From the NCBI RefSeq assembly GCF_003478335.1, contig NZ_QUFB01000010.1, positions 1 to 64,000 of the forward strand: DNA of 64,000 bases, given 5' to 3'. This stretch comes from Clostridium sp. AM49-4BH. GTDB lineage: Bacteria; Bacillota; Clostridia; Lachnospirales; Lachnospiraceae. The position numbers and the translations under genes are program-made. The notes beneath the pieces were generated by a model, which saw only the letters and a program-made list of their open reading frames with translations, searched no databases and had not been told where the DNA came from. Positions 1 through 64,000 of this stretch are shown here, in pieces. The first letter of the stretch is position 1, and each line of letters begins with the position of its first letter.

Positions 1-3
1 CGA

Positions 4-113
4 TTTGCAATGTTACCACCACATAACAGCCTTTTACATACAATGAAATAAGGCAAAACCAGCGTTTTGCAATGTTCCACCACATAACAGCTTTTTACAT
101 GCAATGAAATAAG
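4..113. repeat. Two tandem copies of a ~50-bp direct repeat at the left edge
   Basis: Copy 1 (about 4-53) and copy 2 (about 66-113) share the order gcaatgtt, ccaccacataacagc, ttttacat, caatgaaataag, with a one-base indel and a few substitutions; the period is about 62 bp. The array may continue beyond the left edge. It lies downstream of the LTA-synthase-like gene. No coding content was recognised. Confidence 0.75.
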
Positions 114-140
114 ACAGTGCACCAATATGTGCACTGTCTT
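111..140. terminator. Perfect 12-bp hairpin terminator after the surface-polymer operon
   Basis: Arms aagacagtgcac (111-122) and gtgcactgtctt (129-140) pair perfectly around a 6-base loop. Short T runs flank it on the plus side. It lies 30 bp past the stop of the minus-strand LTA-synthase-like gene, so it probably ends that operon and may work in both directions. Confidence 0.7.
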
Positions 141-169
141 TTGACTCATTATCTTAAATACACGTTATT

Positions 170-2179
170 TTATTTTTTTACCTGAGACGCCGGATATGCC
201 TGTGTACTTGATAGCACAACACCGTCATCAGACTGCACTTCTACTACAAAAGCATTTGGTACATCTCTCGGCTCCGTAACTTCTGTTTCCGGCTCCCCGG
301 AATCTTTTTTATCTGCTTCGTCCAGTTCGAATTCATCTTGAAGCTGCAAACATTCCGAACTGATCCATTCGGATTCCACCAACGTTCCATCATAATACAC
401 TTTGCAATATGGTGTAAAACCGCTGCCAACTACCCGGTAGCCACTTTTCGTCTTTTGAACCGAAGTTAGCTTCACCGGCTCTGTGCCCATCTGAAGCTCC
501 GTCTGTTTAAACGGATTTTCACCGTCATACGCATAATTATCACCATACAACAGATCGTAAGACAATGTAGTGAGACCTGTCAAATACAATTTGGAACGAT
601 GTTTTGTCTGTTGATGATATTTAGTGATCATCCCTTCATGAATCTGTATACGATCTAAGACTTCTGCATACAACTGGTATGCATGCAGGTTTTTCGTCTT
701 TTTCTTAAGATTCATATTATCCCAAACGACATACTGCGTCTGGTAAAGATTGGCATTACTCAGATCGTCTTTCTGAATATCCAAGCTTGGCAAATGATCT
801 CCATACAAAACCAATACCGTCTCTTCTTTCCGATTCGACAACTCTTTGATCAACGTATCGATCATTCTATCCACTTCATGGATCTCATTCACATAATACT
901 CATATGCCTGCTCTTTTCCTTCTGGCGCACCAGTAACCTTGATCGTCGGGTCATCTAACGCAATACCATCGTATTTTCCGTGACTCTGCACCGTGATCGC
1001 CATCGTAAAATCCGGTCCCGATGTCGAATCCAGAGTTTTCATGATCTCCCGCGACAATACATCATCATTACTCCAGCCATTTGGACTATCCGTCAATCCA
1101 TTCATATATTCCATAGAACAAAATGTGTCAAATCCAATGTTAGAAAAAACTGTATTGCGACCATAAAACGTCGCCTCATTGTTATGCACAGCATGCGTCG
1201 AATATCCCAGCTTTTTCAGGTCTGTACAGATACTTTCCGACGTCTTGCTTTTGAGCACTGTTTTATATGGGTATTCACTCACCCCAAAATCGTGCTGACG
1301 CATTCCTGTAAGTATTTCAAACTCCGTATTTACCGTACCGGCACCAACCGTCGGCACCGTAACTAAACCTGAACTATATTTTTTCTGCAAGCTATGAAAC
1401 ACCGGTAGCGGATCTTCTGAAAATTGCAGATTTTTCTCATAACCTACATCAAAAAATGACTCCAACTGAATAAATATAATATTCGGCCGTTTGTCTGTAT
1501 TTTTTTCATCTTTCAGTGCTTTTGTAATCTTCTTCACAGACTGCTTGCTGTAATCCTCCGGCTTTTTTATTCCGGTATCCAGTATACTATTTGCAAAGCA
1601 ATAAGCAAAACCGTAATTTTCATAGGCCTCTGAAATGTTTGTATAATGTGTGGAAAGTGCCTGCACCGAATTACTTGAGCGATGAAGGGCAATAATTGCC
1701 ACGCCAAGTGTAAGACAACACAAAATCGAAAAGATGATCTTTCGATGTCCATGTTGCTCATTCACAGGAGCTTTTCGAAACAAACAGATAAGACCTATTA
1801 AAACAACGAATATTGCAACAATGATCATTGCGATCGTAAATAGGTTCAAATAATGAGATGATACACTGATCGCACTCTTGATCAATGTAAAATCAACCGC
1901 CGAAAACGGTGTGACTCTAAAATGCAGGATTACAAAATTAACAATACCAAAAATAATCCACACCACAGAAATTGTGGTCAAAGCAAACACCTCACGCTTA
2001 AAAAACATTGCAATAGAAAGCGTTAGCATAATGATCAACGTATTAAACGCAAAAAGCAACGGACTATTTATGGCATATTTTACAGCCGCAATCATTGATT
2101 TTCGGCTTAATGCTTCAATCAAAAATTCCAAAACAATGGGAAGCAGAATATAAAAGCTAACATAACGCTTAACTTTCAT
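170..2179 (-). CDS. LTA synthase-family phosphoglycerol transferase (membrane sulfatase fold)
   Basis: Predicted polytopic membrane enzyme of 669 residues. About five hydrophobic segments fill the first 150 residues, followed by an extracellular alkaline-phosphatase/sulfatase domain starting at NIIFIQLESFFD. The stretch GAGTVNTEFEILTG holds the probable nucleophilic Thr; TVQSHGKYD and LYGDHLPSL are typical metal-site motifs. Family members transfer glycerol phosphate from phosphatidylglycerol onto lipoteichoic acid or other surface glycans. The start at 2179 (MKVKRY) is chosen because an AGGAGGGG site precedes it; the frame is open 10 codons further. A Glu/Asp-rich C-terminal tail follows the catalytic domain. 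It follows two ABC-exporter genes on the same strand, so a role in decorating the exported polymer is inferred. Confidence 0.85.
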   Translation of the reverse strand: MKVKRYVSFYILLPIVLEFLIEALSRKSMIAAVKYAINSPLLFAFNTLIIMLTLSIAMFFKREVFALTTISVVWIIFGIVNFVILHFRVTPFSAVDFTLIKSAISVSSHYLNLFTIAMIIVAIFVVLIGLICLFRKAPVNEQHGHRKIIFSILCCLTLGVAIIALHRSSNSVQALSTHYTNISEAYENYGFAYCFANSILDTGIKKPEDYSKQSVKKITKALKDEKNTDKRPNIIFIQLESFFDVGYEKNLQFSEDPLPVFHSLQKKYSSGLVTVPTVGAGTVNTEFEILTGMRQHDFGVSEYPYKTVLKSKTSESICTDLKKLGYSTHAVHNNEATFYGRNTVFSNIGFDTFCSMEYMNGLTDSPNGWSNDDVLSREIMKTLDSTSGPDFTMAITVQSHGKYDGIALDDPTIKVTGAPEGKEQAYEYYVNEIHEVDRMIDTLIKELSNRKEETVLVLYGDHLPSLDIQKDDLSNANLYQTQYVVWDNMNLKKKTKNLHAYQLYAEVLDRIQIHEGMITKYHQQTKHRSKLYLTGLTTLSYDLLYGDNYAYDGENPFKQTELQMGTEPVKLTSVQKTKSGYRVVGSGFTPYCKVYYDGTLVESEWISSECLQLQDEFELDEADKKDSGEPETEVTEPRDVPNAFVVEVQSDDGVVLSSTQAYPASQVKK

Positions 2180-2231
2180 TGTAAATAACCCCTCCTGTAT
2201 GACTGCCAAAAACTTTTCCCTGATGTTTTCT

Positions 2232-3008
2232 TTATTCTGTCATGTTTTTGTATATACGTGCTACTTTATCTACCGGTCCTTTAGCAACCAGAACACCACT
2301 ATCCAAAATGATCGCTTTGTCGCACAAACGACAAACCTGCTCCAAAGAATGTGATACAAAAAGTACGGTTACACCCTTTTCGAACATACTCATGATCTTT
2401 CGCTCACTCTTTGTCCGAAACTTCTTATCGCCGACAGACAATACCTCATCCAATATCAATATATCCGGCTCTACAATTGTTGCAATTGAAAAACCTAGTC
2501 TGGATTTCATTCCGGAAGAATAGTTCTTGATCGGGACCTCAATGAACTCTCCCAATCCGGAAAAGTCGACAATCTCATCAAATTTTTCATCTAAAAACTC
2601 TTTGGAATATCCCAACACCGCTCCGTACAGATAGATATTCTCGCGTCCTGTATACTCTGAATGAAATCCGGCACCAAGCTCCAGCAGCGGAGCCAATACT
2701 CCTCGCGTCTGTACCGAACCAACCGTTGGTTTTAATACTCCGGATACAACCTTTAGCAACGTACTTTTACCGGATCCATTCAAACCAAGTACACCAAGTC
2801 GTTCTCCTTTTTTGATTTGAAAATCTACATCCCGCAAAGCCCAAAACTCATCGTATTTTAGATCGCGTCTCACAAATTTGATCAAATATTCCTTGAGATT
2901 ATCTACTCTTTCCTGGCTCTGATTAAAACACATTCCTACGTTCTTTACGCTAACTGCTACATTATCTTTCACGATAACAACCATTCCTTTCCAAGTATCT
3001 GTGAACAA
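2232..3008 (-). CDS. ABC transporter ATPase of the polysaccharide/teichoic acid export type (TagH/Wzt-like)
   Basis: Cytoplasmic ATPase that would energise export of an undecaprenyl-linked polymer with the adjacent permease. Walker A is GLNGSGKST, the signature is NYSSGMKSRLGFS, Walker B is PDILILDEVLSVGD, and the H-loop is FVSHS. The N-terminal stretch before Walker A, with FWALRDVDFQIKKGERLG, is characteristic of the TagH/RfbE subgroup. It lacks the C-terminal carbohydrate-binding domain of Wzt or the extracellular domain of TagH, so substrate specificity cannot be read. The start is uncertain: TTG at 3008, ATG at 2984 and GTG at 2972 are all possible, and none has an ideally spaced Shine-Dalgarno site. 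Confidence 0.85.
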   Translation of the reverse strand: MFTDTWKGMVVIVKDNVAVSVKNVGMCFNQSQERVDNLKEYLIKFVRRDLKYDEFWALRDVDFQIKKGERLGVLGLNGSGKSTLLKVVSGVLKPTVGSVQTRGVLAPLLELGAGFHSEYTGRENIYLYGAVLGYSKEFLDEKFDEIVDFSGLGEFIEVPIKNYSSGMKSRLGFSIATIVEPDILILDEVLSVGDKKFRTKSERKIMSMFEKGVTVLFVSHSLEQVCRLCDKAIILDSGVLVAKGPVDKVARIYKNMTE

Positions 3009-3073
3009 CCGCCTTATCCCATGCCGCTCACTTCATTAAATTTTGTAATACAATGTTCTCTCAAGCATTATCT

Positions 3074-3853
3074 TTATACATACAAAATGAATTCATCCTG
3101 TTTCTTGTTAAAGAACAAAATACCAACGATCAACAATACTACTGAAATAACAGCAGATGTAATGCAGTAATGTGCATCTAACGGTGTTCCGTACAATACT
3201 GCCTCACGGAAGTTGGAAATGCACATATATACCGGATTGACACCAAATATCCATCCATTACCTGTATTGATGACGCGGTCCGGCTGATAGAAAATAGCAG
3301 ATGCATACATGATCAACATGGTAAATACCGACCAAATATACTCGATATCACGGAAAAATACATTTAAGGTCGCTAAGATCATACTGATACCCGTTGTCAT
3401 GATCAGTAAGATAAACAGCGGTACAATTGCCTGAACTACATAAATGGTAGGCTGTACATGAAGAACGGCACCCACTCCTACTAACACAACAAGTGAGATC
3501 AAAAATGTAACAAAGTTCGATATGACCGTTGATAATACATAAATATACTTTGGTACATATACTTTCTTGATCATTGCAGCATTACCGCTGACCGCTCGAA
3601 GACCGGATTTCGTGCCGGATGAAAAAAAGGAATATAACAATCGTCCGGACAGGATATATACAGGATACTGTTCATCGTTGTTACCAAAGAATGTACCAAA
3701 CACCAACGTCAATACAAGCATCGTAAGCAATGGCTCGATCAGCGTCCATAAAATACCCAAATAAGAACGACGATACTTCAACTTGATATTTTTCTTTACC
3801 AACTCTGTCAGCAAATACTTATATCGCAGAAAGTTTTTCAAATACTTTTTCAT
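3074..3853 (-). CDS. ABC-2 type polysaccharide/teichoic acid export permease (TagG/Wzm-like)
   Basis: Membrane subunit of 259 residues with six predicted transmembrane segments. It begins with a basic cytoplasmic stretch (KKNIKLKYRRSYLGILWTL) typical of ABC-2 polysaccharide permeases. Conserved features include WTLIEPLL near the first helix and NPVYMCISNFREAVLYG before the last helices. The start at 3853 is preceded by AAGGAGAG about 10-12 bases upstream; an upstream ATG at 3895 is less likely. It is the first gene of the permease-ATPase-LTA-synthase-like operon and has its own promoter just upstream. The polymer exported is not identified. Confidence 0.85.
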   Translation of the reverse strand: MKKYLKNFLRYKYLLTELVKKNIKLKYRRSYLGILWTLIEPLLTMLVLTLVFGTFFGNNDEQYPVYILSGRLLYSFFSSGTKSGLRAVSGNAAMIKKVYVPKYIYVLSTVISNFVTFLISLVVLVGVGAVLHVQPTIYVVQAIVPLFILLIMTTGISMILATLNVFFRDIEYIWSVFTMLIMYASAIFYQPDRVINTGNGWIFGVNPVYMCISNFREAVLYGTPLDAHYCITSAVISVVLLIVGILFFNKKQDEFILYV

Positions 3854-3946
3854 AACTGACTTGCTCTCCTTCATCATGTACAACTTTTGTACCATTGTTT
3901 TATCTGTTTATTCTGTATTGCATACGAATCCAGAATATCATTGCTA

Positions 3947-3974
3947 ATTATATCATACCCCCAAAAAAAGTCAA
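3947..3974 (-). promoter_or_regulatory. Sigma-A promoter of the surface-polymer operon
   Basis: On the minus strand, -35 TTGACT (3969-3974) and -10 TATAAT (3947-3952) are 16 bp apart, with an extended TG before the -10. It sits about 95 bp upstream of the permease start. Confidence 0.7.
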
Positions 3975-4016
3975 ACAATAGTTCCGAAACATCGCTTTTG
4001 AATTTTGGACAGCTAA

Positions 4017-4045
4017 TTGCATCTTTCTCATTTCTGCGATATAAT
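4017..4045 (+). promoter_or_regulatory. Sigma-A promoter for the small frameshifted gene
   Basis: -35 TTGCAT (4017-4022) and -10 TATAAT (4040-4045) are separated by exactly 17 bp on the plus strand, 77 bp before the GTG at 4122. It is divergent from the ABC operon promoter. Confidence 0.65.
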
Positions 4046-4121
4046 AGTACTTGCAGAAATTTTATTCTTTGTGAATAGGATCTACTGCTAAATTTTGAAA
4101 AGCCTGTGAGGAGTGCTTAAC

Positions 4122-4552
4122 GTGATAACAAAATTGCCATTTTCCTTAAAATATGAGACCGGCTTAGATTATCCGATCACCATGTATGATCACCTTCCTA
4201 TCAGCGGGATTCTGATTACTGTAATGCTGAAAAGATCGGATTGAGCACCGGCAAGATTATTAAATACTATCTCTGTAACAACGAAACAGAGCCGCTGACG
4301 ATCAACAATCATGATGATGAGATTGATGAACTCCTTCTTCATATTCAGTTGCAGGAGCAGAAGCACGCTCAGATCACAAAGGAACCGCATCCGGAAACTC
4401 AACAAGTTTCTGATGAGATCACGCAGGATCAAATTGAATCACTGTTAGCGGATAATACGGAAGAACCTGATGCTGATCCAAAGCCCATCACAGATTTTGA
4501 GCCTGCTGAGGAAACTATCGAACCGGAAATTGAATCGACTGTTGTTTCTTAG
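4122..4552 (+). pseudogene. Small protein of unknown function with acidic C-terminal tail, frameshifted
   Basis: A GTG start at 4122 has a strong TGAGGAG site 8 bases upstream and a good promoter. The first frame (MITKLPFSLKYETG... on to HLPIS) runs to a TGA at 4242-4244. A second frame, open from 4190, continues as RDSDYCNAEKIGLSTGKI and reaches the stop at 4552. Both halves look like coding sequence, and the total length is one base short of a multiple of three. A missing G in the GGG at 4206-4208 would fuse them into about 143 residues. The last 60 residues are very rich in Glu, Asp and Pro. No family was recognised. The alternative is two overlapping small genes with TTG re-initiation at 4241. 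Confidence 0.6.
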
Positions 4553-4587
4553 ATTTTTATAACGACAGATTATTTTTTGAAACAATT

Positions 4588-4622
4588 AATAGGCATTCAC
4601 ACCATATGTGTGAATGCCTATT
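4588..4622. terminator. Bidirectional terminator between convergent genes
   Basis: A perfect 13-bp stem, taggcattcacac (4590-4602) with its complement (4608-4620), is extended by flanking A/T pairs. It is followed by T runs on both strands and serves the plus-strand small gene and minus-strand dnaJ. Confidence 0.85.
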
Positions 4623-4639
4623 TTCTAATTTGCAAACCA

Positions 4640-5800
4640 TTATTTCTTCTTTTTGAATGGACTTCGCTTCTCTTTGTGAGACTTATGACCAGTCTCCGGT
4701 TCTTCTTCCTTCTTCCCGTCCATTGCCTGATCAAAAGCTTTCAAAAGTTCTTTTTGCTCAGCGTTCATCTTTGTTGGTACCTGAACCACCAACGTTACAT
4801 AATGATCGCCGCGTACCTGTTTATTCCGTGTTGTCGGAACACCTTTACCACGCAAGCGAACTCTTGTATCTGTCTGCGTTCCCGGTTTTACCGTATACAT
4901 CACGTCTCCGTCGATCGTCTTGATACGCACTTCTGCACCCAATGCTGCCTGCGCAAACGTGATCGGTGCTGTGGAATAAATATCATAATCCTGACGTTGG
5001 AAGATCGGATGACGCCCAACAATAACCTGTACCAGCAAATCGCCTCTTGGACCTCCATTGATACCTGGTTCTCCCTTATCACGAATACGAATACTCTGTC
5101 CGTTATCGATTCCTGCCGGAATGCTGACAGAAATTTTCTTTCTGCGGCTAATGTAACCACTTCCGCCACAATCCGGGCAACGATCCTTAATGATCTTGCC
5201 AGTGCCATGGCAGTCCGGACATGCCTGAACATTTCGCACAACGCCAAACAATGACTGCTGTGTAAATACAACCTGACCCTTGCCGCCGCACTTGCTGCAG
5301 GTTTCCGGCTGTGTTCCCGGTTTAGCACCGGTTCCATGACACTTTGCACAGTCTTCTTTAATATTCAGTTCAATCTCTTTTTCAGTGCCAAAACATGCCT
5401 CTTCGAATGTCAAATGTACGGATACACGCACATTCTGCCCTTTCATCGGACCATTATTGGCACTACGGCTTCTTCCGCCGCCACCAAAGAAATCTCCAAA
5501 AATATCTCCAAAGATATCTCCCATGTCAAATCCGTTAAAATCGAATCCACCTGCTCCACCACCGGCACCACCATCAAATGCTGCATGACCGAATTGGTCA
5601 TACTGGCGGCGTTTGTCTGCATCGCTTAGAATGGCATACGCTTCAGAAGCTTCCTTAAACTTTGCCTCCGCTTCTTTATCACCCGGATTCATATCCGGAT
5701 GATATTTCTTGGCCAATTTACGATATGCCGATTTAATTTCCGAATCGGAAGCGGTTTTGCTTACGCCTAATACCTCGTAATAATCTCTCTTCTCTGCCAT
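4640..5800 (-). CDS. dnaJ: Chaperone DnaJ (Hsp40)
   Basis: Co-chaperone of 386 residues that stimulates the DnaK ATPase and delivers unfolded substrates. The J domain occupies about residues 5-70, with HPD at 34-36. A Gly/Phe-rich linker with [20 protein letters not shown] repeats follows. Four zinc-binding repeats, [24 protein letters not shown] and CPDCGGSG, are all intact. The C-terminal substrate-binding domain ends in a short basic tail (about the last 15 residues Lys-rich). It lies 18 bp after dnaK and is the last gene of the hrcA-grpE-dnaK-dnaJ operon. Confidence 0.97.
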
Positions 5801-5817
5801 TTTCTAAACTCCTGCTT

Positions 5818-7707
<1,890 letters not shown>

Positions 7708-7761
7708 CTAAAATGCAATGCATATTCTTGCTCATTTAACATAAAATTCAGGGATATTCCC

Positions 7762-8391
7762 TTAATTAACTACCTTTACCATACTATGACGAACAACGCT
7801 GTCTTTGTACATATAGCCTTTCTGCATTTCCTCGGCTACCGTGCCACTCTCCAGCGCATCATCATCAACCATCATAACTGCGTTGTGAAGATTCGGATCA
7901 AACTCTTTGCCAACTGCATCGATCGGCTTTACACCAAGAGCATCAAACGCAGTGAGCATCTGTTTATATACCAGTTCCATTCCCTGTACGAATGGACTCT
8001 CCTTGTCTTCCTCAGCAACTGCTAACAAACCTCTCTCGAAGTTGTCGATCACCGGAAGCATCTTTTCTACAACATTCTTTGCTCCCATTTCAAACATCTG
8101 AGACTTTTCTTTCTCGGAACGCTTGCGGAAATTTTCAAACTCTGCCAATTGGCGAACTCTTTTGTCTTCAAGATCTGCCAGTTTTTCTTCCAGGGCTGCT
8201 GTCTTTTTATCTTTTTTCTTATCGAAGAAAGATTTCTTTTCTCCGGCACTCTCTTGTGCCTGCTCAGCCTCCGATGTTTCCGTACTTTCCGCACTCTCTG
8301 CTGTCTCTGCAGTTTCTGTTACATCCTCTGCTTTTACAGCTTCCTCTTCCTGATGGATTGTCTCTTCTTTCTTATCTTTCATATCTGCCAC
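7762..8391 (-). CDS. grpE: Nucleotide exchange factor GrpE
   Basis: Homodimeric ADP/ATP exchange factor for DnaK. A long Glu/Ala/Ser-rich N-terminus (about 70 residues) precedes the coiled coil (RQLAEFENFRKRSEKEK). The conserved beta domain has MVDDDALESGTVAEEMQKGY and VRHSMVKVV at the end. The most likely start is GTG at 8391, eight bases after AGAGGTG; ATG at 8382 is the alternative. An open frame continues further upstream into hrcA but lacks family similarity. It starts about 20 bp after the hrcA stop, in the heat-shock operon. Confidence 0.95.
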   Translation of the reverse strand: MADMKDKKEETIHQEEEAVKAEDVTETAETAESAESTETSEAEQAQESAGEKKSFFDKKKDKKTAALEEKLADLEDKRVRQLAEFENFRKRSEKEKSQMFEMGAKNVVEKMLPVIDNFERGLLAVAEEDKESPFVQGMELVYKQMLTAFDALGVKPIDAVGKEFDPNLHNAVMMVDDDALESGTVAEEMQKGYMYKDSVVRHSMVKVVN

Positions 8392-8410
8392 TTCGTTATC
8401 ACCTCTCTGC

Positions 8411-9451
8411 TTATTGGTCCTTAAATATGTCATCAAGCTGCGCCATAAGCGACTGCAGCGTTCCAACGACCTTATCATAATTCATACGCTTTGGTCCTAC
8501 GATACCGATCTTACCATACACACCTTCATGAATGCGGTAGGTTGCGGTAACCATAGAACAGTCTTTCATGGATGCCACCTGTGTCTCATCACCGATATAC
8601 ACTTGAATATCATGACTTTCTTCGGAAGGCTTCGTATTCGTTGATGGAATTTCCAGCCAATGTCCGATCTCCTGCTTCTCTTCGAATGCAACCAACAGAT
8701 CTTCTACATTGGACTTATCTGACAATTCCGGATATTTCAAAATGTTTGTGGCACCACTCGTATACACTTCCGGATCATCTTCACTCGTAAGCACATTACC
8801 GATCACTTCCAGCACAGAATCGATCACAGTACTGTCGCTCTTCATTTGCGCCTTGATCTGAGAGATCAGTGCTAAATTCATTTCCGTCACGTCCAAACCA
8901 TTAAGTGCTGTGTTCAACACAAAATTTAACTTGGCGACGCGTTCTGGATCAAGCGGCTCATTAATGCGTATCATCTGATTCTTCACGTGATTGTTATCGA
9001 GTACGATAACTGCCAGCAAGCTGTTCTCATCAACTTCCGTCAGCTGAATGAACTTGACTTTTTTACTCTGGTAACGCGGTCCTGAAACCATTGTCGCATA
9101 GTTGGTATTAGTTGCCAAAAACTTTGCAACCTGCTTCAGCAAAAGATCCATCTTGTCTGCCTTCTCTTCCAAAGCATCTTTAAGATCCGCCACCTCGTGC
9201 GTCTTGTCTTCCAGCATGGTATCTACATAAAGTCGATATCCTTTGTCAGAAGGAATCCGTCCTGCAGAAGTATGTGGCTGTAAAATATAACCCATATCCT
9301 CCAGATCTGACATTTCATTACGAATGGTCGCTGAACTGAGGTGAAGATCCGTATCCTTGGAGATAGTTCGCGAACCAACCGGCTCTCCGGTATCTAAATA
9401 AGTTCGTATGATCGCCTGCAGTATCTTAAGCTTTCTCTCATCCAGTTCCAC
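8411..9451 (-). CDS. hrcA: Heat-inducible transcription repressor HrcA
   Basis: Repressor of class I heat-shock genes that binds CIRCE; GroEL normally assists its folding. The N-terminal winged helix contains LDERKLKILQAII and GEPVGSRTISKDTDLHLSSATIRNEM (helix-turn-helix), followed by the usual GAF-like and dimerisation domains. The start is set at GTG 9451: the AGGAAGGAAG site is well placed and family members begin within a few residues of LDERK. An ATG at 9481 would lie inside the CIRCE operator. First gene of the operon with grpE, dnaK and dnaJ; negative autoregulation is expected from the operator position. Confidence 0.96.
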   Translation of the reverse strand: MELDERKLKILQAIIRTYLDTGEPVGSRTISKDTDLHLSSATIRNEMSDLEDMGYILQPHTSAGRIPSDKGYRLYVDTMLEDKTHEVADLKDALEEKADKMDLLLKQVAKFLATNTNYATMVSGPRYQSKKVKFIQLTEVDENSLLAVIVLDNNHVKNQMIRINEPLDPERVAKLNFVLNTALNGLDVTEMNLALISQIKAQMKSDSTVIDSVLEVIGNVLTSEDDPEVYTSGATNILKYPELSDKSNVEDLLVAFEEKQEIGHWLEIPSTNTKPSEESHDIQVYIGDETQVASMKDCSMVTATYRIHEGVYGKIGIVGPKRMNYDKVVGTLQSLMAQLDDIFKDQ

Positions 9452-9474
9452 CGTATCACTTCCTTCCTGTTTTG

Positions 9475-9501
9475 TTAGCACTCTTTATAATGGAGTGCTA
9501 A
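9475..9501. promoter_or_regulatory. CIRCE operator (HrcA binding site)
   Basis: TTAGCACTC (9475-9483), a 9-bp spacer and GAGTGCTAA (9493-9501) form the perfect consensus inverted repeat. It lies between the hrcA promoter and start codon, so HrcA bound here would block the operon. Confidence 0.98.
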
Positions 9502-9512
9502 CATCTATAGGT

Positions 9513-9541
9513 AAGATAGCACTCTACATGATTATTGTCAA
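9513..9541 (-). promoter_or_regulatory. Sigma-A promoter of the hrcA operon
   Basis: On the minus strand, -35 TTGACA (9536-9541) is consensus and -10 TATCTT (9513-9518) follows after 17 bp. CIRCE begins about 12 bp downstream. The spacer holds an extra GAGTGC half-site next to the -10. Confidence 0.85.
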
Positions 9542-9589
9542 GTATTTTTCTGTATTTTTCGAAAAAAATTACCTACAAAGGTTTTTCTA

Positions 9590-9615
9590 TAGAAATTCTT
9601 TGCTCATACCGATAT
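9590..9615 (+). promoter_or_regulatory. Sigma-D (FliA)-like promoter before the FliK-like gene
   Basis: ACCGATAT (9608-9615) matches 7 of 8 bases of the flagellar sigma-D -10 box GCCGATAT. A TAGA at 9590-9593 lies 14 bp upstream, against the consensus TAAA at about 15 bp. A TATAAT overlaps (9613-9618) but has no good sigma-A -35, so the flagellar reading is favoured. Confidence 0.5.
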
Positions 9616-9660
9616 AATAAGAGACGAGAACAATAAAAATAAGAAAGGTTGGACAAAAAA

Positions 9661-11699
9661 ATGGATCACTCGCGCATTAATCCTTATAATACGAATAATA
9701 CTTCGCAGTCCCGCAGCACAAACACGTCTTCCTCTGCTATGACCGGTAACGGAGTTCGCCGTGGCAATGTTCCGGGGAATGCTTCTGCGCCCTCTGTTCA
9801 AAAATCCGGACAGTTTGGCGTTGTAAAAGCTGCCACCAGTCTGCAGCTGGGCGATGTGATCAAGGGCGAAATATCGGATCTTACCGGTAACGAGATTACC
9901 CTTACCTTAGAAAACAATACAATGATACGCGGTCAGATTTCTGACAGTTCCTTATTATCAATCGGACAAACTGCTGCCTTTAAGCTGGATGGATTATCTC
10001 CGGCCGGTGTTATCCTATCTCCCGTAAGCGGTTATACGGAAAATGAATTAACGCTGATCAATAAGGCACTGCAGGAAGCAGGACTCCCCGCTTCAGAGCA
10101 TAATCAGGCTGCCGTTAAAGCGTTGATGGATAATCTGATGCCGATCAATCGTGAAGCGATCCAGCAGTTAATGCAGCAGGCCTTCGATATGAAGAGTACC
10201 GATATGGGTACTCTCGCTCTAATGAAGCGTTTAATGATGCCTGTTACCCCGGACAGTCTCGAGCAGTTTGGCAATTACAGGCAGGGAATCCATACATTGA
10301 CAGAGCAATTAAACAACTTTGCCGGAGAGCTTCCCGTATTGCTTCAGGCATTGTCCGAAAATGGTTCTGCTTCATTGGTAGCAGACTTTGCAAAGCAATG
10401 TCTTCAGATCGCCCAACCACTTTTCACGGAAACCTGGGATGGTTTGACGGTTTCATCTCTGTCTGAACAGGATAAAGAAACCCTTCTCACGCTATTATCA
10501 CAAACAGAACTTCCGGAACAGATATTAAAAGCTGCCTCTGATGGCACACTGTCTGTTCAAGATGCCCTCAAGCTTGTCAAAGATGCTATAGCAGCTCAAA
10601 AGGCCGTTGCGGAGCAACAAAGTTCCGAAGAGTCGGAAAATGTGTCTGAGGATCCCAATATCCCGACTGATGCAAAGGCATCGTCCACAGAGACGGAAAA
10701 CACAGGTATATCCAAACTATTTCATTCCCTACAAGATACCGTCAGCCATTCTTTATCGGATACACTTGGAAAATTCCGTGCAGGACAGTCTACATCGGTT
10801 ACGGAAGAAAATACAGATAACGAGACTCTGCTTCGTTCACTGTCGGAATTGACTGAGACGGATGCCTCTGCCAGAGGACTGGTGCGTTCTGTGTTATCCG
10901 AGGATGCAAGATCTTCATTTGCAGCACTGCTTAGCAAGCTGCCGGTCAGCCCATCTTTTTTGGCACAGATCCTATCCGGCAATGCTTCTATTCAGGAAAC
11001 AATGCATGTACTCAGAAATGTTATCTCTCTTTCGGATCCTTCATTACTAAAAGAAGTTTTGCGATCTGATGAATTTGCGTCATTATTTGCTAAAAGTTTG
11101 GAAAATAACTGGAGTATCACCCCCGATCATCTATCTCAAAAGGGACAGCCGGGTATGTTTTTGGAACAGATCCAGTCTCAAATGCATTCATTAGAACAGT
11201 TGATCGGTTCTTCCCTTTCCGGCTCAGACTCCAGACAATTCGAGCAAAATGCGCACGATATACAAAGTAATATACAATTTATGAAAGAACTAAACGAAAC
11301 GTTCACCTATCTGCAACTGCCGATCAAACTGCCAAGTCAGACGGCAGGCAGTGAATTATATGTTTACACGCAAAAAGAAAAACGGCAGGCAAATCCGGAA
11401 AAGATGCGTGTACTGCTCCATTTGGATCTGGAACATCTTGGAAAACTGGAGATCAGACTCGATAAGGATCATCAAAACATTGCCGCCAACTTTCTCTTGA
11501 CGACGAATTTAGCGTGGAGCTGCTCCGTAAAAATGCAGCACTTCTAACACAGAATTTAGCAGATATGGGATATCAAACGAATATTCAAGTAACAAAACAA
11601 GAAGAGGCACCGGTTTCGATGGATGACTTTTTGAACACCCGGATCAAAACCAATGCCACAGAAGAAATGAAACGTTTTTCCTTTGATATCAGAGCGTAG
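9661..11699 (+). CDS. FliK-like flagellar hook-length control protein, one-base frameshift near the 3' end
   Basis: Long low-complexity protein (about 680 residues when repaired). It has a Ser/Asn/Thr-rich N-terminus, then a small beta-rich segment (LQLGDVIKGEISDLTGNEI), many helices, and a C-terminal Flg_hook-type domain with LLHLDLEHLGKLEIRL and LTQNLADMGYQTNIQV. FliK sets hook length and switches flagellar export specificity. The reading frame breaks at about 11496: frame one ends at a stop at 11547, while the true domain continues as DDEFSVELLRKNAALL in the next frame to 11699. One missing base, for example a T in CTCTT, explains this. The start is ATG 9661 after AAGAAAGG. Assignment rests on the C-terminal domain and the sigma-D-like promoter; other flagellar genes are not in the window. 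Confidence 0.7.
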
Positions 11700-11715
11700 A
11701 TCATTCTGCGCTCTG
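11690..11715. terminator. Short hairpin across convergent stop codons
   Basis: cagagcg (11690-11696) pairs with cgctctg (11709-11715) across a 12-base loop containing the FliK-like stop. It is a possible weak bidirectional terminator, as no long T run follows. Confidence 0.4.
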
Positions 11716-12060
11716 TTCTATTTCTTCAAAAATATAATCAAACACGGATGCCATCCCTACAAATTCGCAACCATAATTGAAAACACCATCTGCATACTCC
11801 GCCTGACGAATAATACGCACAACACAATTCAAACAACGATCGTGTTTCTCAAATTCCAATCTGGCATTAAAATAAAATCCAATTGGAAGCATACTCGATG
11901 ATAAAAATCCAATGCCGTCTTTTGAAATATCAATCACCTCAATTGGTGCATTAATATTATTAACTTTGACATTATCCTGCTTAAACAGAGAAGATACTTC
12001 CAAATTCATCTTGGTCGGTATTCGTTTGCTTCTCCGTTGTTCCACTCTATTTGTACTCAC
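11701..12060 (-). CDS. PilZ-domain c-di-GMP receptor protein
   Basis: Single-domain protein of 119 residues. The N-terminal RRSKR supplies the Arg-rich RxxxR element and DISKDGIGF matches the [D/N]xSxxG motif, which together bind cyclic di-GMP. The rest is the expected six-stranded barrel, with NARLEFEKHDRCLNCVVRIIR. The start is GTG 12060, with TGAGGAG just upstream; the ATG at 12072 lies inside that ribosome binding site. It is convergent with the FliK-like gene. A role in c-di-GMP control of motility or surface behaviour is inferred from the domain and context. Confidence 0.88.
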   Translation of the reverse strand: MSTNRVEQRRSKRIPTKMNLEVSSLFKQDNVKVNNINAPIEVIDISKDGIGFLSSSMLPIGFYFNARLEFEKHDRCLNCVVRIIRQAEYADGVFNYGCEFVGMASVFDYIFEEIEQSAE

Positions 12061-12116
12061 GACACTCCTCATTTCTGCACACTAAGGTTTTACGGGATCT
12101 ATCTGGTGTGCACAGA

Positions 12117-13553
12117 TCACCCCTGTAACAACTCTGTCAAAATCTGATTGACCATTCCCGGATCTGCTTTCCCCTGTGTTGCTTTCATTGTCTGCCCCAC
12201 TAAGAAGCCGATCGCTTTTTTCTTGCCGGCACGATAATCTTCCACAGACTGCGGATTATTTGATACGATTTCCTCAATGGTTGCTCGAAGTGCTCCATCA
12301 TCTGCAACCGTGCGAAGACCATTTTCCTCAACATACTGCACCGGATCAATGTTTTCGTTGAATATGTGTTCAAACACCTCTTTGGCAACGGAACTATTGA
12401 TTGCGCGCTCCTCCGTAAGTCCGATCAACTTGGCAAGATTTTCCGGAGAGAACGATAACTGCTCCGGTTCCAGATCTGCATCTTTCATCAGGCGCATCGT
12501 CTCACCCATAAGCCAGTTAGAAACTTTCTTCGGTACATGACAGATTTCTGTCGTCTTTTCGAACAGATCTGCCAAATGCTTATTGCCGGTCAAAATCTTA
12601 GCATCATACTCCGGAAGTTTATATTCGTCCATATAACGCGCCAGCTTCTCTTCCTGCAATTCCGGCTGTCTTGCACGGATCTCATCCAGCCACTCATCAC
12701 TAATAATGATCGGCACAAGATCAGGCTCTGGGAAATAACGATAATCCTGAGCATCCTCCTTAGAACGCATTGCATAAGAATATTCCTTCGCATCATCCCA
12801 TCTTCTGGTTTCCTGAACAACCTCTTTGCCAGCCTCGATCAAATCAATCTGACGTTCTCTTTCGGACTCGATCGCACGTGCGATTGCCTTAAAAGAATTC
12901 AGGTTTTTCATCTCCGTTCTCGTTCCAAACTCTGTTGCTCCTACTTCACGCACGGATAAATTGACATCAGCACGCATCGAACCTTCCTGAAGTTTACAAT
13001 CAGATGCACCCAAATACTGAATGATCATTCGCAGCTTTTCCAAATAGGCGATCACCTCTGACGCTGAGCGCATATCCGGCTCTGATACGATCTCGATCAA
13101 CGGCACACCGGAACGGTTGAAGTCAACTAAAGAGTTTTCGCCCCACTCATCGTGAACTAATTTACCGGCATCTTCCTCCATATGGATCTCATGAATACCA
13201 ATTGTCTTTCTTGCACCATCTTCTGTCTCAATCTCAATACCACCATTACGACAGATGGGAAGATAAAGCTGCGATATCTGATAATTCTGTGGATTATCCG
13301 GGTAGAAATAGTTCTTACGGTCAAACTTACAATTTTGTGTGATCGTACAGTTGGTAGCAAGACCAACTGCTGCTGCATATTCTACTACTTTTTTATTTAA
13401 TACCGGCAAAGAACCCGGCATTCCGGTACATACCGGACATGTATGTGAATTTGGTGCTCCGCCAAATTCTGTAGAGCAGGAACAGAAGATCTTTGTCTTG
13501 GTCGCTAACTCCACATGAACCTCTAATCCTATGACTGTCTCGTATTGTTTCAT
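12117..13553 (-). CDS. gatB: Asp-tRNA(Asn)/Glu-tRNA(Gln) amidotransferase subunit B
   Basis: Binds misacylated tRNA and phosphorylates the carboxylate before amidation by GatA. It has 478 residues, standard for GatB. Signatures include YETVIGLEVHVELATKTKIFC at the N-terminus, NSHTCPVCTGMPGSLPVLN, DRKNYFYPDNPQNYQISQ, EEDAGKLVHD and MRADVNLSVR. The C-terminal YqeY-like tail ends MVNQILTELLQ. It is the last gene of gatC-gatA-gatB, with TGGAGGA before the ATG. A long-standard GatCAB in Clostridia supplies Gln-tRNA and/or Asn-tRNA where the direct synthetases are missing. Confidence 0.97.
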   Translation of the reverse strand: MKQYETVIGLEVHVELATKTKIFCSCSTEFGGAPNSHTCPVCTGMPGSLPVLNKKVVEYAAAVGLATNCTITQNCKFDRKNYFYPDNPQNYQISQLYLPICRNGGIEIETEDGARKTIGIHEIHMEEDAGKLVHDEWGENSLVDFNRSGVPLIEIVSEPDMRSASEVIAYLEKLRMIIQYLGASDCKLQEGSMRADVNLSVREVGATEFGTRTEMKNLNSFKAIARAIESERERQIDLIEAGKEVVQETRRWDDAKEYSYAMRSKEDAQDYRYFPEPDLVPIIISDEWLDEIRARQPELQEEKLARYMDEYKLPEYDAKILTGNKHLADLFEKTTEICHVPKKVSNWLMGETMRLMKDADLEPEQLSFSPENLAKLIGLTEERAINSSVAKEVFEHIFNENIDPVQYVEENGLRTVADDGALRATIEEIVSNNPQSVEDYRAGKKKAIGFLVGQTMKATQGKADPGMVNQILTELLQG

Positions 13554-13624
13554 GATCTGTCCTCCATTATATTTCTTCCGATACCTTGTAGCAAAGTATC
13601 GTTCCCCGTTTCTTTTCTCACCGA

Positions 13625-15087
13625 TTATGCCATCGGACTATGCTCATACGATCTTGTCTGCTCATATGCATATGCTGCACGAATGATCTTGTTCTCCTGG
13701 AAACAATCACCGATCAATTGCAATCCGATCGGCAGACCTTTCGAATCTTTGCCACATGGAACAGAAATTCCCGGAAGACCTGCAAGATTTACAGAAATCG
13801 TATAAATATCTCCCAAGTACATCTTTAACGGATCACTCAGACTCTTACCAAGCTCCGGTGCCGTCGTCGGTGCAGCCGGACCTAAGATCACATCATATTT
13901 AGCAAATGCTTCATCAAACGCCTTTTTGATCAACGCTTTGGTACGAAGTGCCTTCAAATAATAGGCATCATAATAGCCTGAACTAAGTACAAAAGACCCA
14001 AGCATGATACGACGTTTTACTTCTGCGCCGAATCCCTCTGAACGGGATTTCTTATACATCTGATGCAACCCCTCATAAGCATCCGTACGGTAACCATATT
14101 TCACACCATCAAAACGTGCCAGATTCGAGCTTGCCTCTGCACAGGCAATGACATAGTATGCAGGAATTGCATACTCTACTAAGCTAAGATCAAACTCTTC
14201 AACAATAGCACCTTTCTTTTCTAATTCTTTGGCTGCCTGAAGCACAGCAGCTTTCACTTCCGGATCAAGACCCTCGCCAAAGTAATCTTTCGGAATACCA
14301 ATGCGCATTCCCTTCACATCATCTACCAAAGCATCTGTAAATCTCAGATCATCACGCTGTACGGAAGTGGAATCTTTCGGATCATGAGAAGCGATCGCTT
14401 CTAAGATCATTGCACAGTCTGTAACGTCCTTGGCAACCGGTCCGATCTGATCCAACGAAGATCCATATGCGATCAATCCATAACGCGATACCGTTCCGTA
14501 AGTTGCTTAATACCTGTTACGCCACAGAAGGAAGATGGCTGGCGAATAGATCCGCCGGTATCTGAACCGAGGGCAAAAGAGCACTCCTCCGCTGCAACAG
14601 CGGCACAAGAACCACCGGACGAACCTCCCGGCACATGCTTTGTATTCCAAGGATTTTTGGTCTCGCCATAAGCAGAAGTTTCTGTTGTACTTCCCATGGC
14701 AAACTCATCCATATTTGTTTTTCCAATAATGACGGCCCCTGCTTTCTGCAAGTTCAAAACTGCCTCTGCCGTATACGTCGGATAAAAATTATTTAAGATC
14801 TTCGAACTACAGGTTGTAAGTATTCCCTCTATGCACATATTATCTTTAATTGCTACCGGTACACCCGCCAAAGGGCTGTCTGCATATTCTCCGGCTTCTA
14901 TCTGTTTTTGCACGTTCTCTGCCTGTGCCAAAACCTTATCCCTGTCCACAACCGTAACAAAACTATTTACTGCAGTCTCTTTGGCTGCGATCGCATCAAG
15001 TGCTTCCTGCGCTGCCTGAACTGCTGTCACTTCACCTGATTTAATTTTTCTGCCAAGCTCAGCCGCTGTCAAACTCATTAAAGACAT
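13625..15087 (-). CDS. gatA: Glutamyl-tRNA amidotransferase subunit A (amidase), apparent one-base deletion
   Basis: Glutaminase/amidase subunit of GatCAB. The Ser-cis-Ser-Lys triad is visible: Lys in VAIKDNMC, the Gly/Ser-rich loop [13 protein letters not shown], and [15 protein letters not shown] with the nucleophilic Ser. Near 14505 the frame breaks: SFCGVTGIK is followed by out-of-family residues and a stop at 14473-14475. The next frame resumes exactly as [22 protein letters not shown], the family sequence. One missing base (AAGCAACT for AAGCCAACT on the coding strand) explains it; repaired length is about 487 residues. The start 15087 has GGAGG at 7 bases. GatA is needed wherever GatCAB is used, so a sequence error is more likely than a real defect. 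Confidence 0.93.
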
Positions 15088-15113
15088 GCTTTTTCCTCCA
15101 TTTCTGTTTTATA

Positions 15114-15413
15114 CTAATCGCCCAAAATAGTTTTCGGCACTACGAAACTGTCTCCATTGCGTTCCGGTGCATTTGCCAATGTGTTTTCTCGTCCATCGTG
15201 TTCATTCACTTCATCCTCGCGAAATACATTATGAACCGGGAATACATGTGACAACGGCTCTACACTGGATGTGTCAAGCTCACCGAGTTTGTCAATATAA
15301 TCCAACATCTCTTCCATATCTTTTTTGGCATTTTCCTTCTCTTCCTCGGAAAGCTCTAATTTTGCCAAAATACCAACGTACTCTATTGTTTCATCCGAGA
15401 TTACATTTGCCAT
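15114..15413 (-). CDS. gatC: Glutamyl-tRNA amidotransferase subunit C
   Basis: Small belt subunit (99 residues) that wraps around GatA and stabilises the GatAB interface. Typical features are ISDETIEYVGILAKLELSEEE near the start, MLDYIDKLGELDTSSVEP in the middle, and the C-terminal RENTLANAPERNGDSFVVPK. AATGGAGG precedes the ATG. First gene of gatCAB, 26 bp before gatA. Confidence 0.95.
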   Translation of the reverse strand: MANVISDETIEYVGILAKLELSEEEKENAKKDMEEMLDYIDKLGELDTSSVEPLSHVFPVHNVFREDEVNEHDGRENTLANAPERNGDSFVVPKTILGD

Positions 15414-15442
15414 CGTTTTACCTCCATTTCTGCATACATTTC

Positions 15443-16378
15443 TTATCCAAATAATCCAGAGAAGAAACGTACGATCGCTTCAAATATATTTGCAAAGAAA
15501 TCGCCTATCTTTTGTGCAAGACCCTTTGTATCCACATTTGACAGATCGATTCCTGCATCTTTCAATTTATTATAAATCTCACCCGCCTGTTTCTTCAATG
15601 CATCCACATTAACATCCACTTTAGATACTTTTTGCATCATAGTAACAAGCTTGTCTACCTCGTCTTCCGGAACCTCAATACCCAGTTCCTTAGCAGAGGA
15701 TTCAACTGCTTTTTTTATATCTTCACGCTTCGTCAACCGCTGGGATAATACTTTTTCCTTGGCGGCTGCGATCAACTGTTCTGCCTTATCACTATCACCA
15801 ACCGCTTCTGCAAGATTAGCAGTAGCCACCAGCTCATTCGTTGCTGCATCCATCGTATCTTCTGAAATTTCTTTACCGGTCATAACAGAATATGCCTTCA
15901 TAGCACCAACCAGTGCAGATGTTCCGGAAATCTTAAACGGTCCGGTAACTTTGACCTCTGCATCTTCCAATCCCGCGGTTACAAGCGCATTGGTATACAT
16001 ACCAGACGTACAATAACTGATATTATCCGTTGTTACATGTACTCCGCTGCCCTTCTCGGTCTTTACGACCATTACAGAAGACAGAGCACGCTTTCCGATC
16101 ACGGAAGATGCAATATAATCACCAAGATATTCATGTTCTTCTTTGTTTGTGATCTTAATCGTTTTATAATTTTTTAAATCGGATTTTGTAATACCAAACG
16201 AATCCATGACCTTCTGCTTTTCACTTTTAGACAGATCCTCTCCAAAAGCGATATAGCGATCATAGCTTGTATCCTCTTCCTTCACTTCGGCATCCGCCAT
16301 CACTGTTTTCGGTAAACTCACGATAACAAGAGCTATCATAAGCAGACCACAGATTCCTTTTAAATAATTATGTTTCAT
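15443..16378 (-). CDS. Secreted DUF1002 (YpuA-like) protein
   Basis: Exported protein of 311 residues with a clear signal peptide: a basic start, hydrophobic GICGLLMIALVIVSL, then a probable cleavage after VMADA. The DUF1002 core covers about residues 35-240 and includes GEDLSKSEKQKVMDSFG, ITTSS-type turns and NALVTAGLEDAEVKVTGPF. A C-terminal amphipathic/hydrophobic segment (FFANIFEAIVRFFSGLFG) ends the protein. The family is widespread in Firmicutes and of unknown function. The start is ATG 16378, six bases after GGAGG. It precedes gatC by about 30 bp and may share its transcript, though no functional link is known. Confidence 0.85.
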   Translation of the reverse strand: MKHNYLKGICGLLMIALVIVSLPKTVMADAEVKEEDTSYDRYIAFGEDLSKSEKQKVMDSFGITKSDLKNYKTIKITNKEEHEYLGDYIASSVIGKRALSSVMVVKTEKGSGVHVTTDNISYCTSGMYTNALVTAGLEDAEVKVTGPFKISGTSALVGAMKAYSVMTGKEISEDTMDAATNELVATANLAEAVGDSDKAEQLIAAAKEKVLSQRLTKREDIKKAVESSAKELGIEVPEDEVDKLVTMMQKVSKVDVNVDALKKQAGEIYNKLKDAGIDLSNVDTKGLAQKIGDFFANIFEAIVRFFSGLFG

Positions 16379-16432
16379 CGAAACCTCCAACCTCTCAATG
16401 CCCCATTCGTAGGGTTGTCTATATTAGATAGG

Positions 16433-16470
16433 GAAAACGGACAGGAACATGAATTTTTCTGTCCGTTTTC
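16433..16470. terminator. Terminator after dapL
   Basis: gaaaacggacag (16433-16444) pairs perfectly with 16459-16470 around a 14-base loop; the stem ends in A/T tracts on both sides. It lies between the dapL stop and the DUF1002 gene. Confidence 0.8.
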
Positions 16471-16525
16471 ATTGTCTCACTGCATGCATCGATCGACTCT
16501 CCGCCGCCGTGTGAATATTTTCTAT

Positions 16526-17746
16526 TTATGCTTTCCCATTTTTAATACGATCCATTGCCTTAACTGTATTTTCGGCACTGCCAAATGCAGTCAGTCGGAA
16601 ATATCCTTCGCCGCTCGGACCAAATCCGGAACCAGGTGTTCCGACAATATTAAGCTCCTCTAACAGGTAGTCAAAGAACTCCCAAGAAGTCATCTTATCC
16701 GGTGTCTTCAACCAGATATATGGTGCATCTACACCGCCAAACACTTCATAACCGGCAGAGATCAATCCATCACGGATCGTCTTAGCATTGTTCATATAAT
16801 ATGCGATCTGTTCACCCGTCTGCTTCTTACCTGCCTCCGAATATACTGCCGCACCTGCTGCCTGAATGATATATGGAGCACCATTGAACTTCGTGCCATG
16901 ACGGCGTGCCCATAAGCTGTGCAATGTAACGTCTCCACATTTTAACTCTTTTGGAATCACCGTAAATCCAAGTCTTGTTCCGGTAAATCCTGCATTTTTA
17001 GAAAAGCTTCTAATCTCAATGGCACATGCGGTAGCACCTTCGCACTCATAAATGCTGTGTGGAACATCCGGTGTTGAAATATATGCCTCATACGCTGCAT
17101 CATAAATGATCACTGCGCCAACCTTCAAGGCATAGTCAACCCATTCCTGTAACTGGGATTTTGTAATCGTTGTTCCGGTTGGGTTATTCGGAAAACACAG
17201 ATAAATAATATCCGGTGTCTCTGTTGGTAATTCCGGGCAGAAACCATTTTCCTTGGTGCATGGCATATAGATCACATCCGACCATTTCTCCGTCTTAGGA
17301 TCATAAGTACCGGTACGGCCTGCCATTGCATTCGTATCCACATATACCGGATATACCGGATCACATACGGCAATCTTATTGTCTACTGAAAAAATATCTC
17401 CAATATTACCGGAATCGCTCTTCGCACCATCGCTGACGAAAATCTCATCGGCAGAGATCTTACAGCCGCGTGCTTTATAATCATTTTCCACGATCGTAGT
17501 ACGCAAAAATTCATAGCCCAGATCCGGAGCATATCCCTTAAAGGTTTCTGCATGTGCCATCTCATCCACTGCACTATGCAGACGCTCAATGATCGCCGGT
17601 GCAAGTGGCTGTGTCACATCACCAATCCCTAACTTGATGATCTCTTTGTCCGGATTTGCCGACGAATATGCTGCAACTTTCTTTGCGATCGTCGAAAACA
17701 AATAACTTCCTGGTAATTTTAAGTAATTGTCATTAATCTTGTACAT
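16526..17746 (-). CDS. dapL: LL-diaminopimelate aminotransferase
   Basis: PLP enzyme (406 residues) converting tetrahydrodipicolinate directly to LL-diaminopimelate, bypassing the succinyl/acetyl steps of lysine and peptidoglycan-precursor synthesis. Family marks are KLPGSYLFSTIAKKV, KLGIGDVTQPL, FVSDGAKSDSGNIGDIF, CFPNNPTGTTI, the PLP lysine in SFSKNAGFTGTRLGF, and the C-terminal GTPGSGFGPSGEGYFRLTAF. The start at 17746 follows GGAGGTAACC. dapA and dapB near 58 kb supply its substrate, so the window holds three steps of this variant pathway. Confidence 0.96.
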   Translation of the reverse strand: MYKINDNYLKLPGSYLFSTIAKKVAAYSSANPDKEIIKLGIGDVTQPLAPAIIERLHSAVDEMAHAETFKGYAPDLGYEFLRTTIVENDYKARGCKISADEIFVSDGAKSDSGNIGDIFSVDNKIAVCDPVYPVYVDTNAMAGRTGTYDPKTEKWSDVIYMPCTKENGFCPELPTETPDIIYLCFPNNPTGTTITKSQLQEWVDYALKVGAVIIYDAAYEAYISTPDVPHSIYECEGATACAIEIRSFSKNAGFTGTRLGFTVIPKELKCGDVTLHSLWARRHGTKFNGAPYIIQAAGAAVYSEAGKKQTGEQIAYYMNNAKTIRDGLISAGYEVFGGVDAPYIWLKTPDKMTSWEFFDYLLEELNIVGTPGSGFGPSGEGYFRLTAFGSAENTVKAMDRIKNGKA

Positions 17747-17840
17747 GGTTACCTCCATTCTGTCAAAATGTCTGAAAACATCCTTATCCTTATAGCCGAT
17801 ACCATTTTACACGAAAACAAAATGTATTTCAATACAAGAA

Positions 17841-17879
17841 AAAGAAAAACCGAAGCTCTTGATTGCTCAAGATCTTCGG
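17841..17879 (-). terminator. Intrinsic terminator after tRNA-Pro
   Basis: On the minus strand a stem of CCGAAG and TCTTGA blocks around a 4-base loop (17850-17879) is followed by TTTTTCTTTTT. It terminates transcripts coming through proS and the tRNA. Confidence 0.9.
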
Positions 17880-17931
17880 CGCCCCTGCCAAGGATTCTTC
17901 TGACTACTGTCCCTACTGTATCCTTGTATCA

Positions 17932-18005
17932 TCGGCGTGACAGGATTTGAACCTGCGACTTCTACGTCCCGAACGTAGCGCTCTACCAAACTGAGCCACA
18001 CGCCG
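17932..18005 (-). tRNA. tRNA-Pro (anticodon CGG)
   Basis: A 74-nt cloverleaf on the minus strand. The acceptor CGGCGTG pairs with CACGCCG. The D-arm is GCTC..GAGC and the anticodon stem CTACG/CGTAG carries loop TTCGGGA (anticodon CGG). The T-arm contains GGTTCAAATCC. CCA is not encoded. It lies just downstream of prolyl-tRNA synthetase on the same strand, an apt pairing. Confidence 0.95.
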
Positions 18006-18008
18006 TAA

Positions 18009-18033
18009 TTCGGGGACAACTACTGTCCCCGAA
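18009..18033. other. Perfect 10-bp hairpin between proS and tRNA-Pro
   Basis: ttcggggaca (18009-18018) and tgtccccgaa (18024-18033) pair around a 5-base loop. No T run follows on the minus strand, so read-through from proS into the tRNA is possible and the hairpin could guide processing. The 11-mer actactgtccc recurs at 17903 and 18019, flanking the tRNA. Confidence 0.6.
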
Positions 18034-18118
18034 GAAATACTATAAAATATTTTTTCAAAAATGTCAACTGTCCATTTCAAAAAAAGCCAAAAATGTCAGT
18101 TTCAAAAAGAAGTTGTCA

Positions 18119-19864
18119 TTATTTCTGATATGCCTCAACATGACTGGCAATGTCATCAAACAATTTTTGACGAAGTGCGATGACATACTCTTTTGCTTTG
18201 TCTAAGTCAACCATTTCCTTTACTGCCTTATCACGTGTTGTGATCTCAACCTTTGATTCCTTTAAATTTCTAGGGCTGACAACCACACGGATCGGTGCAC
18301 CGATCAGATCTGCGTCAGAGAACATAGCACCTGGACGGACATCTCTGTCATCATATATTGTCTCAATGCCGGCATCCTGCAGACCGGTATACATGTCATC
18401 CGCAACCTTTTTGCATTCTTCGTCGTCGGCACGCAGACAACATACTTCTACCTCCCAAGGAGCAATGGAAATTGGCCAGATTGGACCGTATTCGTCATGA
18501 TGCGCCTCACAGATAGATGCGGCCATACGTCCAACTCCAATACCATAGCAGCCCATGATCGGATTCTTTAACTCGCCGTTTTCATCTGTATAGGTCATAT
18601 TCATTGCCTTAGTATACTTCGTTCCAAGCTGGAAGATATTACCTACTTCAATACCTCGTTTGATCGTAATAGCAGGCTTGCCACAGCATGGGCATACACT
18701 GCCAGCTTTTACTTTTGCAATGTCAACATATTTTGCGTCTTTCAGATCTCGATTTAAATTGAGTCCTGTATAATGATAACCCTCTTTGTTTGCTCCGGCA
18801 ACCATAGACTCGATCCCCTGCAATGTCAGATCCAAATAATATTCTACTTCTTCCGAAATTGCATATGGTCCGATATAGCCGGCTACTAAGCAGGAATCTT
18901 CTGTAATCTCTGCCGGATAGATCTCTTCGCCAACCAGATTACGCAGTTTTGTCTCATTGACCTCATAATCGCCACGAACAAAGCCAACGACAAATTGGCC
19001 ATTGCTTGCCTTCTGATAAACAACCGCTTTGCAGGAACTTTCTACATCACTGTGCAGGAATGCACATACATCTTCGATTGTTTTGCAGTCCGGAGTCTCG
19101 ATCATTGCAAGCTCTGTCTGCTCCCCGATCTTGTCACCGGAAACACAGTTTGCTGCTGCTTCCATATTGGCACGATAATCACATTCCTCACAAAGAACGA
19201 TGGAATCTTCTCCTACCGGTGTAAGAAGCATATACTCATGTGATATATTACCGCCCATCATACCGGAATCCGAAGCTACGGTAACTACTTCCGGGATACC
19301 TGCTTTCTGGAAAATGCGATTGTAGGCCTGATAACAAACATCATAATATTTTTCCAAATCTTCCTGGGATGTATGGAAAGAATATGCATCTTTCATCGTA
19401 AATTCACGCACACGGATCATTCCTGCACGAGGTCTTGCCTCATCACGGAATTTGCGCTGAAACTGGTAGATCATAAACGGATATTTTGTGTAGGACTGTG
19501 CATATTCTCTGACAAGCTGAACAGCAGCCTCCTCATGCGTCATTCCCAATACCATTCGTGCATCATTGCGGTCTGTAAAACGCAGCAACTCGCTGCCAAC
19601 ACTTTCGTAACGTCCGGATTCATCCCATAAATCTGCAGGAAGCACAACAGGGAATAATACTTCCTGTCCGTCAATAGCATCCATCTCCTGACGGATAATG
19701 TTCTCAATCTTGCTTGTTACACGACGCAATGTCGGGAACTCCGAATATATGCCATTGCCGACATATTTCATATAACCACCACGCACCATTAACGCATGGC
19801 TGTCAATCACACAGTCTGATGGCTTTTCCTTAAAACGTGATCCCACTAAATTTGCAACTTTCAT
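18119..19864 (-). CDS. proS: Prolyl-tRNA synthetase (bacterial type, with editing insertion)
   Basis: Class II synthetase of 581 residues charging tRNA-Pro. Motif 2 and 3 regions are seen in FRDEARPRAGMIRVREFTMKD and IMGCYGIGVGRMAASI; MVLGMTHEE is the characteristic TxE loop. The cis-editing (INS) domain that removes Ala-tRNA-Pro lies at about residues 225-400, and the anticodon-binding domain follows VCCLRADDEE. The start is ATG 19864 with TGAGG upstream. A promoter sits in the 67-bp gap to acylphosphatase, and tRNA-Pro(CGG) lies downstream on the same strand, so enzyme and substrate may share a transcript. Confidence 0.97.
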   Translation of the reverse strand: MKVANLVGSRFKEKPSDCVIDSHALMVRGGYMKYVGNGIYSEFPTLRRVTSKIENIIRQEMDAIDGQEVLFPVVLPADLWDESGRYESVGSELLRFTDRNDARMVLGMTHEEAAVQLVREYAQSYTKYPFMIYQFQRKFRDEARPRAGMIRVREFTMKDAYSFHTSQEDLEKYYDVCYQAYNRIFQKAGIPEVVTVASDSGMMGGNISHEYMLLTPVGEDSIVLCEECDYRANMEAAANCVSGDKIGEQTELAMIETPDCKTIEDVCAFLHSDVESSCKAVVYQKASNGQFVVGFVRGDYEVNETKLRNLVGEEIYPAEITEDSCLVAGYIGPYAISEEVEYYLDLTLQGIESMVAGANKEGYHYTGLNLNRDLKDAKYVDIAKVKAGSVCPCCGKPAITIKRGIEVGNIFQLGTKYTKAMNMTYTDENGELKNPIMGCYGIGVGRMAASICEAHHDEYGPIWPISIAPWEVEVCCLRADDEECKKVADDMYTGLQDAGIETIYDDRDVRPGAMFSDADLIGAPIRVVVSPRNLKESKVEITTRDKAVKEMVDLDKAKEYVIALRQKLFDDIASHVEAYQK

Positions 19865-19900
19865 TTTTCTACCTCATTTCTTATCTCTATTGCCTCATTT

Positions 19901-19929
19901 TTTGTAGCATAAACCTTGTCTTTTGTCAA
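19901..19929 (-). promoter_or_regulatory. Sigma-A promoter of proS
   Basis: Minus strand: consensus -35 TTGACA (19924-19929), 17-bp spacer and -10 TACAAA (19901-19906), with an extended TG one base before the -10. Confidence 0.75.
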
Positions 19930-19931
19930 GA

Positions 19932-20210
19932 TTACCGTACATGAAACCCTCGTTCCTCCCGATCTAACGGAATCGTTTTCCGACGAAGATCCTCTACTTG
20001 AATATAGGTTCCCTGATTGATCAATTTGAGCATTTGATTCAACTGTTCTAACGTTCCCTGTGCTTCCATTTCAACCGTTCCATCCCAGTCATTTCGAACC
20101 CATCCGGTAATTCTGAGACCATTCGCAACATATTTTGCGCGGTATCGAAATCCAACTCCCTGCACTCTGCCAAAAAACACATAGTGCTCTCTGATCCTGT
20201 TTTCTTCCAC
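19932..20210 (-). CDS. acyP: Acylphosphatase
   Basis: Small cytosolic hydrolase of acyl phosphates, 92 residues. GRVQGVGFRYRAK holds the catalytic Arg and GWVRNDWDGTVEMEAQG holds the catalytic Asn, in the standard arrangement. The start is GTG 20210, six bases after GGGGGA. It lies between folP and proS on the same strand; no pathway link to either is apparent. Confidence 0.93.
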   Translation of the reverse strand: MEENRIREHYVFFGRVQGVGFRYRAKYVANGLRITGWVRNDWDGTVEMEAQGTLEQLNQMLKLINQGTYIQVEDLRRKTIPLDREERGFHVR

Positions 20211-20260
20211 GGAACGTCCCCCTTCCTTTTGTGAATATAGTCAGGGCATAAATCCATTAT

Positions 20261-21115
20261 TTATTGTAAGGACATGATCTTTTCTGTCATACGCAGTGCG
20301 CGTACATTTTTCTCAACGTCGTGCACACGGACCATATCCCAATGATTCAACGCCGCTAACACACTCGTTACCATCGTCCCCTCTTCCCGCTCCTCAACCG
20401 GAAGATCTAACGTAAGACCGATCACCGATTTTCTGGAAGTTGCCAGAAGAAGCGGCAATTCAAAATCCAAAAAAGTATCTAAATGTGCTAACACCGCCAA
20501 ATTCTGCTCGTATGTTTTGCCATAGCCAACACCGGGATCTAATATGATCTGATCTCTCGCTATGCCTGCCGCATCTGCGAGCATAAGCGATCTTTGCAGA
20601 TCTTTCTTCATGTCGATCAGAAAATGCCCATATTCTGCTTTTGGACGATTATGCATAATGCAGACCGGTTTGTGGTGTTTTGCGACGATCTCCGCCATCG
20701 TACCGATCTCCCAAACAGATTTGCAGCCTTCCTGTGCGAATAGCTCATCATAACGCAGTCCCCATATATCATTTGCCATGTCTGCACCTGCAGACAGTCC
20801 TGCGTCCATAACGGGTGCCTTGTAGGTGTCCAATGATACCGGTACATCAAATCGTTCTTTAACTTTTCGTATCACTTCTGTCACACGCTCGATCTCTTCT
20901 TCCACGGTTATCTTCTGATAACCGGGTCTTGTTGATTCTCCTCCGATATCTATAATATCGGCACCCTGCGCGACCATTTCCTCCACATGCGCCAAAGCCT
21001 GATCTAAATGATTAAACTTGCCGCCATCCGAAAACGAGTCCGGTGTTACATTCAAAATTCCCATCACATATACATGATGTCCGTCAAATTGAAATTGTTT
21101 TGTTCCTATCTGCAT
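20261..21115 (-). CDS. folP: Dihydropteroate synthase
   Basis: Condenses p-aminobenzoate with dihydropterin pyrophosphate in folate synthesis; the sulfonamide target. It has 284 residues with the expected TIM barrel. Motifs: GILNVTPDSFSDGGKFN near the N-terminus, ADIIDIGGESTRPG, VPVSLDTYKAPVMDAGL, IILDPGVGYGKT and the terminal region DMVRVHDVEKNVRALRM. A GGAAGG site precedes the ATG. The nearby folC gene on the same strand, and folA at 43 kb, act in the same pathway. Confidence 0.96.
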   Translation of the reverse strand: MQIGTKQFQFDGHHVYVMGILNVTPDSFSDGGKFNHLDQALAHVEEMVAQGADIIDIGGESTRPGYQKITVEEEIERVTEVIRKVKERFDVPVSLDTYKAPVMDAGLSAGADMANDIWGLRYDELFAQEGCKSVWEIGTMAEIVAKHHKPVCIMHNRPKAEYGHFLIDMKKDLQRSLMLADAAGIARDQIILDPGVGYGKTYEQNLAVLAHLDTFLDFELPLLLATSRKSVIGLTLDLPVEEREEGTMVTSVLAALNHWDMVRVHDVEKNVRALRMTEKIMSLQ

Positions 21116-21246
21116 GATTCATACCTTCCTACCACATACTTTGCGGTGAATATTCCTTACAACCGGTAAAGAATGATCCATATTACTGTCATCCTATAAA
21201 GATCGTGTCAAAAAACAACACTACATTATCATAGCATAATTTACTA

Positions 21247-22623
21247 TCAGTCGACAATAGTGCTGATCCAAATCCCTTTGCGGATCAAACCATAGCCAAT
21301 TGCGACTTTGATCAGATCTAACGACTGAACAATGGCATAGATCACAAGCACAGACAACGGCGTTGTTAAACACAACACTGCTGCTACCGGCACTGTCACG
21401 ACCCATGAAAATACACTATCAAACAAAAAGGTGATCACTGTCTTTCCACCGGAACGTAAAGTGAAATATAAGGAATTTAGCAGCCCCTGTATTGGGAAAA
21501 ATAATGCTGTGATCACAATAAATTTCTGACCATACCCCCGTACCTGTTCGGTCGTATCGTATACTTTTGGAAAGATCCCTGAAAAAGCGATCAAAATAAC
21601 GGTGAGGCCCACACAGACAAAACAGGTAAACCACATCAAATGAAACGCATTTTCTTTCGCTTTCTCAAACTTCCCGGCTCCAAGTGTCTGACCGGATAAA
21701 ATTCCCACGGCAGAGCCTAATGCAACAAACACAACATTAAGCAGGTTACAGATAACATTAGAGATGGTAAGTCCCGCAACAATCTCTAAACCTTTGGTTG
21801 AATAACACTGGGTCAATGCCGCTAATCCTCCTGCCCACAAAAACTCATTAAAAAAGATAGGCAGACCTTTTTTGATCATCAGAATTGATATTTCCTTAGG
21901 GATGCGCATCGTTCGGTAAATACCGATCAGAAAACTGTGTGTTCTACGCTCATAATGTGCCCACGCTACCACGATCACGCACTCAACGATACGTGCTAAC
22001 AATGTTGCGATCGCAGCTCCTTTTACTTCAAGTCTTGGCATTCCAAATTTGCCAAAGATCAACAGGTAATTAAACACGATATCAACGATAACGGATAGTA
22101 TCCCGGCAATCATTGGTTTGACGCTATATCCGGTCTCTCTTAAGCTGCTGGCGTATACCTGCGTAATACTAAAAGGCAGCAGCGTAAACAACATGATCGT
22201 CATATATTCTTTTCCCAGATGCATGGTAAGCGCTGCATCCATCTGCGCACTTTCACCATGTAGATACATACTAATCAGGGTTTCTCCACTTGTCATAAAA
22301 ATAAGCGTTCCTATAATAACACATGCGAGACATATCCAGAGCTTGATACGAAAGGTATGTCGAAATCCCTCCTCATTTCTTTGTCCATAATATTGCGCAC
22401 CATAGATACCCGGACCTGATATTCCTCCGAATATTGCAAGGTTAAACACAAAGATCAGCTGTCCTACAATAGAAACTGCGGTCATCGATTCTGTGCCCAG
22501 CTTTCCCACCATAACATTATCAACCAATCCCACCATATTCGTGATCCCGTTTTGGATCATCATCGGTACCGCAAGCAATAACGCTCTTTTATATATTTCT
22601 GTTCTTTTGGTTTGTTCCCTCAT
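21247..22623 (-). CDS. MATE-family multidrug/sodium antiporter
   Basis: Inner-membrane exporter of 458 residues with about 12 predicted helices in two related halves. The N-terminal half carries AVPMMIQNGITNMVGLVDNVMVGKLG, typical of MatE domains, and the second half VALGSAVGILSGQTLGAG. It uses a Na+ or H+ gradient to expel cationic compounds; the substrate is unknown. The start at 22623 is chosen because TGGAGGAATAGA directly precedes it; longer open frame upstream overlaps folC. It starts one base after the folC stop, so it is probably translationally coupled. Confidence 0.88.
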   Translation of the reverse strand: MREQTKRTEIYKRALLLAVPMMIQNGITNMVGLVDNVMVGKLGTESMTAVSIVGQLIFVFNLAIFGGISGPGIYGAQYYGQRNEEGFRHTFRIKLWICLACVIIGTLIFMTSGETLISMYLHGESAQMDAALTMHLGKEYMTIMLFTLLPFSITQVYASSLRETGYSVKPMIAGILSVIVDIVFNYLLIFGKFGMPRLEVKGAAIATLLARIVECVIVVAWAHYERRTHSFLIGIYRTMRIPKEISILMIKKGLPIFFNEFLWAGGLAALTQCYSTKGLEIVAGLTISNVICNLLNVVFVALGSAVGILSGQTLGAGKFEKAKENAFHLMWFTCFVCVGLTVILIAFSGIFPKVYDTTEQVRGYGQKFIVITALFFPIQGLLNSLYFTLRSGGKTVITFLFDSVFSWVVTVPVAAVLCLTTPLSVLVIYAIVQSLDLIKVAIGYGLIRKGIWISTIVD

Positions 22624-22624
22624 T

Positions 22625-23953
22625 CTATTCCTCCATTTCACCTGCTTCCGACATAAAACGCTGTACCGCACCCTGAATGGACAACGAGCCACAGATTATC
22701 GTATTTTCTCCAACCTGTAATGTCTGATAAAGCGCATCCGACATCGTGCGAACATCTTGTATATCTTCTAAAGATAACCTGTTCTCTCCAAACTTCTGTG
22801 CTGTCTGCCATATCGATTTTGCCAATTTACCGCTATCAAGCCCTCTGGGACCCGGTGCAGTCACGGTCAAAAAACGCTTGGCATACGGAAGCAGAATATG
22901 AATCATTTTTTGATACTCTTTATCCGCAAAAACGCCCATAATAAATTGCCATTTTTGTCCCGGATAATATGCTTCTAAGCTTTGTGCAAGCCGTTTGGCA
23001 GCATCCTCATTATGTGCTCCGTCCAATAAAATGATCGGCTTCTTGCAGATCACTTCCATTCTGCCGGGCCACCGGCTGGAATATATTCCCCGTTTCATAC
23101 TCTCTTCGTTGATCTTTGCAAAGCCAATCGACTGCATGCACTGTGCGGTTTCCAGTGCAAGTGCTGCATTATCAATCTGATACAATCCCGGCGTAGATAA
23201 CACATAGGACCGGTCACGATAATAAAACTGCGTCTCTTCGCAGGAATGGATCTGTACTTGTCCCACCGATTGCACCAGATGCAAATGTGCACCGGTTTCA
23301 CGACATACACGCTCTAATAATGGCTGTAATTCTTTAGGCGGTGCAGATACGACCTGTGCTCCCTTCTTAATGATCCCATATTTTTCTTCAGCAATCTCCG
23401 TGACCGTTTCTCCTAAAATCGCCATATGATCTCTGCTGATCGAAGTAATCATACAAAGCAGCGGATCGGTAATAAAATTCGTGGCATCCATTCTTCCCCC
23501 AAGACCACATTCGACTAACATGACATCCACATTCCAGTCCACACCCTGCTGCATTGCCAATATCGTCTCAATCTCGAATGCTGTAGGATGATGATATCCC
23601 TCTTTGACCATCTGCTCGCAAAAAACGCGCAATTTAGTCAGCAGCTTTGCTGCTTCCTGTGCTGAGATCGTAACTGCTTGCTCTGTATATGGCTCCCATT
23701 TCTGAACACGCTCCAAATAATGCGTTGTCGGTGACACGTAACGTCCCACACGATATCCCGATGCCGCCAAAATACCAGCCAGATAATTTCCTGCAGACCC
23801 TTTTCCATTGGTTCCTGCAATATGCACAATCTGTAATTTTTTATCCGGCCTATCCATATATTCCGCCAATCTTGTGACTTCCTTCAACGAATAGTCACTT
23901 CCGAGATTTCCCTGAATATGTGCAATATAGTTACGCGCTTCCTCATAATTCAT
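22625..23953 (-). CDS. folC: Folylpolyglutamate synthase / dihydrofolate synthase
   Basis: Mur-ligase-family enzyme (442 residues) that adds Glu to dihydropteroate and polyglutamylates folates. The ATP loop is IVHIAGTNGKGSAGNYL. Other landmarks are TAFEIETILAMQ, VECGLGGRMDATNFI, SISRDHMAILGETVTEIAEEK and LLDGAHNEDAAKRL. The start is ATG 23953, eight bases after TTGGAGG; a TTG 15 bases upstream is inside that site. It is followed at once by the MATE gene, and folP lies further along the same strand. Confidence 0.93.
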   Translation of the reverse strand: MNYEEARNYIAHIQGNLGSDYSLKEVTRLAEYMDRPDKKLQIVHIAGTNGKGSAGNYLAGILAASGYRVGRYVSPTTHYLERVQKWEPYTEQAVTISAQEAAKLLTKLRVFCEQMVKEGYHHPTAFEIETILAMQQGVDWNVDVMLVECGLGGRMDATNFITDPLLCMITSISRDHMAILGETVTEIAEEKYGIIKKGAQVVSAPPKELQPLLERVCRETGAHLHLVQSVGQVQIHSCEETQFYYRDRSYVLSTPGLYQIDNAALALETAQCMQSIGFAKINEESMKRGIYSSRWPGRMEVICKKPIILLDGAHNEDAAKRLAQSLEAYYPGQKWQFIMGVFADKEYQKMIHILLPYAKRFLTVTAPGPRGLDSGKLAKSIWQTAQKFGENRLSLEDIQDVRTMSDALYQTLQVGENTIICGSLSIQGAVQRFMSEAGEMEE

Positions 23954-23993
23954 GTCCATTTCCTCCAACTGCTATACGAGATCAAAACTTCTC

Positions 23994-24035
23994 AAAAAAA
24001 GGATCGTTACCCCAAAATTTTCAGAGTAACGATCC
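23994..24035 (-). terminator. Terminator after serC-serA
   Basis: ggatcgttac (24001-24010) pairs with gtaacgatcc (24026-24035); on the minus strand it is followed by seven Ts (24000-23994). A classical intrinsic terminator for the serine operon. Confidence 0.92.
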
Positions 24036-24057
24036 GGCAAATTATGTATGTACTACA

Positions 24058-25221
24058 TTATTTGATGATACGTACCTTTAATACACCATCAATTGCATTC
24101 AGCTTATCTTCCAATGCCTTTGAAGAAGCAGCATCAATATCGAATACACAATATGAATAATCACCACGGCTCTTATTTGTCATATGTGCGATATTAATTC
24201 CTTCTTCAGCAAATACATTGGTAAACTGTGTCAACATCGTTGGGATGTTTTTATGTGCAACTGTAATACGTCCTTCTGTATTGCAGACACCTGCATTACA
24301 ATTTGGATAGTTTACAGAATTGATGATATTACCATTCTCTAAAAATTCACGAAGCTCATGTACTGCCATAACGGCACAGTTATCTTCTGACTCTGCTGTA
24401 GAGGCACCGAGATGCGGTGTTGCGATCACATTCGGCATCTTAACAACGGCTGGATTTGGGAAATCTGTTACATAACGACGCACCTTTCCAGACTCCAAAG
24501 CAGCTTTCATGTCATCATCATTTACCAAAAGATCACGTGCAAAGTTCAAGATAACAACGCCATCCTTCATCTGATCGAAAGCTTCCTTGTTGAGCATTCC
24601 TTTTGTCTCAGGAATATAAGGAACATGAATTGTAATATAATCACATACCTGATACAGCTCATCGTAAGATTTTACAACGGTAACATCTCTGGAAAGAGAT
24701 AACGCATTATTAACGGATAAGAATGGATCTACACCATAGATCTCCATTCCGAAATGTCTTGCCACATTAGCAACTAACACACCGATAGCTCCAAGTCCGA
24801 TAACACCAAGTTTTTTGCCTTTTAACTCTGTACCGGCAAAATTCTTCTTTGCCTTTTCCATGGATTTGGAAATATTTTCATCGTCAGCGTTGTCCTTAAC
24901 CCACTGCATTCCACCTGCAATATCTCTGGCAGCCAAAAGCATACCGGATACCACCATCTCTTTTACACCGTTAGCATTTGCACCCGGTGTGTTAAATACA
25001 ACGATACCCTGATCCGCACATTTATCCAATGGAATATTGTTGACACCGGCACCGGCACGTGCGATAGCACAGAGCTTATCAGAAAGCTCCATATCATGCA
25101 TCGCTGCACTTCTAACAAGCACTACATCAGCCGCATTCACATCATCTGTCTTTTCATATTGTCCATCAAAACCATCTAAGCCAATCTGTGCGATCGGATT
25201 TAAGCAACTATACTGAAACAT
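24058..25221 (-). CDS. serA: D-3-phosphoglycerate dehydrogenase
   Basis: First step of serine synthesis: NAD-dependent oxidation of 3-phosphoglycerate. It has 387 residues, the short type without the intervening ASB domain. The Rossmann motif is GVIGLGAIGVLVANVA, the substrate-binding region includes ARAGAGVNNIPLD, the catalytic His lies in TPHLGASTAESE, and the C-terminal ACT domain (about 310-387) should mediate feedback. Its ATG overlaps the serC stop (TAATG) and has GAGGAGG upstream, so the two are co-translated. Confidence 0.95.
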   Translation of the reverse strand: MFQYSCLNPIAQIGLDGFDGQYEKTDDVNAADVVLVRSAAMHDMELSDKLCAIARAGAGVNNIPLDKCADQGIVVFNTPGANANGVKEMVVSGMLLAARDIAGGMQWVKDNADDENISKSMEKAKKNFAGTELKGKKLGVIGLGAIGVLVANVARHFGMEIYGVDPFLSVNNALSLSRDVTVVKSYDELYQVCDYITIHVPYIPETKGMLNKEAFDQMKDGVVILNFARDLLVNDDDMKAALESGKVRRYVTDFPNPAVVKMPNVIATPHLGASTAESEDNCAVMAVHELREFLENGNIINSVNYPNCNAGVCNTEGRITVAHKNIPTMLTQFTNVFAEEGINIAHMTNKSRGDYSYCVFDIDAASSKALEDKLNAIDGVLKVRIIK

Positions 25222-26303
25222 TACGCATTTTCCTCCTCGAACTTCTTCATAAATTCAACCAACTTCTCTACGCCCTCTTTTGGCATTGCATTGTAAATGC
25301 TGGCTCTCATTCCACCTACGGTACGATGACCTTTCAAGTTAACAAAACCAGCTTCTGTTGCTTCTTTGACAAACTTAGCATCCATATCTGCATCACCTGT
25401 TACAAACGGAACATTCATCAAAGAACGATCTTTTGGCACTACCGTACCCTTGAACAGTTTACTCTGATCCAAGAAGTCATACAGGATCTTTGCTTTCTCT
25501 TCGTTGTGCTTCTTCATAGCCTCTAAGCCGCCCATTTTCTTGAGCCACTTAAATACCTTACCGCAAATGTAAATACCATATGCCGGTGGTGTGTTATACA
25601 GAGACTGTGCATCTGCATGTATTTTGTACTGTAACATTGTTGGTGTACCTTCCAAAACATCTTCTGTAATAAGATCCTCGCGGATGATCACAATGACAAC
25701 ACCTGCCGGTCCGATATTTTTCTGTACACCGCCATAAATCACGCCATACTTTGTGACATCTACCGGTTCTGACAAAAAGCAGGAAGATACATCTGCAACT
25801 AATGTCTTACCCTTTGTGTTTGGCAGCTCTTTGTATTTCGTACCATAAATTGTGTTATTTTCACAAATGTATACATAGTCGGCATCTTCGGAGATCGGCA
25901 GATCCGAACAGTCTGGGATGTACGAGAATGTTTTATCCTCGGAGGAAGCGATCTTATTCGCTTTACCATATTTGGAAGCTTCCTGCCATGCCTTCTTTGC
26001 CCATTGTCCGGTTACAATGTAATCAGCGACCTTGTTCTTCATCAGATTCATCGGAATCATTGCAAACTGCTGTGAAGCACCTCCCTGAAGGAAGAGTACC
26101 TTGTAGTTATCCGGAATATTCATCAGATCACGCAGATCCTGTTCTGCGGTCTTGATAATATTATCATACACCTTTGAGCGATGACTCATTTCCATAACGG
26201 ACATGCCGGAACCCTGATAATCCAACATCTCATCTGCTGCTTCCTGCAATACTTCCTCTGGCAATACTGCCGGTCCTGCTGAAAAATTATAAACTCTGCT
26301 CAT
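25221..26303 (-). CDS. serC: Phosphoserine aminotransferase
   Basis: PLP-dependent second step of serine synthesis, also usable in pyridoxine synthesis; 360 residues. It begins RVYNFSAGPAVLPEEVL, has LFLQGGASQQFAMIPMN, and the PLP-lysine region YGGVQKNIGPAGVVIVIIRE. The C-terminal KGHRTVGGMRASIYNAMP is diagnostic. The start is ATG 26303 after TGAGGAG; the upstream ATG at 26315 is part of that site. It is coupled to serA. Confidence 0.96.
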   Translation of the reverse strand: MSRVYNFSAGPAVLPEEVLQEAADEMLDYQGSGMSVMEMSHRSKVYDNIIKTAEQDLRDLMNIPDNYKVLFLQGGASQQFAMIPMNLMKNKVADYIVTGQWAKKAWQEASKYGKANKIASSEDKTFSYIPDCSDLPISEDADYVYICENNTIYGTKYKELPNTKGKTLVADVSSCFLSEPVDVTKYGVIYGGVQKNIGPAGVVIVIIREDLITEDVLEGTPTMLQYKIHADAQSLYNTPPAYGIYICGKVFKWLKKMGGLEAMKKHNEEKAKILYDFLDQSKLFKGTVVPKDRSLMNVPFVTGDADMDAKFVKEATEAGFVNLKGHRTVGGMRASIYNAMPKEGVEKLVEFMKKFEEENA

Positions 26304-26510
26304 ATTTCTCCTCATTTCTGTATACGCATATTTTTATTGAATTTTTGCGGCGCATACTACGCAAAAACCAAAACGGTCCGGGAATCCCCTTTCCTTTTGT
26401 CACTTTGTAAATATATGAAACCCTGCTATGTATCATGAATATCAAAACATTCAACTCTTCCACTAAAGCCTACTCGAACTTCGTGTCAGACTATACCAGG
26501 ATTAACACGC
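26304..26510. other. Intergenic region between ilvB and serC with a hairpin
   Basis: About 205 bp without a gene. The only clear structure is TTTTTGCG (26342-26349) pairing with CGCAAAAA (26360-26367) around a 10-base loop, some 40-60 bp upstream of serC. It could be a terminator for ilvB or an operator for serC. No convincing promoter or riboswitch was seen. Confidence 0.5.
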
Positions 26511-28196
26511 TTACTGCTGTTTTTGCAAATCTTTCTCATCAAAACAGTCTTCTAAGTTCTTACCCGGTGCAACCATCGGGAATACCTTATCATCACTCTC
26601 GATCACAACCTCGATCACAACCGGTCCTTCCGTAGAAAGTGCTTCTTTGATTGCTCCCTCAACCTCTTCCTTCTTTGTAACTCTGATTGCTTTCACCCCA
26701 AGTGCCTCAGACAGTTTGATATAATCAACTTTGTCATTCAGTACCGTCTGCGAATAACGTTTTCCATAGAATAACGTCTGCCACTGGCGAACCATTCCAA
26801 GCACCTGATTGTTAATAATAACCTCAATAATCGGAATGTTATAACGGCTTGCAGTTGCTAACTCATTCATGTTCATGCGGAAGCATCCATCTCCGGCAAT
26901 GTTAATAACACGTTTATCCGGACAGCCGACCTGTGCACCCAGTGATGCACCCAATCCATATCCCATTGTTCCAAGGCCACCGGAAGTAATCAGTGTGCGT
27001 GGATGTGTATAGTGGTAATACTGCGCCGCCCACATCTGATGCTGACCGACTTCCGTACAAATGATCGTCTTATCACTGTCTGTCAACTCGTCCAACTTCT
27101 CCATAACATATGGACAAGTCAATCCCTCCTCAGAATAAGTCATTGGCAGTGCATCCTTTCTTGCCATCACCTTATCCATCCACTCTTTATGATACATCTG
27201 TTCCATGCGCTCATTCATACGCTCCAAAACAGCTTTCACATCACCAATAATGCTCATATCAACCGATACATTCTTGTTGATCTCCGCTTCATCAATGTCA
27301 ATCTGAATGATCGTTGCATTCTTCGCATAGTTTGCCGTATTGCCTGTCACACGATCAGAGAAGCGGGAACCAACAACTACCAGCGCATCGCACTCTGAAA
27401 CACTTAAATTGGCAGTCTTTGTTCCATGCATTCCAAGCATTCCCACATATCGGTCATCGGTACCCGGAAATGCACCTTTACCCATTAACGTATCCGTTAC
27501 CGGTGCGTCTACTTTTTCCACAAATTCCTTAAGTTCTTTATCCGCACCTGAGATCACAGCGCCGCCACCAACGAATACCATCGGTTTCTTGGCATTGCGC
27601 AGTACCTTGATTGCCTCATCAATAACAGCATCGTCAATATTTTCTGTGCTGCGTTCGATCTTTTCCGGAACTTTCGGCTCATATTCAGCTTTGTCACTCG
27701 TTGCATTTTTCGCAATATCGATCAAGACCGGACCCGGTCTGCCGGATTTTGCGATCGTAAAGGCACGACGGATCGTATCAGCCAATTTATCAACTTCCTT
27801 TACCAGAAAGCTGTATTTCGTAATCGGCATTGCCACTCCGGCAATATCAATTTCCTGGAAAGAATCTTTACCCAGTAACGCCTTGCCAACGTTACATGTA
27901 ATAGCAACCAATGGAACAGAATCCATATAAGCTGTCGCGATTCCGGTAACTAAATTAGTTGCTCCGGGTCCGCTTGTTGCCATACATACACCGACTTTAC
28001 CTGTTGCTCTGGCATATCCATCTGCTGCATGAGATGCTCCCTGCTCATGAGATGTAAGGACATGTCTAATTTCATCCTGATGACGATATAATTCGTCATA
28101 TATGTTCAGAATAGCACCACCCGGATAACCGAATACTGTGTCTACCCCTTGTTCTTTCAAACATTCTATCACAATCTGTGAACCTGTTAATTGCAT
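26511..28196 (-). CDS. ilvB: Acetolactate synthase, catalytic large subunit
   Basis: ThDP/FAD enzyme forming acetolactate or acetohydroxybutyrate for branched-chain amino acids; 561 residues. FGYPGGAILNIYDEL and LTSHEQGASHAADGYARATG carry the ThDP-activating Glu. ATSGPGATNLVTGIATAY, GGLGTMGYGLGASLGAQVG and the ThDP/Mg motif GDGCFRMNMNELATA are typical. It follows ilvD by 17 bp with GGAGGAAAG before the ATG. No regulatory small subunit (ilvN/ilvH) lies next to it here, so that subunit must be elsewhere or absent. Confidence 0.96.
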   Translation of the reverse strand: MQLTGSQIVIECLKEQGVDTVFGYPGGAILNIYDELYRHQDEIRHVLTSHEQGASHAADGYARATGKVGVCMATSGPGATNLVTGIATAYMDSVPLVAITCNVGKALLGKDSFQEIDIAGVAMPITKYSFLVKEVDKLADTIRRAFTIAKSGRPGPVLIDIAKNATSDKAEYEPKVPEKIERSTENIDDAVIDEAIKVLRNAKKPMVFVGGGAVISGADKELKEFVEKVDAPVTDTLMGKGAFPGTDDRYVGMLGMHGTKTANLSVSECDALVVVGSRFSDRVTGNTANYAKNATIIQIDIDEAEINKNVSVDMSIIGDVKAVLERMNERMEQMYHKEWMDKVMARKDALPMTYSEEGLTCPYVMEKLDELTDSDKTIICTEVGQHQMWAAQYYHYTHPRTLITSGGLGTMGYGLGASLGAQVGCPDKRVINIAGDGCFRMNMNELATASRYNIPIIEVIINNQVLGMVRQWQTLFYGKRYSQTVLNDKVDYIKLSEALGVKAIRVTKKEEVEGAIKEALSTEGPVVIEVVIESDDKVFPMVAPGKNLEDCFDEKDLQKQQ

Positions 28197-28213
28197 GACT
28201 TTCCTCCACTCTT

Positions 28214-29878
28214 CTACTGAATCTGTAAAATTGCTCCCTTATCTGCTGATGTAACCATCGACGCATAGCGTGCCAAATAACCACTCTTAACCTTCGGCTC
28301 TCTTGGCTGCCATTTTGCACGACGCTCTGCCAAAACTTCATCAGAGACTTTAACATTAATCGTATTTGCCGGGATATCAATTGCAATAATATCACCTTCT
28401 TCGACTAAAGCGATCGGACCGCCAACGGCTGCCTCTGGAGAAATATGTCCAATACTTGCTCCACGCGATGCACCGGAAAATCTTCCGTCTGTGATCAATG
28501 CTACACTAGAGCCAAGTCCCATACCAGCAATTGCAGAAGTCGGATTCAACATCTCACGCATTCCAGGACCACCCTTAGGTCCCTCATAGCGGATAACTAC
28601 TACGTCTCCAGCAACGATCTTGCCACCCTTGATAGCCGCAATAGCGTCTTCCTCGCATTCGAACACACGTGCCGGGCCTTCATGTACCATCATCTCCGGA
28701 ACTACTGCAGAACGTTTTACCACGCCGGAATCCGGTGCGATATTACCTCGCAGTACTGCAATTCCGCCAGTCTCGCTATATGGATTGTCAATCGGACGAA
28801 TAACTTCCGGATTGCGGTTGACACAATCTTTAATATTCTCCCCTACCGTCTTACAGGTAGCAGTAATAAGTTCTGTATTTAATAAGCCCTTCTTGCTCAG
28901 CTCATTCATAACAGCATAGACACCGCCTGCCTCGTTCAACTCTTCCATATAGGTATGTCCTGCCGGCGCTAAATGACACAAGTTCGGAGTCTTTGCACTG
29001 ATATGATTTGCGATATCTAAGTTAAGTTCTACGCCTGCTTCATGTGCGATCGCCGGAAGATGAAGCATTGTATTTGTAGAACATCCAAGTGCCATATCTA
29101 CAGTCAACGCATTCATAAATGCCTGCTCTGTCAAAATATCTCTTGGACGGATATTTTTCTCCAAAAGTTCCATGATCTTCATTCCTGCATGCTTTGCAAG
29201 CTTGATTCTCTGAGAATATACAGCCGGGATAGTACCATTACCCTGCAATCCCATACCGATCGCCTCTGTCAGACAATTCATACTGTTAGCGGTGTACATA
29301 CCGGAGCAGGAACCACATGTCGGACAAGCGTTGCAAACATAATCATTTACCTGTTCCTCTGTCATCTTACCTGCCGCATGAGCACCAACTGCCTCAAACA
29401 TAGAAGATAACGATGTCTTGTTGCCCTGAACATGACCGGCTAACATTGGTCCACCGCTGACAAAAATTGTTGGTATATTCAATCTTGCAGCTGCCATCAA
29501 CAGCCCCGGAACATTTTTATCGCAGTTTGGCACCATGACCAATGCATCAAACTGATGCGCCAGTGCCATACACTCTGTGGAATCACAGATCAGATCTCTT
29601 GTCACAAGAGAGTATTTCATACCGGTATGTCCCATCGCAATACCATCACACACAGCGATTGCCGGAAAAACAATTGGAGTACCACCAGCCATAGCAACAC
29701 CCATTTTAACGGCATCAACGATCTTATCAATATTCATATGTCCCGGTACGATCTCATTGTAAGAACTCACAATACCGATCAACGGCTTTTCCAATTCTTC
29801 TTCTGTAATTCCTAATGCATTAAACAACGATCTCTGAGGTGCTGTCTGCATTCCCTTCTTTACTGCATCACTTCTCAT
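28214..29878 (-). CDS. ilvD: Dihydroxy-acid dehydratase
   Basis: Fe-S dehydratase producing the 2-oxo acids for valine and isoleucine; about 554 residues. Conserved elements are [38 protein letters not shown] (cluster Cys), [19 protein letters not shown] (cluster Cys), [20 protein letters not shown] and [19 protein letters not shown] 29878 fits the usual MRSDAVKKG start; GTG 29887 is closer to the AAAGGA site and cannot be excluded. It lies between leuB and ilvB in one apparent operon. Confidence 0.96.
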
Positions 29879-29955
29879 AATAATCACTTATTCCTTTCCA
29901 GACCTGCCATTTGAATCTGCAGGCACCAATATCTACCTTGTGTATTTATGTTCTA

Positions 29956-31038
29956 TTAAATACGATCTGCGATCAGATCACCCATCTGTATTGTTCCGAC
30001 CTGCGTCTTTCCCTCGTCCATGATATCGATCGTACGATATCCGTCTTTAAGTACCTGCTTCACGGCATTCTCGATCGCATCGGCTTCTTTTTCCAGATCA
30101 AAGGAATAACGAAGCATCATCGCTGCAGATAAAATAGTTGCGATTGGATTCGCCTTATCTTGTCCTGCAATATCCGGTGCAGATCCATGACTCGGCTCGT
30201 ATAGACCTAACTTCGTTGCACCAAGGCTTGCAGAAGACAACATACCGATCGATCCGGTCACCATACTTGCCTCATCTGATAAAATATCACCAAACATATT
30301 CTCTGTAAGGATCACATCAAACTGCTTTGGATCACGCACAAGCTGCATCGCACAGTTATCTACTAACATATGAGTAAGTTCCACTTCCGGATAATCCTTT
30401 GCCACTTCCTCGACAACACTTCTCCACAAACGGGAAGAATCCAAAACATTCGCTTTATCCACGCTGCAAACCTTTTTACCACGCTTCATTGCGACATCAA
30501 ATCCCCATTTGGCGATACGACGTATTTCATTTTCATCATACGTCAACGTGTCGATCGCTTTCTTAACACCATTCTCTTCAACCGTCTTACGATCTCCAAA
30601 ATACAGACCGCCGGTAAGCTCACGCATTACCACAAAATCAAATCCACCCTCTGTCAGTTCCGGTTTCAACGGACATGCACCGCTAAGTTCATCAAACAAC
30701 ACAGCCGGACGAATATTAGCATATAATTCCAGTCCCTTACGAATCTTCAGTAATCCTGCCTCCGGTCGTTTATCCGGTGGAAGCTGATACCAATTAGACT
30801 GTCCGACGTTGCCGCCCACGGCACCTAACAACACGGAATCGCTTGCTTTCGCAGCTTCCAGTGTCTCCTCGGTCAACGGCTCTCCATAAGCATCAATGGA
30901 ACATCCACCCATTAACAGCTCCTGATATGTAAACTCATGACCATATTTCTGTCCAACCTTGTCTAATACCTTTCTTGCCTCTCTGACAATTTCCGGACCG
31001 ATACCATCACCAGGTATCACGGCTACCTTATAATTCAT
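29956..31038 (-). CDS. leuB: 3-isopropylmalate dehydrogenase
   Basis: NAD-dependent oxidative decarboxylation in leucine synthesis, 360 residues. It has [61 protein letters not shown], the catalytic Lys/Asp region [14 protein letters not shown], and the metal/NAD region [20 protein letters not shown] and [19 protein letters not shown]. The start at 31038 follows GGAGGTTCCA. First gene of leuB-ilvD-ilvB; leuA, leuC and leuD are not in this window. Confidence 0.97.
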
Positions 31039-31132
31039 TGGAACCTCCATTCTGCGGTCTTTTCTCTGTACGCCATAAAGAACGCATTACCATCAAAATT
31101 TGCATTTTATAAAGAATCTTAAAACGCATCAC

Positions 31133-31166
31133 ATTATAGTTTATACAGAATCACTTTTTGTGTCAA
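31133..31166 (-). promoter_or_regulatory. Probable promoter of leuB-ilvD-ilvB
   Basis: Minus strand: consensus -35 TTGACA at 31161-31166. Possible -10 boxes are TATAAA (31140-31145, spacing 15) and TATAAT (31133-31138, spacing 22). Neither spacing is ideal, but the AT-rich context and position fit. No T-box features were found in the roughly 90-nt leader. Confidence 0.5.
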
Positions 31167-31212
31167 GTGTTGGGTGATGCAAACTTATTTCGTTATGCTC
31201 CTCATGCAATAG

Positions 31213-31865
31213 TTAATCCGTCGATTTGCATAGTGCGATCAATCTGCTTGTTCCAAGGCGGTCAGCCCCAGCCTTAAGAAACGCTCTGCATCTTCTAACG
31301 ATGAGATTCCTCCTGCAGCCTTGACTTTCACTGAATCTCCTACATATTTTTGCAACAGTGCCACATCTTCAAACGTAGCCCCTCCGGTCGAAAATCCGGT
31401 TGAAGTCTTAATATAATCCGCCCCTGCCTTTGTAACGATCTCACACATTTTGAGCTTTTCCTCTTTGGTCAAAAGACAAGTCTCAATGATGACTTTTAAG
31501 ACTTTCCCCTCGCAGGCTGCCCGTATTTCTTTCACTTCCTGCAGTACCTCTTCAAAGCGGTCATCCTTCACACGATTGATATTGATCACCATATCAATTT
31601 CATCCGCACCATCTTCCACTGCCTCTTTCGTCTCTGCCACTTTCGCAGCTGTTGTCTGATAGCCATTTGGAAAACCGATCACCGTACAGATCTTCAAGCG
31701 GTCTTCGACATAATCACGTGCCTCTTTGACATAACAAGGTGGAATACACACACTTGCCACATGATACTGCATTCCCTCATCGCAAAGTGTCTTGATCTGC
31801 TCCCATGTAGCATCCTGTTTTAATAATGTATGATCTAAATGCTGCAATATCTTTTTCTTATCCAT
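31213..31865 (-). CDS. deoC: Deoxyribose-phosphate aldolase, apparent one-base deletion near the C-terminus
   Basis: Class I aldolase splitting deoxyribose 5-phosphate in nucleoside salvage. The start MDKKKILQHLDHTLL at 31865 has GGGAGG upstream. The Schiff-base Lys lies in KVKAAGGISS, with the other active-site Lys in ADYIKTSTGFSTGGAT. The frame as given ends at 31239 after AERFLRLG, but one base forward the family C-terminus ADRLGTSRLIAL continues to a TAA at 31213. A missing G in the run at 31266-31269 explains this. It begins 17 bp after dut. Confidence 0.9.
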
Positions 31866-31882
31866 AATGTCCTCCCTACTCG

Positions 31883-32317
31883 TTATTGTTTTCCGGTAGT
31901 TCCAAAGCCGCCTCTGTCTTTGCCCTCCAAATGTTCTACTTCCTCGAATAAGATTTCCGGCTGATTTTTCATTATACGAAACTGGCAGATCCTGTCGTTT
32001 ACATGAATCTGTGTATCGCGCATTGCAATGACCGGCATACGCCACATATCGTTATCTCCGCAGTAAGATCCGTCTACCACACCACAATGATTTGCCTGTA
32101 TCACGCCAAAATTTTTATAGGTGCTGCTGCGCGGTACGATATGTGCCTCATATCCTTTGGGAAGTTCCATTGCCACACCAAGTGGCACCAAAGCAAACTC
32201 ACCCTGTTTTAATGTAACTTCTTCAGAAGCTCGCAGATCGATCCAATCACTTTTCCCATCGATATAAGCAAGTTTATCGATCTTGTCCGTAAAATATTTA
32301 ATCTTGATCTGTTCCAT
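31883..32317 (-). CDS. dut: dUTP diphosphatase
   Basis: Trimeric dUTPase (144 residues) that hydrolyses dUTP to dUMP, keeping uracil out of DNA. Motifs 1-5 can be followed: [49 protein letters not shown] and the C-terminal GGFGTTGK that closes over the active site. Upstream of deoC on the same strand, so both deal with deoxynucleotide metabolism. Confidence 0.94.
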
Positions 32318-32469
32318 GTTAATCCTCTTTTCTGTTTACAGATGTCCGCGCAGACCATTTTGCCAAATTCGCAGGTTATCTGCAATTCCGTAGTTTTTAA
32401 TACTGTTTGTGCCGCAATTGCAGCATTTCTACCAACTATATCATACTGAAAATATTATTTCAATCTTTC

Positions 32470-32497
32470 ACTCCTGACTGACAAGAGGCATACAATA
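32470..32497 (+). promoter_or_regulatory. Sigma-K-like promoter before the interrupted sleC-like gene
   Basis: AC (32470-32471), 17 bp, then CATACAATA (32489-32497) matches the late mother-cell consensus AC-N17-CATANNNTA. It lies 48 bp before the ATG. The dpaA promoter in this window has the same geometry. A TGTGATT/AATCACA hairpin follows in the leader. Confidence 0.6.
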
Positions 32498-32544
32498 ATC
32501 CAAAACTATGTGTGATTTTTAAAGAATCACAGAAATGAGGTTCT

Positions 32545-33040
32545 ATGTCTCACGATCTATATGCAGCAAAAGATATGCCGGATAAAGGTTTTTTTCAGGC
32601 AAATATCACATCTCGCCGAACCTCCAGACCGATTGCCGGAGCCAAGATACAGATCCGTAATATCAATGATGCAAACGATATAATTGAAGAAACCGAAACA
32701 AACAGTGCCGGCAAAAGTGATCTGATCACTCTGCCCGCACCGCCATTGGAGTATAGCATGATGCCGGGTACTGATCGCCCATATTCTACGTATTCGATCC
32801 AAATAACTGCTCCAAATTTTGAACCGGTAGAAATCAGCGGTGCTGAAATCTTATCCGGACAGACCGCTTTACAAAATACAACTCTGATCCCAACCCCCAA
32901 CACACCGGAAGCCAACAAAGAACTGTTTGTAATACCGCCTCATACGCTATACGAAAAATACCCGCCAAAAATTCCCGAAGAGGAAATCAAAACAGTAGAA
33001 GAAACCGGTGAAATTGTACTAAGCCGTGTCGTTATCCCCG
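32545..33040 (+). CDS. sleC: SleC-like spore cortex-lytic enzyme, N-terminal segment (interrupted gene, part 1)
   Basis: The first 165 codons plus one base of a cortex-lytic enzyme. Residues 15-110 form a carboxypeptidase-regulatory-like beta sandwich: GFFQANITSRRTSRPIAGAKI, LPAPPLEYSM, RPYSTYSIQI and VEISGAEILSGQTALQN. Then come IPPHTLYEKYPPKIPEEE and IVLSRVVIP, the usual SleC propeptide order. ATG 32545 follows TGAGG. At 33040 family similarity stops; the frame runs on for 21 unrelated codons inside the inserted element to a stop at 33102. Part 2 at 38229 restores the protein. SleC degrades cortex peptidoglycan on germination, so the gene as read cannot make an active enzyme. Confidence 0.88.
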
Positions 33041-33813
33041 CTGGTGTTCGAACAACATGCAATATGCTTATGGTTCCAAACACCTCGTACCATCGCCCCT
33101 GACCATTTATCTGTTGTCTGATCCTGCGGTATTCTTAAATTTCCGGTGCGACGATATATCTCCGGTGTCGCTATGTGATCCTCATTGAGTTTATTTGCAA
33201 TCTGCACGGAAGATTGTCCCGCTCTTCTCATATTCTGTATGTTTGTTAAAACAGAAAACGTCTGATCAGGTTCTAATACTCTCTTGCCATTCCGGTAACA
33301 GATCCGATATCCATATGGAGCCTTGGCACCGATAAAATTTCCTTGTTCCCTTTGCTGACGTTTCGCCAGCCGTACCTTGTATCCGGTATCTACTGCATAC
33401 CATTCATTTAATAAATTTTTCAATCCAACGATAAGCATCTGTTCCGTAAGTCTTGCACTGTCATAATGATCCGTCACGGTAATCACCCGCACATTATTTG
33501 CCGGGAAGAAGTATTCCAGATACCATCCCAATTGCAGATGTTCTCTCCCCAGTCTGGACAGATCCTTTGCAATAACTGCATCTAACAATCCCAAACGACA
33601 ATCCTCTATCATCTGCTGAAATTCCGGTCTTTGAAAGTTTGTTCCACTGTACCCATAGTCCACATAAACCTTTCGTTGTTGACATTCGGTATGTTGATCC
33701 AAATATTGACCAACCAGTAACAATTGATTCTCGATTGACATTTCCTCTCTCTCCGTATTTCGAACGGAAAGCCTTGCATAAATTCCTATACGCTGACACA
33801 ATATATTATTCAT
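33019..33813 (-). CDS. Serine recombinase A, proximal to the left junction
   Basis: Recombinase of 264 residues. The resolvase-type catalytic domain (about 8-145) has the nucleophilic Ser in YARLSVRN, plus DYGYSGTNFQRPEF and AKDLSRLGREH. The recombinase domain follows (NFIGAKAPYGYRI, AGQSSVQIANKLN, EIYRRTG) and ends abruptly after VRGVWNHKHI. There is no zinc ribbon or coiled coil, so it is much shorter than the usual 450-550 residues. The ATG overlaps the upstream recombinase stop (ATGA), implying coupling. The last codons lie beyond the junction in sleC sequence; in the excised circle the frame would instead continue across the joint to a TAA at 38172-38174, adding about 18 other residues. 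Confidence 0.9.
   Translation of the reverse strand: MNNILCQRIGIYARLSVRNTEREEMSIENQLLLVGQYLDQHTECQQRKVYVDYGYSGTNFQRPEFQQMIEDCRLGLLDAVIAKDLSRLGREHLQLGWYLEYFFPANNVRVITVTDHYDSARLTEQMLIVGLKNLLNEWYAVDTGYKVRLAKRQQREQGNFIGAKAPYGYRICYRNGKRVLEPDQTFSVLTNIQNMRRAGQSSVQIANKLNEDHIATPEIYRRTGNLRIPQDQTTDKWSGAMVRGVWNHKHIACCSNTSGDNDTA
33031..33052. other. Left recombination junction (attL)
   Basis: Gene sequence ending ATCCCCG (to 33040) meets element sequence containing TGGTGTTCGAA (33042-33052). That 11-mer is the inverted partner, with one mismatch, of TTCGAACTCCA at the other end (38211-38221). CCCCG is common to both junctions. Confidence 0.8.
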
Positions 33814-35003
33814 CTGCTCTGACACTTCCAAAATAAAGATTCTTCAATGATCGGCGGCACCGCCTTATCCGTACTGATCCATTCTTCAGGTGGCACTTTA
33901 CATCTCTGTGCCAGTTTATAGTTGATCTTTCTCGTTTTTCCCTGTTGAAGGATCCCAATATATATTTGATTTTTCAAAATACGTCGAACTGCGACCGGCG
34001 ACCATAGGAGCACTTTTTGTATGTCCGTATTATCGGACAGGCAAGATTGACCACTTGTTTCATTTACGTCCTTATTGTTAGTCATATTCGATAAACTATT
34101 TTGTTTTCTTCTGTCCACGAAACCGGACTTATAAGACTGCCCGCTTATCTTCTTATATACGTACGGCGATGGGATCAATAAAACATTCAAAAACGCACAA
34201 ATCTTTTCCGCGGAATGCCCTGCATTTTTCCAATGAAATATCTTTTGTACAACATCTGCCGTCTGCCTATCGACAACTAATTTGTGCTTATTGATCATCG
34301 CTTTTTGATAACCGTACGGTGCAAAAGCACCTACGTAATCTCCCTGCCTGCGTCTGGCCTCCTGACTGTTTTTGACCTTTCTGGAAATATCTCTGCAATA
34401 AGCATCATTCATCAAATTGAGGATTGGAAGCAACAACGCCTTTTCACCAAACAAAGCACTAGCACTATCGTAATGGTCCGCCACCGCAATAAAACGTATC
34501 CCCCACTGCGGGAACCACTTTTTCAAATACCATCCGGTCTGTATATACTCTCGTCCGAAACGAGATAGATCCTTGACAAGAATGCAATCTACCTTTCCCT
34601 CTCTCGCAGCCTGCAGCATTCGCTGCAACGCCGGCCTTTCAAAACTGCTTCCGCTATACCCATCGTCAACCCATTCGCCTGTAAAACAAAGCTCCGGTCT
34701 TGCCGCAATATAGTCCATCAACAGTACGCGCTGATTTCTGATGCTGTTACTCTCAATGGCGGTTCCCTCATCTTCTCTGGATAGTCTTAGATAAATGGCA
34801 CATCTCCAAATTTCCTGTTGTCTTTCGGCGATGCGGCTCTGCCATAATATCTCTCGTTCATGCCCATCATCTGTCCCTGTATACGGACACGATAAAGCAG
34901 AAGGATCCGTCTCTCTTCCCGATACGGACCCTCCTGCTGATATTTCGTCGTAATGTACCACTCTAACTGTTCCATGCTTCACTGATAACCTGCTTTCGCA
35001 CAT
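33810..35003 (-). CDS. Serine recombinase B
   Basis: Second resolvase/integrase-family recombinase. Catalytic domain: IYLRLSREDEG (nucleophilic Ser), DDGYSGSSFERPALQRML, VKDLSRFGREYIQTGWYLKKWFP (catalytic Arg), FIAVADHYDS. Recombinase domain: ISRKVKNSQEARRRQGDYVGAFAPYGYQK, SAEKICAFLN, SPVAVRRILKNQIYIGILQQGKTR; it stops soon after, at FWKCQSR, with no zinc ribbon. The N-terminus is uncertain. The frame is open from 35003 but its first 65 residues do not look like the family, and an overlapping frame (34787-34975) does look coding; a missing base near 34808 would join that frame to FWRCAIYLRLS. It lies upstream of recombinase A and overlaps it by ATGA. Confidence 0.88.
   Translation of the reverse strand: MCESRLSVKHGTVRVVHYDEISAGGSVSGRETDPSALSCPYTGTDDGHEREILWQSRIAERQQEIWRCAIYLRLSREDEGTAIESNSIRNQRVLLMDYIAARPELCFTGEWVDDGYSGSSFERPALQRMLQAAREGKVDCILVKDLSRFGREYIQTGWYLKKWFPQWGIRFIAVADHYDSASALFGEKALLLPILNLMNDAYCRDISRKVKNSQEARRRQGDYVGAFAPYGYQKAMINKHKLVVDRQTADVVQKIFHWKNAGHSAEKICAFLNVLLIPSPYVYKKISGQSYKSGFVDRRKQNSLSNMTNNKDVNETSGQSCLSDNTDIQKVLLWSPVAVRRILKNQIYIGILQQGKTRKINYKLAQRCKVPPEEWISTDKAVPPIIEESLFWKCQSR
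34787..34975 (-). CDS. Possible small ORF or true N-terminus of serine recombinase B
   Basis: A 62-codon frame starting MEQLEWYITTKYQQEGPY, helical and charged, overlapping the recombinase B frame by one base of phase. Its end (SPKDNRKFG) falls exactly where recombinase B family similarity begins. It is either a small gene ahead of the recombinase or, with one base missing in AAATTT (34808-34813), its N-terminal extension. No family was recognised and the ribosome binding site is weak. Confidence 0.4.
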   Translation of the reverse strand: MEQLEWYITTKYQQEGPYREERRILLLYRVRIQGQMMGMNERYYGRAASPKDNRKFGDVPFI

Positions 35004-35071
35004 AGCCGATTCATTTTCTAACTAAAATAATGCCGGCTGCAGTTTCTGAACTGCCATGCTTTTTTTACAGT

Positions 35072-36022
35072 CTATTCATCACTTTCTGCACGCATTCCCT
35101 CTAAAAACTTTTGTACTTCCTCCCACGCCGTTGCCGATTCCGGTATTTGTGACAATCCCATCTGAAATACATGAAACATTCCGGCATAGCACTGTGCCGT
35201 TGCCCGACCACCGCATTGCTGTACCTTCTGTGCAGCGCACTCGCCATCACTTCGCAGCATTTCAATCTCACCTACCTGTATCAACATAGGCGGCAGGCCG
35301 GAAAAATCCCCAAACAACGGCGACAGATATGGATCTTTCGGATCATGATCATCTCGATAATCTCCTCGATAGATCATACTTTCTTTCGTCCCGCCAAACA
35401 TCGGATCTTTGTCATAATTGTCCGTGTAGGAACCCCCGGACGCTGTCATGTCCAACCAGGGGGACATCAATACAAGCTTGGCCGGCATTGGTCTGTCATG
35501 TTCACGCAGCCACATGCAGAGTGCTACCGCAAGACCACCTCCCGCAGAATCGCCCGCTACAAAGATTTGATCTCCCGTATAACCCATATCCAAAATCATT
35601 TCATAAGATGCAATGGCATCTAGCAGCGCCGATGGATGAGTATGTTCCGGTGCCACCCGGTAATCCGTACTAAACACCTTCATTCCACCGCACATCATTG
35701 CATATTTATAAGCAAAACTTCGATAAATATTGCGCAATGGATTCACATATCCCCCACCGTGCAATTGGAGCAATGCGTATTTGCCGGGAATCGGAGGCTG
35801 CACCACCTCAATCGTGCAATTTGCAAGCTTTTTCCGTTCCCAAAGCACATCCTCCGGCTTACGCCATAACGGTTCCTTATCAACCAGATGCCGCTGCAAC
35901 TCTCCCATCTTGATCTTCGGTCCGATCAAACGGTTTCCTGCCGCCAGCCGAATACATTCTTTTACTAACTTTGCCTGAAACTCTGCTCTTGCACACGCTA
36001 CCTCCATATACTTTATCCCCAT
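35072..36022 (-). CDS. Alpha/beta hydrolase, hormone-sensitive-lipase-type esterase (element cargo)
   Basis: Cytoplasmic carboxylesterase-like enzyme of about 312-317 residues. The HSL-family oxyanion motif HGGGYVNPLRN, the nucleophile elbow VAGDSAGGGLAVALC, the acid region LIQVGEIEMLRSDGE and the His in GMFHVFQMG are all present. DYRVAPEHTHPSALLDA is also diagnostic. Substrate unknown. Start candidates are 36022 and 36007; the latter has GGGGA nearby. It sits between the membrane protein and recombinase B inside the element, on the same strand. A weak hairpin (GCAGTT/AACTGC) lies just after it. Confidence 0.88.
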   Translation of the reverse strand: MGIKYMEVACARAEFQAKLVKECIRLAAGNRLIGPKIKMGELQRHLVDKEPLWRKPEDVLWERKKLANCTIEVVQPPIPGKYALLQLHGGGYVNPLRNIYRSFAYKYAMMCGGMKVFSTDYRVAPEHTHPSALLDAIASYEMILDMGYTGDQIFVAGDSAGGGLAVALCMWLREHDRPMPAKLVLMSPWLDMTASGGSYTDNYDKDPMFGGTKESMIYRGDYRDDHDPKDPYLSPLFGDFSGLPPMLIQVGEIEMLRSDGECAAQKVQQCGGRATAQCYAGMFHVFQMGLSQIPESATAWEEVQKFLEGMRAESDE

Positions 36023-36107
36023 CCGGGAATCATAATCTTTCCACTTTAACCGTAAATTGTCACTGCTTTATCCTAACACCACCCATACGCAGATCGTTTC
36101 GCATCCT

Positions 36108-36782
36108 TTATATATAAAAACGCCTTCGCAGCTCACTCTTCGCCTTGCGGGAACCGGCAAGTACCGCAACACCAAACAACACAAGGGTAACTAACAGTAC
36201 GATCCAAGCAAGCAGCGGATTTCCTTCTTTGGCAAAAATACCAATGCAAAGATTGATCACTGCTAACGCAATAGCATACACCTGTGTCGTCAGATAACTC
36301 GTCCAATTAGTGCGATTAATCAGCATTCCTCCACCCAAAAACAGATCCAGCACTAATATGCTGCATGACATACCATACTGTACTGACCAGCCATGAAAAC
36401 CAAGCCCTGCATCTAATGAGAGCAAAAATAAAATCGTTGCAAATGTCTGAATAAACAGCTTGCGAATATGGCTTTTATTCCATGCTGTAAGATAGTGCAT
36501 CGAAAAAATTCCATACGCAAAAACCACTGCTGTCACAAAAGACCAGCGATGTCCCGCATCCAAATAATAATTCAACACAAAGAGTAACACCTGTATTAAG
36601 ATCAAAGCAAACGTAAAGGACCATACGATACGCTTTGCCATACGCGTTTTGTGGAATATTGCCGGATACATATTAACCAATACATTGTCAGATTCTTTGG
36701 TCAACACCCGGCCACAAAACAAACAGGTTTTTGCATTATCCGCAATCCTAAGACGACAATTTTTACATATTCGATCACTCAT
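36108..36782 (-). CDS. Membrane protein with N-terminal zinc-ribbon-like motif (element cargo)
   Basis: 224 residues. It starts MSDRICKNCRLRIADNAKTCLFCGR, with two CxxC pairs suggesting a small zinc ribbon. About six hydrophobic segments follow between residues 50 and 215 (WSFTFALILIQVLLFVL, FVTAVVFAYGIFSMHYL and others), ending in a basic tail. It resembles DUF6320-type proteins seen beside acyltransferase genes in Clostridia, but that assignment is from memory of the domain layout and is tentative. Its start overlaps the end of the condensation-domain gene by 8 bp and is preceded by GGGGTG, so coupling is likely. Confidence 0.6.
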   Translation of the reverse strand: MSDRICKNCRLRIADNAKTCLFCGRVLTKESDNVLVNMYPAIFHKTRMAKRIVWSFTFALILIQVLLFVLNYYLDAGHRWSFVTAVVFAYGIFSMHYLTAWNKSHIRKLFIQTFATILFLLSLDAGLGFHGWSVQYGMSCSILVLDLFLGGGMLINRTNWTSYLTTQVYAIALAVINLCIGIFAKEGNPLLAWIVLLVTLVLFGVAVLAGSRKAKSELRRRFYI

Positions 36783-38166
36783 AATACACCCCATTACTTT
36801 CTATCGTAACTTCAATACCATCTTCAACTAATTTCCGGAAAAATCGTCGCTGTATCGATACATCACGCAGCGTTGAACTGAAATTTAACACTAATTCATC
36901 CCGATAAGAACAAAGCAGCGCTTTAATATGCTGTCCTGTTGACATAGCGATCATTCCATGAAATTTTTCTATGAAAGGCTCGTATTCTTTCTGTACCTGA
37001 AAGGCTCCAATATTCGTAAGCGTACTCGTATTCGCTCTAGCCGAAGAACGATATACAAAACGCATAGCAAGCACTTTAATAAACATTGGAACTGAGCGCA
37101 GAAAAATGTTTTTCTGATTGGACACATTATAGGAAAACAATTCTTCCAAATGTTCTTTTGTGATCTGCTCACGCAGACTCATTGTCACCAATTCCAAAAT
37201 CCTGTCAAATGATTCCCCGGTCCGATCGGCTGCATATACCGCACTGACCATGACGAAAAAATTTCTCGTTGTTACAGACTCAAAATACGGTCTCAAATTC
37301 ACAGGAACCGCTACCGCGATCGGACGGCTTGACGGGCTCTCCTTAAGATACTCCTTGTATATGCTGTAAATAAATACAGCCGTCATATATTCATTGATAC
37401 TGACGTCCCTCTGATGACAAACCTGTTTCACTGCAGAAAGAGACATACTTCCATGGATCACACCAAGTTCTCCGGTCGGAAGATGTTCTCCCTTAACCTC
37501 TACGGCACGTGCTGTTTTATAACCCTTGTTATGACTTTTCTTATAATTTTTGACATAGCTGTCCTCCGTGCTTAAAGACGTCAGATCCGATAAACCTTTC
37601 TGTCCGCCGAAGTCCGTCTCAGGATGTGCCAATCGCAAATAACAATACGTTAATTCCCGCAAAAAATTAACGGCTCCCATACCATCTGCCAACACATGAA
37701 ATACCTCCAAATTAATGCGGTTGCGATAATAACTCACTCGAAACAAATAGCCGTTATTTTCATAGGGTTCAATATAACTGCAAGGATATTTATCCTCTAA
37801 TTCCACCAATGGCGGTGCCTTATAATTTGTCTCAAAATAATTCCAAAACAATCCTTTGCGCATACGTACCCGAAAGGTATCAAACACCGGAAGTACTTCA
37901 TCCAGTGCCTGCTGCAATAAATCCCGTTCAACATGATCCGACAGCGTCACGCTGATCCGATACACGTTAGTCATATTCTGCGTTGCAATAGCCGGAAAAA
38001 GGTTGGCGGTATTATCAAGTCGTTCCCAGGCGGCTACTTCTCTTTTTTTGCGCCGGCTGACATTTTGCTGTTTTTCAAGCTGTTGTCTGTTTTTACGCCG
38101 TTTTTTCCGCTTCCTTTTCTCCTGCTTCCACCGCTCTTTGCCACGATTACGATCGCGTTCACTCAT
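36775..38166 (-). CDS. Condensation-domain/alcohol acetyltransferase-like acyltransferase (element cargo)
   Basis: 463-residue protein with the chloramphenicol-acetyltransferase/condensation fold. The active-site motif is LEVFHVLADGMGAVNFLREL (HxxxDG). It also has VAVPVNLRPYFES, TLTNIGAF and a Lys/Arg-rich first 50 residues that may contact membrane or nucleic acid. Such enzymes acylate an alcohol, amine or carrier-bound substrate; the substrate is unknown. The start is ATG 38166, nine bases after AAGGAG; an open frame upstream crosses the element end. It is the first cargo gene, its ribosome site lies 55 bp inside the right end, and it overlaps the membrane protein gene. Confidence 0.78.
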   Translation of the reverse strand: MSERDRNRGKERWKQEKRKRKKRRKNRQQLEKQQNVSRRKKREVAAWERLDNTANLFPAIATQNMTNVYRISVTLSDHVERDLLQQALDEVLPVFDTFRVRMRKGLFWNYFETNYKAPPLVELEDKYPCSYIEPYENNGYLFRVSYYRNRINLEVFHVLADGMGAVNFLRELTYCYLRLAHPETDFGGQKGLSDLTSLSTEDSYVKNYKKSHNKGYKTARAVEVKGEHLPTGELGVIHGSMSLSAVKQVCHQRDVSINEYMTAVFIYSIYKEYLKESPSSRPIAVAVPVNLRPYFESVTTRNFFVMVSAVYAADRTGESFDRILELVTMSLREQITKEHLEELFSYNVSNQKNIFLRSVPMFIKVLAMRFVYRSSARANTSTLTNIGAFQVQKEYEPFIEKFHGMIAMSTGQHIKALLCSYRDELVLNFSSTLRDVSIQRRFFRKLVEDGIEVTIESNGVYYE

Positions 38167-38210
38167 ACTGTTACTCCTTACCTGTAAGACGCCGGGTAAC
38201 GAAAGCTGTC

Positions 38211-38240
38211 TTCGAACTCCATCCCCCGAATATATAATCG
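38211..38240. other. Right recombination junction (attR)
   Basis: Element sequence with TTCGAACTCCA (38211-38221) and TCCCCCG runs into sleC-like sequence from 38229. The arm mirrors TGGTGTTCGAA at 33042-33052. The C run is five here and four at the left junction. Confidence 0.8.
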
Positions 38241-38998
38241 TCCATGATGGACCACCATCGGACTCCCGCGCCAAAAACTATTATGTCAAATATAAAGATT
38301 ATATAAAAAATGTTGCCTCCAGTGAAATCTATGCCACTTGGCCGGAGGAAACACTGATTGCTAATATTCTTGCCATTCAGTCCATTACGCTCAACCGCGT
38401 ATATACCGAATGGTACCGCAATAAAAACTATGATTTTACGATCACATCCTCTACTGCCTATGATCAAAAATGGATCTCCGGACGCAATATTTATGCTTCC
38501 ATATCACAAACTGTAGATTCCATTTTTTCCAATTATCTGGCACGGCCTAATATTACACAGCCGATCTTTACACAATACTGTGACGGACGTCAAGTATCCT
38601 GTCCTAACTGGATGCGGCAGTGGGAATCCAAAACGCTTGGTGACCGCGGCTACTCTGCCATCGAAATACTACGCTATTTCTACGGTAATTCCATGTACAT
38701 CGCTTCCTCAGAGGAAATTTCCGGAGTGCCATCTTCCTGGCCGGGCTCAGATCTGACGATCGGCAGCAGCGGTCAAAAAGTACGCCAGCTGCAGCAACAG
38801 CTTAACACGATCGCCGGTGCTTACCCACTGATCCCAAAACTTGCTGTAGATGGTATTTACGGAAAAAAGACAGCGGAAGCAGTCAAAACCTTTCAACAGA
38901 TCTTTAACCTTCCGGCAACAGGCGTAACTGACTATCCGACCTGGTATAAAATCAGCGAGATTTATGTTGGCGTAAGCCGTATTGCTGAACTGATGTGA
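38229..38998 (+). CDS. sleC: SleC-like spore cortex-lytic enzyme, C-terminal segment (interrupted gene, part 2)
   Basis: Supplies the remaining 256 codons of the enzyme. It opens with EYIIVHDGPPSDSRAKNYYV, continuing VVIP of part 1. Residues to about 190 of this segment form the SpoIID/LytB-like lytic region: NVASSEIYATWPEETL, TLNRVYTEWYRNKNYDF, TSSTAYDQ, TQYCDGRQVSCPNW. A peptidoglycan-binding domain ends it (LTIGSSGQKVRQLQQQLN, DGIYGKKTAEAVKTFQQIF, DYPTWYKIS). No start codon or ribosome site precedes it in this arrangement; the frame is open upstream only through element sequence. The stop directly abuts the convergent aminopeptidase stop. There is no visible decay, which argues for a gene still under selection. 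Confidence 0.9.
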
Positions 38999-40267
38999 TC
39001 AGTCAACTCCATAAAAATGCTCACAAAGACGGATCAACGCATCCAAATCTTTTGTTCCGGCTGTCTCCATTGCCGAATGCATCGCCCACTGTGCCAGCCC
39101 AATATCCACTGATGGTATCGACACATGCGCCGTTGAGATATTTCCTAACGTGGAACCACCGGCAATATCCGAACGGTTATGGTACGATTGACAAGGCACA
39201 CCCGCTCCTTTGCACAGCGTACGCAAATATCCTGACGTCATGGCATCGGATGTATACTTTTGACCACCGTGAAATTTAAGCACGATCCCACCATTAAGCA
39301 AAGGCTGATTGGTGGGGTCCGCTTTGCTTTCATAATTCGGATGGATCCCATGCGCATTATCTGCAGAGATCAAAAAACTGTTGGTGATCATTCGCCTCTT
39401 ACCACCATCGGAGATTCCGATTGCTTCTGTGATCCAGGTAATCACATCCTCCAAAAAAGTAGAATCTGCTCCTTGTCTCGTCCCGCTTCCCACTTCCTCA
39501 TTATGGAAAACCGCCGCCATCGCTATCTTATTGTGAACACGTGAGGAAAGCAGTCCTTGTATAACACCATAAGCGCATTGTTGATCATCCAGTCTCGGTG
39601 CCAATATCCATTCTCCGTCTCTGCCAACAAAGTGTCCCTTTTCACGGACATATAAATACAATTCCTGCCCTACGATCTGGCCTGGCTGTACTCCGGCTGC
39701 ACCGGCTGCCAATTCACGGATCCCGGCACCATCTTCCTGCGCATAAACCGGAAGCATATCCTCTTGCACATTAAACGTCTTGCCGGCATTTACGTTGCGG
39801 TCCATATGAATTGCCAAACTCGGTATAACAAGCAGATCACGGTCAATCGAAACCAATCTGCTCTCTATCCCATGTTCTCCGGCAACTGCTACTCGTCCGG
39901 CAATTGAAAGTGCACGATCAAACCAACTGGAGAGTATCATTCCACCATATTTTTCTACATTTAATGTTATATAATATTTCTTCTTAATCTCCGGGTGCTC
40001 TTTGATCAAAAAAGCCGGCGAATCACTGTGGGCTGCCGCAATATGAAATCCAACCGGCTCTTGTTCCGGCATTCGCCAAGCGATCAGTGATGCATCGTTA
40101 CGTATTGTATAATAAGCCTTGCCATACTCTATATTCATTGGCTTATTCTCCGGAAGATATACAAAGCCTGCCGCATCTAACTGTCGGCGCATATTGTATA
40201 CAACGTGAAATGCACTTGGACTCTGCTCTATAAAGGTTAATAATTTCTCTGCATTCTCATTACTCAT
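38999..40267 (-). CDS. M18-family aminopeptidase
   Basis: Zinc-dependent cytosolic exopeptidase of 422 residues. Metal ligands are visible in AAHSDSPAFLIKEHPE (His), RLDDQQCAYG (Asp), FHNEEVGSGTRQGADS (catalytic Glu pair), LISADNAHGIHPNY (Asp) and GGSTLGNISTAHVSIPSVDIG (His). NVEKYGGMILSSWFDRALS is typical of M18. Start ATG 40267 follows CAGGGTGAT. It removes N-terminal residues from peptides, with acidic or neutral preference depending on the member. Confidence 0.93.
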   Translation of the reverse strand: MSNENAEKLLTFIEQSPSAFHVVYNMRRQLDAAGFVYLPENKPMNIEYGKAYYTIRNDASLIAWRMPEQEPVGFHIAAAHSDSPAFLIKEHPEIKKKYYITLNVEKYGGMILSSWFDRALSIAGRVAVAGEHGIESRLVSIDRDLLVIPSLAIHMDRNVNAGKTFNVQEDMLPVYAQEDGAGIRELAAGAAGVQPGQIVGQELYLYVREKGHFVGRDGEWILAPRLDDQQCAYGVIQGLLSSRVHNKIAMAAVFHNEEVGSGTRQGADSTFLEDVITWITEAIGISDGGKRRMITNSFLISADNAHGIHPNYESKADPTNQPLLNGGIVLKFHGGQKYTSDAMTSGYLRTLCKGAGVPCQSYHNRSDIAGGSTLGNISTAHVSIPSVDIGLAQWAMHSAMETAGTKDLDALIRLCEHFYGVD

Positions 40268-40454
40268 ATGGATCACCCTGCCCTTTCCGGTATTCTTACT
40301 GCGAATCCTATACCACCAGCTAATATCTGCCTATTATTATACCCATTTTTAATAGATAACGCAATTCCCTGCATCGACATCCACCATATTATATGCATTC
40401 CGCAAAGCTAGATTTTTTCGGTTCGAAAATCTTTAAGCTTACAAATAAATTTTC

Positions 40455-40483
40455 TTGATTTCCGCCCCCATATACGATATACT
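40455..40483 (+). promoter_or_regulatory. Promoter of the cellobiose phosphorylase gene
   Basis: -35 TTGATT (40455-40460), exactly 17 bp, -10 TATACT (40478-40483). The start codon is 47 bp downstream. tttccgccccc in the spacer and gcgggcgga just before the ribosome site are complementary and may form a leader hairpin or an operator. Confidence 0.7.
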
Positions 40484-40529
40484 TTTATCTGAATACAAAT
40501 GTATGCCTGCGGGCGGAATGGAGGATAAT

Positions 40530-42971
40530 ATGAAATTTGGTTTTTTTGACGATCCGAATAAGGAATATGTCATCACTACACCGAAAACACCGCTTCCTTG
40601 GATCAATTATCTTGGAAGTAACAACTTCTTTTCTTTAATTTCCAATACTTGCGGTGGTTATAGTTTTTATAAGGACGCTAAACTTCTTCGTTTAACGCGT
40701 TATCGTTACAATAACATCCCGAACGATGAAGGCGGCCGTTATTATTACATTAAAGATGGTAATACAGTTTGGAACCCTGGCTGGCAGCCTGTAAAGGCAG
40801 AGTTGGACTCTTATGAATGTCGTCACGGTATGGGTTACAGCCGTTTCACTTCCGTTAAAAACGGTTTAAAGGCATCTTTGCTTGCTTTTGTACCTGTCAA
40901 TGATAACTGTGAGGTTAATCAGCTTACTCTGACCAACGAAAGCAACGAGAAAAAATCATTCTCTGTATTTTCATATATTGAGTTTTGTCTCTGGAATGCC
41001 ATGGATGATATGACAAACTATCAGCGTAACTTAAATATCGGTGAAGTTGAAGTCATTCATTCTACAATCTATCACAAAACAGAGTACCGTGAGCGTCGTA
41101 ACCACTTTGCAGTTTATTCTGTAAACTGTCCGGTAGACGGCTTTGATACAAGCCGCGATGAATTTTTAGGTGCTTACCGTGGAGTTACGGATCCTCAGGT
41201 TGTTGCCGAGGGCAAATCTCATAACTCTGTTGCCAGCGGATGGTATCCGATCGGATCTCATCAGATTAATATTACTTTGGAGCCGGGTGAGTCTAAAAGC
41301 CTTATCTTCGTACTGGGCTACTGTGAGAATCCGGAAGACCAGAAGTTTACTGCACCAAACGTTATCAATAAGAAACCTGCTGATGAATTATTGGCAAAAT
41401 ATCAGACAGATGCACAGGTAGATGCCGCTCTTGCTGAATTGAAAGAGAATTGGGAAAATCTGTTATCTAAATTTACCGTAAGATCTGATGAAGAAAAACT
41501 TGATCGCATGGTAAATATCTGGAACCAGTATCAGTGTATGGTTACCTTTAACATGTCACGTTCCGCTTCTTACTACGAGTCCGGTATCGGTCGTGGTATG
41601 GGATTCCGTGATTCCTGTCAGGATCTGCTCGGTTTCGTTCATCTGATCCCTGAGCGCGCAAGAGAAAGAATCATTGATATTGCTTCTACGCAGTTTGAAG
41701 ACGGAAGCGCTTATCATCAGTATCAGCCACTTACCAAAAAAGGTAATGCAGACATCGGATCCGGCTTTAACGATGATCCTTTGTGGCTGATCGCAGGTAC
41801 TTCAGCATATATCCGCGAGACAGGCGATACTTCTATCTTAGAAGAAATGGTACCGTTTGATAATGATGAATCCAAGGCAGTTCCGTTAATGGAGCATTTG
41901 AAGAGATCTTTCGATTACATTGTGAATCACAAAGGACCTCATAATCTTCCACTCATCGGACGCGCCGACTGGAATGACTGCCTCAACTTAAACTGCTTCT
42001 CTGAGCATCCGGGTGAATCTTTCCAGACCTTTGGTCCTAGTGAAGGTCCGGTTGCTGAGTCCGTATTTATCGGTGGAATGTTTGTAAAATATGGTAAAGA
42101 ATATGCTGATCTGTGTGCTTACACAGGTAATCAGGCTGAAGCTGACCGTGCGCTTGCTGAAGTTGAAGCAATGAACAAAGCAGTGTTAGCAGACGGCTGG
42201 GACGGCGAATGGTTTGTCCGTGCTTATGATGCACAGAGCAACAAAGTCGGTTCCAAAGAATGCGAAGAAGGTCAGATCTACATTGAGCCTCAGGGCTTCT
42301 GCGTTCTCGCCGGTATCGGTGTTGAGACAGGTGAAGCTAAGAAAGCATTGGATTCTGTAAAAGAAAAACTGGATACAAAGTACGGTATTGTATTGTTACA
42401 GCCGCCTTACACCAAATACCATGTAGAACTTGGAGAAATCTCCTCTTATCCACCTGGATATAAAGAGAATGCAGGTATCTTCTGCCACAATAACCCTTGG
42501 GTATCTTGTGCTGAGACTGTTATCGGTCGTGGTAACCGTGCTTTCGAGATCTACAAAAAGACTTGTCCTGCTTATATCGAGGATATCAGCGAGATCCATT
42601 GCACAGAGCCATATGTATACTCTCAGATGATCGCCGGTAAAGATGCGCACTTCTTCGGACAGGCTAAGAACAGCTGGCTTACAGGTACCGCTGCCTGGAC
42701 ATTTGTAAATGTTTCTCAGTATATCTTAGGTGTTGTTCCAACTCTCAATGGTTTGAGCGTTGATCCTTGTATTCCATCCGAGATGGGAACCTCTTTCACT
42801 ATGACACGTAAGTATCGTGAAGGTGTGTATAACATCAAGGTTGAAAACCCAAATAAGGTTGAAAAAGGCGTTGCCAAGATCGTTGTAGACGGCAAAGAAT
42901 ATACAGGAACCACTGTTATCCCTTATGAGAAGGGCAAAACCTCATACGATGTAACTATCGTAATGGGCTGA
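40530..42971 (+). CDS. Cellobiose phosphorylase (GH94)
   Basis: Cytosolic phosphorolysis of cellobiose to glucose 1-phosphate and glucose, saving ATP during cellulose or beta-glucan use. It has 813 residues, the usual size. The N-terminus [28 protein letters not shown] and [19 protein letters not shown] are nearly invariant in the family. [15 protein letters not shown] and [12 protein letters not shown] (general acid Asp) mark the (alpha/alpha)6 catalytic domain. The start is ATG 40530, seven bases after GGAGG; an earlier in-frame ATG at 40455 lies in the promoter. It is a lone gene, with no sugar transporter or regulator next to it. Confidence 0.95.
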
Positions 42972-43065
42972 TCAATGGTCATCCTCTAATAAGATGATAG
43001 CACCAAAAAACAGACAGTGACGGAAACGTTGCTGTCTGTCATAAAAGTTCTATTATCCTTTCATG

Positions 43066-43137
43066 AAAAATAGCACAGATTGGTATCAACTTCCAAAAAT
43101 TCAACTTGGAAGGGCACCTCATATCTGTGCTATTTTT
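43066..43137. terminator. 72-bp perfect-stem palindrome between convergent genes
   Basis: aaaaatagcacagat (43066-43080) pairs perfectly with 43123-43137. The 42-base loop contains a second stem, cttccaa (43090-43096) with ttggaag (43106-43112). A/T tails on both sides let it end transcripts from cellobiose phosphorylase (+) and folA (-). A weaker acagacag/ctgtctgt hairpin lies just upstream at about 43010-43040. Confidence 0.65.
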
Positions 43138-43205
43138 AGATTTAAAATAATAATAATTTAACACTCTATTTTTATATTTATACGCTGATCATTACTATCG
43201 AATTC

Positions 43206-43727
43206 TTATTGTATACGTTGATAGGTGATAAATTCATATATCACATTTTGCTGTGGATCTTTTTGCAGAAAAGACTGCTCGCAGATTTCCCAATCCTGGC
43301 TTTCATCTAAATTCGGGAAATAAGCATCTGCCTCATATTGACGATGCACTTTTGTAATATAAGCTGTATCACAATACGGAAGCAGCAGACGATATACTTC
43401 TTCCCCACCAATTACATAGACTTCCTGACCCGGATACTGTTTCACATACTGTTTGAGTTCCTGCAGGCTATGTAATACCTGCGCACCTTCAAAACAATAC
43501 GTCTCATCCGTAGAAAGAACTATATTGGTGCGATCAGGCAACGCCCGTGCACCCGGAAGTCCCTCCATTGTTTTTCTGCCTCCAACAACAATCTTTCCGA
43601 TCGTATGCGCCTTAAATGCTTTTTTATCAGCCGGGATATCAACCAACAATTGTCCCTGTCTGCCAATTCCCCAATGGTCATCTACACATGCGATCAACTT
43701 CCAGTCATATCTATACTCTACATCCAT
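43206..43727 (-). CDS. folA: Dihydrofolate reductase
   Basis: NADPH-dependent reduction of dihydrofolate, 173 residues. KLIACVDDHWGIGRQGQLLVDIPADKKAFK carries the substrate Asp; KIVVGGRKTMEGLPG and VYVIGGEEVYRLLLPYCDTAYITKV complete the NADPH and folate sites. The sequence is somewhat divergent in the Met20 loop (HWGIGRQGQLLVDIPAD). It starts 2 bp after the hflX stop on the same strand, so the two are likely coupled. Confidence 0.94.
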   Translation of the reverse strand: MDVEYRYDWKLIACVDDHWGIGRQGQLLVDIPADKKAFKAHTIGKIVVGGRKTMEGLPGARALPDRTNIVLSTDETYCFEGAQVLHSLQELKQYVKQYPGQEVYVIGGEEVYRLLLPYCDTAYITKVHRQYEADAYFPNLDESQDWEICEQSFLQKDPQQNVIYEFITYQRIQ

Positions 43728-43729
43728 GT

Positions 43730-44992
43730 CTATTGATCATCCTCACCATCTGCACTTTGAAACAGATAGGCATACTCTCTTGGTACATATGCTTTTACTT
43801 TGGTGCCATCATTTTCATAACTTTCTTCCAACACCTGGCCATATTTACGCAACAAATTGATCTGAGAACCATCTGTATAAGGAATTATTTTGTCGATAAG
43901 TACCTGACCGGCTTTCAACAATTCGCTCAACGCATCTAACATTTCCTCCACACCTTCTCCCGAACGTGCTGAAATGCGAACTGTTCGGTCTGCACGCAGA
44001 TCTTTGAGCACCTGCTCTCCCTCTAAACGATCAATCTTATTAAATGCAGTGACGATCTGTTTATCGCCAATTTCCAGCTTACGAAGTGTTTCATACACTG
44101 TATGCATCTGCATATCCAGATCCGGATTCGAGCAATCTACGACATGCAAAATAATATCTGCGTATTTTGCCTCTTCCAATGTACTTCGAAATGCTCGGAT
44201 CAAATGATGTGGTAATTTGCGAATAAACCCAACCGTATCCGTAAAAAGCATTTCTTCACCGTCTTCACGAACAAGTTTGCGGGTAGTTGGATCCAGTGTC
44301 GCAAACAACTGATCCTCCGACAAAACACCTGCTCCGGTCAAATAATTGAGTAACGTTGATTTTCCTGCGTTGGTATATCCTACGATTGCAACAACCGGTG
44401 TAGGATTCTCCTGCCTCTTCTTACGAGTCAACTCTCTGGTACGTTTCACCTGCTCCAATTCACGTTTCACAAGCGTAATACGTTCCTTGATCAGACGCCG
44501 ATCCATCTCCAGTTTCTGCTCACCGGGACCTCTCGTACCAATTCCTCCACCCAGACGGGATAATTCGCTGCGTCCTCCTACCAAATGCGAAGCACGGTAC
44601 CTAAGCTGTGCTAATTCTACCTGTAACTTTCCCTCGCTGGTCGATGCTCTTTTGGCAAAAATATCAAGTATCATAACCGTTCGGTCAATGACCTTGATCT
44701 CCAATGCATCCTGAAGATTGTGATATTGTGCCGGAGATAACTCATCATCACATACTACTGCATCTGCATCCAGAGAGATCGCCAGATTCTTAATCTCCTC
44801 TATTTTTCCTTTACCCACATACGTTCCGGCATGTACTTTTTCTCTATTCTGTATTACTTTAGCAACAGTCACCGCACCCGCCGTCTGTCCCAATTCTTCC
44901 AACTCATCCAGAGATTGTTCGGTATCGTCTCCATCCGCCGTCGCAACAGCGACCAAAATAATGCGTTCTTTCTGCTCTTCGGTCTCAAACAT
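43730..44992 (-). CDS. hflX: GTPase HflX
   Basis: Ribosome-associated GTPase that splits or rescues 70S ribosomes under stress; 420 residues. The N-terminal HflX domain includes GTYVGKGKIEEIKNLA and the Gly-rich GGRSELSRLGGGIGTRGPGE loop, followed by a coiled-coil linker. G domain: GYTNAGKSTLLNYL (G1), DTVGFIRKLPHHLI (G3), TAFNKIDRL (G4), SARSGEG (G5). Placed between the TPR lipoprotein and folA on the minus strand. Confidence 0.96.
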   Translation of the reverse strand: MFETEEQKERIILVAVATADGDDTEQSLDELEELGQTAGAVTVAKVIQNREKVHAGTYVGKGKIEEIKNLAISLDADAVVCDDELSPAQYHNLQDALEIKVIDRTVMILDIFAKRASTSEGKLQVELAQLRYRASHLVGGRSELSRLGGGIGTRGPGEQKLEMDRRLIKERITLVKRELEQVKRTRELTRKKRQENPTPVVAIVGYTNAGKSTLLNYLTGAGVLSEDQLFATLDPTTRKLVREDGEEMLFTDTVGFIRKLPHHLIRAFRSTLEEAKYADIILHVVDCSNPDLDMQMHTVYETLRKLEIGDKQIVTAFNKIDRLEGEQVLKDLRADRTVRISARSGEGVEEMLDALSELLKAGQVLIDKIIPYTDGSQINLLRKYGQVLEESYENDGTKVKAYVPREYAYLFQSADGEDDQ

Positions 44993-45016
44993 TACTATCT
45001 AACCAAACCTTTCTCT

Positions 45017-46219
45017 TTACCTTTGTTTTTTCTTACTATGATTTCCGATACGAGTTGCTATAAACTTTGCTTCCTTCGCCATTTCTTTATCATATGGATA
45101 GGTTTGTAAATATTCTGCCGCCAATTCTTTAGCCTGTCTCATTTTGCCCATTCGCTCCAACAGAATCACACGATTACGAAGCAGATTCTGATAAGCCATC
45201 GTCACACCAAGATCAAGTCCCTGTTCCAAATAATCTTCTGCCTGTCCATAATCCCGTAACTCAATATAACAGCCCGCAAGCTCGCTATACACTTCCGGCA
45301 GAGCGCATACTGCTCCGTTCTGTGCTTTCAAATATTTGGTGTACTTCTTAATTGCATTCTCAAAATCACCACGTATCCGCAAGACCTTACCTTGATAAAA
45401 TAACGCATCGGTGCTTTTTTCTTTTTCGGCATCGCTCAATATATCCTCTGCATCTGCAAGCTTATCCAGACAAATATAAGCTCGTCCGATCTGCGTTTTG
45501 GCTTCTGCATCTGCGCCATGTATTGATACCAATTTTTCAAGCACATCTTTCGCATCGCTTTCCCTACCGGCATCGTTGTAAACATTATAGCATCCAAAAT
45601 ACGCCTCATAACATTTCTCATCAACTGAAATTGCTTTCAAAAAGTCTTCAGCAGCAGAATCATACTTACCCATACTCTGTTTGATCTGACCACGCAGAAC
45701 AAGACCATCCGCATCCTTTACATTTTCTTTTATAAGCTGGTCTAAGGCACCAAGTGCACCTAATGAATCTCCGGAAGCCCACTGCGCCATTGCTAATGTC
45801 GCATAAATATCACCATTTAGTACCTTACTTTCTGATATCTCTAATGCTTTATCACATTGTTTCTTTGCCTTATCATATTCATGAATACCATAATAGGCAA
45901 GCGCCTCTCCATAATATAAACGCTTATTATTTTGTCTGGAAATTTTATTATCAACCTTCTGATACGCTTTTTCAAACTGCTTTATCGCCTTTTTATAGCT
46001 TCCCAGATGATTTAATGTCATTCCATAATCGATATAATACTCTGCTTTGTCTTTGTTTTCTGCAATGGCTTCTTTGAAGGAAGCTGCTGCCTTTTCATAA
46101 CTACCGTTCTCTGCCAAAGCCACAGCCTGCTTATAGGCTTTCTGTGCCTTGCCACAACCGGCAAGCAAAACCATTGTTCCACATAATATCCCCATCAAAG
46201 CCCACTTCTTTACTCTCAT
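45017..46219 (-). CDS. TPR-repeat lipoprotein
   Basis: Lipoprotein of 400 residues. A signal peptide, WALMGILCGTMVLLAGC, ends in a clear lipobox, so the mature N-terminal Cys is expected on the outer face of the membrane. From about residue 30 it is a run of roughly ten tetratricopeptide repeats (AVALAENGSYEKAAASFKEAI, AEYYIDYGMTLNHLGSYKKAI, and so on). The start is ATG 46219 after GGAGG. Partner proteins are unknown. It lies between the REC-GGDEF-EAL gene (27 bp gap region) and hflX. Confidence 0.85.
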   Translation of the reverse strand: MRVKKWALMGILCGTMVLLAGCGKAQKAYKQAVALAENGSYEKAAASFKEAIAENKDKAEYYIDYGMTLNHLGSYKKAIKQFEKAYQKVDNKISRQNNKRLYYGEALAYYGIHEYDKAKKQCDKALEISESKVLNGDIYATLAMAQWASGDSLGALGALDQLIKENVKDADGLVLRGQIKQSMGKYDSAAEDFLKAISVDEKCYEAYFGCYNVYNDAGRESDAKDVLEKLVSIHGADAEAKTQIGRAYICLDKLADAEDILSDAEKEKSTDALFYQGKVLRIRGDFENAIKKYTKYLKAQNGAVCALPEVYSELAGCYIELRDYGQAEDYLEQGLDLGVTMAYQNLLRNRVILLERMGKMRQAKELAAEYLQTYPYDKEMAKEAKFIATRIGNHSKKKQR

Positions 46220-46257
46220 GCCAACCTCCATTGTCTTGCTCTGATCATTATCTATTA

Positions 46258-47946
46258 TTATCCTAATGCCTGCTCCTCATCACGAAACAGCATCTTTTCA
46301 TATTCCTCTGCAGGCATCGGTTTTGCATAATAATACCCCTGCACATATTCACAGCCGATATTCTTCAAGAAACGCACCTGGCTTTCCTTTTCAACGCCTT
46401 CCGCAATAACCGGCATCTCAAGCACCTTTGCCATATTTACTACAGAAGCCAGTATATTCTCACCTCTGCCCGGTATCTCAGTATCCGACATAAATTTCAT
46501 GTCAATCTTTAAAACATCTACTGCAATATCTTTCAAAACATTTAATGACGAATAGCCACTGCCAAAATCATCCATCAATATTGTAAATCCACGTTTCTGT
46601 AAATCTTTCATCGCCTCGCGGATCATATATGGATTGGATGTATAAGCACTCTCCGTCAATTCCAGTTGAAATAATTCCGGCGGAATATTATAAGTTGCAA
46701 CCAGATCACTGATCACTTCCACTAATTTCGGATTGTATACACTGACACGTGATACATTTACAGAAATCGGCATCGGATCATACCCTTTGTCCAGCCAGCT
46801 ACGCAACAATTTACACGCATGCTCCCACACATAAAAATCCAGTTTCATAATAAATCCGTTCCGCTCAAAGATTGGAATAAACTCTCCCGGAGAGATCATC
46901 TTTTGATCGGACGCCTTCCAGCGTACTAATACCTCAGCTCCGGCAAATTTGCCCTCCTGTATATCATATTTTGGCTGCAAAAACAGAACAAACTTCTCTT
47001 CCTGCAATGCAGACCGAGTCATATTTACAATACGCTGTTCCTGAATAAGATCCTGACTCATTTCATCCTGATAAAAGGCATAGTTCTGAATATAACTTCC
47101 TTTGCAGATCTTTGTTGCAAGCTTAGCATTATCATACATATCATTGACTTCCATCTTTAGATCTTTGATCAAATAAAACCCAAACACCGGAATCATTTCA
47201 AATTCCGGAATGATCTCACGGATCTCCTTGCGGAAACGATATGATAACTCTGACAGCTCACTCTCCTTTTCATACGACATGCAGATTGCAAATACATCTG
47301 CGCGCATACGCCCATAGGTCACATGATTCTTAGATGCAACAAATTGTCGTATCTTATCAGCCACCTCACAAAGAAATTCATCACCCTGGTGAATGCCAAA
47401 AAAGGAATTGACCAAATTAAATTTGGCAATGTCGAGCCTTATCATTGCATACTGCTCCTCAGGAAACGCATCTAACATTTCTCTCGTTGCTTTTTGGAAA
47501 TAATCTCGTCCATACAATCCGGTCAACGAATCAAAAGCCTCAACATGCTGTAACTTACGCAAAATCTGTGCACGACTTCTCTCGATCGCATTGTGCAGTC
47601 GAAAATGAATGATTCGCTCATTGTACGGCTTGCGGATGAAATCCCAGGCACCAAGCTCCAAACTATGTGTCTCACATTCTATATTATCATCTCCGGTAGA
47701 AACAATGACCGGAATATTCTGCAGTATCGCATCACTGCAATATTCTTCCAAAAAGGAAAACCCATTCATATCCGGCATCACCAGATCTAAAACAATAGCT
47801 GCATATTTATGTGGCTGTGCTTTCAGCATTTGAAGTGCCTGCTTACCGTCCGAAGCTGTCTCCACTTCATACTCTGCCTCCAATATCTTGACAAGAAGCT
47901 TCCGATTTACTTCCTCGTCGTCTACCACCAATACATAATCATTCAT
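46258..47946 (-). CDS. Response regulator with degenerate GGDEF and EAL phosphodiesterase domains
   Basis: 562 residues. Receiver domain at 1-125: VLVVDDEEVN, phospho-acceptor Asp in VLDLVMPDMNG, VSTGDDN, Lys in RKPYNE. The GGDEF domain (about 140-290) is degenerate: the signature position reads RADVF, so no cyclase activity is expected. The EAL domain (about 305-555) has AEVLVRW (EVL for EAL), SVNVSR, LTES, MDDFGSGYSS, LKIDMKF, AEGVE and QGYYYAKP, so the metal ligands and catalytic residues look complete. It probably hydrolyses c-di-GMP when phosphorylated. No histidine kinase is adjacent. GGAGG precedes the ATG. Confidence 0.92.
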   Translation of the reverse strand: MNDYVLVVDDEEVNRKLLVKILEAEYEVETASDGKQALQMLKAQPHKYAAIVLDLVMPDMNGFSFLEEYCSDAILQNIPVIVSTGDDNIECETHSLELGAWDFIRKPYNERIIHFRLHNAIERSRAQILRKLQHVEAFDSLTGLYGRDYFQKATREMLDAFPEEQYAMIRLDIAKFNLVNSFFGIHQGDEFLCEVADKIRQFVASKNHVTYGRMRADVFAICMSYEKESELSELSYRFRKEIREIIPEFEMIPVFGFYLIKDLKMEVNDMYDNAKLATKICKGSYIQNYAFYQDEMSQDLIQEQRIVNMTRSALQEEKFVLFLQPKYDIQEGKFAGAEVLVRWKASDQKMISPGEFIPIFERNGFIMKLDFYVWEHACKLLRSWLDKGYDPMPISVNVSRVSVYNPKLVEVISDLVATYNIPPELFQLELTESAYTSNPYMIREAMKDLQKRGFTILMDDFGSGYSSLNVLKDIAVDVLKIDMKFMSDTEIPGRGENILASVVNMAKVLEMPVIAEGVEKESQVRFLKNIGCEYVQGYYYAKPMPAEEYEKMLFRDEEQALG

Positions 47947-48067
47947 TTTGTGCTACCTCCGCATCTCTATAGGCCCCATATATGCCTTTAACCTTTATTT
48001 TAACATATTTTCATCTGCCTGTCTCTTCATTTTTCATAAAAATGAGATTTTTTTCCACAACAGACGT

Positions 48068-48096
48068 TTGTCATTTTTTTCATAATATGCTAAAAT
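48068..48096 (+). promoter_or_regulatory. Sigma-A promoter of the DtxR-type regulator
   Basis: -35 TTGTCA (48068-48073), 17 bp, -10 TAAAAT (48091-48096) with an extended TG. The ATG is 35 bp downstream. Confidence 0.7.
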
Positions 48097-48130
48097 AATA
48101 TATAATCATGAACAACGGAAGGGGAAGAAT

Positions 48131-48511
48131 ATGGCTGGAGCATACAAATCAAACGAATCCTTAGAAAACTATTTGGAGACAATCTTAGTGTTAAGCCGAA
48201 AATTACCTGTTGTCCGCTCGGTTGATATTGCCAACGAACTCAACTTTAAGAAGCCGAGTGTCAGCGTTGCAATGAAAAATCTTCGTGAGAAACAGTATAT
48301 CACTGTCACTGACTCCGGTTTTATTTATTTGACCGATAGCGGCAAACAGATTGCTGAAATGATTTATGAGCGGCACGAATTTTTGATGAAATTTTTAGTT
48401 TCTTTGGGCGTGTCGGAAAGTGTTGCATCCGAAGATGCATGTCGTATTGAACATGTGATCAGTAAAGAAAGTTTTGCTGCACTAAAGACTCACATTACAC
48501 AGCAACACTAG
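48131..48511 (+). CDS. DtxR/MntR-family metal-dependent transcriptional regulator
   Basis: 126-residue regulator. The winged helix covers residues 8-70 (SLENYLETILVLSRKL, VRSVDIANELNFKKPSVSVAMKNLREKQYI). The dimerisation helix region carries metal-ligand candidates in MIYERHEFLMKFLVSLG and EDACRIEHVIS. It lacks the C-terminal SH3-like domain of DtxR, as MntR does, and is a little shorter than MntR. Such proteins sense Mn(II) or Fe(II) and repress metal uptake. No metal transporter is adjacent. A GGAAGGGG ribosome site precedes the ATG. Confidence 0.88.
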   Translation: MAGAYKSNESLENYLETILVLSRKLPVVRSVDIANELNFKKPSVSVAMKNLREKQYITVTDSGFIYLTDSGKQIAEMIYERHEFLMKFLVSLGVSESVASEDACRIEHVISKESFAALKTHITQQH

Positions 48512-48549
48512 TACATAATATATAAAAGAGTATTTTCTTATACCCTAAA

Positions 48550-48585
48550 AAGAAGCCATACAGGAAATAACCTGTATGGCTTCTT
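48550..48585 (-). terminator. Terminator after trxA
   Basis: A perfect 15-bp stem (48550-48564 with 48571-48585) around a 6-base loop; on the minus strand it runs into Ts. It lies between the convergent regulator and thioredoxin genes. Confidence 0.88.
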
Positions 48586-48602
48586 GTGTATACGGGAATA
48601 AA

Positions 48603-48917
48603 TTACGCCTTATACTTTTTGATCATATCCATAAGATCTTTCTTGGACTGTAATCCGGTCAGCTTTTCCTGAACTTCTCCATCCCGAAAGAGGATCAAAA
48701 ACGGGATTGCGACAACTTTATACGATTGCGCAAGTCCCATATTCGCATCGACATCCACCTTACAAACTTTAACATCCGGGCATTCTTCATCAATCTCCGC
48801 TAGGATCGGAGCGATCATCTGGCAGGGTCCACACCACTGCGCCCAAAAATCCACCAAAACTAAGCCCTTCTGCTTAATAACTTCCTCTTCAAATGTATCT
48901 ATTGTTGCATGTATCAT
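48603..48917 (-). CDS. trxA: Thioredoxin
   Basis: Disulfide reductase of 104 residues with the canonical active site FWAQWCGPCQMIAPIL, the cis-Pro in VVAIPFLILFRDG, and the usual buried Asp (LVLVDFWA). Start after GGAATGGAGG. It stands alone, with thioredoxin reductase not in this window. Confidence 0.95.
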   Translation of the reverse strand: MIHATIDTFEEEVIKQKGLVLVDFWAQWCGPCQMIAPILAEIDEECPDVKVCKVDVDANMGLAQSYKVVAIPFLILFRDGEVQEKLTGLQSKKDLMDMIKKYKA

Positions 48918-48998
48918 TTCTAAACCTCCATTCCTTATCGATGTACTCTCGGTATCTTCGGCTTAAGCATAACCGAAAATTTGTGTTTGGTCAAGGGA

Positions 48999-49026
48999 AC
49001 CCATATTGTGTTTCCTGCATAAACTA
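48999..49026 (+). promoter_or_regulatory. Sigma-K-like promoter of dpaAB
   Basis: AC (48999-49000), 17 bp, CATAAACTA (49018-49026), matching AC-N17-CATANNNTA, 75 bp before dpaA. In Bacillus subtilis the homologous operon (spoVF) is sigma-K controlled, which supports the call. Confidence 0.65.
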
Positions 49027-49100
49027 CAGTATCCCACTTTATGAGAATTTTACTCACAAAGATTTGGAGAAATTTATGATCCGGGAAGAGAGGATTATTT

Positions 49101-49919
49101 ATGTATGAAATTTGCGAGCTGATCCGATACGGCGACGATGAACGCCAGTTAGCACTAGAACAATTATTTGCAAAAGCGGGTGTCAAAACATGTAGTCAGG
49201 CAGTATCTGCTTCAAAAAGCACCACAAGCAGATCGTATCTGCATTCTTGTGGACAGTCTTCTTCCCTGCAGACAATACTGCTTCCTGTGCCATGTGACGA
49301 AAAAACGCTGCAACAGGCATATGAGGAGGCACCTGCAGGTTCTCTGATTTTAGGTGGTAATCTTCCTGCTGCATTTGTAAAATGCTGTCAGGAACGCGGT
49401 CTGCATATCTATGACTATATGAAATCCTCTGCCGTAGCAATATGGAATGCTGTTGCAACCGCTGAAGGTGCCATCTGCGAAGCAATCCGCCACTCTCCCT
49501 ATAACTTGTATCAGCACACCTGTCTTGTCATGGGTTACGGACGCTGCGGAAAGGTGTTGGCAGATCGTCTGACAAACCTCGGTGCCACAGTGATCATCTC
49601 TGCCAGATCTTCTGAAAAAACAGCCTGTGCAGAAGTCTCACACTGTCTTAATCTAACCGAGTCAACAGATCTTTCAACCTGCCAATGGTTATTTAACACT
49701 GTGCCTGCTCCCATTGTCGGCAAAAGTCTTATCGACCGACTTCCTGACACTGCCGTGATCATAGATCTTGCCAGTGCACCGGGCGGCTGCGATCTCACAT
49801 ATTGCGCTCAAAAAGGATTGGATGCCGCATTATATCCCGGTCTGCCGGCAAAATACGCCCCAAAAAGTTCTGCTGAGATTATTTTTCAGCATTTAAATGA
49901 TATATTTGTAATCGGATAG
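49101..49919 (+). CDS. dpaA: Dipicolinate synthase subunit A
   Basis: Rossmann-fold subunit (272 residues) of the enzyme making dipicolinic acid from dihydrodipicolinate in the mother cell; dipicolinate with calcium fills the spore core. Seen: the N-terminal segment with YGDDERQLALEQLFAKAG, SLILGGNLPAAFV, TAEGAICEAIRHSPYNLYQ, the nucleotide-binding LVMGYGRCGKVLADRL, and VIIDLASAPGGCDL, LYPGLPAKYAPKSSAEII at the C-terminus, all typical of DpaA/SpoVFA. AGAGAGG precedes the ATG. It is followed 13 bp later by dpaB. dapA at 58.7 kb supplies the substrate. Confidence 0.95.
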   Translation: MYEICELIRYGDDERQLALEQLFAKAGVKTCSQAVSASKSTTSRSYLHSCGQSSSLQTILLPVPCDEKTLQQAYEEAPAGSLILGGNLPAAFVKCCQERGLHIYDYMKSSAVAIWNAVATAEGAICEAIRHSPYNLYQHTCLVMGYGRCGKVLADRLTNLGATVIISARSSEKTACAEVSHCLNLTESTDLSTCQWLFNTVPAPIVGKSLIDRLPDTAVIIDLASAPGGCDLTYCAQKGLDAALYPGLPAKYAPKSSAEIIFQHLNDIFVIG

Positions 49920-49932
49920 AAAGGAAATAGAC

Positions 49933-50517
49933 ATGAACGAAACAATTTCCATCGGATTTGCTATTACCGGCTCATTTTGCACCTTTGCAAAAACATTAAC
50001 ATTATTAAGCGAACTTGTAAAACAAGGCTATGAAGTGCAGCCTATCTTTTCCAATCATACGAGCCATTTAGACAACCGTTTTACTGCAGCTGAAACCTTT
50101 TGTAAAAAAGTAGAACGCATTACCGGAAATACCGGAATATATACAATTCAAGACGCAGAACCAATCGGGCCAAAAGCCCCTTTTGATGCACTGGTCATCG
50201 CCCCATGTACCGGCAACACAATGGCAAAATTAGTGAATGGTATCACAGATACTCCGGTACTGATGGCAGCAAAAGCACATCTTCGCAATGAAAAACCGCT
50301 GGTCATCTCCATTTCCAGCAACGATAATATGGGAATGAATTTCAGGAATCTTGGAATGCTGTACAATGCTAAAAACGTATATTTTGTTCCATTTGGACAG
50401 GATGATCATCATAAAAAGCCTTGCTCCTTAGTAGCTCATGTATCCCTTATCCCCGAAACGATCGAAGCGGCTTTGCATGGCAGACAATTACAGCCTGTAC
50501 TCCGATCCCCATTTTGA
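49933..50517 (+). CDS. dpaB: Dipicolinate synthase subunit B (flavoprotein)
   Basis: 194-residue flavoprotein-fold partner of DpaA. The N-terminal ISIGFAITGSFCTFAKTL is the FMN-type loop; APCTGNTMAKLVNGITDTPVLMAAKAHLR and SSNDNMGMNFRNLGMLYNAKNVYFVPFGQDD are typical of SpoVFB. AAAGGAAA precedes the ATG. Co-transcribed with dpaA. Its stop is 3 bp from the convergent cortex hydrolase stop. Confidence 0.95.
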   Translation: MNETISIGFAITGSFCTFAKTLTLLSELVKQGYEVQPIFSNHTSHLDNRFTAAETFCKKVERITGNTGIYTIQDAEPIGPKAPFDALVIAPCTGNTMAKLVNGITDTPVLMAAKAHLRNEKPLVISISSNDNMGMNFRNLGMLYNAKNVYFVPFGQDDHHKKPCSLVAHVSLIPETIEAALHGRQLQPVLRSPF

Positions 50518-50520
50518 GTG

Positions 50521-51336
50521 CTATTTATAAAATTCATGGCATCCATGTCTCTTCACTTTAGTCAGACACCGATCAAACCAAGAAGCATTACCACTGTCAG
50601 CTAAAGCTCTCTCCATAAAGTACAATGCGCCCTGCGAGGTATCCTGTCCCTGCAGGGCCCTTCTTACTGCTTTTTTTGTTCCGCTTGACACATGTACCGA
50701 ATAATAACTGCCATTGCTGACCGGCGAAAATTGATATCTGCTTCCACTATGTGCAAAGACTACTTCCTTGATCGTGGATGGAAACTGTTTTCCTAACACA
50801 CGATTCAAAATGACATTCGCAACAAGTGCTCTCCCCTCTAGATCCTCTCCTCCAGCCTCTGCCTCAACAATACGCTGTAAAATACGTTCAGACTCTGTAC
50901 CGATCACTCTTCCGCATTTTTCTTCAATGGCAAGACGTCGGTTTTTTTCGTCTCTTTTTTGTTTCTGTTTGGCGCGACGGATCCGTGCTCTTCTAGCACG
51001 CTTCCTCTGCTCCTGTTTTCGTTTCTGTCGTTCTTTACGCATCCTCTCCTGCTCTAATTTCTGCTGTCTGATACGCTGCTTTTGCTTTTCTTCCTGTTTT
51101 TTTTGCTGCCACTGATCATGTACTCGTGCAATTGTTTCAGACACATATGCTCCCTCTGCCTGTCCGCCTCTCACATAACTGCTTAGCCCGGCAAGCTCCA
51201 TGTCTTCTTCTATTCGATACTGAGCGGTTTGATGTCTGGCATCGACAATATGACCTTGCGGAAGTATCGATTCCATTGCCAACATCGTCGTCAGCATCCC
51301 GATCTGTGCCACCTTCCATCTCATGTCTTTTTTCAT
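50521..51336 (-). CDS. SleB-type cell wall hydrolase with a long basic coiled-coil linker
   Basis: 271 residues. A signal-anchor-like N-terminus (WKVAQIGMLTTMLAM) is followed by about 70 residues extremely rich in Lys, Arg, Gln and Glu, an almost uninterrupted charged helix at about 70-140. The C-terminal Hydrolase_2 domain has the catalytic Glu in RIVEAEAGGEDLEG, then ALVANVILNRVLGKQFPSTIKEVVF, QFSPVSNGSYY and ALYFMERALADSGNASWFD. Family members include SleB lytic transglycosylase of spore cortex and CwlJ. The neighbouring dpaAB supports a spore role, but a vegetative wall role is possible. GGAGG precedes the ATG. Confidence 0.87.
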   Translation of the reverse strand: MKKDMRWKVAQIGMLTTMLAMESILPQGHIVDARHQTAQYRIEEDMELAGLSSYVRGGQAEGAYVSETIARVHDQWQQKKQEEKQKQRIRQQKLEQERMRKERQKRKQEQRKRARRARIRRAKQKQKRDEKNRRLAIEEKCGRVIGTESERILQRIVEAEAGGEDLEGRALVANVILNRVLGKQFPSTIKEVVFAHSGSRYQFSPVSNGSYYSVHVSSGTKKAVRRALQGQDTSQGALYFMERALADSGNASWFDRCLTKVKRHGCHEFYK

Positions 51337-51628
51337 GCAAATCCTCCAAACAAATCATTGAATAACAACTCAAACTTCCCACACCTCAAATCCACCGCAC
51401 CCACATATTGCTTATTATGTCAACGACTATATGGGAAGATTGAGAAATAATTAATAATGTTACAAAACTATTACAGAGTATATGAAATAAATGGAATTTT
51501 ATACCTGATACCATTCAACATATCTGGCATTTCCTGTCGAAATATGCTACATTATAGCTAATCCGTACAAAGATATAAAACGTTTTATATTGAATATAGC
51601 TAAGCATAGAAAGGAGCGTGTGATCTGT

Positions 51629-52426
51629 ATGAAAAAAGGAGTATTTGCTGCTGTAAAAAAGGACGGAAGCGTATACTATCGCGCCTCTATTACATTTCGA
51701 TGCAAACATATCAGTCTGGGCAGCTTTACCTCAGAATCTGAGGCACACGGTGCGTACCAATCTGCCGATAAGCTGTTATCTGCAACAGTACCGATCACAC
51801 CAGAAGATTATCAGGAAACACAATTTCCTTTGCTCCCTTTTTCAAAATGGATCAGCTTATTGAATTTTAAGAATAATGGGATCTATATTAAAACACCGAT
51901 CTATTTGCGAAAAAAATATTTTCAATATTATTTGAGTTCTGAAGAAACGCTGCTCTTTGATGTTGATGACCTGTTTTTTTATTCCAACCATGCGATCATG
52001 AAACGCGGCGGTCATCTGTTCGTTGCTGAATATGGTATGCAGACCAATATCCGTTCTCGTTATGGCATCCGTGCCTATGCAAGAAAAGATATCGATTTTA
52101 CATTTGTAAATGGCAATGAAAATGACTATCGATATTCTAACCTCAATGTATTAAATCCATATCACGGAGTAACGATCGTTCATGATAATGGGCATACGGA
52201 ATATATAGCCAAACTGCATCTGAATGGCAATTATCTGATCGGACGTTTTCCATCCCTGATCGAAGCTGCAATCGCTTATAATAAAGCGGTCGATTTTGCC
52301 TGTATGCACGGTTGTACTAAACAGTTCCCACAAAACTATATCGATTCCCTCTCTTCCAAAGAGTATCTGGCATATTACAAAAAAATAACGCTGCCAGATC
52401 GTCTGCTTTCCTACAGATTTTCCTGA
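51629..52426 (+). CDS. Protein with two AP2-like DNA-binding modules, function unknown
   Basis: 265 residues. An N-terminal AP2/ERF-like module, KKDGSVYYRASITFRCKHISLG then SFTSESEAHGAYQSADKLL, shows the usual three strands plus helix. A second copy near the C-terminus reads YIAKLHLNGNYLIGRFPSLIEAAIAYNKAVDFACMHG. Between them, at residues 75-185, is a segment with RYGIRAYARKDIDFTFVNGNENDYRYSNLNVLNPYHG, resembling the region around AP2 in phage HNH homing endonucleases (NLRxxTxxxN-like), but no HNH catalytic motif was found. Start ATG 51629, 12 bases after AAAGGAG. It stands alone between spore and riboflavin genes. DNA binding is inferred. Confidence 0.6.
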   Translation: MKKGVFAAVKKDGSVYYRASITFRCKHISLGSFTSESEAHGAYQSADKLLSATVPITPEDYQETQFPLLPFSKWISLLNFKNNGIYIKTPIYLRKKYFQYYLSSEETLLFDVDDLFFYSNHAIMKRGGHLFVAEYGMQTNIRSRYGIRAYARKDIDFTFVNGNENDYRYSNLNVLNPYHGVTIVHDNGHTEYIAKLHLNGNYLIGRFPSLIEAAIAYNKAVDFACMHGCTKQFPQNYIDSLSSKEYLAYYKKITLPDRLLSYRFS

Positions 52427-52436
52427 CAGCGTCTAA

Positions 52437-52934
52437 TTAAGATCTCTTTTTGTGGTAACGTCTAAGTACAAACCATTCCAGTTTTCTTTTTAAAACGATC
52501 TGTATTTCCTCATGCTTTGCGATCGGATGCACTAAGACGGCATATACGCCGGCACGTTTTGCTCCCCAGATGTCTGTAAATATCTGATCTCCTACAAACA
52601 TGGTATTGGAAGCAGTGGTACCCATATGCTCCATCCCCTGCACATATCCTTTGGCAGAAGGCTTATCTGCTTTATATACATACTTCGCACCTAACGTATC
52701 TGCTAAAGGTTTCACTCGCGGCTCTTTGTTATTTGAAATAATGCAAACCTCAAATCCAATCTTACGAAGCTTTTCAAAGAGCGCAATTGCTTCGATCGTC
52801 ACCGGCTGATCATGTTCCACCAGTGTATTATCGACATCGAATAAAATACCACGAAATCCCTTTTGATAATAGCTCTCATAGGGAATCTCATAAGATGAAC
52901 GGTATTCTTCATCCGGATATAAATTCTGAAACAT
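52437..52934 (-). CDS. yqeG: YqeG-family HAD phosphatase
   Basis: 165-residue HAD IIIA-type phosphatase. Motif I is GILFDVDNTLVEHDQPV with the nucleophilic Asp, motif II IISNN, the Lys in YKADKPSAKGYVQGME, and motif III/IV FVGDQIFTDIWGAKRAG. YqeG relatives act on phosphatidylglycerol phosphate in some bacteria; the exact substrate here is unknown. It is the last gene after ribH on the same strand, perhaps by read-through of the rib operon. Confidence 0.88.
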   Translation of the reverse strand: MFQNLYPDEEYRSSYEIPYESYYQKGFRGILFDVDNTLVEHDQPVTIEAIALFEKLRKIGFEVCIISNNKEPRVKPLADTLGAKYVYKADKPSAKGYVQGMEHMGTTASNTMFVGDQIFTDIWGAKRAGVYAVLVHPIAKHEEIQIVLKRKLEWFVLRRYHKKRS

Positions 52935-52966
52935 CGCTAATCGGCCTATTTAAGGGCCACTCCTTT

Positions 52967-53428
52967 CTAAAGCTGTCTTGTAAGGTTGATCATTTCGATC
53001 GCACCAAGCGCACAGTCATATCCTTTGTTACCCGCTTTAGTACCGGCACGCTCAATCGCCTGCTCAATATTATCTGTCGTTACAACACCAAACATAACCG
53101 GAATCTGCGCCTCTAAGCTGACTGCTGCAATTCCTTTCGATACTTCAGCACAAACATAATCATAATGACTGGTTGCGCCACGTATAACTGCACCAAGACA
53201 GATTACTGCATCATATTTGCCGGACAATGCCATTTTCTTTGCAACTAACGGAATTTCAAATGCTCCAGGTACCCACGCAAGAGTAATATCATCGTCATTG
53301 ACACCATGTCGAACCAAGCCATCCCTTGCACCACTGATCAATTTTGACACGATAAATTCATTGAAACGAGCTCCTACAATACCAATTTTTAATCCTTCTG
53401 CTACTACTTTTCCTTCTACTGTTTTCAT
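52967..53428 (-). CDS. ribH: 6,7-dimethyl-8-ribityllumazine synthase
   Basis: Forms the capsid-like lumazine synthase (153 residues). It condenses the pyrimidine from RibD with the butanone phosphate from Rib[85 protein letters not shown] are all present. Last rib gene of ribD-ribE-ribBA-ribH. Confidence 0.97.
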
Positions 53429-53455
53429 GCTTATACCTTACCTTTCTTCCATTAT

Positions 53456-54664
53456 TTATTTAAGATGCAGCAAATGCCCCATCTTTTCTTTCTTTGTCTG
53501 TAAATAGAACCGATCGTATTCTCCCGGTTCCATTTCAATCGGAACACGTTCTACGATCTCTAACTGATAACCTGCCAAACCATATACTTTAGCCGGGTTA
53601 TTCGTGAGAAGACGCAGCTCATGGATTCCCAGATCCACCAAAATCTGTGTTCCTATCGTATAATCCCTGGCGTCCTCCGGGAAGCCCAGTTCCAAATTGG
53701 CCTCGACCGTATCTCTTCCATGATCCTGCAATTCATAGGCACGGATCTTATTAATAAGACCAATACCTCGTCCCTCCTGACGCATATATAGCAAAACGCC
53801 TCGTCCCTCTTTGGCGATCATCTTCATCGCTGCGTCATATTGCTGGCCGCAATCACAACGTGCAGATCCCAGTGCATCACCGGTCAGGCACTCCGAATGC
53901 ACTCGACATAACACCGGTTTCCCATCAGTAATATCTCCCTTTACCAACGCAACATGATGCTCACCATTCAATTTATTGACATATCCATATATCGTAAAAT
54001 CACCATATCGGGTCGGCATTTTTGCCTTTGCCACACACTCTACCAATACTTCATGTTCCTTACGGTACTGCACCAGATCTGCAATTCGACCAAACTTCAA
54101 TGAATGTTTCTTTGCAAATTCGACCAGATCCGGCGTACGTGCCATCGTGCCATCCTCTTTCATAATCTCGCAACACAGACCAACCGGCTGCAATCCTGCA
54201 ATACGCATCAGATCAACGGTTGCCTCCGTATGCCCGTTACGCTCTAAAACGCCGCCTTTTTTGGCTTGCAGCGGGAACATATGTCCCGGCATACGAAAAT
54301 CGCCCGGTTTTGCATCCGGATCTACCGTTTTCATCGCCGTAATAGAACGTTCATAGGCAGAAATGCCCGTTGTCGTATCTTTATGGTCAATAGACACCGT
54401 AAATGCCGTACAATGATTATCCGTATTGACCTCACACATCTGTCGCAGGCCAAGTTTCTTCGTGTAACTCTCATCCATTGGCATACAGATCAAGCCTTTA
54501 GCATAGCTTGCCATAAAATTCACATTTTCTAAGGTGGCATGCTCTGCTGCGCAGATCACATCCCCCTCGTTCTCGCGATCTTCATCATCGATCATAACGA
54601 CGATCTTACCATCGCGCAGATCTTCCAAAATCTCATCAATCGTATTAAACTGAAACTCACTCAT
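53456..54664 (-). CDS. ribBA: Bifunctional 3,4-dihydroxy-2-butanone-4-phosphate synthase / GTP cyclohydrolase II
   Basis: 402 residues, both committed steps of riboflavin synthesis. The RibB half (1-200) has [46 protein letters not shown] and [17 protein letters not shown]. The RibA half has the zinc site [21 protein letters not shown] (three Cys, positions about 255-270), [22 protein letters not shown] and [11 protein letters not shown]. The start is ATG 54664 with AGGTG upstream; GTG 54673 is the alternative. Confidence 0.97.
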
Positions 54665-54694
54665 TGTTTGCACCTAACCTTTCTGTCAATTATA

Positions 54695-55348
54695 TCACGC
54701 AAATCCATGTTCTGCCAAAAATGCCAGATCCACACTTTGACATGACGTTTCTGCCGGCTTCTCAAATGTCAGAAAACGTTCCACGTATTTGCCTACAATA
54801 TCATTTTCCAAATTAACCGGATCTCCCACTTTTTTTGAAAGTAATGTTGTCTCCTCTCCGGTATGTGGTATTAACGAGACCGAAAAACTACTATCTGTCA
54901 CTTTCGCAACCGTCAAACTGATCCCATCAATAGCAATAGACCCCTTCTCGACAATATAACGCAACAGCTGTGGCGGTGTTTCCACTTCGACCCACACAGC
55001 ATTGTCTTCTCGTTGCATTGATACGATCTCTCCGGTCCCATCAATATGACCGGACACAATGTGTCCGCCAAATCTGCCATCGGCCGCCATTGCGCGTTCC
55101 AGATTGACCGCAGCACCTTTTCCCAACACCCCGAGAGAACTTCTGCGCAAAGTTTCTGCCATAACATCTGCTGTAAAACTACGTTCCTGCATTCCTGTCA
55201 CAGTCAAACAGATCCCGTTAACTGCAATGCTGTCTCCGATCTTAGTCCCCTCCAATACTTTGGAGGCTTGGATCGACAACACCGCAGATGCACTTCCTTT
55301 ACGAATTGCTGCGATCTGACCGATTTCTTCTACTATTCCGGTGAACAT
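54695..55348 (-). CDS. ribE: Riboflavin synthase alpha chain
   Basis: Dismutates two lumazines to riboflavin; 217 residues in two related barrels. Start MFTGIVEEIGQIAAI; GDSIAVNGICLTVT in barrel 1 and GSIAIDGISLTVAKV in barrel 2; GGHIVSGHIDGTGEI and LIPHTGEETTLL are standard. The first codons overlap the end of ribD by 16 bp. Confidence 0.96.
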   Translation of the reverse strand: MFTGIVEEIGQIAAIRKGSASAVLSIQASKVLEGTKIGDSIAVNGICLTVTGMQERSFTADVMAETLRRSSLGVLGKGAAVNLERAMAADGRFGGHIVSGHIDGTGEIVSMQREDNAVWVEVETPPQLLRYIVEKGSIAIDGISLTVAKVTDSSFSVSLIPHTGEETTLLSKKVGDPVNLENDIVGKYVERFLTFEKPAETSCQSVDLAFLAEHGFA

Positions 55349-56469
55349 ATTTTCCGTTCCCCCTTGTCTTTCTCATATTCAATCAAGATATCTTCGCCAA
55401 GTTCTGTCACATGACTACGCTTAAATTGCCAAGCCTGTGCCGGGGACTGCACGCCTTCACCGCGTACCGGTGTGTATCTGCCACTGCCCCCAAAGATTTT
55501 AGGCGCCATATAAACAAGTACATGATCCACAATGCCCGCCTGCAAAGCACCGGCATGTAAGGTACTTCCACCCTCGATCAACAGACCGTCTATTCCCCGT
55601 TCACCAAGCTCCTTGCATAATGCGTTCAGATCTATTCCTTCCATGTTCTCTCCATCAGCCTGTGGCACAACGATCAATTCTGCCCCTTTCTCTCGAAGTT
55701 TTGTCGCCTTTTCGCTTTCCATACACTCAGAAAGTGTTGCGATCCAAACCGGTGCTTCATCGATCGTCTGAAGAAGATTACAATCAAGGTGTGTTCTCAA
55801 ATAGCTGTCGCATACGATGCGTACCGGATTCCTGCCACCCGGCATACGGCAGGTAAGCTTGGGATCATCCTGCAGCACAGTCTGTACACCAACCATAATA
55901 CCGGAAAGAGCATTTCTAACCTTTGCCACATGTGCCCTCGCCATTTCTCCGGTAACCCATTTACTTTCTCCACTATCACAGGCGATTTTCCCATCCATTG
56001 TCATGGCATACTTCATGACGACATATGGTGTCTTACTCGTAATATAGTGAAAAAATACAGGGTTTAAGGCATCACATTCCTCTTTTAGCACGTGAGTCTC
56101 TACCTCTATACCTGCTTCTCTGAGTATCCGAATCCCCTTGCCTGCCACTAATGCATTCGGATCATCTGAACCGACATAGACCTTACGGATACCATGTTCA
56201 ATGATCGCCTGTGTACACGGCGGCTGCTTTCCCTGATGACAGCAAGGTTCCAACGTCACATACATTTCTGCACCAATAGCTTCTGCAGGATCCTTAAGCT
56301 TAGAAAAAGCACTTCGCTCCGCATGCAGATCGCCATACCGTGCATGATACCCTTCCGCAATGATATGGTCATCCTTCACGATAACAGCGCCCACCAGCGG
56401 ATTGGGATTCACTCTCCCAAGTCCACGTTTAGCTAACTCGATCGCACGACGCATATATTCCTGTCTCAT
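55333..56469 (-). CDS. ribD: Bifunctional diaminohydroxyphosphoribosylaminopyrimidine deaminase / reductase
   Basis: 378 residues. The deaminase half carries the zinc site in HAERSAFSKL and TLEPCCHQGKQPPCTQAI. The reductase half has KYAMTMDGKIACDSGESKWVTG, GIMVGVQTVLQDDPKLTCR and LIEGGSTLHAGALQ. First gene of the rib operon, preceded by the FMN riboswitch and its terminator, so it is switched off by FMN. Confidence 0.96.
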   Translation of the reverse strand: MRQEYMRRAIELAKRGLGRVNPNPLVGAVIVKDDHIIAEGYHARYGDLHAERSAFSKLKDPAEAIGAEMYVTLEPCCHQGKQPPCTQAIIEHGIRKVYVGSDDPNALVAGKGIRILREAGIEVETHVLKEECDALNPVFFHYITSKTPYVVMKYAMTMDGKIACDSGESKWVTGEMARAHVAKVRNALSGIMVGVQTVLQDDPKLTCRMPGGRNPVRIVCDSYLRTHLDCNLLQTIDEAPVWIATLSECMESEKATKLREKGAELIVVPQADGENMEGIDLNALCKELGERGIDGLLIEGGSTLHAGALQAGIVDHVLVYMAPKIFGGSGRYTPVRGEGVQSPAQAWQFKRSHVTELGEDILIEYEKDKGERKICSPE

Positions 56470-56500
56470 AGTCGTCCCTCATTTCCTTTCATCCTATAAT

Positions 56501-56533
56501 AAAAAAGTCCCAGTATATGTTACCAGGACTTTT
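56501..56533 (-). terminator. Riboswitch-controlled terminator before ribD
   Basis: On the minus strand, AAAGTCCTGGTA pairs with TACTGGGACTTT (two G-U pairs) and is followed by TTTTTT. It lies between the FMN aptamer and ribD, the expected place of an FMN-stabilised terminator. Confidence 0.8.
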
Positions 56534-56556
56534 ATAACGCATCAATGATATCTCAT

Positions 56557-56687
56557 GTCTTCTCTCATCCAGACTATACTGTCGGCTTTGGATTCTCACC
56601 AAATCATGCTTGCGCCTTAGCGCAGGCTCGCGGGCTTACTGCTGTCACAGAATACCGCCGGTAGGGAATTGCACCCCGCCCCGAAAA
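56557..56687 (-). ncRNA. FMN riboswitch (RFN element)
   Basis: Minus-strand leader with the conserved blocks in order: TTTTCGGGGCGGGGTGCAAT, then CCCTACCGGCGGT, AGCCCGCGAGCC, GATTTGGTGAGAATCC, GCCGACAGTATAGTC and GGATGAGAGA. It senses FMN and controls the downstream rib operon through the terminator at 56501-56533. Confidence 0.97.
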
Positions 56688-56694
56688 CAAATTC

Positions 56695-56723
56695 ATTATA
56701 GTAGTTCTTTCTATTCTTGTCAA
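56695..56723 (-). promoter_or_regulatory. Consensus sigma-A promoter of the rib operon
   Basis: Minus strand: perfect -35 TTGACA (56718-56723), 17-bp spacer, perfect -10 TATAAT (56695-56700). It overlaps the region just after the queH stop and drives the FMN riboswitch leader. Confidence 0.9.
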
Positions 56724-56724
56724 C

Positions 56725-57354
56725 CTAGGATTCTCTATCTTCCATCTTCTGTCTGCTATATACACAGCCACAAAAATTCTGTCGATACAGATCATATTCT
56801 TTACTCAGACGGATCGACTCTAAATAACCGCCCTTTTTCTTAAAATCAGACAGCAGATAACGGACACCATATTCCTCCTGCAGACGCAGACCGATCTCAT
56901 TCAGCTTCTGTGCATTCTTATGCGGACTGACCGATAACGTCGTCGTGAAATAATCATATCCTCCCTGTGCGGCTGCAATTGCCGCCTCTCGCTGTCTTAA
57001 TTCATAACAGCGAAAGCAGCGCTCTCCGCCCTCCGGTATATCTTCCATCCCTTTCGCCATCTCAAAAAAACGCTCCGGATCGTATACCCCCTCTTCAAAA
57101 CAGATCGGATAACGTACCGGCAGCTCGCGTATCAGACGCATTTGCTCCTGCACGCGTTTTTGATATTCTTCTTTCGGTGAAATGTTCGGATTATAATAGT
57201 ACAGCGTAATGCGGAAATAAGATGCCAGATATGACAGCACGTAGCTGCTGCACGGTGCGCAGCAACTATGCAATAGCAGTGTCGGAACCTCTCCTTTTGC
57301 CGTAATCTCCGCTAAAATCTGATCCAATTCACGTTGATAATTTATTTTATTCAT
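56725..57354 (-). CDS. queH: Epoxyqueuosine reductase QueH
   Basis: Non-cobalamin enzyme completing queuosine in tRNA wobble positions; 209 residues. The four metal/cluster Cys motifs are present: HSCCAPCSSYVL, CFRCYELR, and QNFCGCVYS. YYYNPNISPKEEYQKR, TTLSVSPHKNAQ and DFKKKGGYLESIRLSKEYDLYRQ are diagnostic. It lies after cvpA and before the rib operon on the same strand. Confidence 0.95.
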   Translation of the reverse strand: MNKINYQRELDQILAEITAKGEVPTLLLHSCCAPCSSYVLSYLASYFRITLYYYNPNISPKEEYQKRVQEQMRLIRELPVRYPICFEEGVYDPERFFEMAKGMEDIPEGGERCFRCYELRQREAAIAAAQGGYDYFTTTLSVSPHKNAQKLNEIGLRLQEEYGVRYLLSDFKKKGGYLESIRLSKEYDLYRQNFCGCVYSRQKMEDRES

Positions 57355-57372
57355 TACACTTTACCGCTCCCG

Positions 57373-57831
57373 TCATCTCTTCAAAAAGCCTTTAATGAAC
57401 ATTGTCTTTTGAACTGCCTCTTTCGTCCAACCCATTCCATCCAATGTACTCTGCGGAACGATATCAAAAAAGAGATTGATCACAAAATATAGCACAATGA
57501 ACGCTACAACAAATCCAACCACTGCTCCGCCAAATTTATCCAGGGTTCCGACAACCGGAAGTTTATCTACAAGCCGAAGCACCTGCACCAAATAACGACA
57601 AATAATAGACAACACAATAAATGCCACTACAAAAACAATCTCTCTGCCTAATCCGACATAGGATGCCAACACTGCAGCGATCACGTAGGAGCCGATCACA
57701 GCCACGATCTGTCCCAGTTTCACAACAAGCCCGGTTGCTAAACCGCTAAGTACTGCAACGAGCAAAATGATGGCAGTCAATATGTCCAGCCCTGATAATA
57801 AACTATGTAATATCAATATTTTTTCCGACAT
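57373..57831 (-). CDS. CvpA-family membrane protein
   Basis: 152 residues with four predicted transmembrane helices. It opens with DILTAIILLVAVLSGLATGLVVKLGQIV and has VDKLPVVGTLDKFGGAVVGFVVAFIVLY, typical of CvpA/YshB-type proteins. Members are linked to colicin V export, biofilm formation and envelope homeostasis, with no settled function. It follows dapB on the same strand; GGAGGAG precedes the ATG. Confidence 0.82.
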   Translation of the reverse strand: MSEKILILHSLLSGLDILTAIILLVAVLSGLATGLVVKLGQIVAVIGSYVIAAVLASYVGLGREIVFVVAFIVLSIICRYLVQVLRLVDKLPVVGTLDKFGGAVVGFVVAFIVLYFVINLFFDIVPQSTLDGMGWTKEAVQKTMFIKGFLKR

Positions 57832-57863
57832 AGAACTCCTCCTATCATTGCCTGTCTACATAA

Positions 57864-58619
57864 TTATAACAGTACATCTGACATGTCGTACAATCCTGCA
57901 GCTTTTCCTTTCAGATATTTTGCAGCCGTAATGGAACCTTTCGCAAATACGGCACGTGAATATGCCGTATGCTTAAATGTGATCACTTCATCTGTCCCCG
58001 CAAAGATCACCTCATGCTCTCCAACGATCGTTCCACCACGAACAGCTGAGATTCCAAGCTCTTTCTTGTCACGCTTCTGGCGAACCTGAGAACGGTCATA
58101 TATATACTCGTAGCGATCGTCCATCGCCTCATTAATAGAATCTGCTAACGCCAACGCCGTTCCGGACGGTGCATCTAACTTCTGATTATGGTGTTTCTCA
58201 ACGATCTCCACATCAAATCCATCTCCCGCCAGCTTAACGGCAGCTTCCTTTAATAACTTCATTAACAGATTGATGCCCAAAGACATATTGGCAGATTTTA
58301 ATACTGCAACCTTTTCACTTGCTTTTTTCAAATAATCCATCTGCTCCTCAGATAATCCGGTCGAACATTCGATGATCGGGATCTGCTTGTCCACCGCATA
58401 ATCCATACGACTCTCAAAATCAGTAGCAGATGTAAAGTCAATGATCGCATCGGCTTCTACATCACAGTCTGCCAATTTAGTATACACAGGATAACCATTG
58501 TCTCTATTGTCAACAATATCAATTCCTGCAACGATCGTACATTCATCATCCTGTTTGACCATATCTGTGATCATCTGTCCCATTCTTCCGTTGCATCCTA
58601 ACATAATAATTTTTGTCAT
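57864..58619 (-). CDS. dapB: 4-hydroxy-tetrahydrodipicolinate reductase
   Basis: 251 residues; NAD(P)H reduction step of the lysine/diaminopimelate pathway, after DapA and before DapL. It has IIMLGCNGRMGQMI (nucleotide loop), DFTSATDFESRMDYAV, CSTGLSEEQMDYL, and the active site EIVEKHHNQKLDAPSGTAL. VRGGTIVGEHEVIFAG is also conserved. The start at 58619 follows TGGAGG. Its substrate is also the source of dipicolinate made by DpaAB. Confidence 0.97.
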   Translation of the reverse strand: MTKIIMLGCNGRMGQMITDMVKQDDECTIVAGIDIVDNRDNGYPVYTKLADCDVEADAIIDFTSATDFESRMDYAVDKQIPIIECSTGLSEEQMDYLKKASEKVAVLKSANMSLGINLLMKLLKEAAVKLAGDGFDVEIVEKHHNQKLDAPSGTALALADSINEAMDDRYEYIYDRSQVRQKRDKKELGISAVRGGTIVGEHEVIFAGTDEVITFKHTAYSRAVFAKGSITAAKYLKGKAAGLYDMSDVLL

Positions 58620-58653
58620 AATAGTCCTCCATTTCTTTCTCAAACTGCAAACT

Positions 58654-59544
58654 TTATTTTACATCAAGCCCTGCCTTCCGCATTGCCTCACGTAACGTCT
58701 CTTGATGCTCCTCTTCCATTTCCGTGAGCGGCATGCGAAGCGGTCCCGCCTGATACCCTAACATATTCATCGCTGCCTTTACAGGAATCGGGTTTACCTC
58801 ACAAAACAGTGCATGGATCAAAGGAATATACTTTAACTGAAGTCTTCTGGCGCCATCCGTATCCCCTTCTAACATTTTGATCACCATATCATGTGTATCT
58901 CTTGGAGCTACATGAGACAATACAGAGATAACCCCCTTGCCGCCTAAAGCAACAATGGGAACTATCTGATCATCATTTCCGGAATACAGATCGATCTCTC
59001 CGTCACAACGCGCCATAATGTCGGCAATCTGTGACAGATCTCCGGATGCTTCTTTGACACCCACAATATTAGAAACCTCCTGCACCAGATCAGCGATTGT
59101 CTGTGGAGCAATATTAACACCGGTACGACCTTTAATATTATACATAAGTATCGGTAGATCTACCGCCGCAGCGATCTGTTTATAATGTGCCTTTATTCCG
59201 TTTTGAGTCGCCTTATTGTAATATGGTGATACAACCAGCAAACCGTCTGCACCGGCACGTTCTGCCGCAACGGATAATTTGACCGCCGATTTTGTACAAT
59301 TAGATCCCGTACCCGCAATAACCGGAATACGCCCCGCTGTCATCTGCACACAGGCACGTATCGTTTCTATATGCTCATCATAAGTCATCGTTGCCGTTTC
59401 TCCAGTTGTTCCACACACAATAACCGCATCCGTACCGCCTGCGATCTGATCGTTGATAATATGCTCCATCTCAGGATAATTAATACTTCCATCCGGATTC
59501 ATCGGCGTAATAAGTGCCACTCCGGCACCGGTAAATATCGACAT
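58654..59544 (-). CDS. dapA: 4-hydroxy-tetrahydrodipicolinate synthase
   Basis: TIM-barrel Schiff-base aldolase of 296 residues condensing pyruvate and aspartate semialdehyde. GTTGETATMTYDEHIE, VIAGTGSNCTKSAVKLS, VVSPYYNKATQNG, MYNIKGRTGVNI, the Lys in VGVKEASGDLSQI and SGNDDQIVPIVALGGKGVISVLS are all typical. It is 35 bp upstream of dapB on the same strand. Confidence 0.97.
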   Translation of the reverse strand: MSIFTGAGVALITPMNPDGSINYPEMEHIINDQIAGGTDAVIVCGTTGETATMTYDEHIETIRACVQMTAGRIPVIAGTGSNCTKSAVKLSVAAERAGADGLLVVSPYYNKATQNGIKAHYKQIAAAVDLPILMYNIKGRTGVNIAPQTIADLVQEVSNIVGVKEASGDLSQIADIMARCDGEIDLYSGNDDQIVPIVALGGKGVISVLSHVAPRDTHDMVIKMLEGDTDGARRLQLKYIPLIHALFCEVNPIPVKAAMNMLGYQAGPLRMPLTEMEEEHQETLREAMRKAGLDVK

Positions 59545-59610
59545 ATAGACTCCCCATTTCTTTGTATTTTCTTGGTATATTATATGAACCGATATAAATT
59601 ATGTGCTTCC

Positions 59611-60108
59611 TTACATCTCCAGATCCTTTTCAAGATCTATCTTGGATACAATATCAACATACGGCTCTAACTCCGGCGGAAGACATCTTCCTGTCATTAC
59701 CAACTTGCAATAATCATCGCGCAAAGTAATTAAAGAGATAATATCCTCAATAGAAATAATCTCTAAGTCCACCAGACCAAGCACTTCATCTAGCACTAAT
59801 ACGTCACATTCTCCGGTATCGATCACCTTCTTTGCAAAATTAAATCCATTCAGAATGTTTTGTCTCTCTTCTTTCTTTTGAGAATCTAACAAACAATCAT
59901 AAGATTCATTCTCTCTTTCAAACCGAAACAATTTAATATCCGGCTCCAGGCGGTTCAAAAAGCTGAATTCTTCTGCATCTTTTCCCTTTAAAAATTGAAT
60001 GATGATCACAGATTGACCAAGCCCCGCTGCACGGATACATTGTCCCACTGCTGCAGAGGTCTTACCCTTGCCGCTTCCATAATATACCTGTACTATTCTT
60101 TGACTCAT
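59611..60108 (-). CDS. cobO: Cob(I)yrinic acid a,c-diamide adenosyltransferase (CobO/BtuR type)
   Basis: 165 residues; adds the 5'-deoxyadenosyl group to corrinoids. It begins MSQRIVQVYYGSGKGKTSAAVGQCIRA with a P-loop that binds ATP in reversed orientation. VIIIQFLKG, NFAKKVIDTGECDVLVLDEVLG and VMTGRCLPPEL are conserved. The start is ATG 60108, five bases after GCAGGAGGAG. No other cobalamin genes are adjacent, so it may serve salvage. Confidence 0.93.
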   Translation of the reverse strand: MSQRIVQVYYGSGKGKTSAAVGQCIRAAGLGQSVIIIQFLKGKDAEEFSFLNRLEPDIKLFRFERENESYDCLLDSQKKEERQNILNGFNFAKKVIDTGECDVLVLDEVLGLVDLEIISIEDIISLITLRDDYCKLVMTGRCLPPELEPYVDIVSKIDLEKDLEM

Positions 60109-60177
60109 CTGACTCCTCCTGCTTCCCGCCATCCTTTCTATCTGCTCCCTCAAACAGCTGCCATACCCTATTGGCCG

Positions 60178-60226
60178 CAAAAATGGCTAGAGCAACAAAA
60201 TAATCTACCTGTCAACTCTAGCCATT
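60178..60226 (-). terminator. Terminator after the SSB-like gene
   Basis: aatggctagag (60182-60192) pairs perfectly with 60216-60226; on the minus strand five Ts follow. Confidence 0.8.
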
Positions 60227-60258
60227 CTATCATAATTCACATAAAAAATCTACTTTTT

Positions 60259-60897
60259 CTAATTTTCCTCCGCGATATACTCTAACTTGCTTACAGATAC
60301 TTCATACGCCACTCGTTTCTCATACTGGTCTTCTGCAATCTTTTTCTGATATTCACGGCTCTGGATCCTGCCCCATATCTGTATATGAGAACCTACTTCA
60401 AATTTATCGGCAAAACGTGCATTTCTTCCCCAGCAGATACACGGAATATAATCCGACTTGCCGTACGGACGATTCACCGCTAACAACACATCGGCAATCT
60501 CACGCCCCAACGGTGTCTTACGATACACCGGATGCTTGCACACATATCCGTCCAAAAAAATATGATTCGGATTTTGCTCATCCTCATCTTCCTGCGAAGC
60601 AAGCACTGCCTCCCTGGCAAATACGGATAACACCAAACGATTTCGATTTTCTTCATGTCTGTTGTAAGAACGGAATTGACCGGACACCTGCAAAACGCAT
60701 CCACGATAATCAGACGTAACATCGATCAATCTTTCTGACACCATAACCGGAATTACATCATACGAATTGCTAAGTCTGCATACTGCGATATTGACGATGT
60801 AGAAATGTTCTCCATAGACTTCATGACTGAATGTAAACTCACTGACTACTTCACCTGCAATTGTCACCTGGTTGTTTGTGAATACTTTATCCAACAT
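60259..60897 (-). CDS. Single-stranded DNA-binding-like protein with two OB-type modules
   Basis: 212 residues. The first module (about 5-95) has NNQVTIAGEVVSEFTFSHEVYGEHFY and LQVSGQFRSYNRHEENRNRL. The second (about 110-205) has NHIFLDGYVCKHPVYRKTPLGREIADVLLAVNR, CICWGRNARFADKFEVGSHIQIWGRIQSREYQKK, which is the more SSB-like half. The duplication and absence of an acidic SSB tail set it apart from the housekeeping SSB. AAGGAGGAT precedes the ATG. Role unknown; a DNA-repair or competence accessory is a guess. Confidence 0.75.
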   Translation of the reverse strand: MLDKVFTNNQVTIAGEVVSEFTFSHEVYGEHFYIVNIAVCRLSNSYDVIPVMVSERLIDVTSDYRGCVLQVSGQFRSYNRHEENRNRLVLSVFAREAVLASQEDEDEQNPNHIFLDGYVCKHPVYRKTPLGREIADVLLAVNRPYGKSDYIPCICWGRNARFADKFEVGSHIQIWGRIQSREYQKKIAEDQYEKRVAYEVSVSKLEYIAEEN

Positions 60898-61086
60898 ATT
60901 TCATATCCTCCTTTTTCCTGCACCCTATTGAAAAGGACGCCGCTTGGGGTTCCCGCCCCATTGGTATTTTTAGTTTCATAAATATATACGTTGATATTTG
61001 CTATTATATAACTGCTTCTTTCTTAGGTTAAACCTTTTTGTAAAACATTATTCGACATTTCTGATTATTTTTGGCACATTTGTCAA

Positions 61087-61114
61087 TTGTATAATCTTAT
61101 TTTTATAGTATACT
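61087..61114 (+). promoter_or_regulatory. Promoter of typA
   Basis: -35 TTGTAT (61087-61092), 16 bp, -10 TATACT (61109-61114). An overlapping alternative is TTGTCA (61080-61085) with an 18-bp spacer to TATAGT. Transcription would start near 61121, giving a leader of about 165 nt. Confidence 0.6.
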
Positions 61115-61119
61115 AGTTA

Positions 61120-61284
61120 ATTGTGGGTTTGTCCAATAAAAAGAGCAAAGCCAGCGTGACATCGCCGAGATTTGCCAAAGTAATTCTTGGTGGCGTGTCA
61201 CCACGTTATGAGCAGTTTCCCATAAAAACAATTTGCTTCGGAGCAGCAAACAAAAACAATCAATCAGCTCCGAAATGGAGGTAA
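61120..61284 (+). ncRNA. Structured untranslated leader of typA, unassigned
   Basis: The leader contains a branched helix: GTGAC (61156-61160) with GTCAC (61197-61201), CGCC (61163-61166) with GGCG (61192-61195) and CCAA with TTGG inside. A second stem, ttcggagc (61237-61244) with gctccgaa (61267-61274), ends directly before the GGAGG site. It does not match a riboswitch class I know. The remaining 390-bp gap to the SSB-like gene upstream holds only AT-rich promoter-like sequence and a GGGG/CCCC hairpin near 60945. Confidence 0.45.
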
Positions 61285-63126
61285 ATGTATACTATGAAAC
61301 GAGAAGATATTAGAAACATTGCGATCATTGCCCATGTCGATCATGGAAAAACAACCTTAGTCGATGAATTGCTAAAACAAAGCGGTGTTTTTCGCGACAA
61401 TCAGGCAGTTGCAGAACGCGTCATGGATTCCGGCGACATTGAGCGTGAGCGCGGAATCACTATTTTATCTAAGAATACAGCAATCACTTACAAAGATACA
61501 AAGATCAATATTATCGATACACCGGGCCATGCTGACTTTGGTGGCGAGGTAGAACGTGTCCTCAAAATGGTAAACGGTGTTGTTCTTGTCGTAGACGCCT
61601 TTGAAGGTGCTATGCCACAGACAAAATTTGTTCTCAAAAAAGCATTAGAGCTGGAACTTCCGGTTATTGTCTGCATCAACAAGATCGATCGTCCGGAAGC
61701 AAGACCGGATGAAGTAGTAGATGAAGTATTAGAACTTTTTATTGATCTGGATGCTAACGAAGAACAATTAGATTGCCCATTCATCTTCGCTTCCGCTCGT
61801 GAGGGTATTGCATCTTACAAATCCGACGAACCCGGCAAAGACATGGAGCCACTGTTTGAAACGATCTTAAACTACATTCCGGCACCGGAAGGAGATCCTG
61901 ACGCAGGTACACAGGTACTTATCAGCACCATTGACTACAACGAATATGTCGGTCGTATCGGTATCGGTAAAGTGGATAACGGTTCTGTCAAAGTCGGACA
62001 AGATGTTGTGATCGTTAATGCACATGACAAAGATAAATTGAACAAAGTGCGTATTACTAAACTCTATGAATTTGATGGGCTGAAGAAAGTAGAGGTTACG
62101 GAAGCAACAATCGGTTCTATCGTAGCGATCTCAGGCGTAACTGATATCCATATTGGCGATACGATCTGTTCTCCTGAGCATCCGGAACCAATTCCTTTCC
62201 AGAAGATCTCGGAACCTACAATCGCTATGCATTTCATGGTAAATGACAGTCCTTTGGCCGGTCAGGAAGGAAAATTTGTCACATCTCGTCATCTGCGCGA
62301 CCGTCTTTTCAGCGAGTTGAACTCTGATGTCAGCCTTCGTGTAGAAGAAACTGACAATATGGACAGTTTCAAAGTATCCGGACGTGGCGAACTGCATTTG
62401 TCCGTTTTGATCGAAAATATGCGTCGTGAGGGATATGAATTTGCTGTCAGCAAAGCAGAAGTATTATATAAAACCGATGAACGCGGAAAAAAATTAGAAC
62501 CAATGGAGCGTGCCTTCGTTGATGTCCCAGAGGAATTTGCCGGCAGTGTCATCGAAAAATTAAGCACTCGTAAAGGTGAATTACAGGGTATGGGATCAAT
62601 CGGTGGTGGATTCACTCGTCTTGAATTTGTTATCCCATCTCGTGGACTGATCGGTTATCGTGGTGAATTTATGACCGATACAAAAGGAAACGGTATTCTC
62701 AACACCGTATTTGAAGACTACGGTCCGTACAAAGGTGATATCGCTTATCGCAAGCAAGGATCTCTCATCGCCTTTGAATCCGGTGAAACCGTTGCTTATG
62801 GATTATTCAACGCACAGGATCGTGGTACTCTGTTCGTTGGCCCGGGTGAAAAAGTATATGCCGGAATGGTCATTGGGCAAAATGGTAAAACAGAGGATAT
62901 TGAGTTAAATGTATGCAAAACAAAACATCTGACAAATACCCGTTCTTCCAGCGCAGACGATGCCTTAAAGCTTACGCCGCCTAAGGTACTCAGTTTGGAA
63001 GAGGCACTGGAATTTATCGATACCGATGAGTTATTAGAGATTACACCGGAGAATTTACGTATCCGCAAAAAGATTCTCGATCCGACTCTTCGTTTCCGTG
63101 CTAAGAAAAATGCCACGAACGGTTGA
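61285..63126 (+). CDS. typA: Ribosome-associated GTPase TypA/BipA
   Basis: EF-G-like translational GTPase of 613 residues involved in 50S assembly, cold and stress responses. G1 AHVDHGKTTLVDELLKQSG, G2 RERGITILSKN, G3 IDTPGHADFGGE, G4 CINKIDRPEARPDE, G5 ASAREG. The C-terminal BipA-specific domain follows RGLIGYRGEFMTDTKGNG, with the basic ending RKKILDPTLRFRAKK. Start: ATG 61285 is very close to GGAGG; ATG 61294 (MKREDIRN) is 12 bases away, and either may be used. Confidence 0.97.
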   Translation: MYTMKREDIRNIAIIAHVDHGKTTLVDELLKQSGVFRDNQAVAERVMDSGDIERERGITILSKNTAITYKDTKINIIDTPGHADFGGEVERVLKMVNGVVLVVDAFEGAMPQTKFVLKKALELELPVIVCINKIDRPEARPDEVVDEVLELFIDLDANEEQLDCPFIFASAREGIASYKSDEPGKDMEPLFETILNYIPAPEGDPDAGTQVLISTIDYNEYVGRIGIGKVDNGSVKVGQDVVIVNAHDKDKLNKVRITKLYEFDGLKKVEVTEATIGSIVAISGVTDIHIGDTICSPEHPEPIPFQKISEPTIAMHFMVNDSPLAGQEGKFVTSRHLRDRLFSELNSDVSLRVEETDNMDSFKVSGRGELHLSVLIENMRREGYEFAVSKAEVLYKTDERGKKLEPMERAFVDVPEEFAGSVIEKLSTRKGELQGMGSIGGGFTRLEFVIPSRGLIGYRGEFMTDTKGNGILNTVFEDYGPYKGDIAYRKQGSLIAFESGETVAYGLFNAQDRGTLFVGPGEKVYAGMVIGQNGKTEDIELNVCKTKHLTNTRSSSADDALKLTPPKVLSLEEALEFIDTDELLEITPENLRIRKKILDPTLRFRAKKNATNG

Positions 63127-63170
63127 TCATAGGTAGCAGATCTATGCTATGACAAAATATGAATAATTGC

Positions 63171-63211
63171 AAAAACGCTTCGGCAGGCAGATTGCTTACC
63201 GAAGCGTTTTT
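63171..63211. terminator. Bidirectional terminator between typA and the YbbR-domain gene
   Basis: aaaaacgcttcgg (63171-63183) pairs perfectly with ccgaagcgttttt (63199-63211), with A/T tracts at both ends. Confidence 0.92.
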
Positions 63212-63256
63212 ATATTTCACACATCAAAAATCATCATGATAACAATTTCTGACAGA

Positions 63257-64000
63257 TCATTCTTCTTGTGAAGGTGTCTCCGTCGGTATTGGCTCCTCGC
63301 TCGGTTTTTCCGACGTCGTATTTTGCGGCCTTTCGGTCGGCTTTGTTGTTGGCGATGGGGAAGAGCTCGCCGTACTGCCTCCTCGTTCCTTCGTGATATG
63401 AATCTTTATCGTTGCATATTTTGTGATTTTACAAGTATCCGACAGATCCAACTGCACGCGAACCTGATGCTCTCCGGCTTTCAAACCGCCACAATCTACA
63501 TATGCATTGATGGCAGTATCCGGAATCTCATTCAAAATGGAGTCTCTTCCCGAAATCGTGAGGCTTAAAATGTCTCCGGGTGCTCCGGCTGTCGCAACAT
63601 ATCCGCTTGCCAAATTTCGAAATGCCACATCTGTCTCTTTAATACGCAAAGTTCGTTCCACTAATTTTTCTATCGTCACCTTCACGGAGATCGTCTCATA
63701 CTCTTCTGATACAGTAACTCCCTCTGGCAATAAGGCTGGCACACTGACCGTCTTTTCCAAACCACCGGACTGGTCATTCAATCCGCTAATATCCATCGGT
63801 ATCACAATCTCAGAAAGCGACTCCATTTTCTTCTCACTGCCGGCAATTTGGATCTCTTGTGGCAGACATTCTGTTTCTACATACTCATATCCCGCTGCCG
63901 GCGTTCCTGTCACACTGACTCTTACCGGAATTGTTTTGTTTTCCAAAACCTTTGCCCGCACTTTGATCTTATTCTGACTAAAGTGCAGAGTGTTAGACTT
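63257..64000 (-). CDS. cdaR: YbbR/CdaR-domain protein, C-terminal part (truncated by the window edge)
   Basis: The frame is open through the right edge (…NTLHFSQNKIKVRAKVLENKTIPV), so the N-terminus and membrane anchor lie outside. At least two YbbR repeats are visible: KTIPVRVSVTGTPAAGYEYVE with LPQEIQIAGSEKKMESL, and RIKETDVAFRNLASGYVATAG with LSLTISGRDSILNEI. The last 45 residues are a Ser/Thr/Pro/Glu-rich low-complexity tail. CdaR regulates the diadenylate cyclase CdaA, whose gene would be expected just upstream, beyond 64000. A GTG at 63961 is in frame but is not thought to be the start. Confidence 0.85.
   Translation of the reverse strand, partial: KSNTLHFSQNKIKVRAKVLENKTIPVRVSVTGTPAAGYEYVETECLPQEIQIAGSEKKMESLSEIVIPMDISGLNDQSGGLEKTVSVPALLPEGVTVSEEYETISVKVTIEKLVERTLRIKETDVAFRNLASGYVATAGAPGDILSLTISGRDSILNEIPDTAINAYVDCGGLKAGEHQVRVQLDLSDTCKITKYATIKIHITKERGGSTASSSPSPTTKPTERPQNTTSEKPSEEPIPTETPSQEE

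Follow-up and report, generated by a model that had tools for sequence, protein, structure and literature searches.

INTRODUCTION

Programmed removal of DNA during sporulation has been described, according to the account cited here, for sigK, spsM, spoVFB, gerE and yabG (PMC10747680). The sigK genes of B. subtilis and C. difficile harbour skin elements, which are phage-like and whose excision has been shown, in the cited passages of two reports (PMC5025042, PMC10747680). In Bacillus cereus ATCC10987, gerE is interrupted by gin, which, as the cited sections describe it (PMC5595907), is of non-phage nature and lies inside a mother-cell gene; it contains several serine recombinase genes, a short core and an att inverted repeat, and its excision by GirC with GirX has been shown.

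We analysed a 64,000-nucleotide stretch of DNA from Clostridium sp. AM49-4BH (the window), in which the sleC gene is split by a 5,188-bp element. With skin, the sleC element shares a serine recombinase, precise in-frame removal and location in a mother-cell gene; however, its excision is predicted from sequence. sleC stands one step after sigK, as a sigma-K target, and the sigma-K regulon of C. difficile, as published, includes sleC (PMC3789822). Apart from the demonstrated excision, these features are also shared by the sleC element, which is apparently non-phage and likewise has a recombinase gene pair. In gin, the pair (girAB) stands beside a third recombinase gene; in the sleC element, two short recombinases lacking a zinc ribbon (RecA and RecB) are the only ones found. 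The target gene differs, the sleC element carries a host operon, and its excision is predicted. Like the sleC split, yin in C. botulinum yabG interrupts a sigma-K-dependent, germination-related gene, and both forms have been seen; yin is prophage-like and, in the cited part of that report (PMC10747680), is reported in no other strain or species, whereas the codon-165 split of sleC recurs in 14 genomes. Two adjacent serine recombinases, CcrA and CcrB, are likewise present in staphylococcal cassettes (comment in PMC5595907), the target and cargo of which are different. Both RecA and RecB have CcrB as their best NCBIfam match, with 92 and 59 bits, far below the curated cut-offs of 900.

RESULTS

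The two sleC halves join in frame at a short direct repeat

In the window, the element cuts sleC after codon 165 (Table 1). When joined, the two halves form 1266 nt in one frame, encoding 421 residues and a stop with no internal stop; the junction divides codon 166 (GAA) between G and AA. Both flanks contain CCCCG, the two copies being exactly 5,188 nt apart. The ATCCCC register (offset 5,187) was rejected as the crossover, as the frame was shifted, and the second-best in-frame join added one residue. The joining script accepts solely in-frame, stop-free joins with a core of at least 2 nt; therefore an in-frame join alone is weak evidence, and the weight was put on long cores, recurring position and joined products without lost residues.

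Table 1. Features of the split sleC locus in the window
Feature	Position	Strand	Remarks
Predicted sigma-K-type promoter of sleC	32469..32498	+	CAC - 17 nt - CATACAATAA
sleC exon 1	32545..33040	+	codons 1-165 plus the G of codon 166
RecB, short serine recombinase	33019..33813	-	PF00239; partial PF07508 below cut-off; zinc ribbon lacking
Left core copy (in attL)	33036..33040		CCCCG
Intervening element, 5,188 bp	33041..38228		absent from P0002
Left arm of predicted attP	33041..33053		CTGGTGTTCGAAC
RecA, serine recombinase	33810..35003	-	PF00239 and PF07508; no zinc ribbon
Small ORF before RecA	34787..34975	-	62 aa; candidate recombination directionality factor
Alpha/beta hydrolase, cargo operon	35072..36022	-	PF07859
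DUF6320 protein, cargo operon	36108..36794	-	PF19845
Alcohol acetyltransferase-like protein, cargo operon	36775..38166	-	PF07247
Right arm of predicted attP	38211..38223		TTCGAACTCCATC
Right core copy (in attR)	38224..38228		CCCCG
sleC exon 2	38229..38998	+	remainder of codon 166 through the stop; SpoIID-like and peptidoglycan-binding domains

Alignment of the joined protein with the database protein P0002 covered 421 of 421 residues and showed 6 differences (98.6% identity). With an E-value of 2e-127, P0002 hits the solved pre-pro form of SleC (9h68); therefore, we identified the window protein as SleC. The preliminary description had regarded the two fragments as halves of one SleC-like product of 421 residues, with no residue lost or added, and both points are borne out. 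It had also described a serine-recombinase element of 5,188 bp; the length and the exact join hold, but two serine recombinases are encoded instead of one.

Upstream of exon 1, one sigma-K-type box and one modest ribosome site (GAGG, seen by eye) are present, in agreement with the earlier view that the 5′ half keeps a promoter and a ribosome site. CATANNNT was found within 170 nt upstream of 19 of the 22 sleC genes, compared to 6.5 ± 2.1 for letter shuffles; the upstream AC of the box was judged by eye and not counted. spoIVA is present in 39/40 genomes with split or half-only sleC and in 20/20 with intact sleC, but in only 1/20 of the tested genomes without sleC. Among the genomes with an element at codon 165 (A type), it was found in 11 of the 12 tested and was not shown in G417. 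sigK itself is split in several relatives of the same genus. The 82 nt before RecA in the window were searched for a sporulation-type box, and none was present; scattered candidate boxes occur in other elements, recorded without comparison to chance.

The element encodes two compact recombinases and a host operon

The RecB ATG overlaps the RecA stop (ATGA), and the last RecB codons lie within sleC. Both proteins contain the resolvase catalytic domain of large serine recombinases (PF00239); PF07508 is nearly whole in RecA and is partial, under the cut-off, in RecB. The large-recombinase arrangement of PF07508 followed by a zinc ribbon is found in neither protein, and zinc ribbon PF13408 could not be detected in RecA or RecB even at E up to 5. 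It was matched by all seven scanned recombinases of the B and C sites, with E-values of at most 0.001 (two under the Pfam cut-off). RecA homology starts near 34805 in the window, where the nearest in-frame start codons are at least 52 codons upstream, no in-frame ATG, GTG or TTG being present within 51 codons before the conserved part. The small ORF has no match in Pfam or NCBIfam; of the 10 other A elements examined, 7 also have a small ORF in this location. In 10 A elements, the two att arms are inverted repeats of each other, for which the best 12-bp match has a mean of 9.9, compared to 5.8 ± 0.3 for shuffled arms (n = 1000, highest 6.9).

Of 28 genomes of the G001 genus, 24 have a single copy of the cargo-operon acetyltransferase, and the operon lies directly downstream of sleC in several relatives with uninterrupted codon 165. 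Scanning of the five element genes revealed no phage genes; the viral contigs contained no RecA relative above 43%, no attP pattern and no copy of the element. In the predicted excised circle, the sleC-encoded tail of RecB would be replaced by another that terminates at the cargo operon's ribosome site. The window RecB reads across the att site, from which the idea of a circle-only RecB form arose; as a conserved, general mechanism it was dropped, because G001 RecB stops before the att site.

The A element recurs at the same codon in related genomes

With the window, 14 genomes have the A element at the identical codon; of the 13 others, 11 carry the same five genes, and in G194, only partial RecA and RecB were found. 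Twelve A junctions were tried, and all 10 that could be resolved have the core CCCC(G), reading ATCCCC. The same hexamer is present at site A in 2 of 33 intact genes; site-A codons were read in 33 of 40 intact loci, the motif being not found in the other 7. Using the first ∼230 residues of RecA as query, 8 of the 10 matches in 28 genomes (at least 50% identity, open frame of at most 400 aa) were located at split sleC; the remaining two are partial and lie elsewhere (G194 contig C19 and G401 contig C51), as do two long recombinases with 50–51% identity (G400 C193 and G403 C213). By these matches, the RecA/RecB pair is not strictly confined to sleC. A scan of genome contigs with the recombinase alignment used motifs that were too general and gave both sleC halves at 2 of 80 loci; at a third locus, L025, a 5′ sleC part lies beside a recombinase.

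As indicated by the identity matrices and the RecA tree, recombinases and cargo diverge together; the G400 RecA row, which had caught RecB, was ignored in the matrices, and the tree was built without G400 and G194. On the acetyltransferase tree, the A arrangement requires 3 changes. The preliminary description had named another complete sleC in the genome as a refuting finding. Among the relatives, 11 of 13 A-type genomes lack one; a further complete sleC is present in G002, and additional split copies in G420.

The interrupted 3′ half remains under selection

The interrupted 3′ half has no start codon or promoter. For exon 2, the median dN/dS is 0.032 among 10 A copies (13/45 pairs unsaturated), compared to 0.060 among 8 intact genes (12/28 pairs); G408, G410, G420 and G426 were left out of the set. 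In pairs of A copies, dN/dS is about 0.03, and dS is 1.1–1.4 in the closest pairs. Judged from these ratios, the 3′ half is as constrained as in uninterrupted sleC and is under strong purifying selection. Decay of the halves, also raised in the preliminary description, was seen in some copies: G408 has one stop near the C-terminus, the 3′ half is disturbed in G321, and the 3′ part of G410 comprises codons 206–421 only.

Like the intervening elements of sporulation genes (skin, SPbeta/spsM, vfbin, gin and yin), the A element lies inside a sporulation or germination gene, according to the SleC homology and the sigma-K-type box; taking it out at its short direct repeat gives back the exact frame, and it encodes a site-specific recombinase and has an att site with inverted repeat. 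By the measurements on 10 of the 14 A carriers, selection keeps both halves functional, exceptions being G408, G410 and, at codon 228, G321.

sleC is interrupted at further codons

Other recombinase elements interrupt sleC at codons ∼190, ∼228 and ∼294; in one genome, two elements are present in a single sleC, and its three exons can nevertheless be assembled into one complete frame. sleC is interrupted in 15 of the 24 genomes of the G001 genus and uninterrupted in the other 9 (one of which, G405, has stops flagged in the match), indicating that the element is dispensable. Split sleC accounts for ∼1/10 of the sampled sleC-bearing genomes. Seven genomes with weak matches only (E above 1e-6) and G424 were left out. 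Kept outside the count of 27, owing to one half, contig edges or an unclear arrangement, were G134, G230, G053, G044, G145, G165, G206, G076, G078, G153, G207, G100, G132, G068, G318, G223 and G204; G207 looked split, but has no insertion. Twelve two-contig cases were counted, and G194 alone was read for the element.

Joined and interrupted forms coexist in one assembly

In the G409 assembly, contig C6 ends in joined sleC and C78 holds the interrupted right junction; the two contigs share exactly 58 nt, starting at the core. Among the 12 A-type assemblies searched, one contained the joined form. Among the best 120 matches to window SleC, 4 of 29 split products are very close to joined proteins: besides the window product and P0002, the G401 product is 99.5% identical to P0053, and the D-type products of G415 and G403 are 100% and 99.8% identical to P0031 and P0021, respectively. 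P0005–P0007, of which P0005 was read, seemed to be chimeric between two alleles and were not used. G409 and the near-identical joined proteins could reflect strains without the element or mixed strains.

DISCUSSION

Across the genomes compared, the codon-165 split is neither recent nor isolated. It is probable that the sleC element is an intervening element similar to skin and gin, which its own RecA and RecB are predicted to cut out at CCCCG, likely in the mother cell, thereby rebuilding sleC. The overlapping recombinases may act together to excise the 5,188-bp segment in the sporulating mother cell, the small ORF may set the direction of recombination, and a complete sleC would then be available for the spore. 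If excision is confined to the terminal mother cell, the germ line would keep the element. We favour such a developmental element over a recent, unregulated insertion owing to recurrence, co-divergence, constraint on the 3′ half, symmetry of the att site and three further element types. The preliminary description had preferred the same reading, which now gains support from the identical codon in 13 genomes, co-divergence, exon 2 constraint and the att arms.

Integrases often use conserved coding sequence, and a conserved attachment sequence in sleC could have served for repeated landing of an ordinary site-specific insertion, the gene being simply off in the carriers. Intact sleC in 9/24 genus genomes, a few damaged copies and the full second sleC of G002 fit such an insertion. 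However, a dead 3′ half should drift, yet its dN/dS is about 0.03; moreover, the cores match at both ends and the arms are symmetric in long-diverged copies, cargo and recombinases co-diverge, and most A-type genomes have no other sleC match (11/13) and keep spoIVA (11/12 tested), making ordinary insertion very unlikely. An assembly artefact or chimera at repeated sequence is scarcely credible: the relatives are assemblies, many of them fragmented, but 8 genomes, the window among them, carry the same five genes flanked by both halves of sleC on one contig each, and the A element of G399, which has one recombinase, lies inside a 1.5-Mb contig.

It is unlikely, too, that the element acts as a heritable switch, with low-rate excision and re-insertion in growing cells giving mixed germination-ready and silent sleC, as in phase variation or active lysogeny. 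Both forms in the G409 assembly, joined alleles nearly identical to split ones and the precedent of yin in C. botulinum yabG, integrated and circular within a pure culture in the cited account (PMC10747680), are compatible with it; however, if germ-line cells lost the circle, the operon with the acetyltransferase that is single-copy in 24 of 28 genomes would go with it, whereas sleC is predicted to be under sigma-K in the mother cell, and excision there would be without cost to the germ line.

For the developmental reading, we lean slightly towards a broader version, in which sleC has removable DNA introns at up to four codons, in one case with two elements in the same gene copy, removed by successive mother-cell excisions after that of sigK, which is split in several of these genomes; the codon-165 intron would be old, would mostly have passed down together with the locus, and would combine a recombinase pair of its own with a captured single-copy host operon. 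As the operon is inside the element, the mother cell would lose it as a circle. New compared to the described systems are the target gene, the multi-site and double interruption, the compact recombinase pair without zinc ribbon and the core host operon inside the element.

If SleC requires that DNA be cut first, germination would have an additional control point. One germination gene appears to have been interrupted by four kinds of element at four codons within one family; if true, this would offer a natural setting in which to study the conversion of mobile DNA into a permanent component of development, and the compact recombinase pair may be of use as a recombination tool.

Structure of the interrupted sleC gene

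In the window, the gene for SleC, the enzyme opening germinating spores, is split after codon 165 by a segment flanked on both sides by CCCCG. The joined parts encode 421 residues in frame, and the product differs at 6 residues from the database protein P0002, which matches the solved SleC 9h68; the two parts are thus halves of one gene, as the preliminary description had proposed. Since the 3' part, which encodes the lytic and binding domains, lacks its own start or promoter, the interrupted gene should yield no enzyme. Another database protein, the 410-residue SleC P0005, shares its later part with the window and has a beginning from another allele, by recombination or as an assembly chimera.

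Features of the sleC region in the window
Feature	Positions	Strand	Basis
ilvD, leuB, deoC, dut, before sleC			by eye
sleC 5' part	32545-33040
Intervening segment, 5,188 bp	33041-38228
Segment genes: alcohol acetyltransferase-like protein (AAT), DUF6320, alpha/beta hydrolase (ABH), small ORF, serine recombinases RecA and RecB		-
Small ORF before RecA, 62 aa, candidate directionality factor	34787-34975	-
sleC 3' part	38229-38998
M18 aminopeptidase, large carbohydrate-enzyme gene, after sleC			by eye

The expected serine recombinase is present in the segment; there is not one, however, but two, RecA and RecB, the ATG of RecB overlapping the stop of RecA. No zinc ribbon was seen in either protein of the window. 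The 62-aa ORF has no family match; 7 of the 10 other codon-165 (A) elements have small ORFs at this position, which come in two looks and are possibly unrelated. The RecB frame crosses the left att site (33019-33040). In the excised circle, RecB would gain a different tail (38170-38228), giving 276 aa from its ATG and ending just ahead of the acetyltransferase start. In L025, a locus of 8928 bp, a RecB relative adjoins a sleC 5' part.

The two ends of the element are inverted repeats of each other on either side of the core, the short repeat common to both junctions. Across 10 A elements, a mean of 9.9 of 12 arm positions match at best alignment, compared to 5.8 ± 0.3 for shuffled arms handled alike; symmetry is weakest in G399 (7). 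The G288 arms read ACAGCAG/CTGCTGT instead of the usual ACACCAG/CTGGTGT, a matching change on both sides.

Distribution of split sleC

In the family of G001, SleC matches were found in 262 of 397 genomes (255 after weak ones were set aside). In at least 27 of the 255, the main sleC is divided into two pieces, with the break at codon ~165 (3), ~228 (7) or ~294 (17); both pieces are on a single contig in 15 of the 27. A second sleC copy is split in G166. The genus of G001 was sampled with 28 genomes, 24 with real sleC matches. The gene is split or partial in 15 and unsplit in 9, counting G405, whose match has flagged stops. Genus split positions are codon 165 (10), ~190 (4, G411 being placed by the 3' half alone) and 228 (G423, placed by the 5' half alone, and G420, which is also split at 165).

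Further A elements came from the family sample (G288), the genus of G288 (G426) and the locus scan (G002). The comparison with relatives suggested earlier thus gave both intact genes and 13 other genomes split at codon 165; the 14 carriers are the window, G001, G002, G194, G288, G399, G400, G401, G408, G409, G410, G417, G420 and G426. All five element genes are present in 12 of them, the exceptions being G399 (one recombinase) and G194 (partial ones). G410 is represented by its left junction only: one contig holds the A element and 5' half, the other dut and then sleC codons 206-421 only (L186/L187), reflecting either a deletion or mixed strains.

Junctions and element types

Joining was in frame at 28 of 31 junctions tested. 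The core is CCCC(G) at 165 (10/10 resolved junctions), ACGGAGTGGTA-like at 228, AAAGACTATA-like at 190 and TGACC at 294; four joins with 2-bp cores (G227, G371, G097 (294) and the second copy of G317) are less certain. No in-frame join was obtained for G408 (late stop) or G321 (disturbed 3' half), and the G409 output was rejected as not genuine, its contig C6 ending in the already joined form. The elements at 228 and 294 encode full-length serine recombinases with a zinc-ribbon match (7/7 scanned); the codon-190 elements encode Tn916-like tyrosine integrases (2/2 scanned). Four element types at four codons are hard to reconcile with chance inactivation.

G420 carries an A element at 165 and another element at 228; its exons of 495, 188 and 577 nt, the third on a separate contig, give one complete reading frame. 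Two more sleC-like 5' parts in this genome (L233, L234) end at ~codon 232 beside a similar-looking recombinase-like ORF of ~565 aa (by eye), and G420 may hold three interrupted sleC genes.

Age, selection and origin

By identity, RecA, RecB and AAT group the A carriers alike: window/G001/G409, G002/G288, and G417/G401/G408 with G400 (RecB, AAT) and G410 (RecA, RecB). The RecA tree agrees, its deep branches being weak. Median exon 2 dN/dS is 0.032 for A-split pairs (13/45 unsaturated, 10 copies) and 0.060 for intact pairs (12/28 unsaturated, 8 genes), and exon 1 gives 0.164 versus 0.128; these values are rough owing to mostly saturated synonymous distances, and come from cleanly joining copies only. 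ATCCCC is present at 10/10 resolved A junctions versus 2/33 intact genes, partly because insertion needs a matching core.

A recent inactivating insertion, the alternative first offered, is therefore disfavored: the A interruption is old and recurrent, and exon 2 is as constrained as in intact genes in the 10 A copies measured. Some copies look damaged, G408 and, at 228, G321.

AAT is single in 24 of 28 genus genomes. The ABH-DUF6320-AAT operon immediately follows unsplit sleC in G412 (L198), G421 (L199), G402 and G407, and sleC in the codon-190 genomes G403, G422 and G411; in A carriers it is inside the element, and the sleC 3' part takes the downstream place. An M18 gene follows sleC in G413, G414 and G405, and other genes in G418 and G419. 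The A cargo is not foreign; the operon either entered the element or moved back out of it. On the AAT tree, 3 changes are required for the A label. On the sleC tree, split rows counted, A and codon-190 rows separate cleanly, and the unsplit G412 and G421 group with A carriers. The trees are compatible with one origin followed by losses and with multiple origins alike.

Joined forms and sporulation

Contig C6 of G409 ends 18 codons past the joined sleC junction and has exactly 58 nt, from the core onward, in common with C78, the interrupted right junction. Such an overlap would be expected of an assembly fork in a read set containing both forms. No joined sleC was found in the 11 other A-type assemblies searched. 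For 4 of 29 rows, the joined product of a split gene is identical or nearly identical to a database protein (G415, 100%; G403, 99.8%; G401, 99.5%; window, 98.6%). Mixed strains explain both forms and the near-identical joined proteins no less well than excision.

Of 40 split or half-only genomes, 39 have spoIVA, G417 being the one in which it was not seen; the gene also occurs in 20/20 intact-sleC genomes (in G407 as two pieces below the cut-off) and in 1 of 20 tested among 135 family genomes without a sleC match. A CATANNNT box lies within 170 nt upstream of 19 of 22 sleC genes, compared to 6.5 ± 2.1 in shuffles, and the C. difficile sigma-K regulon includes sleC (PMC3789822). sigK itself is split on a single contig, near model position 110, in six genus members (G401, G402, G403, G410, G420, G422; L228-L232, L236), five of which also have a split sleC. 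Each sigK gap holds a serine-recombinase-like start, YARKSK, and an ORF of 541-598 aa; ORFs resembling nucleoside-metabolism genes were noted by eye in the gaps of G401 and G410.

No title or abstract on interrupted sleC stood among the items listed in literature searches without subscription papers and preprints. Known elements of the same kind are skin, SPbeta/spsM, vfbin, gin and yin (PMC5595907, PMC10747680, PMC5025042). The sleC interruption is real, old and recurrent. With four element types and a constrained exon 2, the developmental reading put forward in the preliminary description is preferred: the A element most likely acts as a developmental intervening element, whose excision is predicted.
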